Positions 1 to 46,863 of a stretch of 46,863 nt of DNA are shown here, piece after piece. The notes below the pieces were generated by a model that made no database searches, was not told the origin of the DNA, and was given only the letters and a program-made list of their open reading frames with translations. The translations under genes and the position numbers were made by a program. The stretch lies in IMG/VR virus record IMGVR_UViG_3300043409_000405, positions 1 through 46,863 of that record, one strand, 5' to 3'. How positions within the stretch are numbered: the first letter of the stretch is position 1; each line of letters starts with the position of its first letter. This stretch comes from a virus.

Positions 1-109
1 CGATGCCCCCGGACAGCAGATCAAGGACGTTCGTGCCACCTACCGTAAACCCGAATGCGTTGGCGGTAGAAATTGCTCCCGGCCCCCATTGCCAGAGCGA
101 GGCAGCGGC
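1..109. repeat. Terminal overlap, left copy (identical to 46755-46863)
   Basis: The first 109 bases match the last 109 bases of the window by reading. The fibre frame is continuous through the duplication. This shows a circular assembly or circularly permuted genome, with the repeat most simply an assembly overlap. A true 109-bp direct terminal repeat is not excluded. Confidence 0.95.
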
Positions 110-424
110 GTTGTATTTGCTGTTGAAATAACCCTTTGTTGTAAGGCTAAGTAAACTGTCAGTCCCAAGCGTAGAAAGTCCCGTCACACCCAAAGTCGTC
201 CCAACGGTAGCTGCGGCTGCCATTGCTACCAGACCTGAAGCGTTGATCGCCGCTGCGGTAAGGGTGCCCGTGAGTGCCGTAGTACCCGGTACGGTCAAGT
301 TGCCCGTATAATTAGTACCATCTCCAAACCGCACATACGTTACTGTGTCAGCGTCATTAAGCCAAGCCGCCACAATACGGTTGGCTGTTACTGTTGATCC
401 GTCTACAAATACTGTGTGTGCCAT
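1..424 (-). CDS. Tail fibre protein, N-terminal part (continues across the map junction)
   Basis: This is the 5' part of a fibre gene split by the ends of the window. ATG at 424 is preceded by AGGA on the minus strand. The frame is open to base 1 and continues in phase at 46754-46057, because bases 1-109 equal 46755-46863. The joined protein is about 373 residues. The N-terminus carries a WLND motif (AAWLNDAD, about residues 19-26), frequent near the start of podovirus fibre or baseplate-attached proteins. The rest is Gly/Thr/Ala/Val-rich with repeated VTGTL-type beta turns, as in trimeric beta-structured fibres. Attachment to the tail by the N-terminus is inferred. It lies directly after the CXXC protein and before three small coiled-coil or membrane genes. 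Base composition is more GC-rich than in neighbouring late genes, suggesting an exchanged cassette. Confidence 0.8.
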   Translation of the reverse strand, partial: MAHTVFVDGSTVTANRIVAAWLNDADTVTYVRFGDGTNYTGNLTVPGTTALTGTLTAAAINASGLVAMAAAATVGTTLGVTGLSTLGTDSLLSLTTKGYFNSKYNAAASLWQWGPGAISTANAFGFTVGGTNVLDLLSGGI

Positions 425-438
425 AGTAGAGTCCTAAG

Positions 439-771
439 TTAAGGAGTAAATGTGCCGGAAGGAACAGACTCCGGGAAAAATGCACCGGGAATAGCACAAC
501 CGGGAGAAGCGTACCCCGGAATACTAGATGTAGTTTCTGGAGTACACGCAGTAAGTATGAAGTCGTCAGTAGGCCATGGCCTTGACCAAGGTACTGTCAT
601 CTTATCTACTGAGGCTCTTACGAAGTCTTGTGGTTGTCTGGGTTCCCAGTCGTAGGCACAAACCATGAGGTTGTCCCACCTCTTAGTCAACTCTGAAGAT
701 AGAAAGGTAGTGCCGCATACGTCACACATAACTTTCCACTTACCACTGCTGTACCCTCTTGCCCTAGACAT
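439..771 (-). CDS. Small conserved phage protein with a CXXC zinc-ribbon-like motif
   Basis: The 110-residue product has a basic, aromatic N-terminus with CDVCG at about residues 16-20, then VCAYDWEPRQPQDFVR at about 37-52. This layout resembles small phage proteins in which a first CXXC is followed by a second Cys pair just before W-E-P-(R/K)-(H/Q)-P-Q-D. Here the second pair is reduced to one Cys (CAYD), so zinc binding may be weakened. The C-terminal third is Pro/Gly/Ser-rich. It lies between the 127-residue structural gene and the fibre gene in the late unit. Its role is unknown; a virion-associated or tail-assembly part is a guess from position. Confidence 0.7.
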   Translation of the reverse strand: MSRARGYSSGKWKVMCDVCGTTFLSSELTKRWDNLMVCAYDWEPRQPQDFVRASVDKMTVPWSRPWPTDDFILTACTPETTSSIPGYASPGCAIPGAFFPESVPSGTFTP

Positions 772-805
772 AATTACGTATTTCTATAAAGTTTAACAAG
801 TTCCA

Positions 806-1189
806 TTAAATTTTGACCAGCTTGAGAACAATAGAAAAAGTCACTGTGCCAGAAGAATACCCATTAGTGAGTAATTGGATTTTTCCAGTAACTCCTGCTC
901 CACTGTTATTTTGTAGTCCTCCAAACTTAGTAAATTTCATACGTCCTGCGTTAGTCAATGCCAGCATATCTACATCAGTAGAAGCATCCCACACTAGCCT
1001 AACAGCAAGGGGGGTACCTACTGAGTATTCAACAGCATCTACTCTGAATGTAGTTGGAACAGGTGTGAAAGAAGCAGGATCAACCACTGTAGTTGTAGAC
1101 ACATTACTTGTGTCTAAAATTCCAGTGATCTTCACCACAGCATTTCTTTCTCCATCCACTAGTATTTGAGTACTAAGTATATTAGCCAT
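806..1189 (-). CDS. Conserved phage structural-type protein
   Basis: The product has 127 residues. It starts MANILSTQILVDGERNAVVK, followed by alternating beta-type segments (VVKITGILDTS, TFRVDAVEYSVG, AVRLVWDA) and ends in a hydrophobic strand VTFSIVLKLVKI. I recognise the N-terminal pattern (Q-x-L-V-D-G-x-R-N-x-V-V-K-x-T-G) as common in podovirus late operons next to capsid or decoration genes. No catalytic motif is visible. ATG at 1189 has a GGAGT site on the minus strand. It lies 15 bp after the 234-residue gene and is probably co-transcribed with the head genes. A virion or head-completion role is inferred from position. Confidence 0.75.
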   Translation of the reverse strand: MANILSTQILVDGERNAVVKITGILDTSNVSTTTVVDPASFTPVPTTFRVDAVEYSVGTPLAVRLVWDASTDVDMLALTNAGRMKFTKFGGLQNNSGAGVTGKIQLLTNGYSSGTVTFSIVLKLVKI

Positions 1190-1203
1190 TGTCGACTCCT
1201 ATA

Positions 1204-1908
1204 TTAGTAAGAACGATCTTGGGAAGCCATTTCAAAGTCTACAATAAGAGCACTCGTTGTTGGAGCAGTAGCAGCAGATTTAAATCCAAATCCCATTCCC
1301 AGATTAGTGGCAGTCGGAAGGTTGGTTACTACGGTTTGTGAATAAACCTTAGCGTCATTTACAAATACATCTACTGCGTCTTTACCATTGTAGTAAAAAC
1401 CAAGACGAATAAAAGTACCATCAACCAAAGTAGCCACAGCAGATTGAGTAGTAGACGTAGACGATTTACGAACTATAAAGTCAATCGTAGAAGCACCAGC
1501 AGCTTTATTAAAATACATGCCATCCGTAGGAGTTAAGGCACTGTTAGCAGCTGTAAGTCCTAATTGGATTTGATCGTTAGCAGCCGTAGTAACTTTAAAG
1601 CCTGTGTAAAACCAAACTTGTTGAGTTGAGGCAAAGTTAAAATTAAGTGGGTTAGCAATGATTGCAGCAATGTCATTAGTAACACTAGACGCACCACCAA
1701 CAAGGGAAAGCAAACCACCAGCACCAGCAACAAGACCTATAGTAGCATGTGAAGTAGTATTAGTAACTGTCCAATCAGCTGCTACGTATTGTTGAAAGTC
1801 TTCAAAGTCTAGACCAGAAGCAGTGGGATCAGGAGAACCAAACATACCTAAAGTTTGATTAACTTTTTGAGTAGATACACCTGAAGTAAAGCGAGTTGGG
1901 GTTGTCAT
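1204..1908 (-). CDS. Putative virion protein with beta-sandwich character
   Basis: The product has 234 residues, acidic-neutral, rich in Thr, Ser, Ala and Asn, with little predicted helix. The C-terminal half contains strand-turn patterns (FIRLGFYYNGKDAVDVFVNDAKVY, about 165-190, and ALIVDFEMA near the end). These recall lectin/jelly-roll type beta sandwiches in phage decoration or adhesion proteins. The resemblance is fold-level only. It sits between a small basic protein and the 127-residue protein in the capsid part of the late unit, so capsid decoration is the simplest inference. An AGGAG site precedes the ATG at 1908. Confidence 0.7.
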   Translation of the reverse strand: MTTPTRFTSGVSTQKVNQTLGMFGSPDPTASGLDFEDFQQYVAADWTVTNTTSHATIGLVAGAGGLLSLVGGASSVTNDIAAIIANPLNFNFASTQQVWFYTGFKVTTAANDQIQLGLTAANSALTPTDGMYFNKAAGASTIDFIVRKSSTSTTQSAVATLVDGTFIRLGFYYNGKDAVDVFVNDAKVYSQTVVTNLPTATNLGMGFGFKSAATAPTTSALIVDFEMASQDRSY

Positions 1909-1978
1909 TGTAAAGCTCCTTAGTTACGTTCTATTAAAAAGAACGCTGCATTACTACAGCGTAACTTAGAATTAATTA

Positions 1979-2242
1979 TTATTTGGTACTAGATTTTTTA
2001 ACGACTGTAGGCTTAGATGGCTTTTCTTTATGGCTTTCAATGCGCTCAACCCACTCATCTCCACCAGCGCCAAACTTTGCAGTATGCCTATCAAGAGAAG
2101 CTTCACGTGCCGCTTGTGCAGATGCAGCTTCTTCTTTTTTAGAGGGGGTTTTGCCCTCAGGCATATCAAAGAACTGCCTCATGTTAGGAAGCTTTCCAAC
2201 CGGAGGCCGTTTTCCTTTTGCTGCTTGAATTTCAAAGCCCAT
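1979..2242 (-). CDS. Small charged hypothetical protein
   Basis: The product has 87 residues, Lys- and Ala-rich, starting MGFEIQAAKGKRPPVGKLPN and ending in a Lys/Ser-rich tail (KPTVVKKSSTK). The middle EEAASAQAAREA stretch should be helical. AAGGAGT lies just upstream of the ATG on the minus strand. It is immediately downstream of the capsid gene. An alternative minus frame at 1972-2169 overlaps it but is Leu/Lys-monotonous and was not preferred. No domain is recognised; a minor head protein is possible. Confidence 0.6.
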   Translation of the reverse strand: MGFEIQAAKGKRPPVGKLPNMRQFFDMPEGKTPSKKEEAASAQAAREASLDRHTAKFGAGGDEWVERIESHKEKPSKPTVVKKSSTK

Positions 2243-2308
2243 GTAAGGACTCCTTAAAGAATTAGTGGGAGGGACGTTTTAAGCCCCTCCCGGTACAACA
2301 AGTAAAGC

Positions 2309-3229
2309 TTACGGGCCGTTAACTCCCCAGACAGCGCGAGGATCAGACCAGCCAAACGAGTAACGTTCATAGCCTTTCGCTTTGGCATTCATGGTGTCAA
2401 AGTCATTGTCTTGGTCAAACATGATACCCACACGTTCGTAGTGCTTCATGCCAGTGCCACCCGGAATAATGTTACGGATAAACCAAGCGTGAGCAGCCGT
2501 GAAGTAGTGGTTGACTTTAAAGCCCCCCGGAAGGTAGTTACCTGCCTTAATGACGTTAATGTCATTGTTGGCGTTGCCGGGTTGGTACGAGCTGTGCAGA
2601 ATACGTTGCGCGTTGAAGACTTCGTTACGAGCAATGTGAAGCGTATTCGGCATGACAGAGATCAAAAGGCCACGGTCATTTGTGAAACCCATGATCGCAA
2701 TCATCGCATCTTCAAGCGAAGCTTCACTAAGGTCAGCATCGACCGCAGGACGGTTCGCAAAAGTGCCGCCAGTCGTATTCGGGTGTGCAGTGCTGCAAAG
2801 AGCAACACCATCCCCACCAAGATACGTAGCGTTAAACGCTCGGTTAAACACGTTCGCACCAATGTTTTCTTTGGTTTGCCGGAAAGACATGGCAAGGGCA
2901 GCAGCCCGATTGCGCGAAACTTTCTCATACAGATTGTCATCTTGCTCTTCTTTCGTAACGATGTAGCCCATTGCATACGCAACGTGCGTGTAACGGGTCA
3001 CAAAGCCTTGAACTTCCGAGTCATAGCTGACACCAGAAGCTTGGTTCTTAACAGGAACAAGACCAAACCCTGTCAGTTGAACGTCCTCTTCATAGTTCTG
3101 CGAAGAGCTGTCCGTATCAAACAGATCAGTATATTCAGTAACGTGTTCAGCGTAAGTCTGACCCCACCAAGCCTTAATACCGGGCCATAGTGCTTTGGGG
3201 TGTGATGCAGTAGTGATAACTCCAGCCAT
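2309..3229 (-). CDS. Major capsid protein
   Basis: The 306-residue protein forms the icosahedral shell (inferred). It starts MAGVITTASHPKALWPGIKAWW and has a long E-rich segment (YEEDVQLTGFGLVPVKNQ, about 46-63), an aromatic central part and a C-terminal region ending PRAVWGVNGP. Motifs such as FTNDRGLLISVMPNTL (about 186-201) are reminiscent of Mu gpT-type HK97-fold capsid proteins. Length and place (after scaffold and a 215-residue virion protein) fit. GGAGA precedes the ATG at 3229. No delta-domain or protease is evident, and a separate scaffold gene lies upstream. The exact subfamily is uncertain. Confidence 0.88.
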   Translation of the reverse strand: MAGVITTASHPKALWPGIKAWWGQTYAEHVTEYTDLFDTDSSSQNYEEDVQLTGFGLVPVKNQASGVSYDSEVQGFVTRYTHVAYAMGYIVTKEEQDDNLYEKVSRNRAAALAMSFRQTKENIGANVFNRAFNATYLGGDGVALCSTAHPNTTGGTFANRPAVDADLSEASLEDAMIAIMGFTNDRGLLISVMPNTLHIARNEVFNAQRILHSSYQPGNANNDINVIKAGNYLPGGFKVNHYFTAAHAWFIRNIIPGGTGMKHYERVGIMFDQDNDFDTMNAKAKGYERYSFGWSDPRAVWGVNGP

Positions 3230-3243
3230 GATTTTCTCCTAGG

Positions 3244-3891
3244 TTACGGTGCGAGGTAGGCAACAACTGTGCCTGACGCGCCGTTAGTAACACCGTACTC
3301 ATGGTAGTTCCACTTGCAGAGAACATCCACATAGGCACCAACCGCATTGTCAGGACGTTGCACAGCCCCAATAATGCGAATGGGGAGAGTGGCAGTCGTA
3401 GCAGGGGAGGTAAGAACCATAGTCGAGTATGGAGTAGACGGAGTGTGAGCAACGCTGGCTGAGACCGTGACAGCCGCATTCTTATGAAGGTCAGTAACAG
3501 CAACAGCAGTGCTATCAAACTGAACTTCAAAGACCGCGAGAGGATCATCCACAACAAACACATACCGAACAGCAGTACGGGTACCTGCAAGAATATAGGT
3601 TTGGGTAAGATCGAGGGTGGATGCAACGAGAGAAACTCCCGCCTCAACCGGACTAATGCCCACGATAATGCCCAGCGGAAGAGCAGAGGTAGTAGCAACG
3701 CCACCCCATTTCTGGACGTAAGGAACGCCGTTGGCATCAGACGATGCCGCCGACATCACGCAGTCCCCAATAGCATAGCTATTGGACGTATCCGAAGTCG
3801 GGATAGCGTACATGCGCCCCTTCTCTGAATAGTTGGAGCTGTGTAGAGCACCGACAGGGGAGAACCCTCGCGGTGTGTTAAGGTTAGCCAT
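3244..3891 (-). CDS. Virion protein upstream of capsid (head decoration or fibre type)
   Basis: The 215-residue product starts MANLNTPRGFSPVGALHSSNYSEKGRMYAIP. This N-terminal pattern (NTPxGxxPV, then a Y-x-I-P strand) is common in a phage structural family encoded next to capsid genes. Segments such as SNSYAIGDCVMSAASSDANGVPYVQ and PLGIIVGISPVEAG suggest beta structure; the C-terminal half is Thr/Val/Ala-rich. A minor capsid or decoration role is inferred from position. GGAGTT lies upstream of the ATG at 3891 on the minus strand. It is tightly linked to the capsid gene with a 14-bp gap. Confidence 0.75.
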   Translation of the reverse strand: MANLNTPRGFSPVGALHSSNYSEKGRMYAIPTSDTSNSYAIGDCVMSAASSDANGVPYVQKWGGVATTSALPLGIIVGISPVEAGVSLVASTLDLTQTYILAGTRTAVRYVFVVDDPLAVFEVQFDSTAVAVTDLHKNAAVTVSASVAHTPSTPYSTMVLTSPATTATLPIRIIGAVQRPDNAVGAYVDVLCKWNYHEYGVTNGASGTVVAYLAP

Positions 3892-3912
3892 AGTTTAAAA
3901 CTCCTAGTGTAG

Positions 3913-4428
3913 TTAAGATAGCTTGATGCCGCCTTGGGGCACATAGAAGCCGGGTTGTTCTCCGACTACATTTTTGCCACTCCGAATAGCATTATCAATC
4001 TTGTCGTTACGCGATTGCAGTTCCGCCTGATCTTCGTCATACCATTCTTGGCGGATCTTCATCAGGTATGCGTACATCGGTTGGCCTTCCTTGTTCAATC
4101 CAACCAGAAAACGAATCCTGCTATCTCCCAAGTCGCCGTTCCTAGAAACGACATTCTCGGACACTCCACTAATCTCACTAGGCTTAACGAAGTCATATCC
4201 GTTGTCCGTAGCGTCTGTAATACGAGTTCCATCATCATTCATAATGTGAAGATGGAACCCTGGAATTGTTCCCTCTACTTTCAGCTTACCTTGCGAACCG
4301 TTGAATACACCACGCTTTCGGCGGGTCATTCCATCCAGTGTAGGTGCTGACGGAGGCAGTTCAATCCTAGCAGCAACAGCTTCTAGGGCACGTTCTTTTT
4401 TCTCTTCCAATGTGTAGGCTCTTGGCAT
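3913..4428 (-). CDS. Conserved phage head-region protein of unknown function
   Basis: The chosen start is ATG at 4428 (MPRAYTLEEKKERALE), because GGGAG lies about 8 nt upstream. A longer start at 4452 would overlap the end of the scaffold gene and has no clear ribosome site. The 171-residue product has a helical charged N-terminus, a central region with NDDGTRITDATDNGYDFVKPSE, and a helical C-terminal part (MKIRQEWYDEDQAELQSRNDKIDNAIRSG). The pattern is known to me from phage head operons, but without an established function. Position between scaffold and capsid genes suggests a role in head assembly. Confidence 0.7.
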   Translation of the reverse strand: MPRAYTLEEKKERALEAVAARIELPPSAPTLDGMTRRKRGVFNGSQGKLKVEGTIPGFHLHIMNDDGTRITDATDNGYDFVKPSEISGVSENVVSRNGDLGDSRIRFLVGLNKEGQPMYAYLMKIRQEWYDEDQAELQSRNDKIDNAIRSGKNVVGEQPGFYVPQGGIKLS

Positions 4429-4439
4429 TTTATACTCCC

Positions 4440-5285
4440 TTACTCTGACCAATCATAATCAGCAACATAAGCTTCTTTTGTCATTATCTTTTGTTTCACA
4501 AATCTATCGCAAGCAGCTTTAGCTTCAGAAGGAAGATTCTGATAACTCTTTGCAGGGCCACCAGCAGATCGACCCCTACCACTACCGGACTCAGCCCCGT
4601 AGTTAGGAGTACGCTTTTCCTTCCCACTAAACTTCTGAGGGAACTCTTCCAGAAGCACTTCATCTAATTTGTCCAGAAAAGCCTTACCAGTAAGTCCCGG
4701 ATTCTCCCTACGGAGAACTTCTCCAAGAGCGTTAGTCTGGGCTGTAAGCCTAGCGTCTTTGCCAAACCACTCATTGCCACTCAACCAAGTCTGTAAAGCT
4801 GGATCTACTGCTACGGTTCCTGTGTTCCTAGTAACAACTGCCGCTTCTTTGGCACTGTCTTTTGCTGCCTTAAGATCGTCCTTAAGGCCGTCAATCATGT
4901 CGTCTACAGCAGTTACTTTGGTTCCATCACCGTCTGAGATGGCTTGACTACGAGCAGACTTGAGAGCAACAATCTGGCCTTCAAGGTCAGAAGCTTTCCG
5001 CTCATAAGACTCTTTCTGGAACTTCTTAAACTCCTCAGTTGCCTGACGAAGTTCGTTCATGCTAGCTTTGGTATGATTAAGTTCTCTTAGCAGGTTCTCA
5101 TTGTTCTTTCGCAAAATGGGCAGGATCTCCCTACCCCGCTTTACGAACGTCCCTGCATCAACCCAATCCTTTTCATCGCCCCGGAACTTGTCCTTGGGTA
5201 CCCAGCCTTGCCCTGATGCTTCTTGAACTACTGCTTCATCAGGTGCAGCACTTTCTTCTTGACTTTGGTTCTCATTCTCAGCCAT
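4440..5285 (-). CDS. Scaffolding protein
   Basis: The 281-residue protein is strongly acidic at the N-terminus (MAENENQSQEESAAPDEA). A W-V-P-K-D-K-F-R-G segment (about 28-36) is common at the start of podovirus scaffolds. A long coiled-coil-type region follows (about 60-150, rich in E, K, L and A). A Gly/Ser/Arg-rich linker (GAESGSGRGRSAGGPAK) precedes the C-terminal helical region, expected to contact capsid protein. Composition, length and position between co-chaperonin and capsid genes all fit an internal scaffold. It should assemble with capsid protein inside the prohead and be lost before packaging (family knowledge). The start has a GGAGT site. Confidence 0.82.
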   Translation of the reverse strand: MAENENQSQEESAAPDEAVVQEASGQGWVPKDKFRGDEKDWVDAGTFVKRGREILPILRKNNENLLRELNHTKASMNELRQATEEFKKFQKESYERKASDLEGQIVALKSARSQAISDGDGTKVTAVDDMIDGLKDDLKAAKDSAKEAAVVTRNTGTVAVDPALQTWLSGNEWFGKDARLTAQTNALGEVLRRENPGLTGKAFLDKLDEVLLEEFPQKFSGKEKRTPNYGAESGSGRGRSAGGPAKSYQNLPSEAKAACDRFVKQKIMTKEAYVADYDWSE

Positions 5286-5332
5286 TATTGTACTCCTATA
5301 TTCTTGTACTTGTCAACTTTGTAAGCTTGGTC

Positions 5333-5683
5333 TCAAATCCCTTTTGTTAGGTGCGGGTCTACAAGATCCACATCCTCGTCTAGGACAGCGGTTACATCCC
5401 CATCATTTACCATTCGGTAATCTGCTCCATCCCGGCCTGTGTATACCAGTCCAGCAAACTTAGCAAAGGCCACTTTGTCCCCCACCTTGCACCACGGCTT
5501 AAACCCGTCTTCGAGGTAGCACGTTGGCCCCATTGCTACTACTACTCCAGTAGTATTAGCCATCTGCTCTCGTTCCCGCAGGTTGTCCGTAGCCATGATA
5601 ATGCCGCTGGCAGTCTTCTTTGCAATCTGTCGGGGAAGGATCAAGATCCTGTGCCCACAGGGATTAATTCCACTAGTGTTCAT
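5333..5683 (-). CDS. groES: GroES-like co-chaperonin (Cpn10)
   Basis: The 116-residue product (start ATG 5683, AGAGAGG upstream) follows the Cpn10 pattern. It opens with a strand GHRILILP (cf. DRVIV in GroES), then a mobile-loop region with SGIIMAT (about 26-32, in place of GGIVLTG) that would dock onto GroEL. Next come GVVVAMGP (about 46-53), VGDKVAFAKFAG (about 67-78), and a C-terminal strand region DVTAVLDEDVD. An insert at about 33-45 lengthens the mobile-loop region. It lies between portal and scaffold genes, so it likely directs the host GroEL towards capsid folding, analogous to T4 gp31. A longer start at 5722 lies inside the preceding gene and was not used. No GroEL partner is encoded here. 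Confidence 0.82.
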   Translation of the reverse strand: MNTSGINPCGHRILILPRQIAKKTASGIIMATDNLREREQMANTTGVVVAMGPTCYLEDGFKPWCKVGDKVAFAKFAGLVYTGRDGADYRMVNDGDVTAVLDEDVDLVDPHLTKGI

Positions 5684-5897
5684 TGTGTACCCTCTCTTCG
5701 TATAAGTCGTTGTACTGCACATCCATGATTAGGGCAATGGCTTGGCACCTTCCCTTAATCATCTCTACTTGCTCAAAGTTGTCGTTAACTAACCCCTCTT
5801 TCATTCGTTCCCTTTCCAGCTCTAGTACCTTCAGAAACTTCTTTGTGATGGCACTAGCCCTCCAATCATTGAACTCTTCCTGAGTCACTGCATTCAT
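5673..5897 (-). CDS. Small helical hypothetical protein between portal and co-chaperonin
   Basis: The 74-residue product (MNAVTQEEFNDWRASAITKKFLKVLELERERMK...) is nearly all helical by composition and rich in E, K, R and L. Its 3' end overlaps the co-chaperonin start by 11 bp and contains that gene's ribosome site, which suggests translational coupling. GGAGGG lies upstream of its ATG. Small helical genes in this position after the portal are common in podoviruses, but I do not know a function. Confidence 0.7.
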   Translation of the reverse strand: MNAVTQEEFNDWRASAITKKFLKVLELERERMKEGLVNDNFEQVEMIKGRCQAIALIMDVQYNDLYEERVHNEH

Positions 5898-5908
5898 CCA
5901 ACCCTCCT

Positions 5909-7957
5909 TTACTTGGGTATTGCTTCTCCTTTGCTGGGTTCAGACTTCATAGCCTGAAACACCTTGGTCATAGTTTCAATGCTGCCTAAGACACCATCCC
6001 TACGTTCACGGGATAGGGCAATCTGGGTGTTAACTTCATTAATCTTGGTCTGCTGGCCTACAGTAGCGGTTTCAGCTTTGAGCTTCTCTGCTTCGGCTTC
6101 AAGCTTGTGTATCTTGGCTTGACCCACTTCTGCTTCCTTCATCATCTTCAACAGACCAAGCTTAAGGTTAAGTTCATTCTCAGCCTTAGCTGTCTCAGCT
6201 TTGATCTTTTCCACCTCAACCTTGGGGTTAGTAGTGGGAGGAATGGCGTTAGGGCCTTTGGGGTCTGGCAATACACGGTCAACGTCCGGCACCTTAAGGG
6301 CTTTAAGGAACTGTTTTTCCACTTCGTATCTATTGTACATTCCCGGAGCAGATGTCATGGCTTCCCTCATGGACATGGCTTGAGTAAGTCTTAGGCTATC
6401 AGAAGTAATGCTAGGATCAGCAGCAGGACGAACATCACTAGAATCCCCGTTGTAGTCGGTATTAAGGATCACCCCCTTTCCATTAGCGTCAGATACAAAA
6501 GCCTCACTTTCCAGAATATGGAGCTGGTTGAGGCGGTACATCTTACGGAACTCTTGCTTTAAGGAACGATACGTCCTCTTAAAAATGCCGTTAAAGACCT
6601 TCTTTCCTTCCTCTGCCATTGTCCTAGTTGTTTCAGCTGGAGTGTTCTGTCCGGGGCTTTGACCAACCAAGATGTCAACAGCGCCTCCGGTACGTTCCCC
6701 ATAATTGATAAGCAAGCTGAGCAGCGTAAAGAGCACTTGACTAGGCTCCCGTACTGGCAAAGGCATAATACCCTTTCGGAGGTCGTCACCCGTTGTGTCA
6801 ACGTGTTTCCATTCCAGCGGGGCAAAGGAGTAGTTGCCACCACGTACTTTAATACCCCTAGACAGGAAACCACCAGCAGTATTAGACATAGTCCCAGCGT
6901 CCACAAGCTGGTTGATAAGAGTATTAATAGACTCGTTAAGAGGGCCAAGAAGAACCCCAAAGCCCAAGTCATAGAAACCCCCATCAGGGCTAGGGATGAA
7001 CGGATACTTAGTAAAGCACTGTTCCGCCTTGATGCTGAGAATCTTGTCATCTTCATTCCTTTTAATGCTGGATTCAAAATACCTTGATACGATACGGGCA
7101 ACCTTTTTTGTATCCCGTCGAACGTAGATGATGTACGGTTCTTCATAACCATCCCCATCAAAGTCAAAGGTACGGTGTTGTTCTAGGATTTCGTAGGGGG
7201 TACTATGGTCTAGGGCTTCTGGAGGAGTCATGCCCTGAGCTTTAGATTGGGCTGCTTGTAGGGTTTTGTTGTCTCCGAGGTTAGACACAGCAGGACGCTC
7301 TTCACCAACATCTTTCCATAGCCCACGGACTACTCGCTCGTAGATGTCGTTCTTGGAGTAGTACAGAATGTGGGTAACACGGGGGGAGGTATCAAGGCTC
7401 TTAGTCCAGTAGTTGACTACTAGATCCTTAGCTAAGATGTTTTCACTGACGTTCATACCCCGGATAGGGTCAAACATTGTTTTCTTAAAAGCACAGCCAA
7501 TGATAGGCTGGGTAATAAGGGCTTTGTCCATCTCGCTTTCCCAGTCCTCATCCTCTTCAAGAATCTGGTAGGACATGTGAGCCTCAATGCGTTCTGCCCT
7601 CTTAGACTTTTCCCCATCAATGTCTTCACCAATGACTCGGCATTTGACGGGAGTGTCTCCACTAATCAGGGTTGGGTAAGCTCTAGCGTGGTATTGCAAC
7701 GCAGCAATAGTAACAAGGGGGAACTTGATATTGCTGGCCCCAACCCACGGGAAGTTTTTAGCTTCGGATACTTGGAGAGCTAACTTCATGCTGGACTCCA
7801 TACGCTTTTCCCAAGTGCTACGGCTCTGGAGATCTACTTCAAACTCTTCAGCCACTTTACGCCCTATTTCTCCTAGCTGCATTTCATCTAAGAGATCAGC
7901 GATGTTGGCCTCATAAACGAGGTCTGTAGTTTTAAGTTTGTACTTAGATTCGTGCAT
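5909..7957 (-). CDS. Portal protein (head-tail connector)
   Basis: The 682-residue protein forms the DNA entry ring at one capsid vertex (family role). It has the motif KNFPWVGASNIKFPL (about 67-81), characteristic of podovirus portals of this size class. A region with TPYEILEQHRTFDFDGDGYEEPYIIYV (about 250-275) and a stretch FGVLLGPLNESINTLINQLVDAGTMS (about 330-355) lie in the central stem and clip part. A long coiled-coil C-terminal barrel region (about 595-665, KVEVEKIKAETAKAENEL) follows. Length resembles P22-like portals with barrels. It is immediately downstream of the large terminase, as usual. Confidence 0.9.
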   Translation of the reverse strand: MHESKYKLKTTDLVYEANIADLLDEMQLGEIGRKVAEEFEVDLQSRSTWEKRMESSMKLALQVSEAKNFPWVGASNIKFPLVTIAALQYHARAYPTLISGDTPVKCRVIGEDIDGEKSKRAERIEAHMSYQILEEDEDWESEMDKALITQPIIGCAFKKTMFDPIRGMNVSENILAKDLVVNYWTKSLDTSPRVTHILYYSKNDIYERVVRGLWKDVGEERPAVSNLGDNKTLQAAQSKAQGMTPPEALDHSTPYEILEQHRTFDFDGDGYEEPYIIYVRRDTKKVARIVSRYFESSIKRNEDDKILSIKAEQCFTKYPFIPSPDGGFYDLGFGVLLGPLNESINTLINQLVDAGTMSNTAGGFLSRGIKVRGGNYSFAPLEWKHVDTTGDDLRKGIMPLPVREPSQVLFTLLSLLINYGERTGGAVDILVGQSPGQNTPAETTRTMAEEGKKVFNGIFKRTYRSLKQEFRKMYRLNQLHILESEAFVSDANGKGVILNTDYNGDSSDVRPAADPSITSDSLRLTQAMSMREAMTSAPGMYNRYEVEKQFLKALKVPDVDRVLPDPKGPNAIPPTTNPKVEVEKIKAETAKAENELNLKLGLLKMMKEAEVGQAKIHKLEAEAEKLKAETATVGQQTKINEVNTQIALSRERRDGVLGSIETMTKVFQAMKSEPSKGEAIPK

Positions 7958-7970
7958 GTCTCAGTAGCTC

Positions 7971-9491
7971 CTAATATCCTGTAACACCGTTTCGTCCGGT
8001 TTGTTCGTCAGTTTCGTACTTGGATTTCATATCCAAGTAGTCTTCATCTTCAACTTCTTTTGTGGTTGGTGCTTCCCACATCTTGTCTAACATTAGTCCC
8101 ATATAAGCCCAAGCGTCTACTTGGTCGTCGTGCTTATCTCTTGGAAACCGCATTAGTTCGTCTTCAAAGTTCTGGTACCACTCAGCCTCTTTATCAAACC
8201 TGACCGCACCTGCCCTCATCCTAGCCTGTATGCTTCTGGCCCTAACCATCTTTTCATTTGTTGGGGTAAGCAGGACAGTGTTAATAAAAGTATTACGCTT
8301 GAGCATCTCTGTTCTTAGGAACGGCCCCAGAGACTTCTCAATCATCCCCTTCTCAATCCCAAACAGGATAGGTTTGTAGAATCTTTGAAGCATCATCATT
8401 GTGTCGATAATCTGTAGGGAATCCAAACGATCTTTGATTACATGTACACAGTATAACTTACCGTCCTCATCCATCCCGCCAACTACAAAAGCTGAGAAGT
8501 CAGATCTTTGGGATTGGGATACTGCCAGATCGCAAGTGATATAGTATACCATGCTTTTCTTCTTATCGTCTACCCGCATGGGAGCAAAGTCTTCTCTTCG
8601 GAAATAGGTGTTCTGTTCGTCTAGGGGAATGTTGAGCATCTCTTGGGAGTACACATCAGACAGACCCTGCCTAGCATAGTCCTCCTTTGACGCTTTAAAT
8701 TCTTCCACAGACTTCTTTTCAGGCCATAAAATTTTGGAATAGTCATTTGTAAAGGCACGGTATTTGACCGACTTCCAAGGTAGTTTGGCATTGCTGTACT
8801 CCTTTAAATCTTCCTTGACCAGCTTCTTTAGTCCCCCTGTGATGCCCTTTAACAGGTTCTCTGGCATCAGGTTCTCTAGGAGACTGTCCAAGTGAAGGAT
8901 AGTGCCTACAATCCGTATCTTACCTTTGTCTGACAAGGCAGGTAGTAAAGCCCCATAGAACCAACGCTTAAACTTTAAGCGCCTATCCCGGTTCATAACA
9001 ATCTCATCATTTTCCATATCATCACCAATGATAAGGCCGGGTCTACGGTTCTTCCATTTTAGACCCCGAAGCTTTTGTTCACTGCCCTTTGCCTGTATTC
9101 TGAAGAGGTGTCCATCGTCCATCTGGCAGATTAGGTCATCTTCTGTGTCTTTTAGGAAGTCTTTTACCCCAAAAAGTGACCTAAGATCTTCATTATCCAG
9201 CAGTTCCTTCTTGATATCCCCTAAAAACTGTACAGATTGCCCTACTGTATCAGAAACAATGATGATGTAAGACTGATCTCTGAACAAAGCAGAGGCTAGG
9301 GTGTACGCATGGGTAACAACCGTAGATTTTGCGTGGTTTCTAGGGGCAGCAATAGCAATTTTAGGGTGAGAAGAGCAGACATACTCCCAAATTTCCCTGT
9401 GAAATTCCCCAGTCTCAGCAGGGTCATCAAAGTTTTTACGGAGGACGGTGTTAACGAACCCTTCTAGGACATTGGCTGTTAATTTAGTCAT
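7971..9491 (-). CDS. terL: Terminase large subunit
   Basis: The 506-residue packaging motor joins an N-terminal ATPase to a C-terminal nuclease. A Walker A-like segment APRNHAKST lies at about 49-57 and the Walker B LIIGDDMEND at about 153-162. The RNase H-like nuclease begins at YYITCDLAVSQ (Asp321), with a further acidic residue at Asp331, and a late DDQVDAWAY motif at about 455-463 supplies another acidic pair. Motif order and length match TerL. It overlaps the small terminase gene by 8 bp. The packaging strategy cannot be read from the sequence; the circular map would fit headful packaging or a missed terminal repeat. Confidence 0.93.
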   Translation of the reverse strand: MTKLTANVLEGFVNTVLRKNFDDPAETGEFHREIWEYVCSSHPKIAIAAPRNHAKSTVVTHAYTLASALFRDQSYIIIVSDTVGQSVQFLGDIKKELLDNEDLRSLFGVKDFLKDTEDDLICQMDDGHLFRIQAKGSEQKLRGLKWKNRRPGLIIGDDMENDEIVMNRDRRLKFKRWFYGALLPALSDKGKIRIVGTILHLDSLLENLMPENLLKGITGGLKKLVKEDLKEYSNAKLPWKSVKYRAFTNDYSKILWPEKKSVEEFKASKEDYARQGLSDVYSQEMLNIPLDEQNTYFRREDFAPMRVDDKKKSMVYYITCDLAVSQSQRSDFSAFVVGGMDEDGKLYCVHVIKDRLDSLQIIDTMMMLQRFYKPILFGIEKGMIEKSLGPFLRTEMLKRNTFINTVLLTPTNEKMVRARSIQARMRAGAVRFDKEAEWYQNFEDELMRFPRDKHDDQVDAWAYMGLMLDKMWEAPTTKEVEDEDYLDMKSKYETDEQTGRNGVTGY

Positions 9492-10026
9492 TAAGCGGGA
9501 TAATGTCTGCTATAACAGGCATTTCCCCAATTTGGGGCGTAACATCCCTAGCTTTTGCAAACCTTGCAAACTCTTCAGCAAGCTTTAAAAGCCTAGCATC
9601 CACGGTCTTCTCAACCTCAAGCTTCTCTGGAGCAGCCCTAAGCTTGTCTTGCTTGGTAAGTAGGTCGGTAGTGACCTTAAGGGCTACAGTAGCCTTAATT
9701 GGGATTCTAATAGGTTTACCCGTCTTAGGGTCATACTGGTAGTCGCCATTATCTAAGCGGTCTTCTAGGGCCTTTAAAGCCTTTCCTACGACTTTCTGGA
9801 TGTTAGTATCCAGTTGCTGGACATCCTCATCCCGAATCTGAAGCTGGAGTTCTCTAAACCACTCAGACCTCTTCCACATCTTTAAAGTGTCAAGCGGGAT
9901 GGTTGTGACCAGAGCAGTCTCAACCATGTTGCCAAGCATCACGTAAGTTGCCACTGCTTCCAGCTTTTGCTGTTCTGTCCAGTGTGCCCTACCATGTTCT
10001 GGGTATATGCTTTTCTTACGTTTCAT
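9484..10026 (-). CDS. terS: Terminase small subunit
   Basis: The 180-residue product is the first protein gene of the leftward unit. Its N-terminal part (HWTEQQKLEAVATYVMLGNMVETALVTTIPLDTLKMWKRSEWF, about 15-58) reads as a helix-turn-helix DNA-binding domain. A helical oligomerisation region follows. A charged C-terminal part would contact TerL. The stop overlaps terL by 8 bp, which supports pairing of the two. AAGGAG lies upstream of the ATG at 10026. It should recognise a packaging site, possibly nearby, but no such site can be identified from sequence alone. Confidence 0.85.
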   Translation of the reverse strand: MKRKKSIYPEHGRAHWTEQQKLEAVATYVMLGNMVETALVTTIPLDTLKMWKRSEWFRELQLQIRDEDVQQLDTNIQKVVGKALKALEDRLDNGDYQYDPKTGKPIRIPIKATVALKVTTDLLTKQDKLRAAPEKLEVEKTVDARLLKLAEEFARFAKARDVTPQIGEMPVIADIIPLND

Positions 10027-10089
10027 ACATTAACTCCTTGTTTCCTACCTACCTTTGTCAGAAATACTAGTATCTATTTATGACATTTC
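10027..10089 (-). other. Short leader between tRNA and small terminase
   Basis: These 63 bases hold the AAGGAG ribosome site for the small terminase and a 10-bp palindrome ATACTAGTAT near 10063-10072. No gene is seen. The segment would be the spacer released when the tRNA is cut from the late transcript. Confidence 0.5.
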
Positions 10090-10168
10090 TGGTGGGGCTG
10101 TGCGGGACTCGAACCCGCATTTGATGGTTTATCAACCCATCGTTCTATCCAGTTAAACTAACAGCCCC
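10090..10168 (-). tRNA. tRNA, probable Ile (anticodon GAT), 8-bp acceptor stem
   Basis: A full cloverleaf can be drawn on the minus strand. The acceptor GGGGCTGT (10168-10161) pairs with ACAGCCCC (10101-10094), followed by A73 and an encoded CCA. The D arm is GTTT/GAAC with A14, GG and A21. The anticodon loop is TTGATAA, and the T arm GCGGG-TTCGAGT-CCCGC is perfect. The GAT anticodon, with A37, A38 and A73, fits isoleucine. Two oddities stand out: the acceptor stem has eight pairs instead of seven, with position 8 (T) and 9 (A) still canonical, and the last anticodon-stem pair is G31-A39. It is the first element of the leftward late transcript. Confidence 0.85.
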
Positions 10169-10169
10169 T

Positions 10170-10205
10170 ACGCAGTAGTATAACACAGAAAGTGTAATAT
10201 CCAGT
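10170..10205 (-). promoter_or_regulatory. Candidate late promoter (extended -10) in front of the tRNA
   Basis: On the minus strand, TGTTATACT gives an extended -10 element (TATACT at 10182-10177 with TG one base upstream). Transcription would start at about 10170, almost at the tRNA 5' end. No good -35 is seen; that zone overlaps the 25-bp palindrome at 10204-10228. Sigma-70-type recognition is inferred. Confidence 0.5.
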
Positions 10206-10228
10206 AGTTGAGAACAGTTCTCAACTAC
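10204..10228. promoter_or_regulatory. Perfect 25-bp palindrome, candidate operator
   Basis: Two perfect 12-bp arms (GTAGTTGAGAAC and its complement) flank a single central A. It lies just upstream of the candidate late -10 element, where a regulator would overlap the -35 region. There is no T-run, so a terminator is unlikely. Binding by a host or phage regulator is inference. Confidence 0.6.
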
Positions 10229-10257
10229 AGGAAGGTATTGTCAAAGAAACTGAGCAA

Positions 10258-10614
10258 GTTGCCGTAGGCAACAGCAGAACAGCAGAGATGTAACAAGATG
10301 TAACAGTAGTAGCTATTAGGGTTTATAGGTAGTATTTTATATATATATAACTAGTTATATCTATAACAGTAGTTATATGTTCTTTTATAGGTATTGTTGT
10401 TTATATACAACAGTTATTACTATAAGTAGTAACATAACAACATATACCTCCCCTATATTATAAAACTATATAAATCGTTATAAGGTACTATATATAATAT
10501 ATATAAGCATGCTTTTTGCTCCCCCCTACCCCTAAATATAGTCAGGCTGTACTGTGAGTGAGCACTCACCCCTCCCCCTAACATGTTGTATTGTTGGGTG
10601 TTATAGCACCAACA
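10258..10614. other. AT-rich divergent control region with palindromes (possible origin or promoters)
   Basis: No gene is seen. It holds a 6-bp hairpin GTTGCC/GGCAAC at 10258-10272, two tandem AGATGTAACA at 10286-10305, and a long TA-rich stretch (about 10320-10510). Within the latter are a perfect 16-bp palindrome at 10345-10360, AGTTATAT twice (10353-10360, 10371-10378) and TGTTGT/ACAACA arms at 10395-10412. After a C-rich patch come inverted repeats GTGAGTG/CACTCAC (10554-10569) and TGTTGGGTG/CACCAACA (10592-10614). An easily melted segment between two divergent units would suit a replication origin or early promoters; neither is demonstrated. Confidence 0.45.
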
Positions 10615-10620
10615 TAGTGC

Positions 10621-10637
10621 ATCAGTCACTTACTGAT
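10621..10637. repeat. Short inverted repeat
   Basis: ATCAGT and ACTGAT form a perfect 6-bp stem around CACTT. It stands at the left edge of the sparse zone (10615-10790), in which I see no gene and only weak pairing possibilities. Confidence 0.4.
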
Positions 10638-10790
10638 TCAATTGGTATCGTTATCTCCCCCTGAATCTACACTTCAACCCAATACCTAAGCCAAGGCTAA
10701 TACCAAACTTCAAGGTCAACACCTAACGTCAACAGGCAACTGCTACGCAACCTCTCACTCCTCAGGCAGCGAGTGCGATACCTGCTCTTC

Positions 10791-10859
10791 GCTCAACACC
10801 AACTGCAATCGCTCGGGCGGTAACAGGGCTAGGCGTTGCTCAACACCAACTTCCATCGC
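10791..10859 (+). repeat. Direct repeat of about 22 bp, two copies
   Basis: The segments starting at 10791 and 10838 share GCTCAACACCAACT followed by a near-identical CATCGC/AATCGC tail (20 of 22 positions by eye), 47 bp apart. A shorter TCAACACC also occurs near 10717. Purpose unknown; they lie at the 5' edge of the structured region and could be protein-binding iterons or part of the RNA. Confidence 0.6.
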
Positions 10860-11456
10860 AAGCCAGCCCATCGCCCGCTGTCCATCGGGTCACACCTGCG
10901 GGCCACACTCCACGGGCAAGTGGCTTCCCCGCCCAACATCGGGCGGGATCAGCCTCATGTCCCGTGAGTGCGGGGAATCTCCTGTGTTCCGTAGGGGATT
11001 CGTCCGTGCACGAGCGTACTTTCCCTTCCAGATGCTCAGTCAAGGGTCAGTCCACGCGACTTACATGGCCGCCTTCGGCGGAGTTGTCCACGCCCACATA
11101 CACCAACACCGTGGGCTACCGGCTCGTCAACTTTCCCGTTGGGAAAGTTAAGACCGCGAGCCTGACAACAGGTCTTGGCACTCCGAGCCTTTCGGCTCGG
11201 GTGACTTCGGTAGTCCAACTACGGACTACCTACGAGTAGCCGCTGGCTGACCGTGGGTGGCAAGCCAGATTCCCCAAGTCGGGCCAGCAAGCTGGCCTTG
11301 ACTTGTTAGCTGCTCCGCAGCTGGGGAATCACCCCGCTTGCCCTTCCACGACTCAACTCGCGTTGCGAGTCTCGCCCTTGACAAGAGCATCAGGAAGTGA
11401 GTACTTCGTGCCCCGTCGAATTCCCCTACTACACTCTGTAGGGCGAACTGATCGAC
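10858..11456 (+). ncRNA. Candidate large structured non-coding RNA or early leader
   Basis: No plausible protein gene occurs here, but helices are dense. Paired segments are 10928-34/10941-47; 10975-82/10994-11001 with one U-G; 11023-27/11042-46; 11069-73/11077-81; 11121-26/11157-62 enclosing a perfect 9-bp hairpin 11129-37/11141-49; 11183-89/11194-200; 11209-16/11223-30; and 11243-48/11263-68. A three-way junction closed by 11268-75/11323-30 holds hairpins 11276-80/11300-04 with 11282-87/11292-97, and 11308-13/11317-22. Then come 11356-61/11365-70, 11394-98/11403-07, and 11415-19/11452-56 enclosing 11424-29/11438-43. G-U pairs favour the plus strand. It ends just before the ribosome site of the first early gene. 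Its ends and function are not known; large ornate phage RNAs such as GOLLD and ROOL are the nearest concept, without claimed homology. Confidence 0.55.
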
Positions 11457-11483
11457 ACCTTGTAGTCTTTTAGGAGCATTGCT

Positions 11484-11744
11484 ATGACCACGCAATCGTT
11501 TGACATGAAGAAGGCTGTTGCTGAAGTGCCCGGCCCGCTGGCGTTCTGGATGGGGCTGTCGATGGTGAAGGCGGCAACCGCCAATGCTTACAGCTACAAC
11601 AAAGACCGCTTCGAGAAGCTGGCAGCGATCTGCGATGAACTGCAAATCATCGCTAACGAAATGAAGGCGGAGAAGGAGCAGCGGCTTAAGGCGGCTGCTG
11701 ACCGCACCGCACAAGCAGCGGCAATTGCGGCTGGTAAGGCGTAG
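11484..11744 (+). CDS. First early gene; small helical protein of unknown function
   Basis: The 86-residue product starts at ATG 11484, with AGGAG at 11471-11475. It has a short hydrophobic segment (GPLAFWMGLSMVKAATANAY, about 17-36), then a helical E/K-rich part and an Ala-rich tail (TAQAAAIAAGKA). Composition is more GC-rich than in most early genes. It is the first gene after the structured region and is followed by a GAAA-capped hairpin. Early first genes of lytic phages often act on the host, but nothing here identifies a target. Confidence 0.75.
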   Translation: MTTQSFDMKKAVAEVPGPLAFWMGLSMVKAATANAYSYNKDRFEKLAAICDELQIIANEMKAEKEQRLKAAADRTAQAAAIAAGKA

Positions 11745-11753
11745 TAGAAGCAG

Positions 11754-11777
11754 AGGGGGTGGCGAAAGCCACCTCTT
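11754..11777 (+). other. GNRA-capped hairpin after first early gene
   Basis: AGGGGGTGGC and GCCACCTCTT pair over 10 bp with two G-U pairs around a GAAA tetraloop. The loop and G-U pairs point to plus-strand RNA. No T-run follows, so a processing, stabilising or pausing role is more likely than strong termination. A second weak stem GCCC/GGGC follows at about 11786-11802. Confidence 0.6.
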
Positions 11778-11804
11778 CGGCATTGGCCCAACATCTCCGG
11801 GCTG

Positions 11805-11818
11805 TGTTCTTAATAACA
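11805..11818. promoter_or_regulatory. TGTTCTTA-type inverted repeat
   Basis: TGTTCTTAATAACA is a 14-bp inverted repeat with one mismatched pair, 12 bp before the start of a 37-residue gene. It is related to perfect copies at 12761 and 14357. It could be an operator or small hairpin; the function is inferred only from recurrence. Confidence 0.4.
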
Positions 11819-11830
11819 TGGGAGTTAGCT

Positions 11831-11944
11831 ATGATCTCGAACCTGATGTACAAGCTTATGGCAAGGGCTGAAATCAATGCCAAGATCAACGCGGGTAATA
11901 CCGAGTATGACTCTTGGAGCTGGATATGCGCTACCACGTTCTAA
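11831..11944 (+). CDS. 37-residue early microprotein
   Basis: ATG at 11831 follows GGGAG at a 7-base spacing. The product MISNLMYKLMARAEINAKIN... ends in an aromatic segment SWSWICATTF. It overlaps the next gene by 19 bp, whose ribosome site lies inside it, so the two are probably coupled. It is too short for domain assignment; the function is unknown. Confidence 0.55.
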   Translation: MISNLMYKLMARAEINAKINAGNTEYDSWSWICATTF

Positions 11945-12207
11945 AGAAGGGCCACTTCGTGGCCTTAGTGGGTGCCAAAGAGGGGCTTAGTGACAGAGCC
12001 TTTGCTGATGGATACCGAATAGCACACCCGTACTTAACTATGGCAGAAGTACAAGAACTTGGCTATGATTGGGATGATCTGGTCTCAGTTAAGACCGAAC
12101 AACACTCTGAGTTTGCTAAGGTTGATCCTCCCGGTCAGAAGGAGTCGGCATTCAACGATAGCCCCGTGATGGACAGGAAGCCGAGAGGCTTCCGACCTGT
12201 GTACTAA
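11926..12207 (+). CDS. Small early protein of unknown function
   Basis: I choose ATG 11926 (MRYHVLKKGHFVALVGAKEG) because GGAG at 11916-11919 is well placed; a TTG start at 11914 would add four residues. The 93-residue product has a beta-type N-terminus, a central segment MAEVQELGYDWDDLVSVKTE that looks helical, and a disordered basic end (MDRKPRGFRPVY). No domain is recognised. It sits between a microprotein and a structured intergenic stretch. Confidence 0.65.
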   Translation: MRYHVLKKGHFVALVGAKEGLSDRAFADGYRIAHPYLTMAEVQELGYDWDDLVSVKTEQHSEFAKVDPPGQKESAFNDSPVMDRKPRGFRPVY

Positions 12208-12213
12208 AGGAGA

Positions 12214-12231
12214 GGCCAGCGAAAGCTGGCT
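12214..12231 (+). other. GNRA-capped hairpin
   Basis: GCCAGC-GAAA-GCTGGC is a perfect 6-bp stem with a GAAA loop, extended by one G-U pair. It lies 7 bp after a stop codon and is followed by TTCTTCCTC. It could be a weak terminator or an mRNA-stabilising hairpin on the plus strand. Confidence 0.6.
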
Positions 12232-12259
12232 TCTTCCTCATTTAGCCCTAAATCCAAGG

Positions 12260-12383
12260 GCAAGCCTCGGCCACGGTAGTACTGTGGCCTTCGTCTTGCT
12301 ACCACCCATAAAGGTAGAATAAGAAAGTGGGTTGGGCGCGTCGCCCACCCCGTTCCGGGGTGAGGGCGGGCGTCGCCCCCAAC
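12260..12383 (+). ncRNA. Structured intercistronic element, copy A
   Basis: Two composite hairpins precede the gene at 12399. Hairpin I has an outer stem GCAAG (12260-64)/CTTGC (12295-99) and inner stem GGCCAC (12269-74)/GTGGCC (12284-89). Hairpin II has outer GTTGGG (12331-36)/CCCAAC (12378-83) and inner CACCCCG (12346-52)/CGGGGTG (12356-62) with loop TTC. The arrangement is repeated in diverged form at 12714-12825. A leader or translation-control RNA is inferred. Confidence 0.55.
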
Positions 12384-12398
12384 CTGAGGAAATTTAAC

Positions 12399-12611
12399 AT
12401 GATGACTAATATCTACCTCATTACAGCGTTCATCAAAGATGTTAGCATTATCCTATTGTGCATCCTAGTACTCGGATACGTTACAGGTCGCGTTGAAGAG
12501 TTTACACCCTCCCGCACAGCTCTCATCGAAGAGCAAACCGGGTGCCATACCGATACCGAGTGCGAAGAAATGGAGGATTACCTTAATGCTCACAACATCT
12601 ACAGGATGTAA
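12399..12611 (+). CDS. Small single-pass membrane protein
   Basis: ATG at 12399 is preceded by GAGGA at 12386-12390; an upstream in-frame start at 12327 lies in the structured element and is rejected. The 70-residue product has one clear membrane helix (YLITAFIKDVSIILLCILVLGYVTG, about 5-29). An acidic cytoplasmic or periplasmic tail with two Cys (GCHTDTECEEMEDYLNAH) follows. The 3' end is duplicated in tandem (12599-12624). The role is unknown; an early membrane protein affecting the host envelope or superinfection is possible. Confidence 0.7.
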   Translation: MMTNIYLITAFIKDVSIILLCILVLGYVTGRVEEFTPSRTALIEEQTGCHTDTECEEMEDYLNAHNIYRM

Positions 12612-12624
12612 CTACAGGATGTAA
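12599..12624 (+). repeat. Tandem 13-bp duplication over a stop codon
   Basis: CTACAGGATGTAA occurs twice in tandem. The first copy encodes the last codons and stop of the membrane protein, and the second copy supplies the AGGA before the ATG of the next microprotein. It seems a simple slippage-type duplication. Confidence 0.85.
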
Positions 12625-12625
12625 C

Positions 12626-12703
12626 ATGGGTAAAACAACAGAAAACTGGATTATGTTTATATTAATAGTAGTTCTTGCATTTACTATTTGCTTTGTATTA
12701 TAA
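12626..12703 (+). CDS. 25-residue membrane microprotein
   Basis: ATG at 12626 follows AGGATGTAAC. The product MGKTTENWIMFILIVVLAFT... is a short polar start and one hydrophobic helix of about 17 residues, ending ICFVL. A phage membrane peptide is plausible, but no homology can be claimed at this length. Confidence 0.45.
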   Translation: MGKTTENWIMFILIVVLAFTICFVL

Positions 12704-12713
12704 AGCTCCCATA

Positions 12714-12825
12714 GGCAAGTCCCGCGCCCGTCCGGTGGCCGGTCACGGGTCTTGCTTCTGTGTTCTTAAGAACATAGAATGTGGTCGTCGGTCTCGGCCC
12801 GCCCCATTCGGGGCGAAGGCGGGCC
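12714..12825 (+). ncRNA. Structured intercistronic element, copy B
   Basis: It is arranged like copy A. Hairpin I has outer GCAAG (12715-19)/CTTGC (12751-55), inner CCCGT (12727-31)/ACGGG (12745-49), and an apical CCGG/CCGG. Hairpin II is GGCCC (12796-800)/GGGCC (12821-25) enclosing GCCCC/GGGGC (12801-05/12810-14) with loop ATTC. Aligning hairpin II with copy A shows an A-U pair in A replaced by a G-C pair here, and the inner stem of hairpin I differs in sequence but keeps pairing. It precedes the gene at 12862. Confidence 0.55.
12756..12779. promoter_or_regulatory. 24-bp palindrome with core TGTTCTTAAGAACA
   Basis: The 14-bp core (12761-12774) is a perfect palindrome, extended outward to 12-bp arms with one mismatched pair. 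It sits between the two hairpins of copy B. The same core occurs at 14357. It is a candidate operator or a cruciform-type site. Confidence 0.5.
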
Positions 12826-12861
12826 TCGTCCTCCTCTTAACCGTTGAAAAGGAAGAATAGA

Positions 12862-12984
12862 ATGGACAAGCTAGCTAGCCTCAAGGAGTTGGTGGAGCAG
12901 TTTGAATCCGGCTTGATATCTGAACATGAGTTTTGGATGGCCGCAGTAGTACTTGCCGATCAAAACTATAGGAATACAATGTGA
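12862..12984 (+). CDS. 40-residue early protein
   Basis: ATG at 12862 follows GGAAG at 8-9 bases. The product MDKLASLKELVEQFESGLIS... is acidic and helical (HEFWMAAVVLADQNYRNTM at the end). The segment resembles short helix-turn-helix-like SHOCT-type sequences (L-x-x-L-x-x-x-x-E-x-G-x-I-x-x-x-E-F), an uncertain comparison. Its stop overlaps the GTG start of the next gene (ATGTGA). Confidence 0.6.
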   Translation: MDKLASLKELVEQFESGLISEHEFWMAAVVLADQNYRNTM

Positions 12985-13295
12985 GTACCTACAACGTACT
13001 CAAGCTTAATAACATGTGCTGCATTGCACCATGTGTTGATGGTGTTCGTGATGATCTCTTTGAACTTGGTGTTCGTATTCATGTCTATGATACAACCCTG
13101 TTTGACGCACAAAATGTTGTAGCTAATCTTTGGAATGATGAGATTGAGCACTACAATTACATAGAGTTTATTGATGCTGTTCTAGATGGCTTAGAACGGG
13201 AGCCGGGATGTGCTGTTAAAGTCCAAGGAACAAAGTGGGTTTTACCAACCACATCGTTTGATTTAGCAACTGAACGTAAAAGAGAGGTGTATTAA
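12981..13295 (+). CDS. Hypothetical early protein
   Basis: The GTG start at 12981 overlaps the preceding TGA; TAGGA lies about 8 nt upstream. The 104-residue product begins MSTYNVLKLNNMCCIAPCVDGVRDDLFELG, with three Cys close together at about 13-18. It is acidic overall, with a helical segment YNYIEFIDAVLDGLEREPG and a basic end. No family is recognised. It is part of the run of small, coupled early genes. Confidence 0.6.
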   Translation: MSTYNVLKLNNMCCIAPCVDGVRDDLFELGVRIHVYDTTLFDAQNVVANLWNDEIEHYNYIEFIDAVLDGLEREPGCAVKVQGTKWVLPTTSFDLATERKREVY

Positions 13296-13297
13296 AA

Positions 13298-13648
13298 ATG
13301 AAACCAATTCTGTGTAACGGAGTTCAGTGCGATGTCGCTGATGCATTGGTGCGAGAGAATGCCGAACTGTCGCAGCAACTAGGCAACTTGTTGGCAGTTA
13401 TCCACCGCGACGATGGGGGTTACAGGGCGCAATACGGCAACGTTTCAGCTGTCTCCGAGGCCATCATGATCGTGAGCGGGCTACGACAGGAATTAGATTC
13501 GGCACTATTCGACCTGAAGGTCGGCGACGAGAAGCTGAAGACAGCAACGGCATGGTCGGATCGCCCGGACTGGGGAAGACAACTCCCCGGCGCGGAACTC
13601 TACGACCGCGCCATGAAGCGCCACCAACCTCAGAAGGAGAAACCATGA
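13298..13648 (+). CDS. Hypothetical early protein (GC-rich block)
   Basis: ATG at 13298 follows AGAGAGG. The 116-residue product has a helical central part (ALVRENAELSQQLGNLLAVIHRDDGG, about 16-41), a Val/Leu-rich helix (SEAIMIVSGLRQELDSALFDLKVGDEKLK) and a basic tail. The segment could form a coiled coil. Composition is clearly more GC-rich than in the genes on either side and continues through the next two genes, suggesting an acquired block. Coupled by ATGA to the next gene. Confidence 0.6.
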   Translation: MKPILCNGVQCDVADALVRENAELSQQLGNLLAVIHRDDGGYRAQYGNVSAVSEAIMIVSGLRQELDSALFDLKVGDEKLKTATAWSDRPDWGRQLPGAELYDRAMKRHQPQKEKP

Positions 13649-13839
13649 AACTAACGCGGTGGTATCCGCCCGACACTAAGCCGGTGCGAAAAGGCTGGTA
13701 CGAGTGCAAATGCTGCAATAACAGGTACTTTTGGAGCGGGTCTTGGGACAACACCGATATCGGCGGGCCGTCATTGAAGCAGAATATTGAATGGCGCGGC
13801 CTTACGAAGCGGTCTTATGACGCAGGGGAGAAACCATGA
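13645..13839 (+). CDS. Small protein with CXCC motif
   Basis: ATG at 13645 overlaps the preceding stop; AAGGAGAAACC is an excellent ribosome site. The 64-residue product is MKLTRWYPPDTKPVRKGWYECKCCNN..., with the Cys cluster at about 21-24 (CKCC). An aromatic W-S-G-S-W segment and E-W-R-G-L follow. The W-Y-P-P-x-x-K-P-x-R-x-G-W-Y-E pattern is often seen in small phage and prophage proteins of unknown function (DUF551-like). A longer start at 13552 in the same frame lies within the previous gene and is rejected. Confidence 0.65.
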   Translation: MKLTRWYPPDTKPVRKGWYECKCCNNRYFWSGSWDNTDIGGPSLKQNIEWRGLTKRSYDAGEKP

Positions 13840-14051
13840 GCGCCCCCACCCTGAAAAGCAGCGCCACCTACGCATGGGCCGCAGTCGCAAAGAAGGATGG
13901 CAAGATTTTGCGAGATTTACGCGGACATTACGGGATATACACCCACCGCGAAGACGCAGTAGACGATTGCCCGATGTACGGGCAAATTAGGCGCGTTCGG
14001 ATTACGCTTGCTCCCATAGCTGTTCAACGTAGTACAACAAAGGAATATTAA
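13836..14051 (+). CDS. Hypothetical early protein
   Basis: ATG at 13836 overlaps the preceding stop (ATGA), with AGGGGAG upstream. The 71-residue product MSAPTLKSSATYAWAAVAKKDGKILRDLRG is basic, with a strand-type segment YAWAAVAKKDGKIL and RRVRITLAPIAV near the end. No family is recognised. It is the last gene of the GC-richer block. Confidence 0.55.
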   Translation: MSAPTLKSSATYAWAAVAKKDGKILRDLRGHYGIYTHREDAVDDCPMYGQIRRVRITLAPIAVQRSTTKEY

Positions 14052-14052
14052 G

Positions 14053-14163
14053 GTGAAAGATTATCTGCTCAAAAAAATTTACCTGTTTGCAAACAGGTTC
14101 GATGGCAAACGCGCACAGAACGTCCGAGTCTGGTGCATTGAAAATATGAAAAAAGGGAAGTAA
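14053..14163 (+). CDS. 36-residue basic microprotein
   Basis: GTG at 14053 follows AAAGGAATATTAAG. The product MKDYLLKKIYLFANRFDGKR... is strongly basic with one amphipathic helix and a VWCIENMKKGK end. The stop is directly followed by the ATG of the next gene, and its AAAGGGAAG end provides that gene's ribosome site. Coding status rests on this arrangement. Confidence 0.45.
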   Translation: MKDYLLKKIYLFANRFDGKRAQNVRVWCIENMKKGK

Positions 14164-14346
14164 ATGACTACTAAATACCAAATGATCCACAACGGAGAAT
14201 TTGATGACTATTTAGTTGAACTCACAGTACAAGACGAGGAGATCATTGAAGAACAACAGAAAGACATGTATGAAGAACTAGAGTACCCACAAAAAGGAGC
14301 TTTGGTTTATGGGAACTCCTTTTTAACTCCGTTGTCTAACAGTTAG
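14164..14346 (+). CDS. Small acidic early protein
   Basis: ATG at 14164 follows GGGAAG. The 60-residue product is very acidic (about 12-40, EFDDYLVELTVQDEEIIEEQ then KDMYEELEYPQ), with a short Gly/Leu-containing end. Strongly acidic early phage proteins may mimic DNA or bind host enzymes; there is no specific motif for that here. It is followed by the palindromic region before 14430. Confidence 0.6.
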   Translation: MTTKYQMIHNGEFDDYLVELTVQDEEIIEEQQKDMYEELEYPQKGALVYGNSFLTPLSNS

Positions 14347-14353
14347 CCACTTC

Positions 14354-14383
14354 AAGTGTTCTTAAGAACATCTAAGAACACTT
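14354..14383 (+). promoter_or_regulatory. 11-bp stem with TGTTCTTAAGAACA core
   Basis: AAGTGTTCTTA (14354-64) pairs with TAAGAACACTT (14373-83) around an 8-base loop. Alternatively the first arm and loop form the perfect 14-bp palindrome 14357-14370. A GGGG/CCCC stem follows at about 14387-14404. No T-run is present. Three half-sites of one motif suggest an operator cluster or switch between two folds. Confidence 0.5.
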
Positions 14384-14429
14384 CGAGGGGTTACATTAGT
14401 CCCCGAAACAGTTGTAAGGAGTAAGTATC

Positions 14430-14699
14430 ATGGCTGGATGCACAAAAGCTGGACGTAAGAAGAAGTCAGCACCAAATGCACGTTACATCTCAGGTAACGT
14501 ACAAGCTGTTAACAAAGCTAAAAAAGCTAAGCGAGTAGCAAAGTTCTTGGCTAAGAAAGCAGCTCGTCCTCCCTTTGCGGATGGTACTGCACGTACCAAG
14601 CGTAGGGAATCATGGCTCAAGTGGAGAGCCAATCAAACTACAAACTCTAAATACGAATCTTTCACGTTTCAAGAATTTGAAAAAGCGAAGTTCGCATAA
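14430..14699 (+). CDS. Small Lys/Ala-rich basic protein
   Basis: ATG at 14430 follows AAGGAG. The 89-residue product is highly basic (NKAKKAKRVAKFLAKKAARP, about 29-48; TKRRESWLKWRANQ, about 55-68) and likely binds nucleic acid by charge. There is no defined fold. The stop shares one base with the ATG of the next gene. An early DNA- or RNA-binding role is inferred. Confidence 0.65.
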   Translation: MAGCTKAGRKKKSAPNARYISGNVQAVNKAKKAKRVAKFLAKKAARPPFADGTARTKRRESWLKWRANQTTNSKYESFTFQEFEKAKFA

Positions 14700-14968
14700 T
14701 GGTTACTTCTAAGCAAGTTCATACTGGACTAGTAGACGTATTTTATGGTTCAGAAGGTTGGGAGTCTAACCAGTGGGTACGTTGTTCTTTTAGTGCTGAA
14801 AAAGGCTGGAAGTTCATTAGCCGTCCTACTAAAGCCCACCAACTTAAGTGGCCCATTAAACCGGATGATCGTGAAATAGAATTCGGTGCAAAGGTGGATC
14901 TCCACACAATGCTTGACACTATCCACCATCATCTGGTGAGCACCTATGGAAAACGCGGTAATAAATAA
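14699..14968 (+). CDS. Hypothetical early protein
   Basis: ATG at 14699 overlaps the preceding TAA by one base. The 89-residue product MVTSKQVHTGLVDVFYGSEGWESNQWVRCS... has two beta-type segments and a His-rich helix (HTMLDTIHHHLVSTYG) near the C-terminus. No domain is recognised. It overlaps the following gene by 23 bp. Confidence 0.6.
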   Translation: MVTSKQVHTGLVDVFYGSEGWESNQWVRCSFSAEKGWKFISRPTKAHQLKWPIKPDDREIEFGAKVDLHTMLDTIHHHLVSTYGKRGNK

Positions 14969-15185
14969 CCCGTGCCCTCCAAATTTCTCTTGGATGATTA
15001 TAGGGAAAATTGATGGGTTTCCATTCTTAGTACCTTTTCTGGTAGAAGCAGAAGCAGCCCAATATATATCTTCGTTGGATTGGGCAGCTTATAACAGAAG
15101 CTCCCTTATAGAATACGTAGTCTATAAAAATGGTACTGAAGTAGGAAAGTACAAATCCCACGAACACTCTACAACTCTTAATTGA
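14946..15185 (+). CDS. Hypothetical early protein
   Basis: ATG at 14946 lies in the 3' end of the previous gene, which carries GGTGAGCACCT upstream. The 79-residue product has a strand pair (NFSWMIIGKIDGFPFLVPFLVEAEAA, about 13-38), a helix AAQYISSLDWAAYN and a strand IEYVVYKNGTEVGKY. This looks like a small alpha/beta domain. No family is recognised. Confidence 0.6.
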   Translation: MENAVINNPCPPNFSWMIIGKIDGFPFLVPFLVEAEAAQYISSLDWAAYNRSSLIEYVVYKNGTEVGKYKSHEHSTTLN

Positions 15186-15196
15186 GGTAAATAGCT

Positions 15197-15631
15197 ATGG
15201 AAGAAAGTGAATTGTACCAAGCAGCAACAAACAGTCTAGCGTCTGACGCTAGTGCTGAAAACTGCTACTCCAAAATGGCTAAAGAAACAAAAGGCTATAT
15301 TGGAGACTTTAAAAGCTTTGAATCCGATCTCAAGTCAATTGAGACCCGGATCAAATCTGAGTATAAGATTACGTCCATGCCTAGCGCATGGCGTAGTGCC
15401 AAGAGTGTTCTGATTAAGTGTATGAAGCAGGGGATAAAGATATTTGATAATAACGATACTCTGAAAGGCAAATCTGAGCTTCAGGATGAAATAAAGGCAC
15501 TTACACCAACACCCATTGGAAACTATGGAGTAGCTCGAAATCATCTTCTGGCAGCATCTAAGATTTTTGTTATTTTAAATTTAACCGATCAAGCACTACT
15601 GAAAGCTGTTTTTGTAGATCACTTCAAATAA
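15197..15631 (+). CDS. Hypothetical protein upstream of the VWA/AAA+ pair
   Basis: ATG at 15197 follows GAGGTAAATAGCT. The 144-residue product is helical with many Lys and Ser (LYQAATNSLASDASAENCYSK; IETRIKSEYKITSMPSAWRSAKSVLIKCMKQGIKI, about 48-82; a C-terminal helix QALLKAVFVDHFK). It ends one base before the CobT-like gene, so it is probably part of the same functional set. The segment RSAKSVL..GI.. resembles short proteins found before phage VWA genes, an uncertain impression. Confidence 0.6.
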   Translation: MEESELYQAATNSLASDASAENCYSKMAKETKGYIGDFKSFESDLKSIETRIKSEYKITSMPSAWRSAKSVLIKCMKQGIKIFDNNDTLKGKSELQDEIKALTPTPIGNYGVARNHLLAASKIFVILNLTDQALLKAVFVDHFK

Positions 15632-15632
15632 C

Positions 15633-17417
15633 ATGATTACTAATTCCATAGAAGTAATGAAGTACGTTAAAGCCTCTGCCGGGAGAAGCAAACTGTCTGT
15701 TGTCTTTGAAGATGAGAATCATCCCCGGCATAATGGTTCTACTATCTTTCTACCCAAAATCACTGTTCACACTACCAAAGAACAGTTACTGGAGATGATG
15801 TCTAGTGTTGACCACGAAGTAGGTCATGATCTGGACAGTGACTTTGAGATTCTCAAAGAAAAGGGTATTGATGCTTCCAGTAGTCCCTTAGGACTGATCT
15901 GGAATCTCATAGAAGACTCAAGGGTTAACTACCTTCAAGCAATAGAGTACGAAGGTTTTAGAGAACTCTGGGAGAAAACAACACCAGCTCTTCTGGAAAA
16001 GATAGAAGTATCAACCAAGACTGCTGGGGGGGTTAACCCGCTAGTCAGAGCTATGATGAAGTGGGAAACTGAGTTGTCACGTAAGACGTTCCCGCTTTGT
16101 GCAGAACAAGTTCGAGAAATGGAAGTTGATGACAGCATTCTCAAAAAACTAATTCCTTTCTCAGACAGATTGATGGATGTCCAACGAATTAAACCCAAGG
16201 TTGCTGGTACCAAGGGTGCTTATGAGCTTGCTCGGGATATTTTCAGGGCATTAGGTGGTGATCCTGATGAAGAAGAACGCAAAGCAAAAGAAAGAATGGA
16301 AAAAGAAGAAGGAACACCCACAAAAGGAAAGGGAACACCACTAGAGCCGGGTAAAGAGAAAGGAGAGAAGGAAGGAGAAAAGACAGAAGGAGAGGCAGAA
16401 ACAGCAGAAGGAGATTGGTCTGTTGTTCGTATTACTCTTGAAGACCTGAAAGATGTTGCAGACAAACTTCTTTCATTAGATACGGTGGATCGTAAAAAGA
16501 TGTCAAAAGTAGGTTTGCTTTATGACGTTGATGTGGAAGAAACTGGTTGGTCAATGACTCCTCTAGAAAACTTTATGGTTGTGGATTACTGCAATGGAAC
16601 AACATCCCATAGTGAAGTTGCCTCTCTGCTATCTAGTGCAGACAGCGCGTGGTTCGTCGCCAGTCTAGAAGAAAAAGCCCACGTAGAGGCACAAGATAAC
16701 TTTGCAAATCAAGTTAGAAAGCTGATCCAAATACGAGCTAAATCTACCTTTGAGTACGGAGTTAAGCGGGGTAAGTTGGATTCAAGCAGGTTAAGTAGAA
16801 TTGCTCTTAGACAACCGGGTTTTAGTGAGCGTGTGTTTAAGAACAAAATAAACAACACAGTGTTAGATGCTTCAGTAAGTGTCTTGGTGGACATGAGTGG
16901 TTCAATGAGTGGTCAGAAAGTTCTTTATGCCACTCAAGCAGCGTTGTTACTTAACAACGTATTCCAAGTAATCCAAGTCCCTTTAGAAATTATTGGGTTT
17001 ACGGATTATGGTGACCGCCCAATACAGTACCTGTACAAACCATTTAGCAAACAAAAAGTACCCAGAGAACAATTGCTTGATTATTTTGCTGCCTCCTCTA
17101 ATAAAATGGCTGGAAATCCAGATGGGGATAGCATTATATGGGCTTTTGACCGTATAAAGAATAGGCCAGAAAAGAAGAAGCTGTTGATTGTGATGTCTGA
17201 TGGGCAACCTGCTGCAAGCAGATCTTCTAGGGGCCTAGGAAAATTTACTCGACAGGTAATAAAGGAAATTCAAGCCTCTAAAGTTGAAATATATGGTTTG
17301 GGGCTTTGTGATGAGTCTGTGTCAATGTTTTACACTCATCACTCGACAGTAAAAACAGCAGAAGAAATACCTCAAAAACTGCTAGAACTTATTGATAGGA
17401 AATTATTCCATGTCTGA
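15633..17417 (+). CDS. CobT/NorD-like VWA-domain protein with HEVGH motif
   Basis: The 594-residue product has three parts. At the N-terminus HEVGH (61-65), followed by NLIEDSRVNY (91-100), forms a zinc-peptidase-type HEXXH plus downstream acidic motif. A Lys/Glu-rich low-complexity linker spans about 210-260. A C-terminal VWA domain starts near 410 with the MIDAS motif DMSGS (420-424) and a later IVMSDGQPAAS. VWA proteins paired with MoxR-type ATPases remodel or metallate targets, e.g. CobT of cobaltochelatase and NorD (family knowledge). The next gene overlaps it by 8 bp and encodes that ATPase. The target here is unknown; a B12 link is speculative. Confidence 0.75.
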   Translation: MITNSIEVMKYVKASAGRSKLSVVFEDENHPRHNGSTIFLPKITVHTTKEQLLEMMSSVDHEVGHDLDSDFEILKEKGIDASSSPLGLIWNLIEDSRVNYLQAIEYEGFRELWEKTTPALLEKIEVSTKTAGGVNPLVRAMMKWETELSRKTFPLCAEQVREMEVDDSILKKLIPFSDRLMDVQRIKPKVAGTKGAYELARDIFRALGGDPDEEERKAKERMEKEEGTPTKGKGTPLEPGKEKGEKEGEKTEGEAETAEGDWSVVRITLEDLKDVADKLLSLDTVDRKKMSKVGLLYDVDVEETGWSMTPLENFMVVDYCNGTTSHSEVASLLSSADSAWFVASLEEKAHVEAQDNFANQVRKLIQIRAKSTFEYGVKRGKLDSSRLSRIALRQPGFSERVFKNKINNTVLDASVSVLVDMSGSMSGQKVLYATQAALLLNNVFQVIQVPLEIIGFTDYGDRPIQYLYKPFSKQKVPREQLLDYFAASSNKMAGNPDGDSIIWAFDRIKNRPEKKKLLIVMSDGQPAASRSSRGLGKFTRQVIKEIQASKVEIYGLGLCDESVSMFYTHHSTVKTAEEIPQKLLELIDRKLFHV

Positions 17418-18609
17418 CCTCAGTACTAAATCCCTTGGCGAACTACTTAAGGAAAAGATTATGACCTCACCAGTACCTATTACTCCTGCTCCCATTGAAG
17501 ACTTGGTTAAATCCGCAATCAAGGATGCTTTGGCTAAAAGGGCAGTAACAGAAGGAAAAGAGTTTGTACCTGATGACGCAACTATGGCTTCTTTGGAAGC
17601 TATGGAAAAGTCCTTGGTACCTCCTCCCACACTACCAGTTGTTCCCGTACACACTCTGAAAGACGGTCAAGTATGGGCTTCAGACCTCTTTAAACGAGTT
17701 ATGAGCATATCCAAGAAAGATGACTTCCCTGTCTCAATCTTCAAACCTGAGGATTTTGATGAGAAAATCAGGATGTTTATACCTAAAGTTGATCCTACTT
17801 ACGTTCTTGATAAAAAGAACAGCATCAACATCCTGAAAGCATGGGAACAGAATGACAAAACATTGCTCTATGGCCCGACAGGTGCTGGTAAGAGCAGCCT
17901 TCCACAGATGCTGTGTGCTTACGTCTGTAGGCCGTTTTTTCGTATTAACTGTACTGAAGACATGGATAGTTCAATGATCTTTGGACAGTTGACAGCTTCT
18001 GATGGTTCTACTCCTTGGGAAGATGGCCCTGTTACTGAAGCTGTAAAGTACGGTGCTGTGTTTGCTTGGGATGAGTGGGATGTTACCCCTCCGGGTATTG
18101 CAATGGGTCTCCAGTGGCTTCTGGAAGACGATGGCAAGCTCTTTTTGAAAGAGAAGCCGGGAGCTGCCAAGGACAAGTTTATTGTCCCAGATAGCAAGTT
18201 TCGTCTTATGGCTCTTGGTAACACCCAAGGTCAAGGTGACGACACTGGGCAGCATACAGGTACCAACGTACAGAACACAGCTACCATTGACCGCTTTGGT
18301 ACTACGCTCCGCATCGGCTATATGAAAGAAGATGTGGAAGTGAAGATGCTCTGTGGCAAATTTACTGATCTTGCTAAAGAAACTGTCCTTAAGCTTGTAA
18401 GGTTTGCCAATCTGGTTCGTCAAGGTTATACTACTAATCAGTTGAACCTTACCATGTCTCCAAGGTCTACTATTGGTATTTGCAAGAAGTTGTCGTATGG
18501 TCACACCATGCAAGAAGCAATCCAGCTTACCTACACAAACAAACTGGTGGAAACTCACCAAAAGGTAGCACTGGAACTGTATCGTAAAGTGTTTGGCTCG
18601 GCTGAGTAA
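17410..18609 (+). CDS. MoxR/CobS-like AAA+ ATPase
   Basis: ATG 17410 is preferred over a TTG at 17392 because AGGA lies at 17397-17400. The 399-residue protein has an N-terminal extension of about 120 residues. Then come Walker A GPTGAGKS (155-162), Walker B with AVFAWDEWD (Asp221-Glu222) and a sensor-1 region RLMALGNTQ (Asn271). Layout is that of the MoxR branch including CobS and NorQ. It overlaps the VWA gene by 8 bp, indicating a complex. CobS partners CobT and CobN in cobalt insertion; phage CobS-like genes are known, but function in phages is not settled. Primase follows 2 bp after the stop. Confidence 0.8.
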   Translation: MSDLSTKSLGELLKEKIMTSPVPITPAPIEDLVKSAIKDALAKRAVTEGKEFVPDDATMASLEAMEKSLVPPPTLPVVPVHTLKDGQVWASDLFKRVMSISKKDDFPVSIFKPEDFDEKIRMFIPKVDPTYVLDKKNSINILKAWEQNDKTLLYGPTGAGKSSLPQMLCAYVCRPFFRINCTEDMDSSMIFGQLTASDGSTPWEDGPVTEAVKYGAVFAWDEWDVTPPGIAMGLQWLLEDDGKLFLKEKPGAAKDKFIVPDSKFRLMALGNTQGQGDDTGQHTGTNVQNTATIDRFGTTLRIGYMKEDVEVKMLCGKFTDLAKETVLKLVRFANLVRQGYTTNQLNLTMSPRSTIGICKKLSYGHTMQEAIQLTYTNKLVETHQKVALELYRKVFGSAE

Positions 18610-18610
18610 C

Positions 18611-19444
18611 ATGCTCTCACGTAGCCTCATCTCCCCCATGCTCAAAGGTTTGAGTGTGGGGGATCAAATTAAGGTCAACCATGAAGGATGTACGGCTGGC
18701 CTAGACACTAAGAAACGACTCTATGTTAAGAGAGTTCCTAGTGGTGGCGTGGCGTATTGCCACCACTGCAATCAAGCTGGTTACGTTAGAGAATTAAATG
18801 TAGATGGCACCAAGCTTCGCAAATGGTTATTAGACAAGCCCGGTGGAGATATAATACGTACTTACGCCATAACACCTGTCGGACTTAGCCCTTTATTTTG
18901 GACTAACACCACAAACATTCCAGCTTTGCTCTGGTTAAAAAAGCATTACATAAATGGGCAAGAAGAAAAATATCAGTTTCTCTCAGATCTTTCTGGGAAT
19001 TTAGTGTTTAATTTGCGTTCCCGATCAGGCCTTCTTACAGGCCACCAAATAAGAAGTTTTACTGGTGGCCCTAAATACATTACTTATAATTCTATGGGTA
19101 GTGTAGATGGTTCTTGGTTTAAGTCTGCTAAACAGAAAGATACTTTAGTAATTACTGAGGATTATGTCAGTGCTTTTAGAGTTGCTGAAGATTGTCCAGA
19201 AGTCTCTTCTCTGGCGTTACTAAGAACAAGTTGCTCTAGTGCTAATATAGAGCACATAAAATCGTTTTTAAAAGTAATTATATGGCTAGATCCAGACGAA
19301 GCTGGACAAAAAGGAGCCAAAGATCTACAAAAAAGATTGGACTACCTGCTCCCATTTAAATGTATACGAGCTAACTCTAAGTTTGTTGAACCAAAACAAC
19401 TTAGCCCTACAGATCTTCCAACAGTTATTAGGAGCATATCATAG
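18611..19444 (+). CDS. DNA primase (zinc-finger plus TOPRIM)
   Basis: ATG 18611 is used; an in-frame TTG at 18593 would overlap the ATPase gene. The 277-residue product has a zinc-finger region with Cys27 and a CHHC at 50-53. A TOPRIM domain follows, with the conserved Glu in LVITEDYVSAF (Glu183) and the DxD in IIWLDPDEAG (Asp227, Asp229). This is the order of T7 gp4 primase, but the helicase is a separate downstream gene. It should synthesise RNA primers for lagging-strand replication with that helicase. Confidence 0.85.
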   Translation: MLSRSLISPMLKGLSVGDQIKVNHEGCTAGLDTKKRLYVKRVPSGGVAYCHHCNQAGYVRELNVDGTKLRKWLLDKPGGDIIRTYAITPVGLSPLFWTNTTNIPALLWLKKHYINGQEEKYQFLSDLSGNLVFNLRSRSGLLTGHQIRSFTGGPKYITYNSMGSVDGSWFKSAKQKDTLVITEDYVSAFRVAEDCPEVSSLALLRTSCSSANIEHIKSFLKVIIWLDPDEAGQKGAKDLQKRLDYLLPFKCIRANSKFVEPKQLSPTDLPTVIRSIS

Positions 19445-19455
19445 ACTTTGATGTA

Positions 19456-20706
19456 ATGTACCTGTGTGCCGAGTCTCCTGAGAATTTCAAAAGGTACCGG
19501 CATTATGTAAAAGATCATGTAGTACAGCCTGAGACTGTCCTCATTTTGGACAAGATGGGCGACTACTATACCTCCTACCCTAGCTCTACTTCTGTTGACT
19601 GGGAGGCTTTCAGTAGCTTCCTGCTTGCTACTTATGCCATCAGGTTGTCCCCCGATAAGATCAGTACTCTTCGGGGAACAATAGTTAAAATGCAGACTTT
19701 CACACCAACCATAGCCTATGAGCAGGTCATAAAGACCTTGATTGAGATGGACTCATTGGCTTTGATTTCTGAGGAATGTCTTAAGGCACGAGATGGTACT
19801 TCAGATCTAGAAGCTATTAGTGAATTAACCACAAAGGCCCTTAAAGATGTCGAACGATTTATTGATAAAAAAGACCTTTTTGTCGTTCCTGATATTTCTG
19901 GCGTTGTTGATCGCATATTGTCTACGGGATACCAGTGGAGACTTATGCCTCTTAACCGGAGCTTGGGTCTTGTTAGATCTGGTGACTTTATTATTATTGC
20001 TGCAAGAGTTGAAGTTGGAAAAACCACGTTCTTGGCTAGTGAAGTAAGCTTTATAGCTCCTCAACTCCCCAAAGATCGGCCTGTAGTCTGGGTCAACAAT
20101 GAGGAGAAGAGTGACAGCGTGTTTTTCAGGGTTGTTCAAGCTACACTAGGCAAGACAACCAAAGAGATCATGGCAGACCACACCACAGCAATGAAAGACT
20201 ATATAACAGCAATGGGTGGTGACAAGAACAAGATCCTAATCACAGACGGACACACCAACAACGTAAAGACCCTAGATGCCTTGTTTAAGGACGTTAAGCC
20301 GGGAATGATTATCTTTGATGTCTTGGACAAGGTTGATGGATTTAAGAATGACGAACGTGAAGACATCAGGTTAGGTAAGCTCTACAAGTGGGCTAGGGAT
20401 TGGGCTAGGCAGGACTGTGTGGTCATAGCAGCCAGCCAGTTGTCTGGTGAAGCTGAGATGCACAAAGACCCACCCTATATCGGTATGGATAGTCTCCGGG
20501 GTAGTAAGACAGACAAACCCGGAGAAGCTGATGCAATCATCACGCTGGGTAAATACAAAGAACCAGCCAACGATGATGAAGCAATGACAAGAACCATCAA
20601 CGTTCCTAAGAACAAGTTACCCGGCGGCGGGGCTGACCAACTGGAGTCAGAACGTCACGGACGATACTTGGTAAGAATTGATCCACTTCGAGCACGTTAT
20701 GAATAG
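19456..20706 (+). CDS. Replicative DNA helicase (DnaB/T7 gp4-like RecA fold)
   Basis: The 416-residue product has an N-terminal helical part (1-145) and a RecA-type motor. Walker A is ARVEVGKTT (183-191), with VEV where many relatives have P-S/G-x. VWVNNEEKS (about 211-219) places the catalytic Glu, Walker B is PGMIIFDVLDK with Asp288, and a late ASQLSGEAEMHK segment (about 325-335) matches the H3 region. Length fits a primase-free ring helicase. It follows the primase by 11 bp, and the two together would do what T7 gp4 does in one chain. Confidence 0.85.
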   Translation: MYLCAESPENFKRYRHYVKDHVVQPETVLILDKMGDYYTSYPSSTSVDWEAFSSFLLATYAIRLSPDKISTLRGTIVKMQTFTPTIAYEQVIKTLIEMDSLALISEECLKARDGTSDLEAISELTTKALKDVERFIDKKDLFVVPDISGVVDRILSTGYQWRLMPLNRSLGLVRSGDFIIIAARVEVGKTTFLASEVSFIAPQLPKDRPVVWVNNEEKSDSVFFRVVQATLGKTTKEIMADHTTAMKDYITAMGGDKNKILITDGHTNNVKTLDALFKDVKPGMIIFDVLDKVDGFKNDEREDIRLGKLYKWARDWARQDCVVIAASQLSGEAEMHKDPPYIGMDSLRGSKTDKPGEADAIITLGKYKEPANDDEAMTRTINVPKNKLPGGGADQLESERHGRYLVRIDPLRARYE

Positions 20707-20717
20707 GAGGAATTAAA

Positions 20718-21017
20718 ATGACCGCAGCATGGACACGGAAAGAAGGAAAAAATCCCGCTGGTGGACTTAACGCCAAGGGTCGAGCAAGTTACAAAGCCCA
20801 GACTGGTGGAACGCTCAAAGCGCCTGTAAAAGCTGGGAATAACCCACGCAGAGCCTCGTTCCTAGCAAGAATGGGCAATATGCCGGGGCCGGAAAAGAAA
20901 CCAAACGGAGAACCGACAAGGCTTTTACTGTCCCTTAAAGCGTGGGGTGCCAGTAGTAAGGCAGATGCTAGGTCTAAAGCTGCGGCAATCTCTGCAAGAA
21001 ATAAAAAACGAGGTTGA
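20718..21017 (+). CDS. DUF6321-like small basic protein
   Basis: AGGAGG precedes ATG 20718. The 99-residue product reads WTRKEGKNPAGGLNAKGRAS, then NPRRASFLARMGNMPGPEKKPNGEPTRL and ends KADARSKAAAISARNKKRG. I recognise this as a highly conserved phage and bacterial family of unknown function (DUF6321, family name from memory). It is basic with SAP-like or helical ends. It lies between helicase and a Cys-rich gene; a DNA-binding role is plausible but unproven. Confidence 0.8.
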   Translation: MTAAWTRKEGKNPAGGLNAKGRASYKAQTGGTLKAPVKAGNNPRRASFLARMGNMPGPEKKPNGEPTRLLLSLKAWGASSKADARSKAAAISARNKKRG

Positions 21018-21036
21018 AATGTCGGAGACATTTTAA

Positions 21037-21333
21037 ATGAATGAACTAGGAACAACACATTGGCCCGGCTGTGGAAACACGGGCGAGGCCAAACATTGGG
21101 GTTGTCCAAAACGAGAGGTTAAAATGACAGATGATCCAGATAAGACAGATCCTGCTGGTAGTTGGATGGGCAGACGTAACCGCATCCAATGTCTCACCTG
21201 CCTTGACATCATTGAGGCTTTTCACGAACATGACTTTAAAAACTGCAAATGTGGCAAAGTAGGTATTGATGGAGGATTTCAGGGCCATTGGAGAAGGCTT
21301 GGTGGGCAAAATAACTACAAGGAGATGCCATGA
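21037..21333 (+). CDS. Small Cys-rich protein (DUF7695-like)
   Basis: The product is 98 residues from ATG 21037 (GGAGAC upstream). An internal ATG at 21124 also has GAGAGG upstream and would give 69 residues. The C-terminal part RNRIQCLTCLDIIEAFHEHDFKNCKCGKVGIDGG (about 47-80) holds four Cys and is a recurrent small phage domain, probably zinc-binding. The first 30 residues (HWPGCGNT...HWGCPKREV) are reminiscent of separate tiny phage ORFs, so two starts or a fusion are possible. It overlaps the next gene by 4 bp. Confidence 0.7.
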   Translation: MNELGTTHWPGCGNTGEAKHWGCPKREVKMTDDPDKTDPAGSWMGRRNRIQCLTCLDIIEAFHEHDFKNCKCGKVGIDGGFQGHWRRLGGQNNYKEMP

Positions 21334-21638
21334 GCATTTGGGGTACTCAGTCCGTAGAAGATCAGCCTACCCTAACATTAAAAAGCTGGTGTGTGTTTGA
21401 TGCTGATGGCACTAAACACTTTGGAGGGTGGTGTGTAGAAAACCACGAAGGTAGGGTGTCTTCCGCTATTGTGTGTTTTGACCAAAAGACTCTGGTTGGT
21501 ACCACAGTCTCTGGTCGTAAGTACCAGCTAAAAGGCCCATCTGGTCTTTGTAGGGATGCAGATTATGTTGTATCTAAATGGGTAGATTATAATCATATAA
21601 GCAAAGCTAAACAAGTTACACTAGAGGAATTGGTATGA
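21330..21638 (+). CDS. Hypothetical protein
   Basis: ATG 21330 overlaps the preceding TGA, with AAGGAG upstream. The 102-residue product has beta-type N-terminal segments (LTLKSWCVFDADGTKHFGGWCVEN, about 15-38; SSAIVCFDQKTLVGTTVSGRKYQL) and four Cys. No family is recognised. The end overlaps the following gene by 4 bp (ATGA), showing coupled translation. Confidence 0.6.
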   Translation: MSIWGTQSVEDQPTLTLKSWCVFDADGTKHFGGWCVENHEGRVSSAIVCFDQKTLVGTTVSGRKYQLKGPSGLCRDADYVVSKWVDYNHISKAKQVTLEELV

Positions 21639-21907
21639 GTAAAGACTACACCCCACTCATTGGGAAGAAAGAACTTAAGCATGGGGCATACTACGAAGGG
21701 TTTTGTAGGAATGCTTCAATAGCCCGTTGGGATTCCAAGAAAGAGGTATACATCCATTGGAGGTCTAAGTTTGGTACAACCTTTTTGGAAGAGATCCGGT
21801 GTCCAGAGGATGATAAGAACTGGGATGTTTTTATAGCTACAAAAGAGATCCCAACTCCCACCAAAGAGATACCAATTACTGAGGTAAATGAGAATGACTC
21901 CCATTAG
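21635..21907 (+). CDS. Hypothetical protein
   Basis: ATG 21635 overlaps the preceding stop, with GAGGAATTGGT upstream. The 90-residue product contains HGAYYEGFCRNASIARWDSKKEVYIHWRSKFGTTFLEEIRCPEDD (about 16-60). I recognise this as a frequent small phage family in which H-G-x-Y-Y-x-G-x-C-R-N-A and F-x-H-W-R-x-K-F-G recur; function unknown. The tail has a short repeat KEIPTPTKEIPI. It overlaps the peptidase gene by 14 bp. Confidence 0.7.
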   Translation: MSKDYTPLIGKKELKHGAYYEGFCRNASIARWDSKKEVYIHWRSKFGTTFLEEIRCPEDDKNWDVFIATKEIPTPTKEIPITEVNENDSH

Positions 21908-22340
21908 CACCCACTTTAGCCTAGAAGAAGCCCTATTTAGCAGTACTGCCCTACGATTGAATATAACCAACCTTCCTGCGATTTTGCAGAAATCCAATAT
22001 CTCGGTAGCCAGTAACCGTTTGGAGGCCGTCAGGACGCTCCTAGATGCCCCTATGCACGTTGATAGCTGGTTCAGGTGTCTTGAACTCAATAAAGCTGTG
22101 GGAGGAAGTCGAAATTCAGCCCACATGGATGGGTGGGCTATTGACTTCACCTGTCCAGCCTTTGGGGAACCTGACAATATTGTCAGGTATATCTCAGAAT
22201 CAGGTATTAAGTTTGACCAGCTCATAGCAGAAGGAAACTGGGTTCATATCAGTTTTGACCCTAAAATGAGGCAACAAACCATGACAGCACACTTCAAAAA
22301 TGGTGTGGCAACCTACACAAACGGAGTTACAAATGCTTGA
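21894..22340 (+). CDS. Peptidase M15 family protein (probable endolysin)
   Basis: ATG 21894 has GAGG at 21881-21884 at good spacing; ATG 21888 is too close to it. The 148-residue enzyme starts HFSLEEALFS, a common start of M15A lysins. It carries the zinc site SRNSAHMDGWAIDF (His77, Asp84) and GNWVHISF (His118). This family cleaves peptide cross-links of peptidoglycan (D-Ala-x bonds). No signal peptide is visible, so release needs a holin, perhaps the one at 27670. Placement in the early unit, far from that holin, is unusual. Confidence 0.82.
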   Translation: MTPISTHFSLEEALFSSTALRLNITNLPAILQKSNISVASNRLEAVRTLLDAPMHVDSWFRCLELNKAVGGSRNSAHMDGWAIDFTCPAFGEPDNIVRYISESGIKFDQLIAEGNWVHISFDPKMRQQTMTAHFKNGVATYTNGVTNA

Positions 22341-22452
22341 TTACTTCTATAGTTTGGATATGTTGTTGTCCTACGCATCTCAATCTAAACTTCAATTCTT
22401 GGTTCCAGTACAGCTCATTAGGCAAGAACTAGAAAACGAAGAGAACCAGTAA
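22333..22452 (+). CDS. 39-residue hypothetical protein
   Basis: ATG 22333 lies inside the end of the peptidase gene with GGAG upstream, and its stop TAATG overlaps the polymerase start. The product MLDYFYSLDMLLSYASQSKL... is helical and ends acidic (QELENEENQ). The two-sided translational coupling supports coding. No function is known. Confidence 0.6.
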   Translation: MLDYFYSLDMLLSYASQSKLQFLVPVQLIRQELENEENQ

Positions 22453-24419
22453 TGAGCAAACTACATCTAATAGCATTAGATGTGGAGACTACTCTCAACG
22501 CTCCTAGAGAGATTGGGAGTAGCCATCCCATGCACCCCCTCAATAAAGCTGTGTATGTTGGTATTCTTGATTCAAATTCTGTCTCCTTCCCTGCTTTTTT
22601 GGCCTTAGATGACAGAGCTTCTGAGGTCATGTTCAGCAGAGACTCTGACTTCTTGGTTGGTTGTAATATGTCCTTTGATCTTTGCTACATGTACCGTAAG
22701 AGTTCCCGTCTTAAAGAGGTACTTCAAAAGAAGCGTCTTTGGGATATTCAGTTGGCTGAGTACTTGATATCTGGTCAAACTGAGAAGTGGCCTTCTTTAG
22801 ATAGGATGTCATTGAAGTATGGTTTTCCTGTTAAAGATGATACAGTAACCAAAATGTTTGAAGCTGGTATTGGAGCAGACAAGATCCCAGAAGACCTTAT
22901 CAAACCCTACCTATTACAAGATCTTAAGAACACGCTGGGAATAGCAGAATATCAAATTAAAATGGTAGTAGATATGGGAATGATGGATCTTGTTATATCC
23001 CAGATGGAAGCTTTGCATTGTGTTACTGAGATGATGTATAACGGTATGAATGTTGATTACTTGTACTTTGCTAAATATGCTGGTGAAGTTGCTACAGAAT
23101 ATGCTGATGTACAAGTTAAACTTGCAAAAGACATCAAAGCTGTTCCTTACCGATATTATCCCCTAGAAGATTTAGCCAGTGCTACACAGTGGTCTAAGTT
23201 GTTGTTCGGTGGTAGTAGTAAAGTTGTGGAAAAGGAAGCTGCTGGGTTTTATAAGAATGGTAAACCCAAGTTTAAGAGTGTTACTAAGAACCTTGCTTAC
23301 CCTGCTTTTAGCACAATAGCTCCTTTTGATGAGTGGAAATCTGAGAAAACTGGTAAGGTGTCTGTGGATGAAGAAGTTCTTAAACACATCTCTATGTTTG
23401 ACTCAATACCACAAGTTAGAGACCTAGTAAAACAACTACTACTATATAGAGGAGTAACTAAACAGCTAACAACATATATACAAGGATTAGGTAAACATGT
23501 AATAAAAAACGGAACACAAGACTACATATATAGTAGAATAAACCAAGTAACAACAGCAACAGGAAGACTAAGCAGTACAACACCAAACATACAAAACATA
23601 AGCAACAACCCAATTAAGAAGATATTTACTAGTAGATATGAAGATGGAACACTTGTTGAGTTTGACTTTAAACAGCTCGAAGTAGCAGTACTAGCCCACC
23701 TTACCAAGTGTAAGCAGTTAATTGCAGACATCTCTGGTGGAGCTGATATACACAATGAGCTGTATAAAGAAATGTATGGCAAGTATCCTGATGCAGTTAC
23801 TAGGAAGTGGTTTAAAAGTCTTACTTTTGGGTTGATTTATGGTGCTGGTGCTGAGACTCTTTCTGTTCAGGCTGGTTGTACTCATGAGGTTGCTAGGAGG
23901 TTTGTGGTTACTTTCTATGCTAGGTACCCTGAAGTTAGAGGTTGGAATACTTCTATGGAAAATGTTGCTAACCTCAAGGGTGTCCACATAACAACCCCTG
24001 AGGGGCTTACTAGCATCACTAGACAATGGAAGCATATCTCAGAGACCAAAAGAATCTATACCTTCAACGAATATAAATCTAAATATGAGGGAACTAGAGA
24101 CTATACTTTTAGTCCAACTGAGCTGAAGAACTACCCGGTACAAGGTTTGGCTACAGGTGATATTGTTCCTTTGATGTTGGGTGTTGTTTTTAGGGAACTT
24201 GTTAGTACTTCTGGAGTCAAACTCATCAATACGATCCATGATTCGATCTTGTTGGATTGTAGTAGGGAAGCTATAGAAAGTGGTGTTGTTGAGAAAGTAA
24301 AACGGTTGTTAAATAGTACCCACAAGTACTATCAATCAACATTCGGAATCCCGTTGGCTTTGAAGCTTAGCGCAGGAGTTTCTTCGGGAAAGAACTGGTT
24401 TGAAATGGAGGAAGTATAA
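22452..24419 (+). CDS. Family A DNA polymerase with 3'-5' exonuclease
   Basis: The 655-residue replicase has exonuclease motif I LDVETT (Asp10, Glu12), motif II with Asp76 (CNMSFDL), and motif III Tyr153-Asp157 (YLLQD). The polymerase shows TGRLSSTTPNIQNI (370-383), motif A VEFDFKQLE (Asp405), motif B RKWFKSLTFGLIYG (451-464) and motif C TIHDS (His596, Asp597). This is the T7-type arrangement with proofreading but without a 5' nuclease, which is a separate gene at 25232. All catalytic residues appear present. It is flanked by a microprotein and a ssDNA-binding candidate. Confidence 0.93.
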   Translation: MSKLHLIALDVETTLNAPREIGSSHPMHPLNKAVYVGILDSNSVSFPAFLALDDRASEVMFSRDSDFLVGCNMSFDLCYMYRKSSRLKEVLQKKRLWDIQLAEYLISGQTEKWPSLDRMSLKYGFPVKDDTVTKMFEAGIGADKIPEDLIKPYLLQDLKNTLGIAEYQIKMVVDMGMMDLVISQMEALHCVTEMMYNGMNVDYLYFAKYAGEVATEYADVQVKLAKDIKAVPYRYYPLEDLASATQWSKLLFGGSSKVVEKEAAGFYKNGKPKFKSVTKNLAYPAFSTIAPFDEWKSEKTGKVSVDEEVLKHISMFDSIPQVRDLVKQLLLYRGVTKQLTTYIQGLGKHVIKNGTQDYIYSRINQVTTATGRLSSTTPNIQNISNNPIKKIFTSRYEDGTLVEFDFKQLEVAVLAHLTKCKQLIADISGGADIHNELYKEMYGKYPDAVTRKWFKSLTFGLIYGAGAETLSVQAGCTHEVARRFVVTFYARYPEVRGWNTSMENVANLKGVHITTPEGLTSITRQWKHISETKRIYTFNEYKSKYEGTRDYTFSPTELKNYPVQGLATGDIVPLMLGVVFRELVSTSGVKLINTIHDSILLDCSREAIESGVVEKVKRLLNSTHKYYQSTFGIPLALKLSAGVSSGKNWFEMEEV

Positions 24420-24420
24420 T

Positions 24421-24942
24421 ATGGCTGAAATGACAGGTGTTGTCCAAGCGGTATCTACCAAAGAAGTAACTACCAAGTTTGGTGTTAAGCCTACGTTCTC
24501 GTTTAAGATTGACAGTGGTTGGGTCAAGTGTGGCTTTAAGAATCCTATGGTTAATACTGGTGATACTGTTTCCTTCGATGGTGAGACTGGTACCTATGGT
24601 CTTGAAGGCAAGAACATCCGTATTATAGAGAAGGGAGCACCGGGTGCAGCAACAGCCAGTGTTCCTAGTAGCAAAGGTACTGCCTACTCTGGTGGTAGTT
24701 CTAGCCGAGTATTCCCCATCCCTGCTCTTCACGGGGATCGTTCAATTGTTCGGCAGAATGCCCTTGCCCGAGCAACTGAGCTTCTAATCGCCTCTAAAGG
24801 TGGTAAAGCGTTTGAGATTGACGACACAAATGCCGAAGTAGCCATTCATCTTGCCCGTAAGTTTGAAGCTTACACGGCTGGTGACTTGGATATGGCAGAA
24901 GCTATGAAAGAGAATGCAGAAGCAACCGCTAAAGCGGCCTAA
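24421..24942 (+). CDS. Putative single-stranded DNA-binding protein (OB-fold type)
   Basis: The GGAGG in the end of the polymerase gene serves ATG 24421; an in-frame start at 24400 is too early. The 173-residue product starts MAEMTGVVQAVSTKEVTTKFGVKPTFSFKI, followed by GWVKCGFKNPMVNTGDTVSF. These strands fit an OB fold. A flexible Gly/Ser segment (KGTAYSGGSSSR) follows, then a helical C-terminal domain that is acidic near the end (GDLDMAEAMKENAEATAKAA). Position right after the polymerase supports a replication role. No sequence-specific SSB motif is certain. Confidence 0.65.
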   Translation: MAEMTGVVQAVSTKEVTTKFGVKPTFSFKIDSGWVKCGFKNPMVNTGDTVSFDGETGTYGLEGKNIRIIEKGAPGAATASVPSSKGTAYSGGSSSRVFPIPALHGDRSIVRQNALARATELLIASKGGKAFEIDDTNAEVAIHLARKFEAYTAGDLDMAEAMKENAEATAKAA

Positions 24943-24958
24943 CTAGGAGATATGAACT

Positions 24959-25141
24959 ATGAATACTACCCTTAAATTTGAAGCTGTGGCCTCGTACCTG
25001 AAGAAACAATCTAATGGACGCATCCAAAAGATTATTGATGGTCTTTATGACCTGATGGATGACCGAGACAACAAGCGTGAAAACAAAAAGTGGGAAGCTC
25101 TGGCGAAAGCCACAAAAGGCAAGATGAGCAAAAAGAGCTAA
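24959..25141 (+). CDS. Small basic helical protein
   Basis: ATG 24959 follows AGGAGATATGAACT. The 60-residue product MNTTLKFEAVASYLKKQSNGR... is helical and very basic at the end (KKWEALAKATKGKMSKKS), which suggests nucleic acid contact. No family is recognised. It is followed by two GNRA hairpins before the exonuclease gene. Confidence 0.6.
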   Translation: MNTTLKFEAVASYLKKQSNGRIQKIIDGLYDLMDDRDNKRENKKWEALAKATKGKMSKKS

Positions 25142-25154
25142 AGAAAAGCAACAA

Positions 25155-25198
25155 CTAGCCAACCGCAAGGTTGGCTAGCCACGGCCCCCTGCAAGGGG
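25155..25198 (+). other. Two tandem GCAA-capped hairpins
   Basis: CTAGCCAACC (25155-64) pairs with GGTTGGCTAG (25169-78) in a perfect 10-bp stem with a GCAA tetraloop. A second hairpin CCCCT-GCAA-GGGG lies at 25186-25198. The tetraloops are in GNRA form only on the plus strand. There is no T-run, so mRNA processing or stabilisation between gene blocks is more likely than termination. Confidence 0.65.
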
Positions 25199-25231
25199 AC
25201 AGCAGCAACACAAAACAACCAAAGGAACAAA

Positions 25232-26044
25232 ATGAAGGCACTGATCGACGGCGACATAGTAGCTTACCGTTGTGCAGCAAGTGCTGATACCGAGGAGGAC
25301 GTTTCAGTAGCCTTGATTCGTACTGATGCCCTGATGAGAGAGATTCTAGAGGCTGTGGGGGCTGATACGTACACTGTGTTCCTCTCTGGAGCCAAGGAAC
25401 TGAACTTTAGGTATAGCGTAGACCCAATGTACAAGGCTAACCGGGTAAGTGCGGTCAAACCAATCTATCTGGAATCTTGTAAAGAGTTCTTAGTAACAAA
25501 CTGGGAGGCTGTGAGGTGTCATGGGTATGAAGCTGACGATGGGATGGGTGTGGCTCAAGACGCTAATTCGGTTATTTGTAGTATTGACAAAGATATGCTA
25601 CAAGTATCCGGGTTACACTACAATTTTGTTAAGAAGGTATTTACTAATGTTTTACCCGACGAAGGGCTAAAGTCCTTTTATATCCAGACCTTAGTGGGTG
25701 ATACCTCAGATAACGTGATAGGAATCAAAGGAATTGGGCCTGTAAAAGCCCATAAACTCCTAGATCCCCTGTTGCCAGAGGAGTACTATGAAGCCTGTAA
25801 AGCACTTTATGACTCTGAAGAACGGTTCCACAACAACTGCAAACTACTGCATATCTGGAGGAAGTTTAATGACATCTGGGAACCCCCCGGAGTATATAGT
25901 GGGCGTAAGGCTCACCAACTCGAAGGTTCAGATCTATCGCACAGAAGTGAAAGAGTCGCCGATGGATCTTATCTCCTATGTAATGGGGTCGGTGAAGCAA
26001 GCAGCGACATGTTTGGTACTGATCCCAAAGAGCACACCCAGTGA
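25232..26044 (+). CDS. 5'-3' exonuclease (FEN/T7 gp6-like)
   Basis: AAAGGAAC precedes ATG 25232. The 270-residue product has the metal-binding positions IDGD (Asp6, Asp8), GYEADD (Glu100, Asp102, Asp103), SIDKDM (Asp119, Asp121) and LVGDTSDN (Asp157, Asp160). The helix-hairpin-helix GIKGIGPVKA (about 164-173) follows. This family degrades 5' ends and RNA primers. After about residue 215 the chain (WEPPGVYSGRKAHQLEG...) is polar and unlike the family, and this part overlaps another frame with its own ribosome site (25869-26084). The extension may be a read-through of a lost stop. Confidence 0.85.
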   Translation: MKALIDGDIVAYRCAASADTEEDVSVALIRTDALMREILEAVGADTYTVFLSGAKELNFRYSVDPMYKANRVSAVKPIYLESCKEFLVTNWEAVRCHGYEADDGMGVAQDANSVICSIDKDMLQVSGLHYNFVKKVFTNVLPDEGLKSFYIQTLVGDTSDNVIGIKGIGPVKAHKLLDPLLPEEYYEACKALYDSEERFHNNCKLLHIWRKFNDIWEPPGVYSGRKAHQLEGSDLSHRSERVADGSYLLCNGVGEASSDMFGTDPKEHTQ

Positions 26045-26084
26045 AACCTCGATATGGAAAGTGGAAACACCGCTCAGGGCTTGA
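25869..26084 (+). CDS. Hypothetical 71-residue protein overlapping the exonuclease end
   Basis: ATG 25869 is preceded by GGAGG at 25857-25861, a consensus ribosome site at 7-base spacing. The product MTSGNPPEYIVGVRLTNSKV... has a plausible strand-helix-strand pattern (YIVGVRLTNSKVQIYRT; MDLISYVMGSVKQAATCLVLIP). It overlaps the exonuclease C-terminal tail by 176 bp in another frame and the next gene by 44 bp. The good ribosome site and amino acid pattern argue for coding; homology is needed to settle it. Confidence 0.55.
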   Translation: MTSGNPPEYIVGVRLTNSKVQIYRTEVKESPMDLISYVMGSVKQAATCLVLIPKSTPSETSIWKVETPLRA

Positions 26085-26442
26085 GACTAAGTTTAAAACC
26101 GCAACTCTTGAAAAAGGATATAACCTTGGGTACGAAACAAGTAGCTTATCTTTTACAACCCGCCCAGAAACGCACAAGTACACTCCAGACTGGACAATCA
26201 AAGCCGGTTGGTACATTGAAACAAAAGGCTACCTCGACCTTGACGGACGCAAAAAGCTGCTCTATGTTAAGGAGCAGCACCCAGAAGCTCGCATCCTTGT
26301 CGTCTTCCAACGCCCCACAAACCCAATCTACAAAGGATCTCCGACAGACTATGGCAAGTGGTGTGACAAAAACAAAATTGAATGGTGTGCATTCGGAGAG
26401 GTAGAGAAGTGGGAAGCATTTATCAAGGAAGCCCTTACATGA
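26041..26442 (+). CDS. Endonuclease I / Holliday junction resolvase (T7 gp3-like)
   Basis: The start is GTG 26041. The 133-residue product contains RSGLE (Glu15), YTPDW (Asp50), ETKGY (Glu60, Lys62), and later YKGSPTDYGKWCDKNKIEW (about 97-115). This is the PD-(D/E)xK catalytic layout of T7 endonuclease I. Such enzymes resolve branched DNA before packaging and help degrade host DNA. All key residues are seen. It overlaps the metallophosphoesterase gene by 4 bp. Confidence 0.9.
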   Translation: MKPRYGKWKHRSGLETKFKTATLEKGYNLGYETSSLSFTTRPETHKYTPDWTIKAGWYIETKGYLDLDGRKKLLYVKEQHPEARILVVFQRPTNPIYKGSPTDYGKWCDKNKIEWCAFGEVEKWEAFIKEALT

Positions 26443-27206
26443 ACAAGAAGCACTACATAATTCCCGATTGCCAAGTTAAAGAAGGAGTTCCTCTTGAGCA
26501 CCTTACATGGGCAGGTAAATACTGTGCTGAAAAACATCCAGATGTCATTATCAATATTGGTGACTTCGCTGACATGCCTAGCCTTAGTTCCTACGATGTT
26601 GGTAAAAAAGACTTTGAAGGACGGAGATATACCAAGGATATCGCAGCCACTAAGAAAGCTATGGACTTGTTCATGGCTCCCATCAAAAAGGAGATCCTAA
26701 GAACATCTAAGACCAAAACACCTTGGAAACCTAGGTTTGTTATAACTTTGGGAAACCATGAAGACCGCATTAACAGGGCTGTTAATAGTGATCCTAAACT
26801 GGAGGGACTAATCAGTGTCAAAGATCTACCTTACGGTGATTGGGAGGTCATTCCTTATCTTAAGCCTGTTTCCATTGATGGTATTGTATACTGCCATTTC
26901 TTTGCCTCTGGTGTTATGGGGCGTCCTGTGTCATCTGCTAAAGCTCTCACTACTAAGAAGCATAGTAGCTGCGTTATGGGTCACGTACAAAGGAAAGAAG
27001 TAGACATACAATATAAGGCTGATGGCAAAAGGATTACCAGCATCTTTGCTGGGTGCTACTACCAACACGATGAAGAGTATCTAGGCCCCCAAGGTAATGA
27101 GTGCTGGAGGGGTGTTTGGATGCTCCACCAAGTACACGATGGAGAGTACGACGAAATGCCAGTCTCCATTGAATACCTTAAGATGAAGTACAAAGGAAAA
27201 CCATGA
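26439..27206 (+). CDS. Calcineurin-like metallophosphoesterase
   Basis: ATG 26439 (MNKKHYIIPDCQVKEG) overlaps the preceding stop; a longer start at 26382 lies inside the endonuclease gene. The 255-residue product has the metal-binding blocks IIPDCQ (Asp10), INIGDFAD (Gly41-Asp42), TLGNHEDR (Asn106, His107), a mid-chain CHFF at about 172-175 and a late MGHVQRK. This order fits phage metallophosphoesterases; the first motif has Gln where His is common. The substrate is unknown. Position between nuclease and DUF3310 gene suggests nucleic acid or nucleotide processing. Confidence 0.82.
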   Translation: MNKKHYIIPDCQVKEGVPLEHLTWAGKYCAEKHPDVIINIGDFADMPSLSSYDVGKKDFEGRRYTKDIAATKKAMDLFMAPIKKEILRTSKTKTPWKPRFVITLGNHEDRINRAVNSDPKLEGLISVKDLPYGDWEVIPYLKPVSIDGIVYCHFFASGVMGRPVSSAKALTTKKHSSCVMGHVQRKEVDIQYKADGKRITSIFAGCYYQHDEEYLGPQGNECWRGVWMLHQVHDGEYDEMPVSIEYLKMKYKGKP

Positions 27207-27349
27207 GTGTGTGGCTTATCTGGGCTTGTACTGCTGCTTACGCTTGGACTGCTGGAGAACAACTGCTCAAAGAAAACGTGGGCCACGCTCTGATGTTTGG
27301 GGCTTACGCTGTGGCTAATATTGGTATTATCATGACACTAAAAGGATAA
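27203..27349 (+). CDS. Small two-helix membrane protein
   Basis: ATG 27203 overlaps the preceding TGA, with AAAGGAAAACC upstream. The 48-residue product has two hydrophobic segments (MSVWLIWACTAAYAWTAG and ALMFGAYAVANIGIIMTL) around a short polar stretch EQLLKENVGH. A membrane protein is clear; a role in lysis or in host envelope change cannot be chosen. It precedes the DUF3310-like gene by 3 bp. Confidence 0.6.
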   Translation: MSVWLIWACTAAYAWTAGEQLLKENVGHALMFGAYAVANIGIIMTLKG

Positions 27350-27352
27350 GAC

Positions 27353-27673
27353 ATGGCTGGTAAAATAGTTTTTGCTCATCTAGGGTACCCAGACGACCCA
27401 GCAATGAATAAAATGGAAGAGGACTTCATAAAATCTAAAGCTTCCGTTGCTCCGTCGCAAGATGTTACTAGAAACTATTATGACGTAGGCGGTATTGTTA
27501 CCCTAGACATCATCAAAGCCAAGCTTACTCCAGAACAGTATGAAGGATTCTTGCTTGGGCAAATTATTAAGTATGCAGCTCGAATGAACTTTAAAGGGCA
27601 GCGTGTTGGAGATGCTGCCAAACTAGCTGAATACAGTAGATGGTTAGACTTTCACTATAGGGAAGGAAAATGA
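27353..27673 (+). CDS. DUF3310 / SaV-like protein
   Basis: The 106-residue product carries the family pattern NYYDVGGIVTLDIIKAKLTPEQYEGFLLGQIIKYAARMNFKG (about 41-82), with the later DAAKLAEYSRWLDFHY. DUF3310-type proteins occur widely in phages. T7 gp1.7, a nucleotide kinase, carries such a domain (from memory), but the activity should not be assumed here. ATG 27353 follows AAAGGATAAGAC. It overlaps the holin gene by 4 bp. Confidence 0.8.
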   Translation: MAGKIVFAHLGYPDDPAMNKMEEDFIKSKASVAPSQDVTRNYYDVGGIVTLDIIKAKLTPEQYEGFLLGQIIKYAARMNFKGQRVGDAAKLAEYSRWLDFHYREGK

Positions 27674-28167
27674 GCACAACGGCAGACATCCTTAAGTCAA
27701 TAGCTCCAACCATTGCAACAGCCCTTGGAGGGCCTCTGGCAGGTGCAGCAGTGTCCTTCCTAGCCAGTAAGTTTGGGGTTGATCCAAGCCTTGTACAGCA
27801 GACTGTGGCTGGTATGGGGCCTTCTGACTTGGTTAAGATGAAACAGTTGGATCTAGACTTCCAAGTTGAAATGGCTAAGTTGGGTATTTCCGTACAGATG
27901 GCTCAAATAGCAACCAATACGGAAGAGGCTAAGAGTTCAAGCATCTTTGTTGCAGGAGCTAGGCCCTTTATCTTGTGGACTTGTGGGGTAGCCTTTGGGT
28001 ATGTAGCTATACTAGAACCCCTAGCTAGATTTGTAGCACAAGTCTTCTACGGGTATCACGGACAGTTCCCAGTCATTGATACCACTTTGACCTTACAGGT
28101 GCTTGGTGGCCTTCTAGGGCTGTCTGGATTGCGTAGCTTTGATAAGAAGAATGGGGTGGCATCATGA
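27670..28167 (+). CDS. Holin (3TM family)
   Basis: ATG 27670 overlaps the DUF3310 stop. The 165-residue product has an N-terminal hydrophobic segment (IAPTIATALGGPLAGAAVSFLASKFG, about 10-35) and an amphipathic middle. A C-terminal membrane pair follows: RPFILWTCGVAFGYVAILEPL at about 97-117 and LQVLGGLLGLSGLRSFDKK at about 142-160. The R-P-x-I-x-W and L-G-L-x-G-L-R-(S/T)-F-(D/E)-K patterns are typical of the Holin_3TMs family. It would form pores for the M15 peptidase. Confidence 0.82.
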   Translation: MSTTADILKSIAPTIATALGGPLAGAAVSFLASKFGVDPSLVQQTVAGMGPSDLVKMKQLDLDFQVEMAKLGISVQMAQIATNTEEAKSSSIFVAGARPFILWTCGVAFGYVAILEPLARFVAQVFYGYHGQFPVIDTTLTLQVLGGLLGLSGLRSFDKKNGVAS

Positions 28168-28358
28168 GGGGCTTTGGTATTGAGTTCTCTTGGGTCTGTG
28201 GAATCAAGTTTGGGGTTGAGTGGATACATGAAGTAACTTCTCTCTGTGTCTCCTTGGGTATCTTTGATGTGTTTATTTACAGCATTGAAGCATACGAAAA
28301 AGAAAAAGAAGTTATTGAGAAGTTTGTTACAGAACTAGATAAGTTTCCCCCAAAGTGA
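28164..28358 (+). CDS. Small hypothetical protein after holin
   Basis: ATG 28164 overlaps the holin stop. The 64-residue product MRGFGIEFSWVCGIKFGVEWIHEV... has a hydrophobic, aromatic first half (LCVSLGIFDVFIYSIEAYEKEKE) and a charged end. Similar small proteins with G-F-G-I-E-F-x-x-x-x-x-x-G-x-x-F-G-V-E are common in phage lysis neighbourhoods, function unknown. It ends over the GTG of the next gene. Confidence 0.65.
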   Translation: MRGFGIEFSWVCGIKFGVEWIHEVTSLCVSLGIFDVFIYSIEAYEKEKEVIEKFVTELDKFPPK

Positions 28359-28633
28359 GTTATACTCTAACCCAACTACACAGTATGCTCTTGGAAGAGA
28401 ATGAAGTGGTTGTTCTAGAACTTCTAGACATTACCGCAGAAGAGTTACTAATAACATACAAATACAAGATAAGGCAACGACATGGATTCATCTCAAAGTA
28501 TTACGAAGAATCAGGGGAAGAAGAGGAAGTCTCTTCTCGGAGTGAAGAACGTGAAGACCGCCCTCGTGGACTCGGTAGCCGTTCGGCTTGGGAGGATGCA
28601 GGTTTTGAACAGGATGACAGAGATCAACATTAA
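28355..28633 (+). CDS. Hypothetical acidic protein; C-terminal half overlaps another gene
   Basis: GTG 28355 overlaps the preceding TGA. The first 45 residues (LLEENEVVVLELLDITAEELLITYKYKIRQRHGFISKYYE) match a recurrent small phage protein pattern that continues VxxLELLxIxxEDLVxxF. After residue 43 the chain becomes highly charged (EESGEEEEVSSRSEEREDRPRG) and lies over the gene at 28482 in another frame. The tail may be a by-product of the overlap. Confidence 0.6.
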   Translation: MSYTLTQLHSMLLEENEVVVLELLDITAEELLITYKYKIRQRHGFISKYYEESGEEEEVSSRSEEREDRPRGLGSRSAWEDAGFEQDDRDQH

Positions 28634-28676
28634 AGAAGCAGAGCAGGACATTAAGGACTTTAAGAATGGAACATAA
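28482..28676 (+). CDS. Small basic hypothetical protein
   Basis: ATG 28482 has AAGG about 9 nt upstream and overlaps the gene before it by 152 bp. The 64-residue product MDSSQSITKNQGKKRKSLLG... is basic at first, then helical (ALVDSVAVRLGRMQVLNRMTEINIKEAEQDIKDFKNG), and would suit a coiled coil. It overlaps the ribonucleotide reductase start by 11 bp. Coding in this frame is supported by position and helix pattern. Confidence 0.55.
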   Translation: MDSSQSITKNQGKKRKSLLGVKNVKTALVDSVAVRLGRMQVLNRMTEINIKEAEQDIKDFKNGT

Positions 28677-30333
28677 TCGCTTTAAAACCAGTTTCTCAGA
28701 ACGAATCTTCCGGCTCAAGTACGCTCAAGGTACTAATGACACTTGGGATGCTTTGTCGGATAGAGTAGTTGACGATGTATGCGGGAGCCGTGGAGGTAAA
28801 GACCGCTCTTTGATGAGCAAAGAAGACCAGAAAGATTTGGCAGAAGCCATTAAGACAATGAAGATTTTGCCCGGCGGGAGGTACCTTTATTATGCAGGAC
28901 GAGAATTCAGCGCCTTCAACAACTGTTATCTACTCAGGGCTGAAGAAGACACGCGAGAAGAATGGGCTAACATTGTTCATAGAAGTATGTCTTGTCTTTC
29001 TACTGGTGGTGGTATTGGTGTGGACTATAGTATCCTCCGTCCTGCTGGTAGAGTACTTAAGCGGACGGGCGGCATATCGTCAGGCCCCATCCCTCTTATG
29101 CAAGCCGTCAATGAGATTGGTCGAAATGTAATGCAAGGTGGGAGCCGTAGGTCAGCTATCTATGCTTCCCTTAACTGGCAGCATGAAGACATTCCTTTGT
29201 TCCTCAAAGCTAAAGACTGGTCAGATGTTATTAAGAACCTTAAGACCACAGACTTTAACTTCCCAGCTCCTTTGGACATGACTAACATTTCTGTTAACTA
29301 TGATGATGCTGCTATGATTAGGGATGTGGGTCTAGCAGATGAGTATTGGCTACACAAGAACCCAATCTTCCTAGAAAACTGCAAGCAAGCAATGATGACT
29401 GGAGAACCGGGCTTCAGCTTCAACTTTGGAGACAAGCAGAATGAAACCCTACGAAATGCCTGTACAGAAGTTACTAGTGAGGATGATAGTGATGTATGCA
29501 ATCTTGCGTCTATCAATCTCGGCAATGTGGAGTCTCTTGAGGAATTCAAATCGCTGGTACAACTGGCCTCTAAATTTCTCATCTGCGGCACTATTCGGGC
29601 AGATCTCCCCTATGAAAAAGTCTATAAAGTTCGGGAAAAGAATCGTCGTCTTGGACTTGGACTTATGGGTATCCACGAATGGCTCCTCAAACGAGGATCT
29701 AAATACGAAGTAACACCGGAACTTCACACTTGGTTAGGAGTCTATAGAGATGAATCAAAACATGCAGCAGATGAACATGCCGAAAGACTTTTTGTTAGCC
29801 CTCCAGTCGCGTATAGGGCAATTGCCCCCACTGGAAGCATCGGAATTCTTGCAGGTACTACTACTGGAATTGAGCCACTATTCGCTGTCGCTTACAAGAG
29901 GCGTTATCTTACCAATGGCACAAAGTGGAAATTCGAATTTGTTGTTGATGCCACCGCCGACAGTCTCATCAAGCGGTATAATATCGCCCCCGAGTCAATT
30001 GATACTGCCTACAAGCTAAGCCATGACTACGAACGAAGACTTGCATTCCAAGCGGATGTTCAGGATTACGTGGACATGTCCATTAGTTCTACCATCAACC
30101 TTCCCTCTTGGGGAACAAAAGATAACAACGAAGGAAAGGTTGAACAGTTTGCTGGCACTCTTGCAAGATACGCCCCTAGACTGCGTGGATTTACGTGCTA
30201 CCCTGACGGAGCTAGAGGAGGACAACCCCTCACCGAAGTCGAGTACGGAGAAGCCACCAAGCACTCAGGCATAGTCTACGAAGAGAATGATATTTGTGAT
30301 ATAACGGGCAAGGGCGGGTCGTGCGGGGTATGA
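28666..30333 (+). CDS. nrdJ: Adenosylcobalamin-dependent (class II) ribonucleotide reductase
   Basis: The 555-residue enzyme converts ribonucleotides to deoxyribonucleotides. It shows NNCYLL (Cys87), the catalytic NACTEV (Asn264, Cys266, Glu268), VCNLASINL (Cys278), and the phosphate-binding loop APTGSIGILAGTTTGIEP (about 394-411). The C-terminal Cys pair (544 and 553) fits redox recycling. No separate beta subunit or ATP-cone is present, so a class II, B12-dependent enzyme is the natural reading. Size matches short phage NrdJ forms. It is the penultimate early gene, supplying dNTPs to the polymerase. Cofactor dependence is inferred from family, not seen. Confidence 0.88.
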   Translation: MEHNRFKTSFSERIFRLKYAQGTNDTWDALSDRVVDDVCGSRGGKDRSLMSKEDQKDLAEAIKTMKILPGGRYLYYAGREFSAFNNCYLLRAEEDTREEWANIVHRSMSCLSTGGGIGVDYSILRPAGRVLKRTGGISSGPIPLMQAVNEIGRNVMQGGSRRSAIYASLNWQHEDIPLFLKAKDWSDVIKNLKTTDFNFPAPLDMTNISVNYDDAAMIRDVGLADEYWLHKNPIFLENCKQAMMTGEPGFSFNFGDKQNETLRNACTEVTSEDDSDVCNLASINLGNVESLEEFKSLVQLASKFLICGTIRADLPYEKVYKVREKNRRLGLGLMGIHEWLLKRGSKYEVTPELHTWLGVYRDESKHAADEHAERLFVSPPVAYRAIAPTGSIGILAGTTTGIEPLFAVAYKRRYLTNGTKWKFEFVVDATADSLIKRYNIAPESIDTAYKLSHDYERRLAFQADVQDYVDMSISSTINLPSWGTKDNNEGKVEQFAGTLARYAPRLRGFTCYPDGARGGQPLTEVEYGEATKHSGIVYEENDICDITGKGGSCGV

Positions 30334-30357
30334 GGCACAAATATAAAGGAGGATCAT

Positions 30358-30729
30358 GTGGTGTCTAAACTAGTACAACAACACTTTCGCTATCCGTTAA
30401 TTGTTGTAGAATGGGATGATGCCGAAACTAGTGGTGGCTGGGAAGAACCTCCCGCAGAGCTTGGGGAGGCCATAGCCATTACAGTCGGGTTTCTCATACG
30501 AGAAACATCTAAGCACCTACTTATAGCAAGCAGTTACGACAGTACAAACACACACACTAATGGCAGAATTCAAATCCCAGTTGGAATGGTTAAGACCAGA
30601 GTAGTCTTAATTGATACTAAAAGAAGTCGGAAAGTGAGTAGTCGTTCTTCAAAAGAACAGCCTCAGAATCTTGTTGAAGCTTCCACAGAAGTGATAAGTA
30701 AGCCAAACGAGTCTCTCTCAGAGAGTTAG
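30358..30729 (+). CDS. Conserved phage protein of unknown function, last early gene
   Basis: GTG 30358 follows GGAGG at 30348-30352. The 123-residue product carries YPLIVVEWDDAETSGGWEEPPAELGE (about 12-37) and then ITVGFLIRETSKHLLIASSYDS and GRIQIPVGMVKTRVVLI. This V-x-W-x-D-A...W...G-x-x-x-x-x-T-x-x-H-x-x-x-A pattern is widespread in small phage proteins, role unknown. The tail is Ser/Glu/Lys-rich. A rho-independent terminator follows by about 75 bp. Confidence 0.7.
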   Translation: MVSKLVQQHFRYPLIVVEWDDAETSGGWEEPPAELGEAIAITVGFLIRETSKHLLIASSYDSTNTHTNGRIQIPVGMVKTRVVLIDTKRSRKVSSRSSKEQPQNLVEASTEVISKPNESLSES

Positions 30730-30803
30730 TTCCAAAGCAACTTGTTCCTAATAACAAGTCCCCAGATCCAGTAGAGCTGGGTTTATCAGATCTAATGCTG
30801 ACC

Positions 30804-30845
30804 CCCTCAAATCCCGGAACATCTAGGATTTGGGGGAATTTTTTT
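30804..30845 (+). terminator. Rho-independent terminator of the early unit
   Basis: CCCTCAAATCC (30804-14) pairs with GGATTTGGGGG-type bases (30826-36), 11 bp with one U-G pair and an 11-base loop. AATTTTTTT follows (seven T at 30839-30845). A weaker CCCAG/CTGGG stem with a T-rich end lies just upstream near 30762-30785. It sits between the convergent units and acts on plus-strand transcription. Confidence 0.85.
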
Positions 30846-30852
30846 AGCAAAA

Positions 30853-31179
30853 TTAGCCTGTCTGCTCTTTTACAAACCTACTGAATGGAATAAAGCCAGA
30901 GTCCCCATCTTGATCCAGTATAATTACTTCTGTGGGGCTAGAGACTGTCCAACAAGCTTCAATCAATTTGCCTTTCCACAGAACAGATGCCTTCATAAGC
31001 TCTCTAGTAGCTTTGATGTCCTCCCGGAGAAGACTTAATACGAAGGTGTACGTACAAGCTGTAGCATAAAGTCGTATTGAATTGCCGTCTAGATTATATA
31101 CCATCGTGTCTTCAGCCTTAGCTTCAACAGACCAACCAGCAATAACAACACAAAACAAGACAACAGTCCTTTTAAACAT
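30853..31179 (-). CDS. Small exported protein, last late gene
   Basis: The 108-residue product has a signal peptide MFKRTVVLFCVVIAGWSVEA with a likely cut after AKA. A mature part VYNLDGNSIRLYATACTYTFVLSLL follows, then WKGKLIEACWTVSSPTEVIILDQDGDSGFIPFSRF. I recognise this as a recurring late-region phage protein; two Cys could form a disulphide. Export suggests a periplasmic or outer-membrane role at lysis or exclusion, which is an inference. GGGGG lies just before the ATG at 31179. Confidence 0.7.
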   Translation of the reverse strand: MFKRTVVLFCVVIAGWSVEAKAEDTMVYNLDGNSIRLYATACTYTFVLSLLREDIKATRELMKASVLWKGKLIEACWTVSSPTEVIILDQDGDSGFIPFSRFVKEQTG

Positions 31180-31198
31180 CGTACACCCCCGGTAAGTG

Positions 31199-31393
31199 TT
31201 AAGTATTGACCTCTTCAGCTTTAGGGTTTTCTTCTAGTGCTTTAATCTTATCCGTAGCAGTCTGGAGTTGTTGCCTAAGGATATCCATCTCACCCGCAAA
31301 AAGTCCTACACGGGACAGTGCCCAGTTACGTTGTTGTTCAATCTCATTAATCATAGCTTGGATCTTAAGGTTCTGCTCTGTCTGTTGTTCCAT
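31199..31393 (-). CDS. Small coiled-coil protein after tail fibre
   Basis: The 64-residue product MEQQTEQNLKIQAMINEIEQ... is wholly helical with heptads; QQRNWALSRVG and LRQQLQTATDKIKALE are typical of such fibre-adjacent proteins. GGAGAT lies upstream of the ATG. It resembles the 52-residue product at 45852-46010, which also lies just after a fibre gene. The function is not known; a fibre chaperone or lysis part is possible. Confidence 0.65.
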   Translation of the reverse strand: MEQQTEQNLKIQAMINEIEQQRNWALSRVGLFAGEMDILRQQLQTATDKIKALEENPKAEEVNT

Positions 31394-31408
31394 GTCTATA
31401 TCTCCTAA

Positions 31409-33823
31409 TTAAATTACTTGGTATTGAAAACTGTATTTATAGGTAGTACTAGAGGTGGCAATAGCTACTAGGTCAATTTGAGCACGATCATTTGTGAGAT
31501 CAGAACTCACGGCTCCTGTAGAACCATCTCTACTACTAGAAGATATTATACCAGAACATTGTAAAGTATCCGCAAAATTAGAAGCTACTGGCAAGGACAC
31601 CCCTATGGTAGTGGTAGTTCCTATAGTAGTAGAAGTTATGTCTACAGTCCCAGAACAGGTCACTATGCTACCCACCCGGATGTACTGCCCAAGTCTAGTG
31701 GTACTGGCAGTAACGTTAGCCACTGTCGTAAGGGTAGGAGTCCAAGTACCTCCCAATACATTAGGGTACCCTGTGCAGTTAGATAGGTCGCCAGAAGATG
31801 GGGTTCCAAGAGCACCCCCGTTAACCACAAAAGCTCCAGCCGTTCCAGTATTGACCCCAAGGGCAGTAACAACGCCTGTACCAGTGGTTATGGTAGAAGG
31901 GGCAACACCAGCACCACCACCCTGTACTAGTGCTCCAGAGGCAAGAGCAGCAGACGTAGCCCATGTTGAGGAGCTAGAGAAGTAGGGTATGCCACCGCTT
32001 GTGCCCGCAACTGTTAACGCAGGGGTACTAGTAGCAGTTGCAACAGAAATTAACCCACCAGTAAAACTAACGCTTGTTACTGTTCCAGCCCCCGCAGGGG
32101 TTCCCCAAGTACCATCACCGCGCCAGAATGTACTAGCTGATGCACTTGTACCGCTGTTTAGATTAGTGACTGGGAGATTACCAGTTACGCCCGTTGTAAG
32201 AGGCAAGCCTGTAGCGTTCGTTAGTATCCCAGATGCAGGAGTCCCAAGTGCAGGAGCAACAAACGTCTTATTGCTCATTGTCTGGGCTTTGGTCTTAAAG
32301 GTAAACTCATCAACAACGTTGGCAAAATCAGGGATAGTGAGAGTGGTAGCGCCTACAGTCTGGGAAGTCAGGGCAATAGACACCAACTGTCCGTTGGTAA
32401 GCAGTAGCGGGGACGCAGCAGAGGTTGCAAGACTAGTAGCACTAGCCACCCCCAATACTGGGGTAACTAACGTTGGGCTGGTATCAACAACAAACTTGGT
32501 TCCAGTGCCCGTTTGTGAGGCAATAGATGTGGCATTTCCAACGCTGGTGATTGGCCCAGTTAAGTTAGCATTCGTTGCATCGTTCCCATTGAGCTTCTGA
32601 ATTGCCTGTAGAATTGAGTCCGTAGCAGCTACAGTTCCAGCACCTGACACATAACCAGTTAGCACTTTAGCAATTACTGGGGCATTGGTTAGGGTTGTAG
32701 CATTACCCACACTAGTAACATCACCAGTTAAATTAGCATTAGTCACCACAGTTGTTGCGTTACCAACTGAAGTCACTCCACCAGTAAGATTGGCGTTAGT
32801 TACAACTGTAGTTGCATTGCCAACACTTGTTACCCCGCCTGTCAAATTGGCGTTGGTTACTACAGTAGTCGCATTACCAACTGAGGTTACACCACCAGTC
32901 AAGTTTGCATTAGTTACTACTGTTGCTGCATTTCCAACAGAAGTTACTCCGCCCGTTAAGTTAGCATTGGTAACAACAGTCGTTGCGTTACCCACCGATG
33001 TAACGCCCCCAGTTAAGTTAGCGTTGGTTGTCACGCTGCCCGCAGTTAATCCAGACGCTGTCCCTGTCAAGTTAGTGGCTACTCCAGAACTAGGGGTACC
33101 TAAAGCACCACCATTGACTACAAATGCTCCTGCTGTTCCTACATTAACTCCGAGAGCAGTTACTACCCCAGTACCAGTAGTAGTTGTAGCGGGGGCAACC
33201 CCTGCACCTCCACCCAGCACTATAGAACTAGCAGCCAGTGCAGCCGAAGTAGCCCAAGTAGAAGTGCTAGAGAAGTAAGGCACACCCCCAGATGTACCAG
33301 CAATGGTAAACGCAGGAGTAGTTGTAGCAGTACCCACTGAAACAATTCCACCTGTCCAACCCACAGAAGTAACCGTTCCAGTAGCAGTACCCGCAGGTAC
33401 ACTCCACGTTCCATCCCCTCGCCAAAAGGTTGTTGCCCCAGCACTAGTCCCACTATTTAAGTTAGTTACAGGCAAGTTACCAGACACATCAGTAGCAAGA
33501 GCAACAGCACTCCAAGTGGGAGTAGTAGCACTACCATGCAGCACTTGGTAGGCTGTACCAGAAGTAAGCATGGTATTCTGGGCAGAAGTCATGTGGTAGT
33601 ACTGGCCTGAAGTACCCCCCTGCAAGGATTGAAGAAGCTGGTGAGATCGGTTTGCTATGTTAAGAATAGTACTACTAGTAAAATCAATACCAGTTGTCCA
33701 AGCTACAAGACCAGTGGGGGCTATACCATTGACAAGACGCTGGATCTTGGTCATCCAGTCTTTCCAAATAGCAGGGTTGCTTTGGAAATCTCCCGGTGGT
33801 ACTGGAGGTAGCGAAATAGCCAC
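31409..33823 (-). CDS. Repeat-rich tail fibre or spike protein
   Basis: The 804-residue product starts [32 protein letters not shown] Gly/Thr/Ser/Val-rich shaft follows. It contains a six-fold 19-residue repeat (about residues 267-380, [19 protein letters not shown] type). A duplicated block of about 110 residues also occurs near 148-256 and 576-690 ([21 protein letters not shown] / [21 protein letters not shown]). The C-terminal 100 residues ([28 protein letters not shown]...) look like the receptor-binding tip or trimerisation head. Host contact is inferred. It overlaps the preceding 82-residue gene by one base. Confidence 0.8.
32684..33025 (-). repeat. Six tandem 57-bp coding repeats in the fibre gene
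   Basis: The units start at 33025, 32968, 32911, 32854, 32797 and 32740 (minus strand). Each encodes [19 protein letters not shown] or a variant; the last has GDV and ends TTLTN. Synonymous sites have diverged, so the array is not a recent simple expansion. A seventh, more diverged unit lies near 32518-32580. Confidence 0.85.
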
Positions 33824-34071
33824 TAGTACGTACCTCCTTCTAAAAGAGTGGTGTTCTTAATAACATCTTTCTTAGTTATACCCAACATCCAACTGCACAG
33901 ATCTCCTTTATGAAGGCCCGACTGAATTTGAAAAAGAGACCAATTGGGACGCACAGACCACTCCAAAGGCCAAGTCTCACTGTTTCCGTTAGTGATGCAA
34001 TTACCATCCATATACATAGCATGTCCGAATCCATAAAACATATCCTCCGTAGGGTTAACATTCATAATCAT
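33823..34071 (-). CDS. Small hypothetical virion-region protein
   Basis: The start ATG 34071 overlaps the stop of the 1,892-residue gene. The 82-residue product [20 protein letters not shown]... is aromatic and Gly/Asn-rich with [10 protein letters not shown] and [22 protein letters not shown]. It resembles small proteins before phage fibre genes, which may bridge internal proteins and fibre. It overlaps the fibre start by one base. No domain is recognised. Confidence 0.6.
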
Positions 34072-37000
34072 TCCCAGCCACGTTCTCTGGCTTTATCTTT
34101 ATACTTTTTAATAACTTCTTTTTGTTCTTTAGATCGTTTACTTCTTTCTAGTTTTTTCTCTGCGGCAGTTTTTCCATAGATAGGAAAGCCCATAGTGCCA
34201 GAAACGGCGCGGCTCACTCCTTCTCCCTCGGGAGCATTTACTGCTGCGGAAATTTGAAATGGCAGAGCACTTTTTGCAATTACTCCTGCCCTATTAGCCA
34301 AGGAGGGGTCAACAAGCTTAGGAGCATATGGGCTAGCATACTCTAACCCAGTAAGTCCCGTAATAGCAGCTTTAGGAAGAAACCCTAACTTGTTTGTAAG
34401 AGTAGAAACAGGATCAGATAACCAGTGATATGGTTCCATAGCGTGTTTCATGGCTTGCATACTGGTGCCATCTGGAAATTCTATTCGTGTGGGATCTTTG
34501 TTCTCCCAAATTGGGCGATTAGCCGTAACCATATTGATGGCATTCAACAGGGTAAAGTATAACAGAGCAGTTTTAAACTGGTACAATCTAGCATAGTCAG
34601 CTTTGGTAGTGGGGTTTACCATCCCCTTAATACCCTCTATGGGGTGCCAGTCTTTAGGGTTAAGTTTTTCAGGAAGAGCTGAAGTAAACGCTTTAATGGT
34701 AGATATAGTCCAGTCTGGAGCAAACAAAACCATCTGAAGATTCTTACGACCTTGAGGAGAGAACGCAGCCATAGACATACGTTTACCAAACTCTGTATTG
34801 GCTTTTGATGCTTCTTGAAACCAGTTAAGACCACCAAAAGACCTGTTGATAAACTGGGTAATCTCTGCACGAGCAAGATCTTCATTAAATTCTTTACCAC
34901 TCTTCATGGCATCTAGGCGTTGTTTCTCAAGGTATTTGTCTGCTGTATAGAGTTTTCCTCCTGTGTGCAAAAAATCCCAAGTAATCTTGTCAAAGATTCC
35001 TAGAGTATTCTTTTCTACAAATGAGAGACTTGTTTCCAAAACCCTAGTCTTGGGGCCGTATTTACCAATCATACTATCCCCAAACTTACCAGCACTAGCA
35101 AGAAGTCCCTTAGTGACATCTTCAGGAACTTCTAGAACAAGTCCAGATTTGATCCACTTGTCAGTACTATCCCCAAGTCCACCTTCTTTAAACCGAGCAA
35201 CAGCCTGAGTTATGCCAGACATCTTGGTACCAAGTATCTTGTCTGCTATACCTAAAGTAACTTCCTTAGCTGGAGTCCATAGTGGTACGTGAGCACTAGA
35301 TAACACTTCCAGAAGACTCTTAGCGTGGAAGAAGGAACCAATAACGTTTAGGCGTTTAACTCCCTGTGAGACTGTATAAAGGGCATCTACAGCTTTATTG
35401 CCTCTAGCCTCAAAAGCAAACTTTAGGGCAGGAGCCAAGTCCGGGTGTACAGCAAACCCAGCAAATTGCCTGTCCACAATCATCTCCCACCCACGGGGCA
35501 TGGGGTCTTCTTCAGTAACCCTCTTAACCAAAGACTCCCCAGCAACGTTACGAATGCCCCTTACACTATCTATAAGTTTTTTATTTTCAATGGCCTTTTC
35601 CATAGACAGGGCATACTCTTTATAGATCTCAGCTACGTCTGTGGTCTTGATCTCAAGCCTAAAGTCTTTGCCAGCAGCAGAGATCTTGTCATTAATCCAT
35701 CCAAGAGTTCTTTCTAAGTTTTCAAAGGTATCTACTTTACGCTCTTTACCAAAGCGACTCTCGGGAGTCATGCCACCAGCACCAGTGCCCTTCTTGCCAA
35801 ACAGCTCTCCAAGTAGTTCTTCCAAGGCCCCCTTGGGCATATCTTTCCAGTTGACGATGTGGGTAACATAGTTTTCAAGCAAACCATTAACCACACCCTC
35901 CTTAACAGCCCTTTCACCTATATCCTTCATAGCAGTTTGGTAACGATCAGCCAGTTCTTTAGCCGGGCCAGTAAGTTTATCAGCTTCACCCTTATCAATA
36001 GCCCGAGCCACTTCTTCCCGGATGTTCTTAGGAGCAAGTTCCATCATTTTATGAGCTTCGTTGTGAATGATCCGCTCATTAGCCATCTTGGTGTTAAGGT
36101 TCATGCCAACAAACTTCTCAACCTCTTTGACTGGTTCTGCCCAAGTGCCTTTATACTTCTTCCAATCTTCAAAAAACTTCAAAGCAGCAGCCTCACCCTG
36201 AGAAGCATAGATGTCTTCAGCATGTTTCATAAATGCTGCTTCACTACTAATAGAACGGACATCAATACCCTTAGCAGCCTTCTTGACTTCCTCAGGGAGG
36301 ATTTTAGAAGCTGCTACAGGGCCACGATCTTTATCTTTGGAGCCTTCGAGCCGGGGAGCATTGGGATCATAATCTTCCCAAGGAGCTGGTTTACCTGCCT
36401 CCTCTTGCCTTCTTTTTTCTCGGGCTTCATTGGCTTTGAATTGGTCTTCCCCTCCACCCGGCTTAAAGTAGTTTTTAAGATCTATTCTGGCCTGTTCTCT
36501 CATGTCAACTCTATCCGAGTTAATGAGAAGGTCTTCTAAAGAAGAGTATTCTTTGCCGACGGATATGCCACCCTCCTCAGAGTATTGCATCCACTTGCCA
36601 TCTCTAGACTCAGATACTTGGTCTGACCAGATCATACCAGTACCAGCCTCATATATTTTTTCTCCGTCATATCCTACTTTCTCTGGACGGTCTGGGCCAT
36701 CTTTCGCCCTTCTCCAATTTTTAGGATCTAGGTATTGGTTTGCTTGGTGGTACTCCATTAGTATCCGATTAAACCAAGGATCTTTGCTTGAGTACTCATT
36801 TAACGTTTGGTCTTTAGCTTCTTCAGGGAGGATCTTAGAAGCTGATACAGGGCCATTAGAGTCTAACTTAGTAACTTCCTTTTGGGAAGAAACTAGAACA
36901 GGCTTCATGTCATTTTGAGCATCCTTAACAAGCTTCCCTAAAGAATGTTCTTTGTACTTGTCAGCATGAGCATCTCTTTGCTTAGTAATACTATCCGCCA

Positions 37001-39746
37001 CCTTGGACAACATGTTAAGTTCAGCACTAGTGGGCCACCCCCGCCCCTCCTGCCGACCCATAGACTTAATTACTTCTGTGTGTTTGTCTCTAAGTCTCAT
37101 GTCTTCCAGCAAGCCTTCTTTGTCAAAGCCTATTATAGAGGTTCTTTTGGCCTTACCATCTAGAACGTCTTGATCTGATCCAACTTCTTTGATTGCTTTA
37201 GAAGCCGCAGGTTTGTTAGGTTTAGCCCCATCAACAGGCACCTTCTTGATTTTGTCAAACTTCATGTTCTTGCTCTCTTCAATGAGGCCACCAGCAATAT
37301 CCATAACCTCATCAAGAGCCGTCTTGGTGTTATTCTTAAGAGCCTCTACTTCAGCGTGTTGTTCTTCAGTCTTAGCGTCCCTACGAAGCTTTGCTATGAT
37401 CTCCTCATGGACGATCTGCTTAAGCTTGTCCCAGAGATTGGTAGTCTTTGTCTCAAAGGCTTCAGTAGACTTAGTTGTTTTGAGGTGTGCCTTGAATTTG
37501 TCGTTGTTCATGGCCTCAGTCACAAACTCTTGGGCATTGTCAAAGCCATACTCAGCCCTAGCTTCTGGGGAAGCACTAGCCTTGTGCATCTCGTACAGGG
37601 TATTCATCTTCTGAGCCAAAGCGGATTGGTTGTCGTGCATAAGGTGCCACACAGCAGCATGGGTAGCCTCATGCAGAACAGTCTCAAAATCCCCTCTCTG
37701 TCCAATCTCAACCCTGTGGTTGTCGGAGTGGTAAAGTCCCCGAGCAGATCCAGTTTTACCGTCATCAGTTCTGTAGGGAATAAGATCCTTACGGAGCTGT
37801 AGCGATGCTTCATTAACAAGGTTACTAGTGGCAAGCAGCTTGGCAAACCACTTCTGACTTCTGGTTCCAATGCCAGACTCTTCAATCTTCTTTAAAGCTT
37901 CACCAACAGTTTTAGCTTTGTATATAATGTCATGTACTTCTTCCCAAGCAGGGTTTTCAAGATTGTCAATTTTAGGTTTGGGCAAGTTTTCAAGAAGTTT
38001 GTCCCTTTCCAATGTGTATTGGTCAATCTTAGCTTTCAATTCTTGTATACGTAGACTGGCCTCACTCCTTTGCTCAAGAAGTTGAGTACGCTTTTCGTCT
38101 AGTTCTTTTTTCTTTGCCCTAGTATTTTCATCTTGAGGAAGTTTTGCTAGTTCAATGGTTTCTTTAAGAGCTTGGTCGTACTCATTAGAAGCTTTCTTGA
38201 GGGAGGTAGTCTCTATGGCTTCATCTATGTCAAGGTAGTACATATCATCTTCTATAATTTCAATGCGATCCTTGTGCTCTTCTCTAGTAACTGGAGCCTT
38301 GTTGTTAGAAGTAGTAGGGGGTTTTTCTTCTACCTTAAACCTTTCATCTCCAACCTTACGGAGATCATTACTATGCAATCCAACTTGTCCATCCGTAGGG
38401 GTCTCTAGCACATAATCTTCAGGAAGTTGTCCAGACTTACGGGCTTGAGCATCAGCTTCTGCTCGGGTATAGAACCTACCGCTAGGGTCAACAAAGCCCG
38501 GCTCAAGGTCTGGGTTAGCCTTGAGTTCATCAGGGTGCTTGGGGCCAGTCTTAAGGATGTTACCATCAGGGTCTCTAAATGCAGTCTCAGTAAGAGGAGC
38601 CTTATCCTTAACCCGATCTAGGAAGCTCTTGCGCTCTTCATCAGAGACAGTAGGTTCTGGAGGAGACTCTTTTTTATTACTTTTCTTGGTTAGTTCTGCT
38701 ACACGACTTTGTATTCCAGCCACTTCATCCATGCCTATATCACCAGCAAGATCATCAGCGAGCTTAGTGTACTCTTTAAATTCTTGAATCTCTTTTGGTG
38801 TATATCCTCTCAGTTTAGAAAACTCCGAAGTATCCCCTCTATCAACACCTTCTTCCCACGCTTTCTTAAGTTCAGGAGACCATGTTTTAGGATCACTTTC
38901 TTTTTCTTTGGACATTGTTTTGTGCGCTAAGTCTACAAACTTAACAATTTTATCTTGCACAAGCTTAGTATGCCCAGCATAGGGCTTTAGTACATCTTCT
39001 ATGTGGGTCTCTGACAACGGCTCCCAGTAAGACTCCACTTTGGGGGTTTCTGGCTTCTTTGAGAAGGCTTGACCGATCTTGTTTACAGCGGTTCTACCCG
39101 TACCAATCATCTTCTCACCAAGGGCTGTGGGCCTTCCCAGCATACCCGAACCTACATCCAAAGCTATATCACCGGGGCTAAGTACATCCTCCCCTTGTAC
39201 AGCCCTCATACCAGCACCAACACCACCCATGATGGTACCACCTAGAGCAGCTTCTGCAACAGTCCTAGGAAGCCCTACAGCCATCCCCGGCCCTATCAGG
39301 GTACCTGCCGCAGTACCGATCTTGCTTGTCCACGGGAAGGCCTTATCCTGAGCAGCTTTGGTTTCCATAATCTTTGTACCAAAGACTGAATCTGAAAGTT
39401 GTTCTAGAGAGGTAATTCCAAGATGCCCCAACATCCCACCAGCAATAGCACCAACAATGCCACCCACCGGAGCCGCGTAAGGCAACTTAGTCTTAGCCCC
39501 TAACTCAGCACCAGCCCCAGCACCTGCTAACATAGTAGGAATAGTGCCAGCACCTTCAGCTAAGGCTCTATTGAAGGTACCCATCTGAGATACCTCAGGC
39601 CCCTTTTTAGGCGCATCTAAACTGCCTAAAGGTTCTATGGATTTAGAAAAACTTTCAGCCCCAGCTGACATGGGAACTTCAGGCTTCTCATCGTCCCAAA
39701 CAATCTTAGAGGTTTTAGGGGGAGCATCATCCCAAACAATACCCAT
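34068..39746 (-). CDS. Giant internal virion/ejection-type polyvalent protein with HEXXH
   Basis: This 1,892-residue protein is the largest gene. The N-terminus has WDD repeats (IVWDDAPPK, IVWDDEKPE). Glycine-rich hydrophobic segments at about 75-115 and 150-190 could insert in membrane. HEATH at 692-696, in VLHEATHAAVWHL, matches zinc metallopeptidases. Helical charged regions follow, including two ASKILPEE repeats near 965 and 1145. The C-terminal third has a hydrophobic segment near 1718-1740. T7 gp15/gp16-like or polyvalent proteins are injected with DNA (family knowledge). Its place after two other internal-type genes fits ejection. A protease acting on cell wall or host proteins is possible but unproven. 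Confidence 0.72.
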   Translation of the reverse strand: MGIVWDDAPPKTSKIVWDDEKPEVPMSAGAESFSKSIEPLGSLDAPKKGPEVSQMGTFNRALAEGAGTIPTMLAGAGAGAELGAKTKLPYAAPVGGIVGAIAGGMLGHLGITSLEQLSDSVFGTKIMETKAAQDKAFPWTSKIGTAAGTLIGPGMAVGLPRTVAEAALGGTIMGGVGAGMRAVQGEDVLSPGDIALDVGSGMLGRPTALGEKMIGTGRTAVNKIGQAFSKKPETPKVESYWEPLSETHIEDVLKPYAGHTKLVQDKIVKFVDLAHKTMSKEKESDPKTWSPELKKAWEEGVDRGDTSEFSKLRGYTPKEIQEFKEYTKLADDLAGDIGMDEVAGIQSRVAELTKKSNKKESPPEPTVSDEERKSFLDRVKDKAPLTETAFRDPDGNILKTGPKHPDELKANPDLEPGFVDPSGRFYTRAEADAQARKSGQLPEDYVLETPTDGQVGLHSNDLRKVGDERFKVEEKPPTTSNNKAPVTREEHKDRIEIIEDDMYYLDIDEAIETTSLKKASNEYDQALKETIELAKLPQDENTRAKKKELDEKRTQLLEQRSEASLRIQELKAKIDQYTLERDKLLENLPKPKIDNLENPAWEEVHDIIYKAKTVGEALKKIEESGIGTRSQKWFAKLLATSNLVNEASLQLRKDLIPYRTDDGKTGSARGLYHSDNHRVEIGQRGDFETVLHEATHAAVWHLMHDNQSALAQKMNTLYEMHKASASPEARAEYGFDNAQEFVTEAMNNDKFKAHLKTTKSTEAFETKTTNLWDKLKQIVHEEIIAKLRRDAKTEEQHAEVEALKNNTKTALDEVMDIAGGLIEESKNMKFDKIKKVPVDGAKPNKPAASKAIKEVGSDQDVLDGKAKRTSIIGFDKEGLLEDMRLRDKHTEVIKSMGRQEGRGWPTSAELNMLSKVADSITKQRDAHADKYKEHSLGKLVKDAQNDMKPVLVSSQKEVTKLDSNGPVSASKILPEEAKDQTLNEYSSKDPWFNRILMEYHQANQYLDPKNWRRAKDGPDRPEKVGYDGEKIYEAGTGMIWSDQVSESRDGKWMQYSEEGGISVGKEYSSLEDLLINSDRVDMREQARIDLKNYFKPGGGEDQFKANEAREKRRQEEAGKPAPWEDYDPNAPRLEGSKDKDRGPVAASKILPEEVKKAAKGIDVRSISSEAAFMKHAEDIYASQGEAAALKFFEDWKKYKGTWAEPVKEVEKFVGMNLNTKMANERIIHNEAHKMMELAPKNIREEVARAIDKGEADKLTGPAKELADRYQTAMKDIGERAVKEGVVNGLLENYVTHIVNWKDMPKGALEELLGELFGKKGTGAGGMTPESRFGKERKVDTFENLERTLGWINDKISAAGKDFRLEIKTTDVAEIYKEYALSMEKAIENKKLIDSVRGIRNVAGESLVKRVTEEDPMPRGWEMIVDRQFAGFAVHPDLAPALKFAFEARGNKAVDALYTVSQGVKRLNVIGSFFHAKSLLEVLSSAHVPLWTPAKEVTLGIADKILGTKMSGITQAVARFKEGGLGDSTDKWIKSGLVLEVPEDVTKGLLASAGKFGDSMIGKYGPKTRVLETSLSFVEKNTLGIFDKITWDFLHTGGKLYTADKYLEKQRLDAMKSGKEFNEDLARAEITQFINRSFGGLNWFQEASKANTEFGKRMSMAAFSPQGRKNLQMVLFAPDWTISTIKAFTSALPEKLNPKDWHPIEGIKGMVNPTTKADYARLYQFKTALLYFTLLNAINMVTANRPIWENKDPTRIEFPDGTSMQAMKHAMEPYHWLSDPVSTLTNKLGFLPKAAITGLTGLEYASPYAPKLVDPSLANRAGVIAKSALPFQISAAVNAPEGEGVSRAVSGTMGFPIYGKTAAEKKLERSKRSKEQKEVIKKYKDKARERGWE

Positions 39747-41086
39747 TATTCAATACGCCCCTTACGACCATTCATAATAAAGTGAGTCCCGCTAGGAAGT
39801 CCTTCCGCTTCAGCTTGTGAAGTAACAGTCTTAGGATTAGTTGCCGAACCCTCCTCTCCTTGTTTGACGGCCCCCCCAGAAGTCCTAGGATCTTTTGCTT
39901 TGGGGTCTTTGTTCTTAGGAACAGCAAAAGGCTGCTCAGGAGAATTTATAAGGAGACTCTGGTACTGCTTAGAAGCAAGAGTACGAGCAGTAGTCATACC
40001 AGTTTCAGCATCCTTGAGCAGCTTTTTAAGACGCGCTTTTTCCAAACGATCTTCTGCAATATCTGCTTTAGTTTGGACTTGAGTAGCCTCCCACTCCTCC
40101 CATTTGCTGCTTGGCTTTATACCTGCAAAAGCCGCTATTGTATCCGCGCCAAAGTTTCCCTTAGACGGTTCAGGTGGAGCTTCTTTAGCAGCTTTGGCTC
40201 TAGCTCTTTCCATAACATCTAGATCTCTCAATTGAGATCTATAGTTATCTGCAAGTTTTTTATTGTCATTAAAGGCTGTAACTGCTGCCCTGTCAATTGC
40301 AATCTGTTCAGATCTTGCTACTGAAGCAACAAAACGTTCATTAGAAAGAACAGCAGCAGCAGCCAAACGCGTTTCTTTAGCCAGAGTCTCTCTGTGCCGC
40401 TGGTCATCTCTAGCTACAGTTTGACGTTGTTTCTTACCTTCCAAAGATCCAACCTCTTTGTCAAGCATGTCTTTAAAAGCTTGAAAGGCTTTGGGATCTC
40501 CCTTAGTACGGTCAGCCCCGGCTTTAATCATAGCAGCCAGCTTGGGATCAACGTTTTTATTTTGCATCATATCCATGACAACAGTATCCGCATTCTCGGG
40601 AGTCATACTGCCTACCCAAAAACGTAGTTTTTCCAATTGCTTATCAGCATGTTCATCTTGAAGCTTGCCTGCTCTTTCTTGCCTCTCCAGAGCTTTTCCA
40701 GAGTCATCAAACATCTTTTCAGCCATTTTAAGATTGCCCTTACCCGCAACAATCTGCCCCAACTCTTGCATCTGTTGGTGCATGGGCTTAACTATGTTAA
40801 GCGGGTCAGCAAAGTATCTAGTAGCAGCTTCTCGGGTGTCCTTGTCTTGCTCAACACCTGTAACCATTTGCTGAAGTCTGATGGCCCCCTCTTTAAGTTT
40901 AATCTCAGATTCTTGCATCTCCATTTCGCCCTTTTGGAGATTCTGAGTACCCTGTTGAAGCTGTAGTTGCAGCTTCTGGGTTTCCATAGGAAGTTGTTTA
41001 AGGCGTTCCTCAACTTGAGTGGGGAGGAGCTGTTGTTCAGCAGCAGCTTTTGCTCCTGTTGCAAAGTCTGTTTGAAGGATAGGCAT
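39746..41086 (-). CDS. Internal virion/ejection-type coiled-coil protein
   Basis: The 446-residue product is mostly helical. A Gln-rich coiled-coil region spans about 20-75 (QLPMETQKLQLQLQQGTQNLQK). Further heptads occur around 200-330, a Lys/Arg-rich part lies at about 350-400, and the end is GLPSGTHFIMNGRKGRIE. The stop overlaps the ATG of the giant protein by one base. Size, composition and order match T7 gp15-like or podovirus DNA-ejection proteins, as inferred from context. No enzymatic motif is seen. Confidence 0.68.
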   Translation of the reverse strand: MPILQTDFATGAKAAAEQQLLPTQVEERLKQLPMETQKLQLQLQQGTQNLQKGEMEMQESEIKLKEGAIRLQQMVTGVEQDKDTREAATRYFADPLNIVKPMHQQMQELGQIVAGKGNLKMAEKMFDDSGKALERQERAGKLQDEHADKQLEKLRFWVGSMTPENADTVVMDMMQNKNVDPKLAAMIKAGADRTKGDPKAFQAFKDMLDKEVGSLEGKKQRQTVARDDQRHRETLAKETRLAAAAVLSNERFVASVARSEQIAIDRAAVTAFNDNKKLADNYRSQLRDLDVMERARAKAAKEAPPEPSKGNFGADTIAAFAGIKPSSKWEEWEATQVQTKADIAEDRLEKARLKKLLKDAETGMTTARTLASKQYQSLLINSPEQPFAVPKNKDPKAKDPRTSGGAVKQGEEGSATNPKTVTSQAEAEGLPSGTHFIMNGRKGRIE

Positions 41087-41087
41087 C

Positions 41088-42965
41088 TTACGCTCCCCAG
41101 AGATTTTGTGGTGGGGCCATACCCGTAGTAGGATCGGCTACGTACCCACCCATAGGTTGCATAGAGGGTGTGTTGGGGTCATACCCTTGAGTATAATCCG
41201 TGTTAACATTGGGATCTGTCATACTCCACCCGTTTGGCATAGAATACCCTCCCGGTTGAGTACCCCCTACTCCCGGAATCTGGGCTTGCCCAATAGCACC
41301 TATCCCTTGCCCTATGGCTTGCATACCAGCATTCCTCTGGGAGACTTTTTGACCTTGGGCAGTAAGAGCAGCTTGTGCTCCAGCACTCGGACTCTGACTA
41401 GCTCCAGAGAGTTTAGACAGGTTAGCTACTTGCTGGTCGAAGGAACTCATAGCTGCTTGTTGTCCAAACTGTTGAACACCAATGTCACCAGCACCAGTCC
41501 TAGAGATACCACTCTTGGCTTGCTTAGCCTCAATACCCGCTAAACCTTGTTGAAGATTAAATTGATATCCCGGTGTACTGGTAGTCAAAGCTGGGTTAGC
41601 CATCAGAGCGTTTAATTGAGTAATGTACTGTTGCCTAGACGAAGCAAAGGGATCAGCCATAGCTTGAGCTTCTTGGGGAGACATCAAACCATTAGTTGAG
41701 GTTAGACCAGATACGATTCCGGCTATACCTTGCCCAGTTAACAGGGCTTTCATTAGGGGGTTAGCACCTACAGAATTCATAAAACTACTCAAAAGCCCCC
41801 CTGCTCCAACAGCCGTTGAAGCACCAGACAAAAGTTGTGATGCAGTAAGTCCAGCACCAGCCGCTTGTGTGGCACCAATACCAGCAGCAGCTGCCGCTCC
41901 TGCCCCGATTGCTTGACCTGCCGCATTCGTAGGTTGTAGTGGAGGATTTCCCGCTGGAAGTTCAAGGGGATTTATTACGCTACTTCCACCTATGCTTGGG
42001 GCTTCAGGGTTCCAAGGTGGAAGTTGAGTCTCTGTAATTCCAGCAGCCGAGTTCTGGATTGGGTTTATCTCTACGGGAGGTGTGTACCCACCAACATTGG
42101 TAGCAGACTGAGCAGCAGTATTAGCCATTGCGGATTCTGTGCCGCCCATAACATCAACCATTTCCGGCGAAAATAGTTTGTTGGAAACTGATGAAATATC
42201 ACCAGACGGCGAATACCAACTTCCCCCCGGTGCGCCGCTGCCGGTTCCGCTTAGTTGCCCTCCAGCGTAGGTCAGACCCGCGCTCAGCGCGGCTTTACCA
42301 ACGTCTCCGCCGGATAGTGCATAACTGGAGGCGGCAGCGCCTATAGGCCCACCAAAATATGAAGCTAGTGCTTGCACAGCCATACTTGTTAGCTGCCCTA
42401 GTCCAGTAGAACCAAAGCTGTCGTCTTTTTGAGTTTCTTGCCAGCGTTGCTGCGCCTGATTAGCACCCCCATGAACATATCCTTGGTTTGCATTGAAGTA
42501 ATCAGTGCCGCTTTTTCCAGCCGCGTTCATTGCATCACGAACCGAAGCTAAAGCAATTACGTTGTAGTTACTACCCTCCGTAAACCCGTTTACGTCTTTC
42601 GACCTGCCGCCAGTGTTAAAGGTGTTTTGGAATGTGCCGGGTATAGAGGCAATGAGTTGTTGCTCACTGACTCCCTGTGCGGCAGCAAGTTGCCGCATCT
42701 GGTTCGCCACACCATTTACATCAAAATTGCTCTGGTTGTACTGCTGAAGCATTCCCTCCAACGTCGTTGGCTTGGGCGCAAGATAATTGGGGTTGGCTAC
42801 CTGACGGATGTAAGCACTATCATCAGACCCTCCAGACTCAGTGATGTACTCATCGGTGGTGTTAACCGTTGGCGCAACGAAACCGGGCGGAGGACTACCC
42901 GCCGGGGATACCTCTCCCGTTTCTAAGTCGTAATAAACTCCAGCGGCGTTTTTTTGCCAAGCCAT
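41088..42965 (-). CDS. Internal virion/ejection-type protein with mosaic N-terminal half
   Basis: The 625-residue product is Gly/Ala/Ser/Gln-rich. The N-terminal 260 residues include a hydrophobic stretch MAVQALASYFGGPIGAAASSYALSGG (about 193-218), typical of membrane-interacting ejection proteins. The C-terminal half has Ala-rich helices (QAIGAGAAAAAGIGATQAAGAG, about 348-369) and Gly/Pro/Met-rich ends. DNA of the first half (about 42165-42960) is clearly GC-richer than the second half, suggesting recombination within the gene. The next two genes are also internal-virion types. It might alternatively be a tail-tip protein. Confidence 0.65.
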   Translation of the reverse strand: MAWQKNAAGVYYDLETGEVSPAGSPPPGFVAPTVNTTDEYITESGGSDDSAYIRQVANPNYLAPKPTTLEGMLQQYNQSNFDVNGVANQMRQLAAAQGVSEQQLIASIPGTFQNTFNTGGRSKDVNGFTEGSNYNVIALASVRDAMNAAGKSGTDYFNANQGYVHGGANQAQQRWQETQKDDSFGSTGLGQLTSMAVQALASYFGGPIGAAASSYALSGGDVGKAALSAGLTYAGGQLSGTGSGAPGGSWYSPSGDISSVSNKLFSPEMVDVMGGTESAMANTAAQSATNVGGYTPPVEINPIQNSAAGITETQLPPWNPEAPSIGGSSVINPLELPAGNPPLQPTNAAGQAIGAGAAAAAGIGATQAAGAGLTASQLLSGASTAVGAGGLLSSFMNSVGANPLMKALLTGQGIAGIVSGLTSTNGLMSPQEAQAMADPFASSRQQYITQLNALMANPALTTSTPGYQFNLQQGLAGIEAKQAKSGISRTGAGDIGVQQFGQQAAMSSFDQQVANLSKLSGASQSPSAGAQAALTAQGQKVSQRNAGMQAIGQGIGAIGQAQIPGVGGTQPGGYSMPNGWSMTDPNVNTDYTQGYDPNTPSMQPMGGYVADPTTGMAPPQNLWGA

Positions 42966-42980
42966 TTTATACTTCTCCTA

Positions 42981-44642
42981 TTATTCTAGTTGTGGATCTC
43001 TTTGTTGTTCCCCACCTTCAATGTCAACTTCAAAGGCAGCAAGTCTGTGTGGAACTGTTGGAACAACTAAAAACATCCAAGCCCTTCGCCTAGCTTGTCC
43101 TAGTTGGTATAGTATGCTTCTTACGTTACTCAGGCTTACAGTTCTACCTGTAGACCAAGTTGTGAAGTCATCGTCCGAGTGATAAATAGTCATTGTGTCA
43201 GTAGCTTTGTCCCCCACTACTTCACCTTTCTTGTAGAACTTTCGGTTCATAGAACCAGAGTCCATGTTATTAGTAACAATTCTCCAGTAGATAGAGTTGA
43301 CATCATCAACTCCAGAGCTTGTACTTATTGCGTATAACCCGCCGTTGGTGGGATGTAGCCCCCAAGTGGCATTGTTGAACTCAGAACAAGACCACACTTG
43401 ATAATAATGTTCTGCCGCAGAGTAGTAAGAAGACCACTGGTACCACTCTTTCTCATCTAGGTCGTACACAAAAGTCAAGTCAAGGGCCGTAAGGGACATC
43501 ACGTAAAAGGTGTGCCCCTCAATTTTAAACACAGAAGCTTGTATAGCACTGGTAGTATCAGCATTAAGGTACTTGTCTATGTATCTAGTAGAGATCTTAA
43601 TTGGAGACACACCTGCTCCAAAGTGGTACACCCCCTTACCATAAGTACGGGCCTTACCAACAAATACAACATCTTGCTCTAGTTGTTTGATGCTGGCCCC
43701 ACTAGCACATCCTATTTCGTTTTTATAGCTGTCTTGACGAGCTAGGGGACTGCCGGGAGAAGTAGCAGCATCATAGAAAAATTCAGTACCCCACTCTCCA
43801 AATACACAAACATAGTTAAAATGCTTGACTATCCCGACTATCAAGTCCGGGTCGGCTTGTGCTGCTGTATAGTTAATTGCATTCCAAAACTGTGGGGTTG
43901 AGGAAGTATCTGTATCACTATTATAGATCAATCCAGCTTTTGTGGCTACTATAGTGTAGCCATCTAGGTATACAGCCCCAGCAGCTAAAGCCTGTGCTCC
44001 TGAAGGAAACCCCTTGAGGGCTACTAGTGTGGTGGCACTAACCCCCGGCCCACCATCTGTAATTGTACAGGTGGGAGCAGACACATACCCCGAACCGTAG
44101 TCTGTGATTGTCACAGATTGAACTACTCCACCAGTTTGGTTTACTGTGCCCGTGGCAGTAGTACCAGAAGGGGGAGCACTAAAGGTAGCTACTGGAGAAG
44201 TGTACCCAGATCCACCTGTCAAGATACTGACAGAGTATACCGAGGTATTATCGACCTTAGCAAAAGCTCCTGCTGCTGACAAAGTATACCCGTTAGTCCC
44301 ATTGTGTAAAAATAAGTAGGTATGGTCAGCACTTTCTGCCCAGTAAACGTTCTGTACGGTACCTACAAGCGATCCTACAGTGGTGGATACACCCCCGGTA
44401 GTCACTTTGTACAGAACGTTGCTAACGACCACGTAGAGGTTCCCAAACCAATCGTAGGAACCTTGGGCTGTACCAGCAGCCAGAGTACCTGTAATAGTCT
44501 GCTTGACTAGTCCCGGCCTAAGTACACATTCTTGGTGTCCTTCCCGTTTTTCAAAGTATCCATTAACTGTTCTTGCATCCTTAGAGACAGATGCAGATCT
44601 AGATTGAATGGGCTGAGTAAAAGGGATACGGAGATTAGGCAT
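42981..44642 (-). CDS. P22 gp10-like tail accessory / packaged DNA stabilisation protein
   Basis: The 553-residue product starts MPNLRIPFTQPIQSRSASVSKDARTVNGYFEKREG, a pattern typical of the stabilisation protein family whose members begin with a strand, then NGYxE. Repeated beta segments such as YSVSILTGGSGYTSPVATFSAPPSG and a propeller-like centre with DGYTIVATKAGLIYNS and VFGEWGTEFFYDA are seen. In P22 gp10 plugs the portal together with gp4, here the upstream gene. Length is slightly larger than gp10. A T7 gp12-like tubular B role is an alternative. Confidence 0.75.
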   Translation of the reverse strand: MPNLRIPFTQPIQSRSASVSKDARTVNGYFEKREGHQECVLRPGLVKQTITGTLAAGTAQGSYDWFGNLYVVVSNVLYKVTTGGVSTTVGSLVGTVQNVYWAESADHTYLFLHNGTNGYTLSAAGAFAKVDNTSVYSVSILTGGSGYTSPVATFSAPPSGTTATGTVNQTGGVVQSVTITDYGSGYVSAPTCTITDGGPGVSATTLVALKGFPSGAQALAAGAVYLDGYTIVATKAGLIYNSDTDTSSTPQFWNAINYTAAQADPDLIVGIVKHFNYVCVFGEWGTEFFYDAATSPGSPLARQDSYKNEIGCASGASIKQLEQDVVFVGKARTYGKGVYHFGAGVSPIKISTRYIDKYLNADTTSAIQASVFKIEGHTFYVMSLTALDLTFVYDLDEKEWYQWSSYYSAAEHYYQVWSCSEFNNATWGLHPTNGGLYAISTSSGVDDVNSIYWRIVTNNMDSGSMNRKFYKKGEVVGDKATDTMTIYHSDDDFTTWSTGRTVSLSNVRSILYQLGQARRRAWMFLVVPTVPHRLAAFEVDIEGGEQQRDPQLE

Positions 44643-44644
44643 GA

Positions 44645-45382
44645 TTACTGCCCAAAGCGAGTAAAGTTCCTAACGTCAGGCTGGAAGAAAGTACTCTCAT
44701 TCTCAATGTCCCAGTCAACCAACTGGGTACGGTACTTCTCAGCCCTCATCATAACTTCTTGGCGATGGTTTACAGGCAAGCCAAACTCAATAGCAATCTG
44801 ATCTGCTAAGCCCCAAACTAGTGCATTCATCCACTCGTTAGGAAAGTTAGGTACATCTGAGGAAGAAGAGATGTCACTAATGGGTTGTTGTACAGTTAGA
44901 ATAAGTTGGTAGTTAGAAGCTGTAGCAGAGTCTGGAGTAAGGAACACCTTGAGAGTGCTAGTACTCACTCCGGGGTTTAGGTATACCGAGTTAGTAGTTC
45001 CTGTGGAGAACTTGGAACCAAGAGCAGAATATTCCTGTTTACTAATAATTTGCATGGGAATGTCTACGTCTGGGGTTGCTGCCGTGTTCCTAAGAACAGC
45101 ATAGATTAACCTAAGGGGTCGGTCTGTGGTTAGGTCACACCCCGAAGAACCTATGGTGTAACTGGTTTGAGCAGCTACAAGTGGTAGGGTAATATCGGCA
45201 ACAGTCCACAGTTTAATGCCTTCAGTCATCCACTGTTTAACCATCAAGTTGAGAGCTTGTGCTGCGTTAGTTACTAGGTTAGCGTCAATAGTGGCTGCGG
45301 TATCTCCCGGCTCAACGACACCTAGCTTCCGCAGTGCGGAAACAATAATCTGATCTCTGGTAATGGTGTAGGTAGTAGTCAT
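44645..45382 (-). CDS. P22 gp4/tail tubular A-like head-tail connector
   Basis: The 245-residue product MTTTYTITRDQIIVSALRKL... has the helical N-terminus (ALRKLGVVEPGDTAATIDANLVTNAAQALNLMVKQW) shared by gp4/adaptor proteins. A beta middle and WMNALVWGLADQIAIEFGLP (about 183-202), then HRQEVMMRAEKYRTQLVDWD, follow. This is the usual podovirus adaptor layout that docks on the portal ring. It ends 3 bp before the gp10-like gene. The start ATG 45382 overlaps the stop of the 91-residue gene. Confidence 0.78.
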   Translation of the reverse strand: MTTTYTITRDQIIVSALRKLGVVEPGDTAATIDANLVTNAAQALNLMVKQWMTEGIKLWTVADITLPLVAAQTSYTIGSSGCDLTTDRPLRLIYAVLRNTAATPDVDIPMQIISKQEYSALGSKFSTGTTNSVYLNPGVSTSTLKVFLTPDSATASNYQLILTVQQPISDISSSSDVPNFPNEWMNALVWGLADQIAIEFGLPVNHRQEVMMRAEKYRTQLVDWDIENESTFFQPDVRNFTRFGQ

Positions 45383-45657
45383 TAATGTGTTCCCAGTATG
45401 TGCTTAAGCCAAGTTACAACGTCTGTCCAAAGTACAAGAGCAGCAAATCCAAGTACGGCAATTACTCCATGTGAAGTAACATCTGTCTTAACCTTCATCC
45501 ACATCTCAGCTCTGTTTTTCTTTTGGAGCAACAGGGCTTCTACATACTGGTGAGCATCAGACCTCAAGTGGGTTTCAAAGGCTTCCATAATAACCTCTTT
45601 GACATCTTCTTTTTTTAGGGAAGAATGTCTCCGCTCTCCAGCCTCTGGAGTTGTCAC
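45382..45657 (-). CDS. Small protein with C-terminal membrane helix
   Basis: GTG 45657 overlaps the TAG of the preceding gene (TAGTG). The 91-residue product has a charged helical N-terminus (LKKEDVKEVIMEAFETHLRSDAHQYVEALLLQKKNRAE) and one membrane helix GVIAVLGFAALVLWTDVVTWL (about 64-84). The arrangement resembles phage haemolysin/holin-associated proteins with a C-terminal anchor. It is the last AT-richer gene before the GC-rich fibre cassette. Lysis control is a guess. Confidence 0.6.
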   Translation of the reverse strand: MTTPEAGERRHSSLKKEDVKEVIMEAFETHLRSDAHQYVEALLLQKKNRAEMWMKVKTDVTSHGVIAVLGFAALVLWTDVVTWLKHILGTH

Positions 45658-45839
45658 TATTTATCCGAGATTGGTTGAGTGGTCATAAAACGCAGCACAA
45701 CGATTGCCACCGCAATCACCCCGCCAATGGCTGCTTGGTACAGAGGTTGCACGGGGATCTGGAAGAGGAAGCCCTGCGCGACGGAAAGAAGCGCGACGAT
45801 GATGCCGAGCCAAACTGTTTTTGATCTAAGGATGTTCAT
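45657..45839 (-). CDS. Small two-helix membrane protein (holin-like)
   Basis: The 60-residue product has two membrane helices (VWLGIIVALLSVAQGFLF, about 9-26, and AIGGVIAVAIVVLRFM, about 37-52). The start is MNILRSK and the end QPISDK. The size and topology would fit a small class II holin or holin regulator. It lies in the GC-rich cassette after the 52-residue coiled-coil protein. GAGGA lies upstream of the ATG. Another holin is predicted at 27670, so lysis may be duplicated. Confidence 0.62.
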   Translation of the reverse strand: MNILRSKTVWLGIIVALLSVAQGFLFQIPVQPLYQAAIGGVIAVAIVVLRFMTTQPISDK

Positions 45840-45851
45840 AAGTGCGCGTCC

Positions 45852-46010
45852 TCATTCTTCTTTGACTACGGGTTTGGTCAGTTCATCAATCCTACGCCCA
45901 GCCGCAGCCAGCAGCGCACGGAGATGCACGACCTCATTCAATGCTGCGTCCCGCTGCATCTGTACGGCTTGCACAATGTCCTGCGGCTCGGTCTTCAGTT
46001 CTTCGCTCAC
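45852..46010 (-). CDS. 52-residue coiled-coil protein after tail fibre
   Basis: GTG 46010 follows AAGGAAAACCC. The product MSEELKTEPQDIVQAVQMQR... is helical; QMQRDAALNEVVHLRALLAAAGRRIDELTKP resembles the product at 31199-31393 (IEQQRNWALSRVGLFAGEMDILRQQL...). Both lie right after a fibre gene. The role is unknown. It may act in fibre assembly, or together with the holin-like gene that follows 12 bp downstream. Confidence 0.6.
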   Translation of the reverse strand: MSEELKTEPQDIVQAVQMQRDAALNEVVHLRALLAAAGRRIDELTKPVVKEE

Positions 46011-46056
46011 GGGTTTTCCTTATGGGTGGGAGGATTTGTAGGATTGAAAATCATGT

Positions 46057-46863
46057 TTATGCTGCGGCAATCGTCGTGATCGTACCGCTCGACCCGCGAA
46101 ATTTTAATGCGCCAGACTGAACGTACAAGTGCCCACCACCCGCATAGCTGCTTGTCGGAGCGGCGGCATTTGCCATTACAATGATGCCGTTGCCGCCTCC
46201 TCTATCCGATATGTTGGCACCAAACAAAGCCAACACGCTTTGACTTTGACCGCCAGAAGCCGCCTTTACGTCCCCAGTAATAGTCGTAGTCCCCGTCACG
46301 TCGAGGGTGCTAGACATGGTTACTGCACCACCAAACGTAGAATTCGCCCCGGTAAAATAAAGCGGCGCGTTCGTGCCATCGTAAAAGATTAAGTTACCGT
46401 TGTTGTATATCTGCCAAGTCCCTGCGGTTGCATTGGTTTTTGCGAGGTAGATGGTTGGCTGTACTGCGTGGTTTATTGTCAACGTGCCAACACCCGCAGA
46501 TGCTGCGCCTATTGTTGTCGCCCCCGTCACGCCGAGGGTGCCGCCTACCGTAGCCGCAGTATCTATAACCACAGACCCGCCGCTAGTGTTATCCCCAATC
46601 CGCAGGTTTGTGCTGTTGAGGTATATGTCCCACTGGTGCGTTCCTGAGCCACCGTAAATGTGCATTCCCGATCCACCGGAAGAGGAAAACTGGATTCCGC
46701 CATTATTGTTGTTGGCAGAAAGAATACCACTGACAGCGAGGGTGCCGGTTACGGCGATGCCCCCGGACAGCAGATCAAGGACGTTCGTGCCACCTACCGT
46801 AAACCCGAATGCGTTGGCGGTAGAAATTGCTCCCGGCCCCCATTGCCAGAGCGAGGCAGCGGC
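46057..46863 (-). CDS. Tail fibre protein, C-terminal part (5' end at 424)
   Basis: The reading frame is open from the end of the window to the stop at 46057. The unique part is 46057-46754, joined to 424-1. The end carries beta-type repeats: VTGTLAVSGIL, VGGTLGVTGATTIGAAS, and TLDVTGTTTITGD near the C-terminus. These G-x-T-L-x-V-T-G-x-x-x-I units are typical of fibre shafts built of trimeric beta strands. An ATG at 46665 in the same frame is internal. No chaperone domain is visible; the end is SGTITTIAAA. GC content is high compared with other late genes. Confidence 0.8.
   Translation of the reverse strand, partial: AAASLWQWGPGAISTANAFGFTVGGTNVLDLLSGGIAVTGTLAVSGILSANNNNGGIQFSSSGGSGMHIYGGSGTHQWDIYLNSTNLRIGDNTSGGSVVIDTAATVGGTLGVTGATTIGAASAGVGTLTINHAVQPTIYLAKTNATAGTWQIYNNGNLIFYDGTNAPLYFTGANSTFGGAVTMSSTLDVTGTTTITGDVKAASGGQSQSVLALFGANISDRGGGNGIIVMANAAAPTSSYAGGGHLYVQSGALKFRGSSGTITTIAAA
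46755..46863. repeat. Terminal overlap, right copy (identical to 1-109)
   Basis: This is the second copy of the 109-bp overlap. Removing it gives one circular map of 46,754 bp with an uninterrupted fibre gene. Confidence 0.95.

Follow-up and report, generated by a model that had tools for sequence, protein, structure and literature searches.

What is encoded by the DNA between the two divergent operons of this tailed phage? In the window (the whole stretch of 46,863 nucleotides that was analysed), positions 10858-11456 had been taken in an earlier, sequence-only reading for a large ornate RNA, either a new class or a long structured early leader, perhaps comparable to GOLLD and ROOL. An ornate RNA without an Rfam family is indeed what we find, and of the two options the leader is the better one; we saw nothing that links it to GOLLD or ROOL. 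A 5' leader is preferred because the structure stops just before a ribosome binding site (RBS) and an ORF, and because in relatives leader, ORF and intrinsic terminator form one plus-strand unit. We give close to an even chance to the following reading: the first early gene has this region as its 5' leader on the plus strand, leader and ORF together are one of a family of transcripts that fold on themselves, and the transcript is a translation-gated stable mRNA. What has been computed in this respect is the structure, its syntenic recurrence, the specificity of ORFs for their own leaders, the terminators and the regular interruptions of the helices.

The locus and its exchange between close relatives

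The leftward operon contains a tRNA, terminase and portal genes. The rightward early operon has the 86-aa ORF as its first gene, and a DnaB-like helicase, a DNA polymerase and a ribonucleotide reductase are encoded further on. The element of the window lies at the divergent locus adjoining the terminase operon and upstream of the first early gene, as it does in the family (Table 1).

Table 1. Features at the divergent locus of the window (L002 to L005 are related phages)
Feature	Position	Strand	Basis and remarks
tRNA-Ile(GAT), start of late operon, neighbour only	10090-10168	-	ARAGORN; Rfam tRNA 61 bits
Promoter-like TATAAA-18-TATAAT in AT-rich divergent region	10469-10498	+	weak; same site in L004/L005; class not above chance
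Cassette start / 5' leader segment	10684-10880	+	DNA comparison with L002/L003
Closing helix, across ORF stop codon	10740-10748 with 11739-11747	+	P 0.99 when ORF included in fold
Side arm 10814-10839/10858-10877	10814-10877	+	P 0.95-1.0
Side arm with GC-rich hairpin 10928-10934/10941-10947	10906-10970	+	pairing probabilities
Rod 5' arm	10984-11047, partner 11374-11434	+	helices 4-9 bp, small internal loops
Rod 3' arm	11374-11434	+	pairing probabilities
Apical multi-branch domain	11048-11373	+	hairpins 11069-11081, 11092-11116, 11129-11149, 11183-11200, 11209-11230, 11356-11370
Three-way junction within apical domain	11268-11330	+	sits on stem 11252-11265/11336-11350
Shine-Dalgarno region, aggag 11472-11476	11472-11482	+	sequence
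86-aa ORF, remote homologue of relatives' small helical protein	11484-11744	+	hhalign E 1.7e-5, prob 79
GC-rich 11-bp hairpin just after ORF; terminator position in relatives	11753-11778	+	no clear T run

Phage copies of GOLLD and ROOL often have tRNAs close by, and a tRNA nearby on the other strand had been pointed out. The tRNA is there, yet it is part of the minus-strand late operon, and no tRNA is found at this place in relatives other than two close ones, L002 and L003. Among these near-identical phages the identity of the single tRNA varies: Ile(GAT) in the window and in L003 (4900-4977), Thr(AGT) in L002 (5081-5157).

The terminase of the window is 99-100% identical to those of L003 and L002 (99% for L003). 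Up to position 10683 the DNA identity with both phages is 76-78%; from 10684 there is no similarity until 12401. The entire cassette 10684-12400 is replaced between the window and these two phages. By analogy with immunity or incompatibility systems, such a swap of a whole cassette among phages that are otherwise almost the same may point to allele-specific selection.

Several other features of these genomes were observed. A gene pair at 15633-18609 of the window encodes a CobT-like and a CobS/AAA-like protein; the CobT-like protein is 77% identical to that of L003 versus 99% for the terminase, and the genomes are therefore mosaic. A near-perfect inverted repeat, GTAGTTGAGAACAGTTCTCAACTAC, occupies 10204-10228, with the tRNA on one side and the AT-rich divergent region on the other, and is found in L002 and L003 too. 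GC-rich intergenic hairpins occur among the early genes (window 12210-12380 and 12780-12830, L003 6718-6752, L002 6940-6974), one type of which, GGCCCGCCCC...GGGGCGAAGGCGGGCC, is common to the window and relatives. Folding of 12201-12400 of the window gives a z of about -7.

Structure of the leader in the window

The plus-strand fold of 10840-11490 (651 nt) has an energy of -310.9 kcal/mol. Dinucleotide shuffles of it reach -227.7 +- 7.7, which gives z -10.8, and none of 20 folds as well. Comparison with such controls had been proposed as a check on the sequence-only reading, and the real fold is far better. On the minus strand the same region gives z -9.95. When the whole record was scanned in 104 segments of 600 nt, the one at 10858 was the lowest on both strands, with an excess energy of -81 (plus) and -74 (minus) kcal/mol, the mean for the rest of the 46.9-kb record being -6 (sd 9). 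The z of about -11 and the top rank among the 104 segments bear out the claim that the structure is far above that of an ordinary leader.

The domain is larger than 10858-11456, with limits at about 10684/10740-11474. It forms a strong plus-strand rod of 52 bp in all, capped by an apical domain of 326 nt (z -7 to -12 across fold tests). Most details predicted from the letters are recovered: about twenty helices of 5-9 bp have P>=0.9, among them the nine-pair hairpin 11129-11137/11141-11149, which is perfect, and the three-way junction, made up of 11268-11274/11324-11330 with 11275-11287/11292-11305 and 11307-11313/11317-11323. An exception is the hairpin proposed at 10980-10996. The minimum-energy fold does not contain it, and rod helix 10991-10998/11422-11429 is its competitor. 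At the 3' end, 11474-11477 and 11478-11482 pair into the ORF start (P 0.76 and 0.98).

It had also been argued that G-U pairs mark the plus strand as the RNA. This argument fails because G-U pairs are below the shuffles on both strands (5% of pairs on plus and 7% on minus, against 9% and 14%).

The small ORF and its protein family

The window ORF aligns with the family protein over 69 columns (hhalign); the relationship is remote, with 18-24% identity. The family protein has about 75 aa; its ORFs, of 70-85 codons, stand directly after the leader or inside the 3' arm. The family search yielded 58 loci, and at least 57 contigs of related phages encode the small protein at this divergent locus. 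A three-helix structure is predicted for it (pLDDT 86). Pfam and PHROGs do not recognise the family, a Foldseek search of PDB with the three-helix model returned no significant match, comparison with viral models gave only uncharacterised phage proteins as homologues, and a search for the protein in genomes found none. With the window ORF as query, IMG/VR gave no match.

Homology with Acb2 / T4 Vs.4, the top Foldseek match, was rejected (E 1.7; hhalign prob 0.3), as were Rop-like and other helical folds, whose matches are not significant. In four further phages (L040, L033, L049 and L029) the same position is taken by a small ORF and leader that have diverged very far, which suggests many exchangeable allele types.

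Rods and transcripts in relatives

A search with a diverse terminase alignment gathered 80 loci. The length folded at a time matters here: at 200 nt the leaders of relatives looked unstructured, while at 500 nt long-range structure appeared at the same locus in most of them, in the form of long imperfect rods. In 15 scanned relatives the rods measure 118-295 bp and their apical domains 140-250 nt; in others the rods are shorter. Across the family the leader measures 500-850 nt. Alcaligenes phage QDWS535 and ct2os315 were considered as rod carriers and have no comparable rod.

A hairpin common to the rod caps, YRCGCCAG...KCAYR, shows covariation: one of its pairs is A-U in 17 sequences and G-C in 10, and is broken in none. 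A covariance model of this apical hairpin finds matches at the same locus in further relatives. In the window there is no match to the YRCGCCAG...KCAYR pattern, and the model gives a sub-threshold match of 8.2 bits (E 0.15) at 11049-11071, covering the outer stem only.

An RBS, ORF and terminator are attached in nearly every family locus examined. A plus-strand intrinsic terminator lies within a few nt 3' of the ORF in 27 of 30 loci, and a minus-strand terminator to the left of the rod in 1 of 30; in a wider set, which overlaps the first, 54 of 56 loci have the plus-strand terminator after the ORF. Since the terminators directly follow the ORF, leader, ORF and terminator make up one plus-strand unit. 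The arrangement implies a discrete leader-ORF transcript, probably of roughly 1 kb. Sigma-70-type promoters are as frequent in the family as expected by chance. A TTGACA hexamer at -695 to -919 from the small ORF recurs in eleven relatives (L044, L045, L055, L065, L071, L072, L079, L080, L083, L086 and L087); it is a conserved -35-like hexamer upstream of the leader with a poor -10, and may belong to a phage-specific or activated early promoter.

Could the RNA itself be the product, a large ornate machine or scaffold like GOLLD or ROOL, with the ORF as a partner protein or incidental? A structure so far beyond ordinary leaders, by shuffle z and as a record-wide outlier, would fit such a role, as would the conserved covarying apical hairpin and the alleles, the window included, that hold structure upstream of the ORF. 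We nevertheless regard this as unlikely: there is no Rfam match, the ORF comes with RBS and terminator in nearly every locus examined, and the rod tracks the sequence of the ORF.

Complementarity between leader and ORF

In about half of 30 loci the leader clearly repeats its own ORF in antisense, with interruptions. With Watson-Crick pairs only, complementarity scores average 88 between a leader and its own ORF, 31.6 with the ORFs of others and 28.4 +- 4.6 after shuffling. For the leader of L010, for example, the score is 240 with its own ORF but drops to 87 when the ORF of L009, its nearest relative, is put in its place. Among the strongest members, the leader pairs with 60-85% of the bases of the ORF. 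A freely decaying old inverted duplication predicts equal scores; the arms have therefore been updated together since the lineages split. An inverted paralogous gene as the source of the leader arm was rejected, its reverse complement having stops in all frames (one L004 frame partly excepted).

Complementarity is a feature of a subgroup. The score with the own ORF exceeds the shuffled maximum of 42 in 19 of 30 loci, and exceeds 45 in 20 of 56 loci of the wider set; complementarity clearly above chance is absent in the other 11 and 36, respectively. Where both partners have changed, the pair is retained in 50-52% of cases versus 36-38% in slid controls, a compensatory excess that is significant in sum and modest in size; single changes often break pairs, and the one-sided changes in L004/L005 do so mostly. 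Full pairing of the ORF is not essential, since single changes inside rods mostly break pairs and so many loci lack clear complementarity.

The window belongs with these loci. Complementarity between its leader and its own ORF is not above chance (score 38, shuffled maximum 42; fold tests z -2 to -2.9). It is a divergent family allele, with the structure mainly upstream of the ORF. No DNA homologues of its leader were found in phages, in plasmids or in an IMG/VR pattern scan, nor any relatives of this allele.

Interrupted helices and the choice of strand

On the plus strand the helices are broken every 7-16 bp, and the longest have 7-16 bp. Random decay was simulated 40 times with identity and indels matched to the rods, and in each of 13 rods the run-length measure is lower than in every simulation. 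Third-codon (synonymous) drift of the ORF is ruled out as the source of this regular spacing, because mismatches are spread about equally over the codon positions.

This evidence bears on the idea that the rods have no RNA function and are mutational products: inverted copies of the ORF made by template switching, partly re-copied between the arms and then decaying. Close relatives do differ widely in complementarity, and the mostly pair-breaking changes in L004/L005 point the same way. Even so we consider it quite unlikely, as no rod is near-perfect, the mismatches are spaced more evenly than in simulated decay in all 13 rods, and neither the compensatory excess nor the conserved apical hairpin is accounted for; the window, where the fold hardly involves the ORF, would be left unexplained.

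The composition of the mismatches concerns the strand. A.C mismatches are enriched (238 vs 166 expected) and G.U are not (79 vs 98.5 expected by composition). This fits interruption of a plus-strand duplex, because G.U would not interrupt it. The same rods read on the minus strand run up to 43 bp uninterrupted (L087), and in most relatives the more stable fold is that of the minus strand, e.g. -492 vs -289 kcal/mol in L044 and -558 vs -344 in L087, because A.C becomes G.U.

The functional molecule might also come from the minus strand, as an antisense RNA of the small gene that may serve as leader of the late operon. Its better folding would be explained, the non-Watson-Crick positions read G.U and G.A on that strand, and the A.C excess would also fit selected minus-strand wobble pairs. 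Against this, 29 of 30 loci have no minus-strand terminator left of the rod, long helices stay unbroken on that strand while the even spacing is clearest on plus, and the DNA upstream has few Gs in any case; measured against shuffles, the plus strand of the window is the stronger of the two. A minus-strand RNA as the main product is improbable on these grounds, a shade more so than purely mutational rods. The plus strand is favoured, mainly on the terminators and further on the pattern of helix interruption.

The position between divergent operons, beside AT-rich DNA, would also suit an element acting as DNA, such as a cruciform or a replication-origin structure to which the small protein would bind. 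In a DNA palindrome, however, A.C and G.T are equally disturbing, yet A.C is enriched and G.U is not, and the plus-strand terminators define a transcript. We judge such an element very improbable.

Comparison with known systems

Structured 5' leaders of early phage genes, attenuators and put-type antiterminator RNAs stand upstream of an early gene and have hairpins adjoining the RBS and the terminator. The present leaders differ from them in their 500-850 nt, in a whole-ORF complementarity that tracks changes of the ORF and in having no Rfam family.

At gathering thresholds the only Rfam match is the tRNA, with nothing relevant up to E=5, and the earlier reading had not asserted homology either; covariance models of GOLLD, ROOL, OLE and HEARO have no match in the window at either level. 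What the element shares with GOLLD, ROOL and OLE is a size of several hundred nt, multiple branching and a large extent of structure (PMC12286853). Unlike in those, the RNA here is joined to a small ORF, in many members in one long rod with it, and in contrast to GOLLD and ROOL a tRNA neighbour is absent in most relatives. A homo-oligomeric RNA cage is a further feature of GOLLD and ROOL.

Obelisks and HDV-like rods are likewise RNAs of about 1 kb that form a rod of interrupted helices with a small protein encoded inside (PMC11922315, PMC13096302). The rod described here comes from a tailed phage with a DNA genome and has a terminator, with no sign of circular or self-replicating RNA. An obelisk is a covalently closed RNA without DNA counterpart that encodes Oblin-1; here we have a DNA phage locus and an unrelated three-helix model of about 75 aa. 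Finally, cabRNA, which is sensed by CBASS, is also a structured transcript of tailed phages near the terminase; by its description it derives from the terminase genes of staphylococcal phages, which sets it apart from the present RNA (PMC10686824).

A possible mode of action and its meaning

How might a leader-ORF transcript of this kind work? Transcription from the AT-rich divergent region would proceed through the leader arm, the GC-rich apical domain, the RBS and an ORF of 70-85 codons to the intrinsic terminator. The leader arm would then pair with the RBS and, in many members, with the whole ORF, giving a long rod with helices of about 7-16 bp. Such a rod would block both ribosome loading and RNase E. 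Bacterial RNase III favours long uninterrupted duplexes and RNase E favours single strands. The short helices would evade RNase III, and the result would be a stable, nuclease-resistant mRNA. Translation would take place only once the fold opens, or before it closes. The apical domain with its covarying hairpin is the putative place where the small helical protein, or a host factor, would bind and set the gate.

More broadly, though a little less confidently than for the window itself, we suggest a new class of phage RNA. In such an RNA the mRNA leader would copy its own coding sequence in antisense, with interruptions at regular intervals, and would be kept up to date with it continually; the rod with its apical recognition domain would keep the gene out of reach of ribosomes and nucleases as long as it is not needed, and cassettes would be exchanged whole. 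No description of an RNA element of this kind was found in the databases searched.

If this is correct, a coding sequence and its own untranslated leader coevolve in a DNA phage as the two strands of one interrupted duplex, a design otherwise familiar from the rods of HDV and obelisks. With the rods one could test whether duplex length is under selection in bacteria, where long double-stranded RNA would be avoided. There would be a new family of small proteins in at least 57 phage contigs, and with it an RNA family of lasting architecture that escapes current libraries, its sequence changing too quickly to be aligned.

Follow-up and report, generated by a model that had tools for sequence, protein, structure and literature searches.

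A covarying double-hairpin element between small early genes in a phage clade from aquatic metagenomes

Two copies of a double-hairpin element of about 125 nt are present between small early genes in the window, i.e. the whole stretch of 46,863 nucleotides analyzed here, which is a 46.9 kb virus record. Copy 1 is at positions 12260–12385 and copy 2 at positions 12710–12831. Both belong to a previously uncatalogued family that has no Rfam entry, and the element is found at the same kind of intercistronic site in dozens of related phages. It keeps its shape while its bases change and thus has a job in the phage. The family, which has been seen only in one clade of phages from aquatic metagenomes, is a covarying nucleic acid that is reused one to three times per genome whatever gene follows. 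A tentative reading, given a probability of about 0.4, is that it is a boundary element of the early polycistronic mRNA and acts by RNase III-type cleavage, by leaky 3′-end formation, or by both.

The terminase of the window displays 46–54% identity to those of two annotated phage records, Caudoviricetes sp. MW202796 and Alcaligenes phage vB_Af_QDWS535, and at least 66% identity to 80 IMG/VR loci. The early genes are on the + strand from position 11484 in an operon of about 19 kb; the terminase and other virion genes are on the opposite strand. A tRNA-Ile (GAT) is found on the late strand at 10090–10168, adjoining the terminase genes, and a 1892-aa open reading frame at 34068–39746 gives no Pfam or PHROGs match.

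The two copies in the window

Each copy consists of hairpin A, a linker and hairpin B. The outer GCAAG/CTTGC stems that were pointed out in an earlier note on this sequence form the base of hairpin A in both copies (12260–12299 and 12715–12755). The parts and their neighbors are as follows.

12260–12299, + strand: copy 1 hairpin A, with the GCAAG/CTTGC base, an internal loop, GGCCAC..GTGGCC and a 3-nt loop
12300–12316, + strand: copy 1 small linker hairpin (TACC/GGTA), variable in the family
12329–12385, + strand: copy 1 hairpin B, GC-rich, with a GA bulge on the 3′ side
12399–12611, + strand: 70-aa membrane-like open reading frame downstream of copy 1
12626–12703, + strand: 25-aa open reading frame ending 6 nt upstream of copy 2
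12710–12762, + strand: copy 2 flanking helix P0, CATAG (12710–12714) with CTGTG (12758–12762)
12715–12755, + strand: copy 2 hairpin A, with the GCAAG/CTTGC base, CCCG/CGGG, an inner stem and a 3-nt loop
12756–12779, + strand: copy 2 linker hairpin, TTCTGTGTTC-TTAA-GAACATAGAA
12783–12831, + strand: copy 2 hairpin B, core GGCCCGCCCC..GGGGCGAAGGCGGGCC at 12797–12824
12862–12984, + strand: 40-aa open reading frame downstream of copy 2, overlapping a 104-aa open reading frame at 12981–13295

The distance between hairpins A and B is 34 nt in both copies. The spacer described in the earlier note is present, but it holds a small variable hairpin, and in copy 2 this linker hairpin competes with P0. The A-U pair of one second hairpin that is a G-C pair in the other is confirmed, with ACCCC/GGGGU in one copy and GCCCC/GGGGC in the other. 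A paired inner stem is likewise found in copy 2; however, it is better drawn as CCCG/CGGG plus CCG(U)CC/GG(C)CGG with a 3-nt loop than as CCCGT/ACGGG. The latter pairing is probably shifted by one register, given the perfect CCGUCC-GUU-GGACGG of the relatives.

The ATG starts of the following genes are at 12399 and 12862 as described, although the 40-aa frame that begins at 12862 is absent from the nearest relatives, where the gene after copy 2 is the 104-aa one; L083 and L082 lack the frame. Pfam and PHROGs searches with the 70-aa sequence gave no family. A separate hairpin with a GNRA loop (GGCCAGC-GAAA-GCTGGC) is located at 12208–12238, directly after a 97-aa open reading frame and directly before copy 1.

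The folding energy of each copy is better than that of every dinucleotide shuffle (z of −3.9 for copy 1 and −4.3 for copy 2). Among 354 segments scanned on the + strand, which is the early strand, the two sites rank third and fourth by fold score and are outranked only by the leader at 11121–11360. By themselves the two copies are a weak case, which the relatives decide.

Family membership and conservation of pairing

Sequence searches show further copies in the related loci L002, L003 and L008, and a search with the stem pattern shows more in distant relatives. In 1.3 Mb of relatives, a first covariance model, built from eight of these copies with the window left out, has 31 good matches on the early strand. 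With filters off, it places the window copies at ranks 1 and 2 within the 3 kb around them (E = 0.001 and 0.004). A second model (R2), also made without the window, scores them at 26.2 and 24.6 bits (E = 0.02 and 0.05 in 1.3 Mb); the E-values of the models come from a short calibration. The best unselected score in a negative control of 765 kb, mostly of loci outside the clade, is 19.8 bits. Locus L124 in the control set (23.0 bits) had been preselected for matching the pattern. The copies in L008 score 17 bits, at which the model alone cannot separate them from background, and those in L007, L008, L010 and L155, being at or below the background of the model, were assigned by sequence likeness and position. 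A covariance search of this genome and its relatives, which the earlier note had proposed, therefore finds family members in the relatives and recovers both copies in the window.

The element is confined to the clade in the collections searched. Rfam 15 shows no match to either copy or to the elements of eight short relative loci at gathering or relaxed thresholds; elsewhere Rfam gives only sub-threshold chance matches, and in the window it finds no family besides a tRNA. A DNA search of phage records with the element gave no match. Whole-record searches with an E threshold of 0.5 per record match the element in 24 of 29 records; neither of the two annotated relatives, MW202796 and OK172329, gives a match. 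A pattern scan of all IMG/VR contigs detects hairpin A in its most frequent form exclusively where a contig carries the early genes of the clade. A second pattern scan, for hairpins like those of copy 1, yields 79 stretches; the element is present only in those from clade contigs, and the others appear fortuitous. Among 84,980 bacterial and archaeal genomes, the first pattern occurs five times, scattered over unrelated phyla, which is approximately the chance level. Within the clade, L019, which has a short early region, shows no convincing copy.

The covariation alignment is derived from 47 matches including two antisense artefacts, i.e. 45 members from one phage clade. Standard pairs occupy 92.0% of pair cells (76.6% when shuffled), and 21 of the 28 predicted pairs show double changes. 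There are 178 double-changed cells compared with 41 in shuffled alignments, and the covariation score is 0.372, against 0.108 for shuffled and at most 0.070 for slid alignments. Because this alignment was fitted to the model, alignment-free tests were added in which the arms of helices are swapped between elements. Matched and swapped arms give −6.7 and −4.5 kcal/mol for P0, −20.8 and −15.6 kcal/mol for hairpin A, and −24.7 and −20.6 kcal/mol for hairpin B, and for each helix none of 2000 permutations reaches the observed value. These figures are strong but are not exact probabilities, as sequences of common descent are not independent of one another. Selection on the paired structure of the element across the clade is strongly supported. 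The expectation in the earlier note of further copies whose changes keep the pairing is thus borne out in the 45 aligned members.

The conserved features are the helices and their spacing, not the loops. Hairpin A has an invariant GC-CG base and a variable inner stem, and nearly all members have a 3-nt loop of any sequence. P0, an extra helix that flanks hairpin A, is present in many members, copy 2 among them. In most members hairpin B has a GGG/CCC base; it is interrupted by internal loops or by a GA bulge and ends in a GC-rich tip. The linker is 25–26 nt long in 38 of 45 members and its sequence is variable. Conserved unpaired columns are few and mostly adjoin helices, and the conserved unpaired bases of a binding pocket, which would mark a ligand-binding riboswitch, are not found in the family. 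A reading of the CGCUC repeats as lambda boxA was set aside, as by inspection they are explained as a symmetric internal loop of P0.

Position and history of the element

In most members the stop codon of the upstream gene is 10–20 nt before the start of the model (hairpin A) and the next start codon is 14–42 nt past hairpin B. The gene that follows is not conserved; it may be the DLVDEM, MTLFYI, MGLDMYL or 97-aa gene or a membrane open reading frame. Genes neighboring the element have been exchanged around it, and its orientation relative to the genes is always the same. Three copies in L155 split the early genes into blocks of small genes; the window, L008 and L067 have two copies each.

The earlier note described two diverged copies. 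Both are real, but they are not a recent duplicate pair, as each resembles a different element in other phages. The nearest kin of copy 1 are in L008 and L007, hairpin A being 86% identical across 42 nt to the L008 copy. Copy 2 resembles the orthologue in L002 and L003, the nearest relatives, which have no copy 1. Thus the two copies have separate histories.

Possible function

The earlier note suggested selection on RNA. The selection on pairing stands, and action at the RNA level is likely, because the element lies between a stop codon and the next start and because a U-rich run usual in members follows hairpin B on the mRNA strand only. The 8 nt after hairpin B contain 5.1 U compared with 2.5 at matched places before other genes, and this run favors a function at the mRNA level. 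Counts of non-Watson-Crick pairs (7 GU and 11 AC, GU being no commoner) give no signal for either strand. In 45 of 49 elements, the two window copies not among them, the complementary strand is the one with the more stable fold. Since GU pairs and AC pairs are rare to about the same degree and folding is usually more stable on the opposite strand, there is room for a function at the DNA level. A palindrome of this kind would serve as a recombination joint at which early genes are swapped or as a replication signal, or would consist of hairpins matched by template switching, and the exchange of genes beside the element and the good folding of both strands are consistent with it. However, the confinement of the U-rich run to one strand and the constant orientation argue against it, and conserved internal loops and lengths would not be expected from arm-correcting mutation, so that this reading is quite improbable.

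A boundary in the early mRNA fits best, because the element displays shape without loop sequence, lies between stop and start, occurs in several copies and is indifferent to the downstream gene; few conserved loop bases are expected if the shape is what is read. The two long imperfect hairpins would fold in the gap between the stop codon of a small gene and the start of the next, and would act most likely by their shape. The upstream transcript would thereby acquire a stable 3′ end and be set apart from the message that follows. An endonuclease of the RNase III type may cut the long duplexes, or transcription may terminate leakily at hairpin B in members with a U run behind it, and both routes could operate. 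If the element makes transcript ends, it would show how a long early message could be divided up by phages that do not evidently encode an RNA polymerase, and the family offers dozens of natural variants.

RNase III recognizes extended duplexes, and its sites in the T7 early region are single hairpins. Hairpins A (with P0) and B are long imperfect intergenic duplexes and in this respect resemble such sites, although the extended duplex is a weak criterion and RNase III processing at the element is a candidate only. Like the T7 sites, the element forms long imperfect hairpins at the boundaries of small early phage genes. Unlike them, it has two hairpins, a near-constant linker and an invariant GC-CG base, and its cleavage is putative. 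RNase III releases the early RNAs of T7 from a large precursor, as PMC5371410 states in citing Dunn and Studier (1973). Several observations weigh against the boundary reading: neither the fixed linker nor an invariant stack of base pairs would be required by RNase III, hairpin B of copy 1 is not followed by a U run, termination scores are positive in few members and negative in the window copies, and the GU and AC counts do not favor the mRNA strand.

The intrinsic-terminator score is above 0 in 11 of 48 members and near the threshold in many, with a median of −6; the control median is −82 and none of 103 controls is above 0. The window copies score −33 and −38. Like an intrinsic terminator or attenuator, most members have a GC-rich hairpin followed by a U-rich run. 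The element differs in having internal loops near the base, an interrupted U run (none in copy 1) and a gene start within 42 nt. Hairpin B as a regulated terminator, controlled by P0 or by linker pairing, would agree with the U-rich run and with the overlap of the P0 3′ strand and the linker hairpin. This is doubtful, as the window copies score as non-terminators and the linker helix is not conserved, its pairs being kept in only 72% of cells and its middle pair failing in 26 of 45 members. A switch by way of the linker hairpin was rejected for the same lack of conservation. It is also unlikely that the element is a 5′ control element of the downstream gene, in which structure and a U-rich standby site before the ribosome-binding site set translation or protect the 5′ end. 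The start codon is close to hairpin B and the gap is U-rich, but the ribosome-binding site lies outside the conserved helices, the downstream genes are unrelated, and the element is as near to the upstream stop codon as to the downstream start.

Two long imperfect hairpins at a fixed spacing on the newly made early transcript, whatever the genes are, recall the put RNA of HK022, which also forms two long stem-loops in early transcripts and is about 70 nt, with adjacent stems and base-specific polymerase contacts (PMC9378689). The paired hairpins of a put-like element would bind the host RNA polymerase while they are emerging and change how it pauses or terminates along the early operon. The element, however, is about 125 nt, its hairpins are about 25 nt apart, and its loops are variable with few conserved bases, whereas many single mutations inactivate put (PMC9378689). 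The second covariance model finds nothing in HK022 25–40 kb; put is unannotated in that record, so that only dissimilarity to this stretch is indicated. Several copies per operon would be unneeded, the strongest intrinsic terminator of the relatives is upstream of the element, not downstream, and no intrinsic terminator is found inside the early operon of the window before 30804. With terminators upstream or absent, antitermination is unneeded at the visible sites, i.e. intrinsic ones as distinct from Rho-dependent ones, and a put-like role is improbable. There is a similarly small likelihood that the element represents a new class of bipartite phage RNA read by shape, a repeatable early-gene module whose hairpins at a fixed distance dock on the host polymerase or on another host factor and so control early transcription.

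The canonical terminator of the relatives (GGTAGTAG..CTACTACC plus a T run) lies immediately behind the first early gene in L041 and about 20 others, at about 900 nt ahead of the element. The matching place in the window (about 11754–11773) has a hairpin without a U run. The PeSL cassettes of T4-type phages are reportedly stem-loops between exchangeable early genes that carry an early promoter. The element resembles them as a stem-loop cassette between exchangeable early genes. It differs in that no promoter was identified, and members often have no room for one, starting 10–20 nt after the stop codon; a simple promoter-consensus scan of the window showed no + strand site within either copy.

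Downstream of the element, at 15633–18609 of the window, a CobT-like VWA gene is followed by an AAA-type ATPase gene, presumably similar to CobS or MoxR, and the pair is conserved in the clade. Ahead of the first early gene the window has a long, GC-rich and apparently non-coding leader (10600–11480). No part of the scanned region has better local fold scores than its segment at 11121–11360, with z of about −6 on both strands, and the relatives have a varying but paired hairpin immediately before the first early gene. The leader may be another structured RNA.
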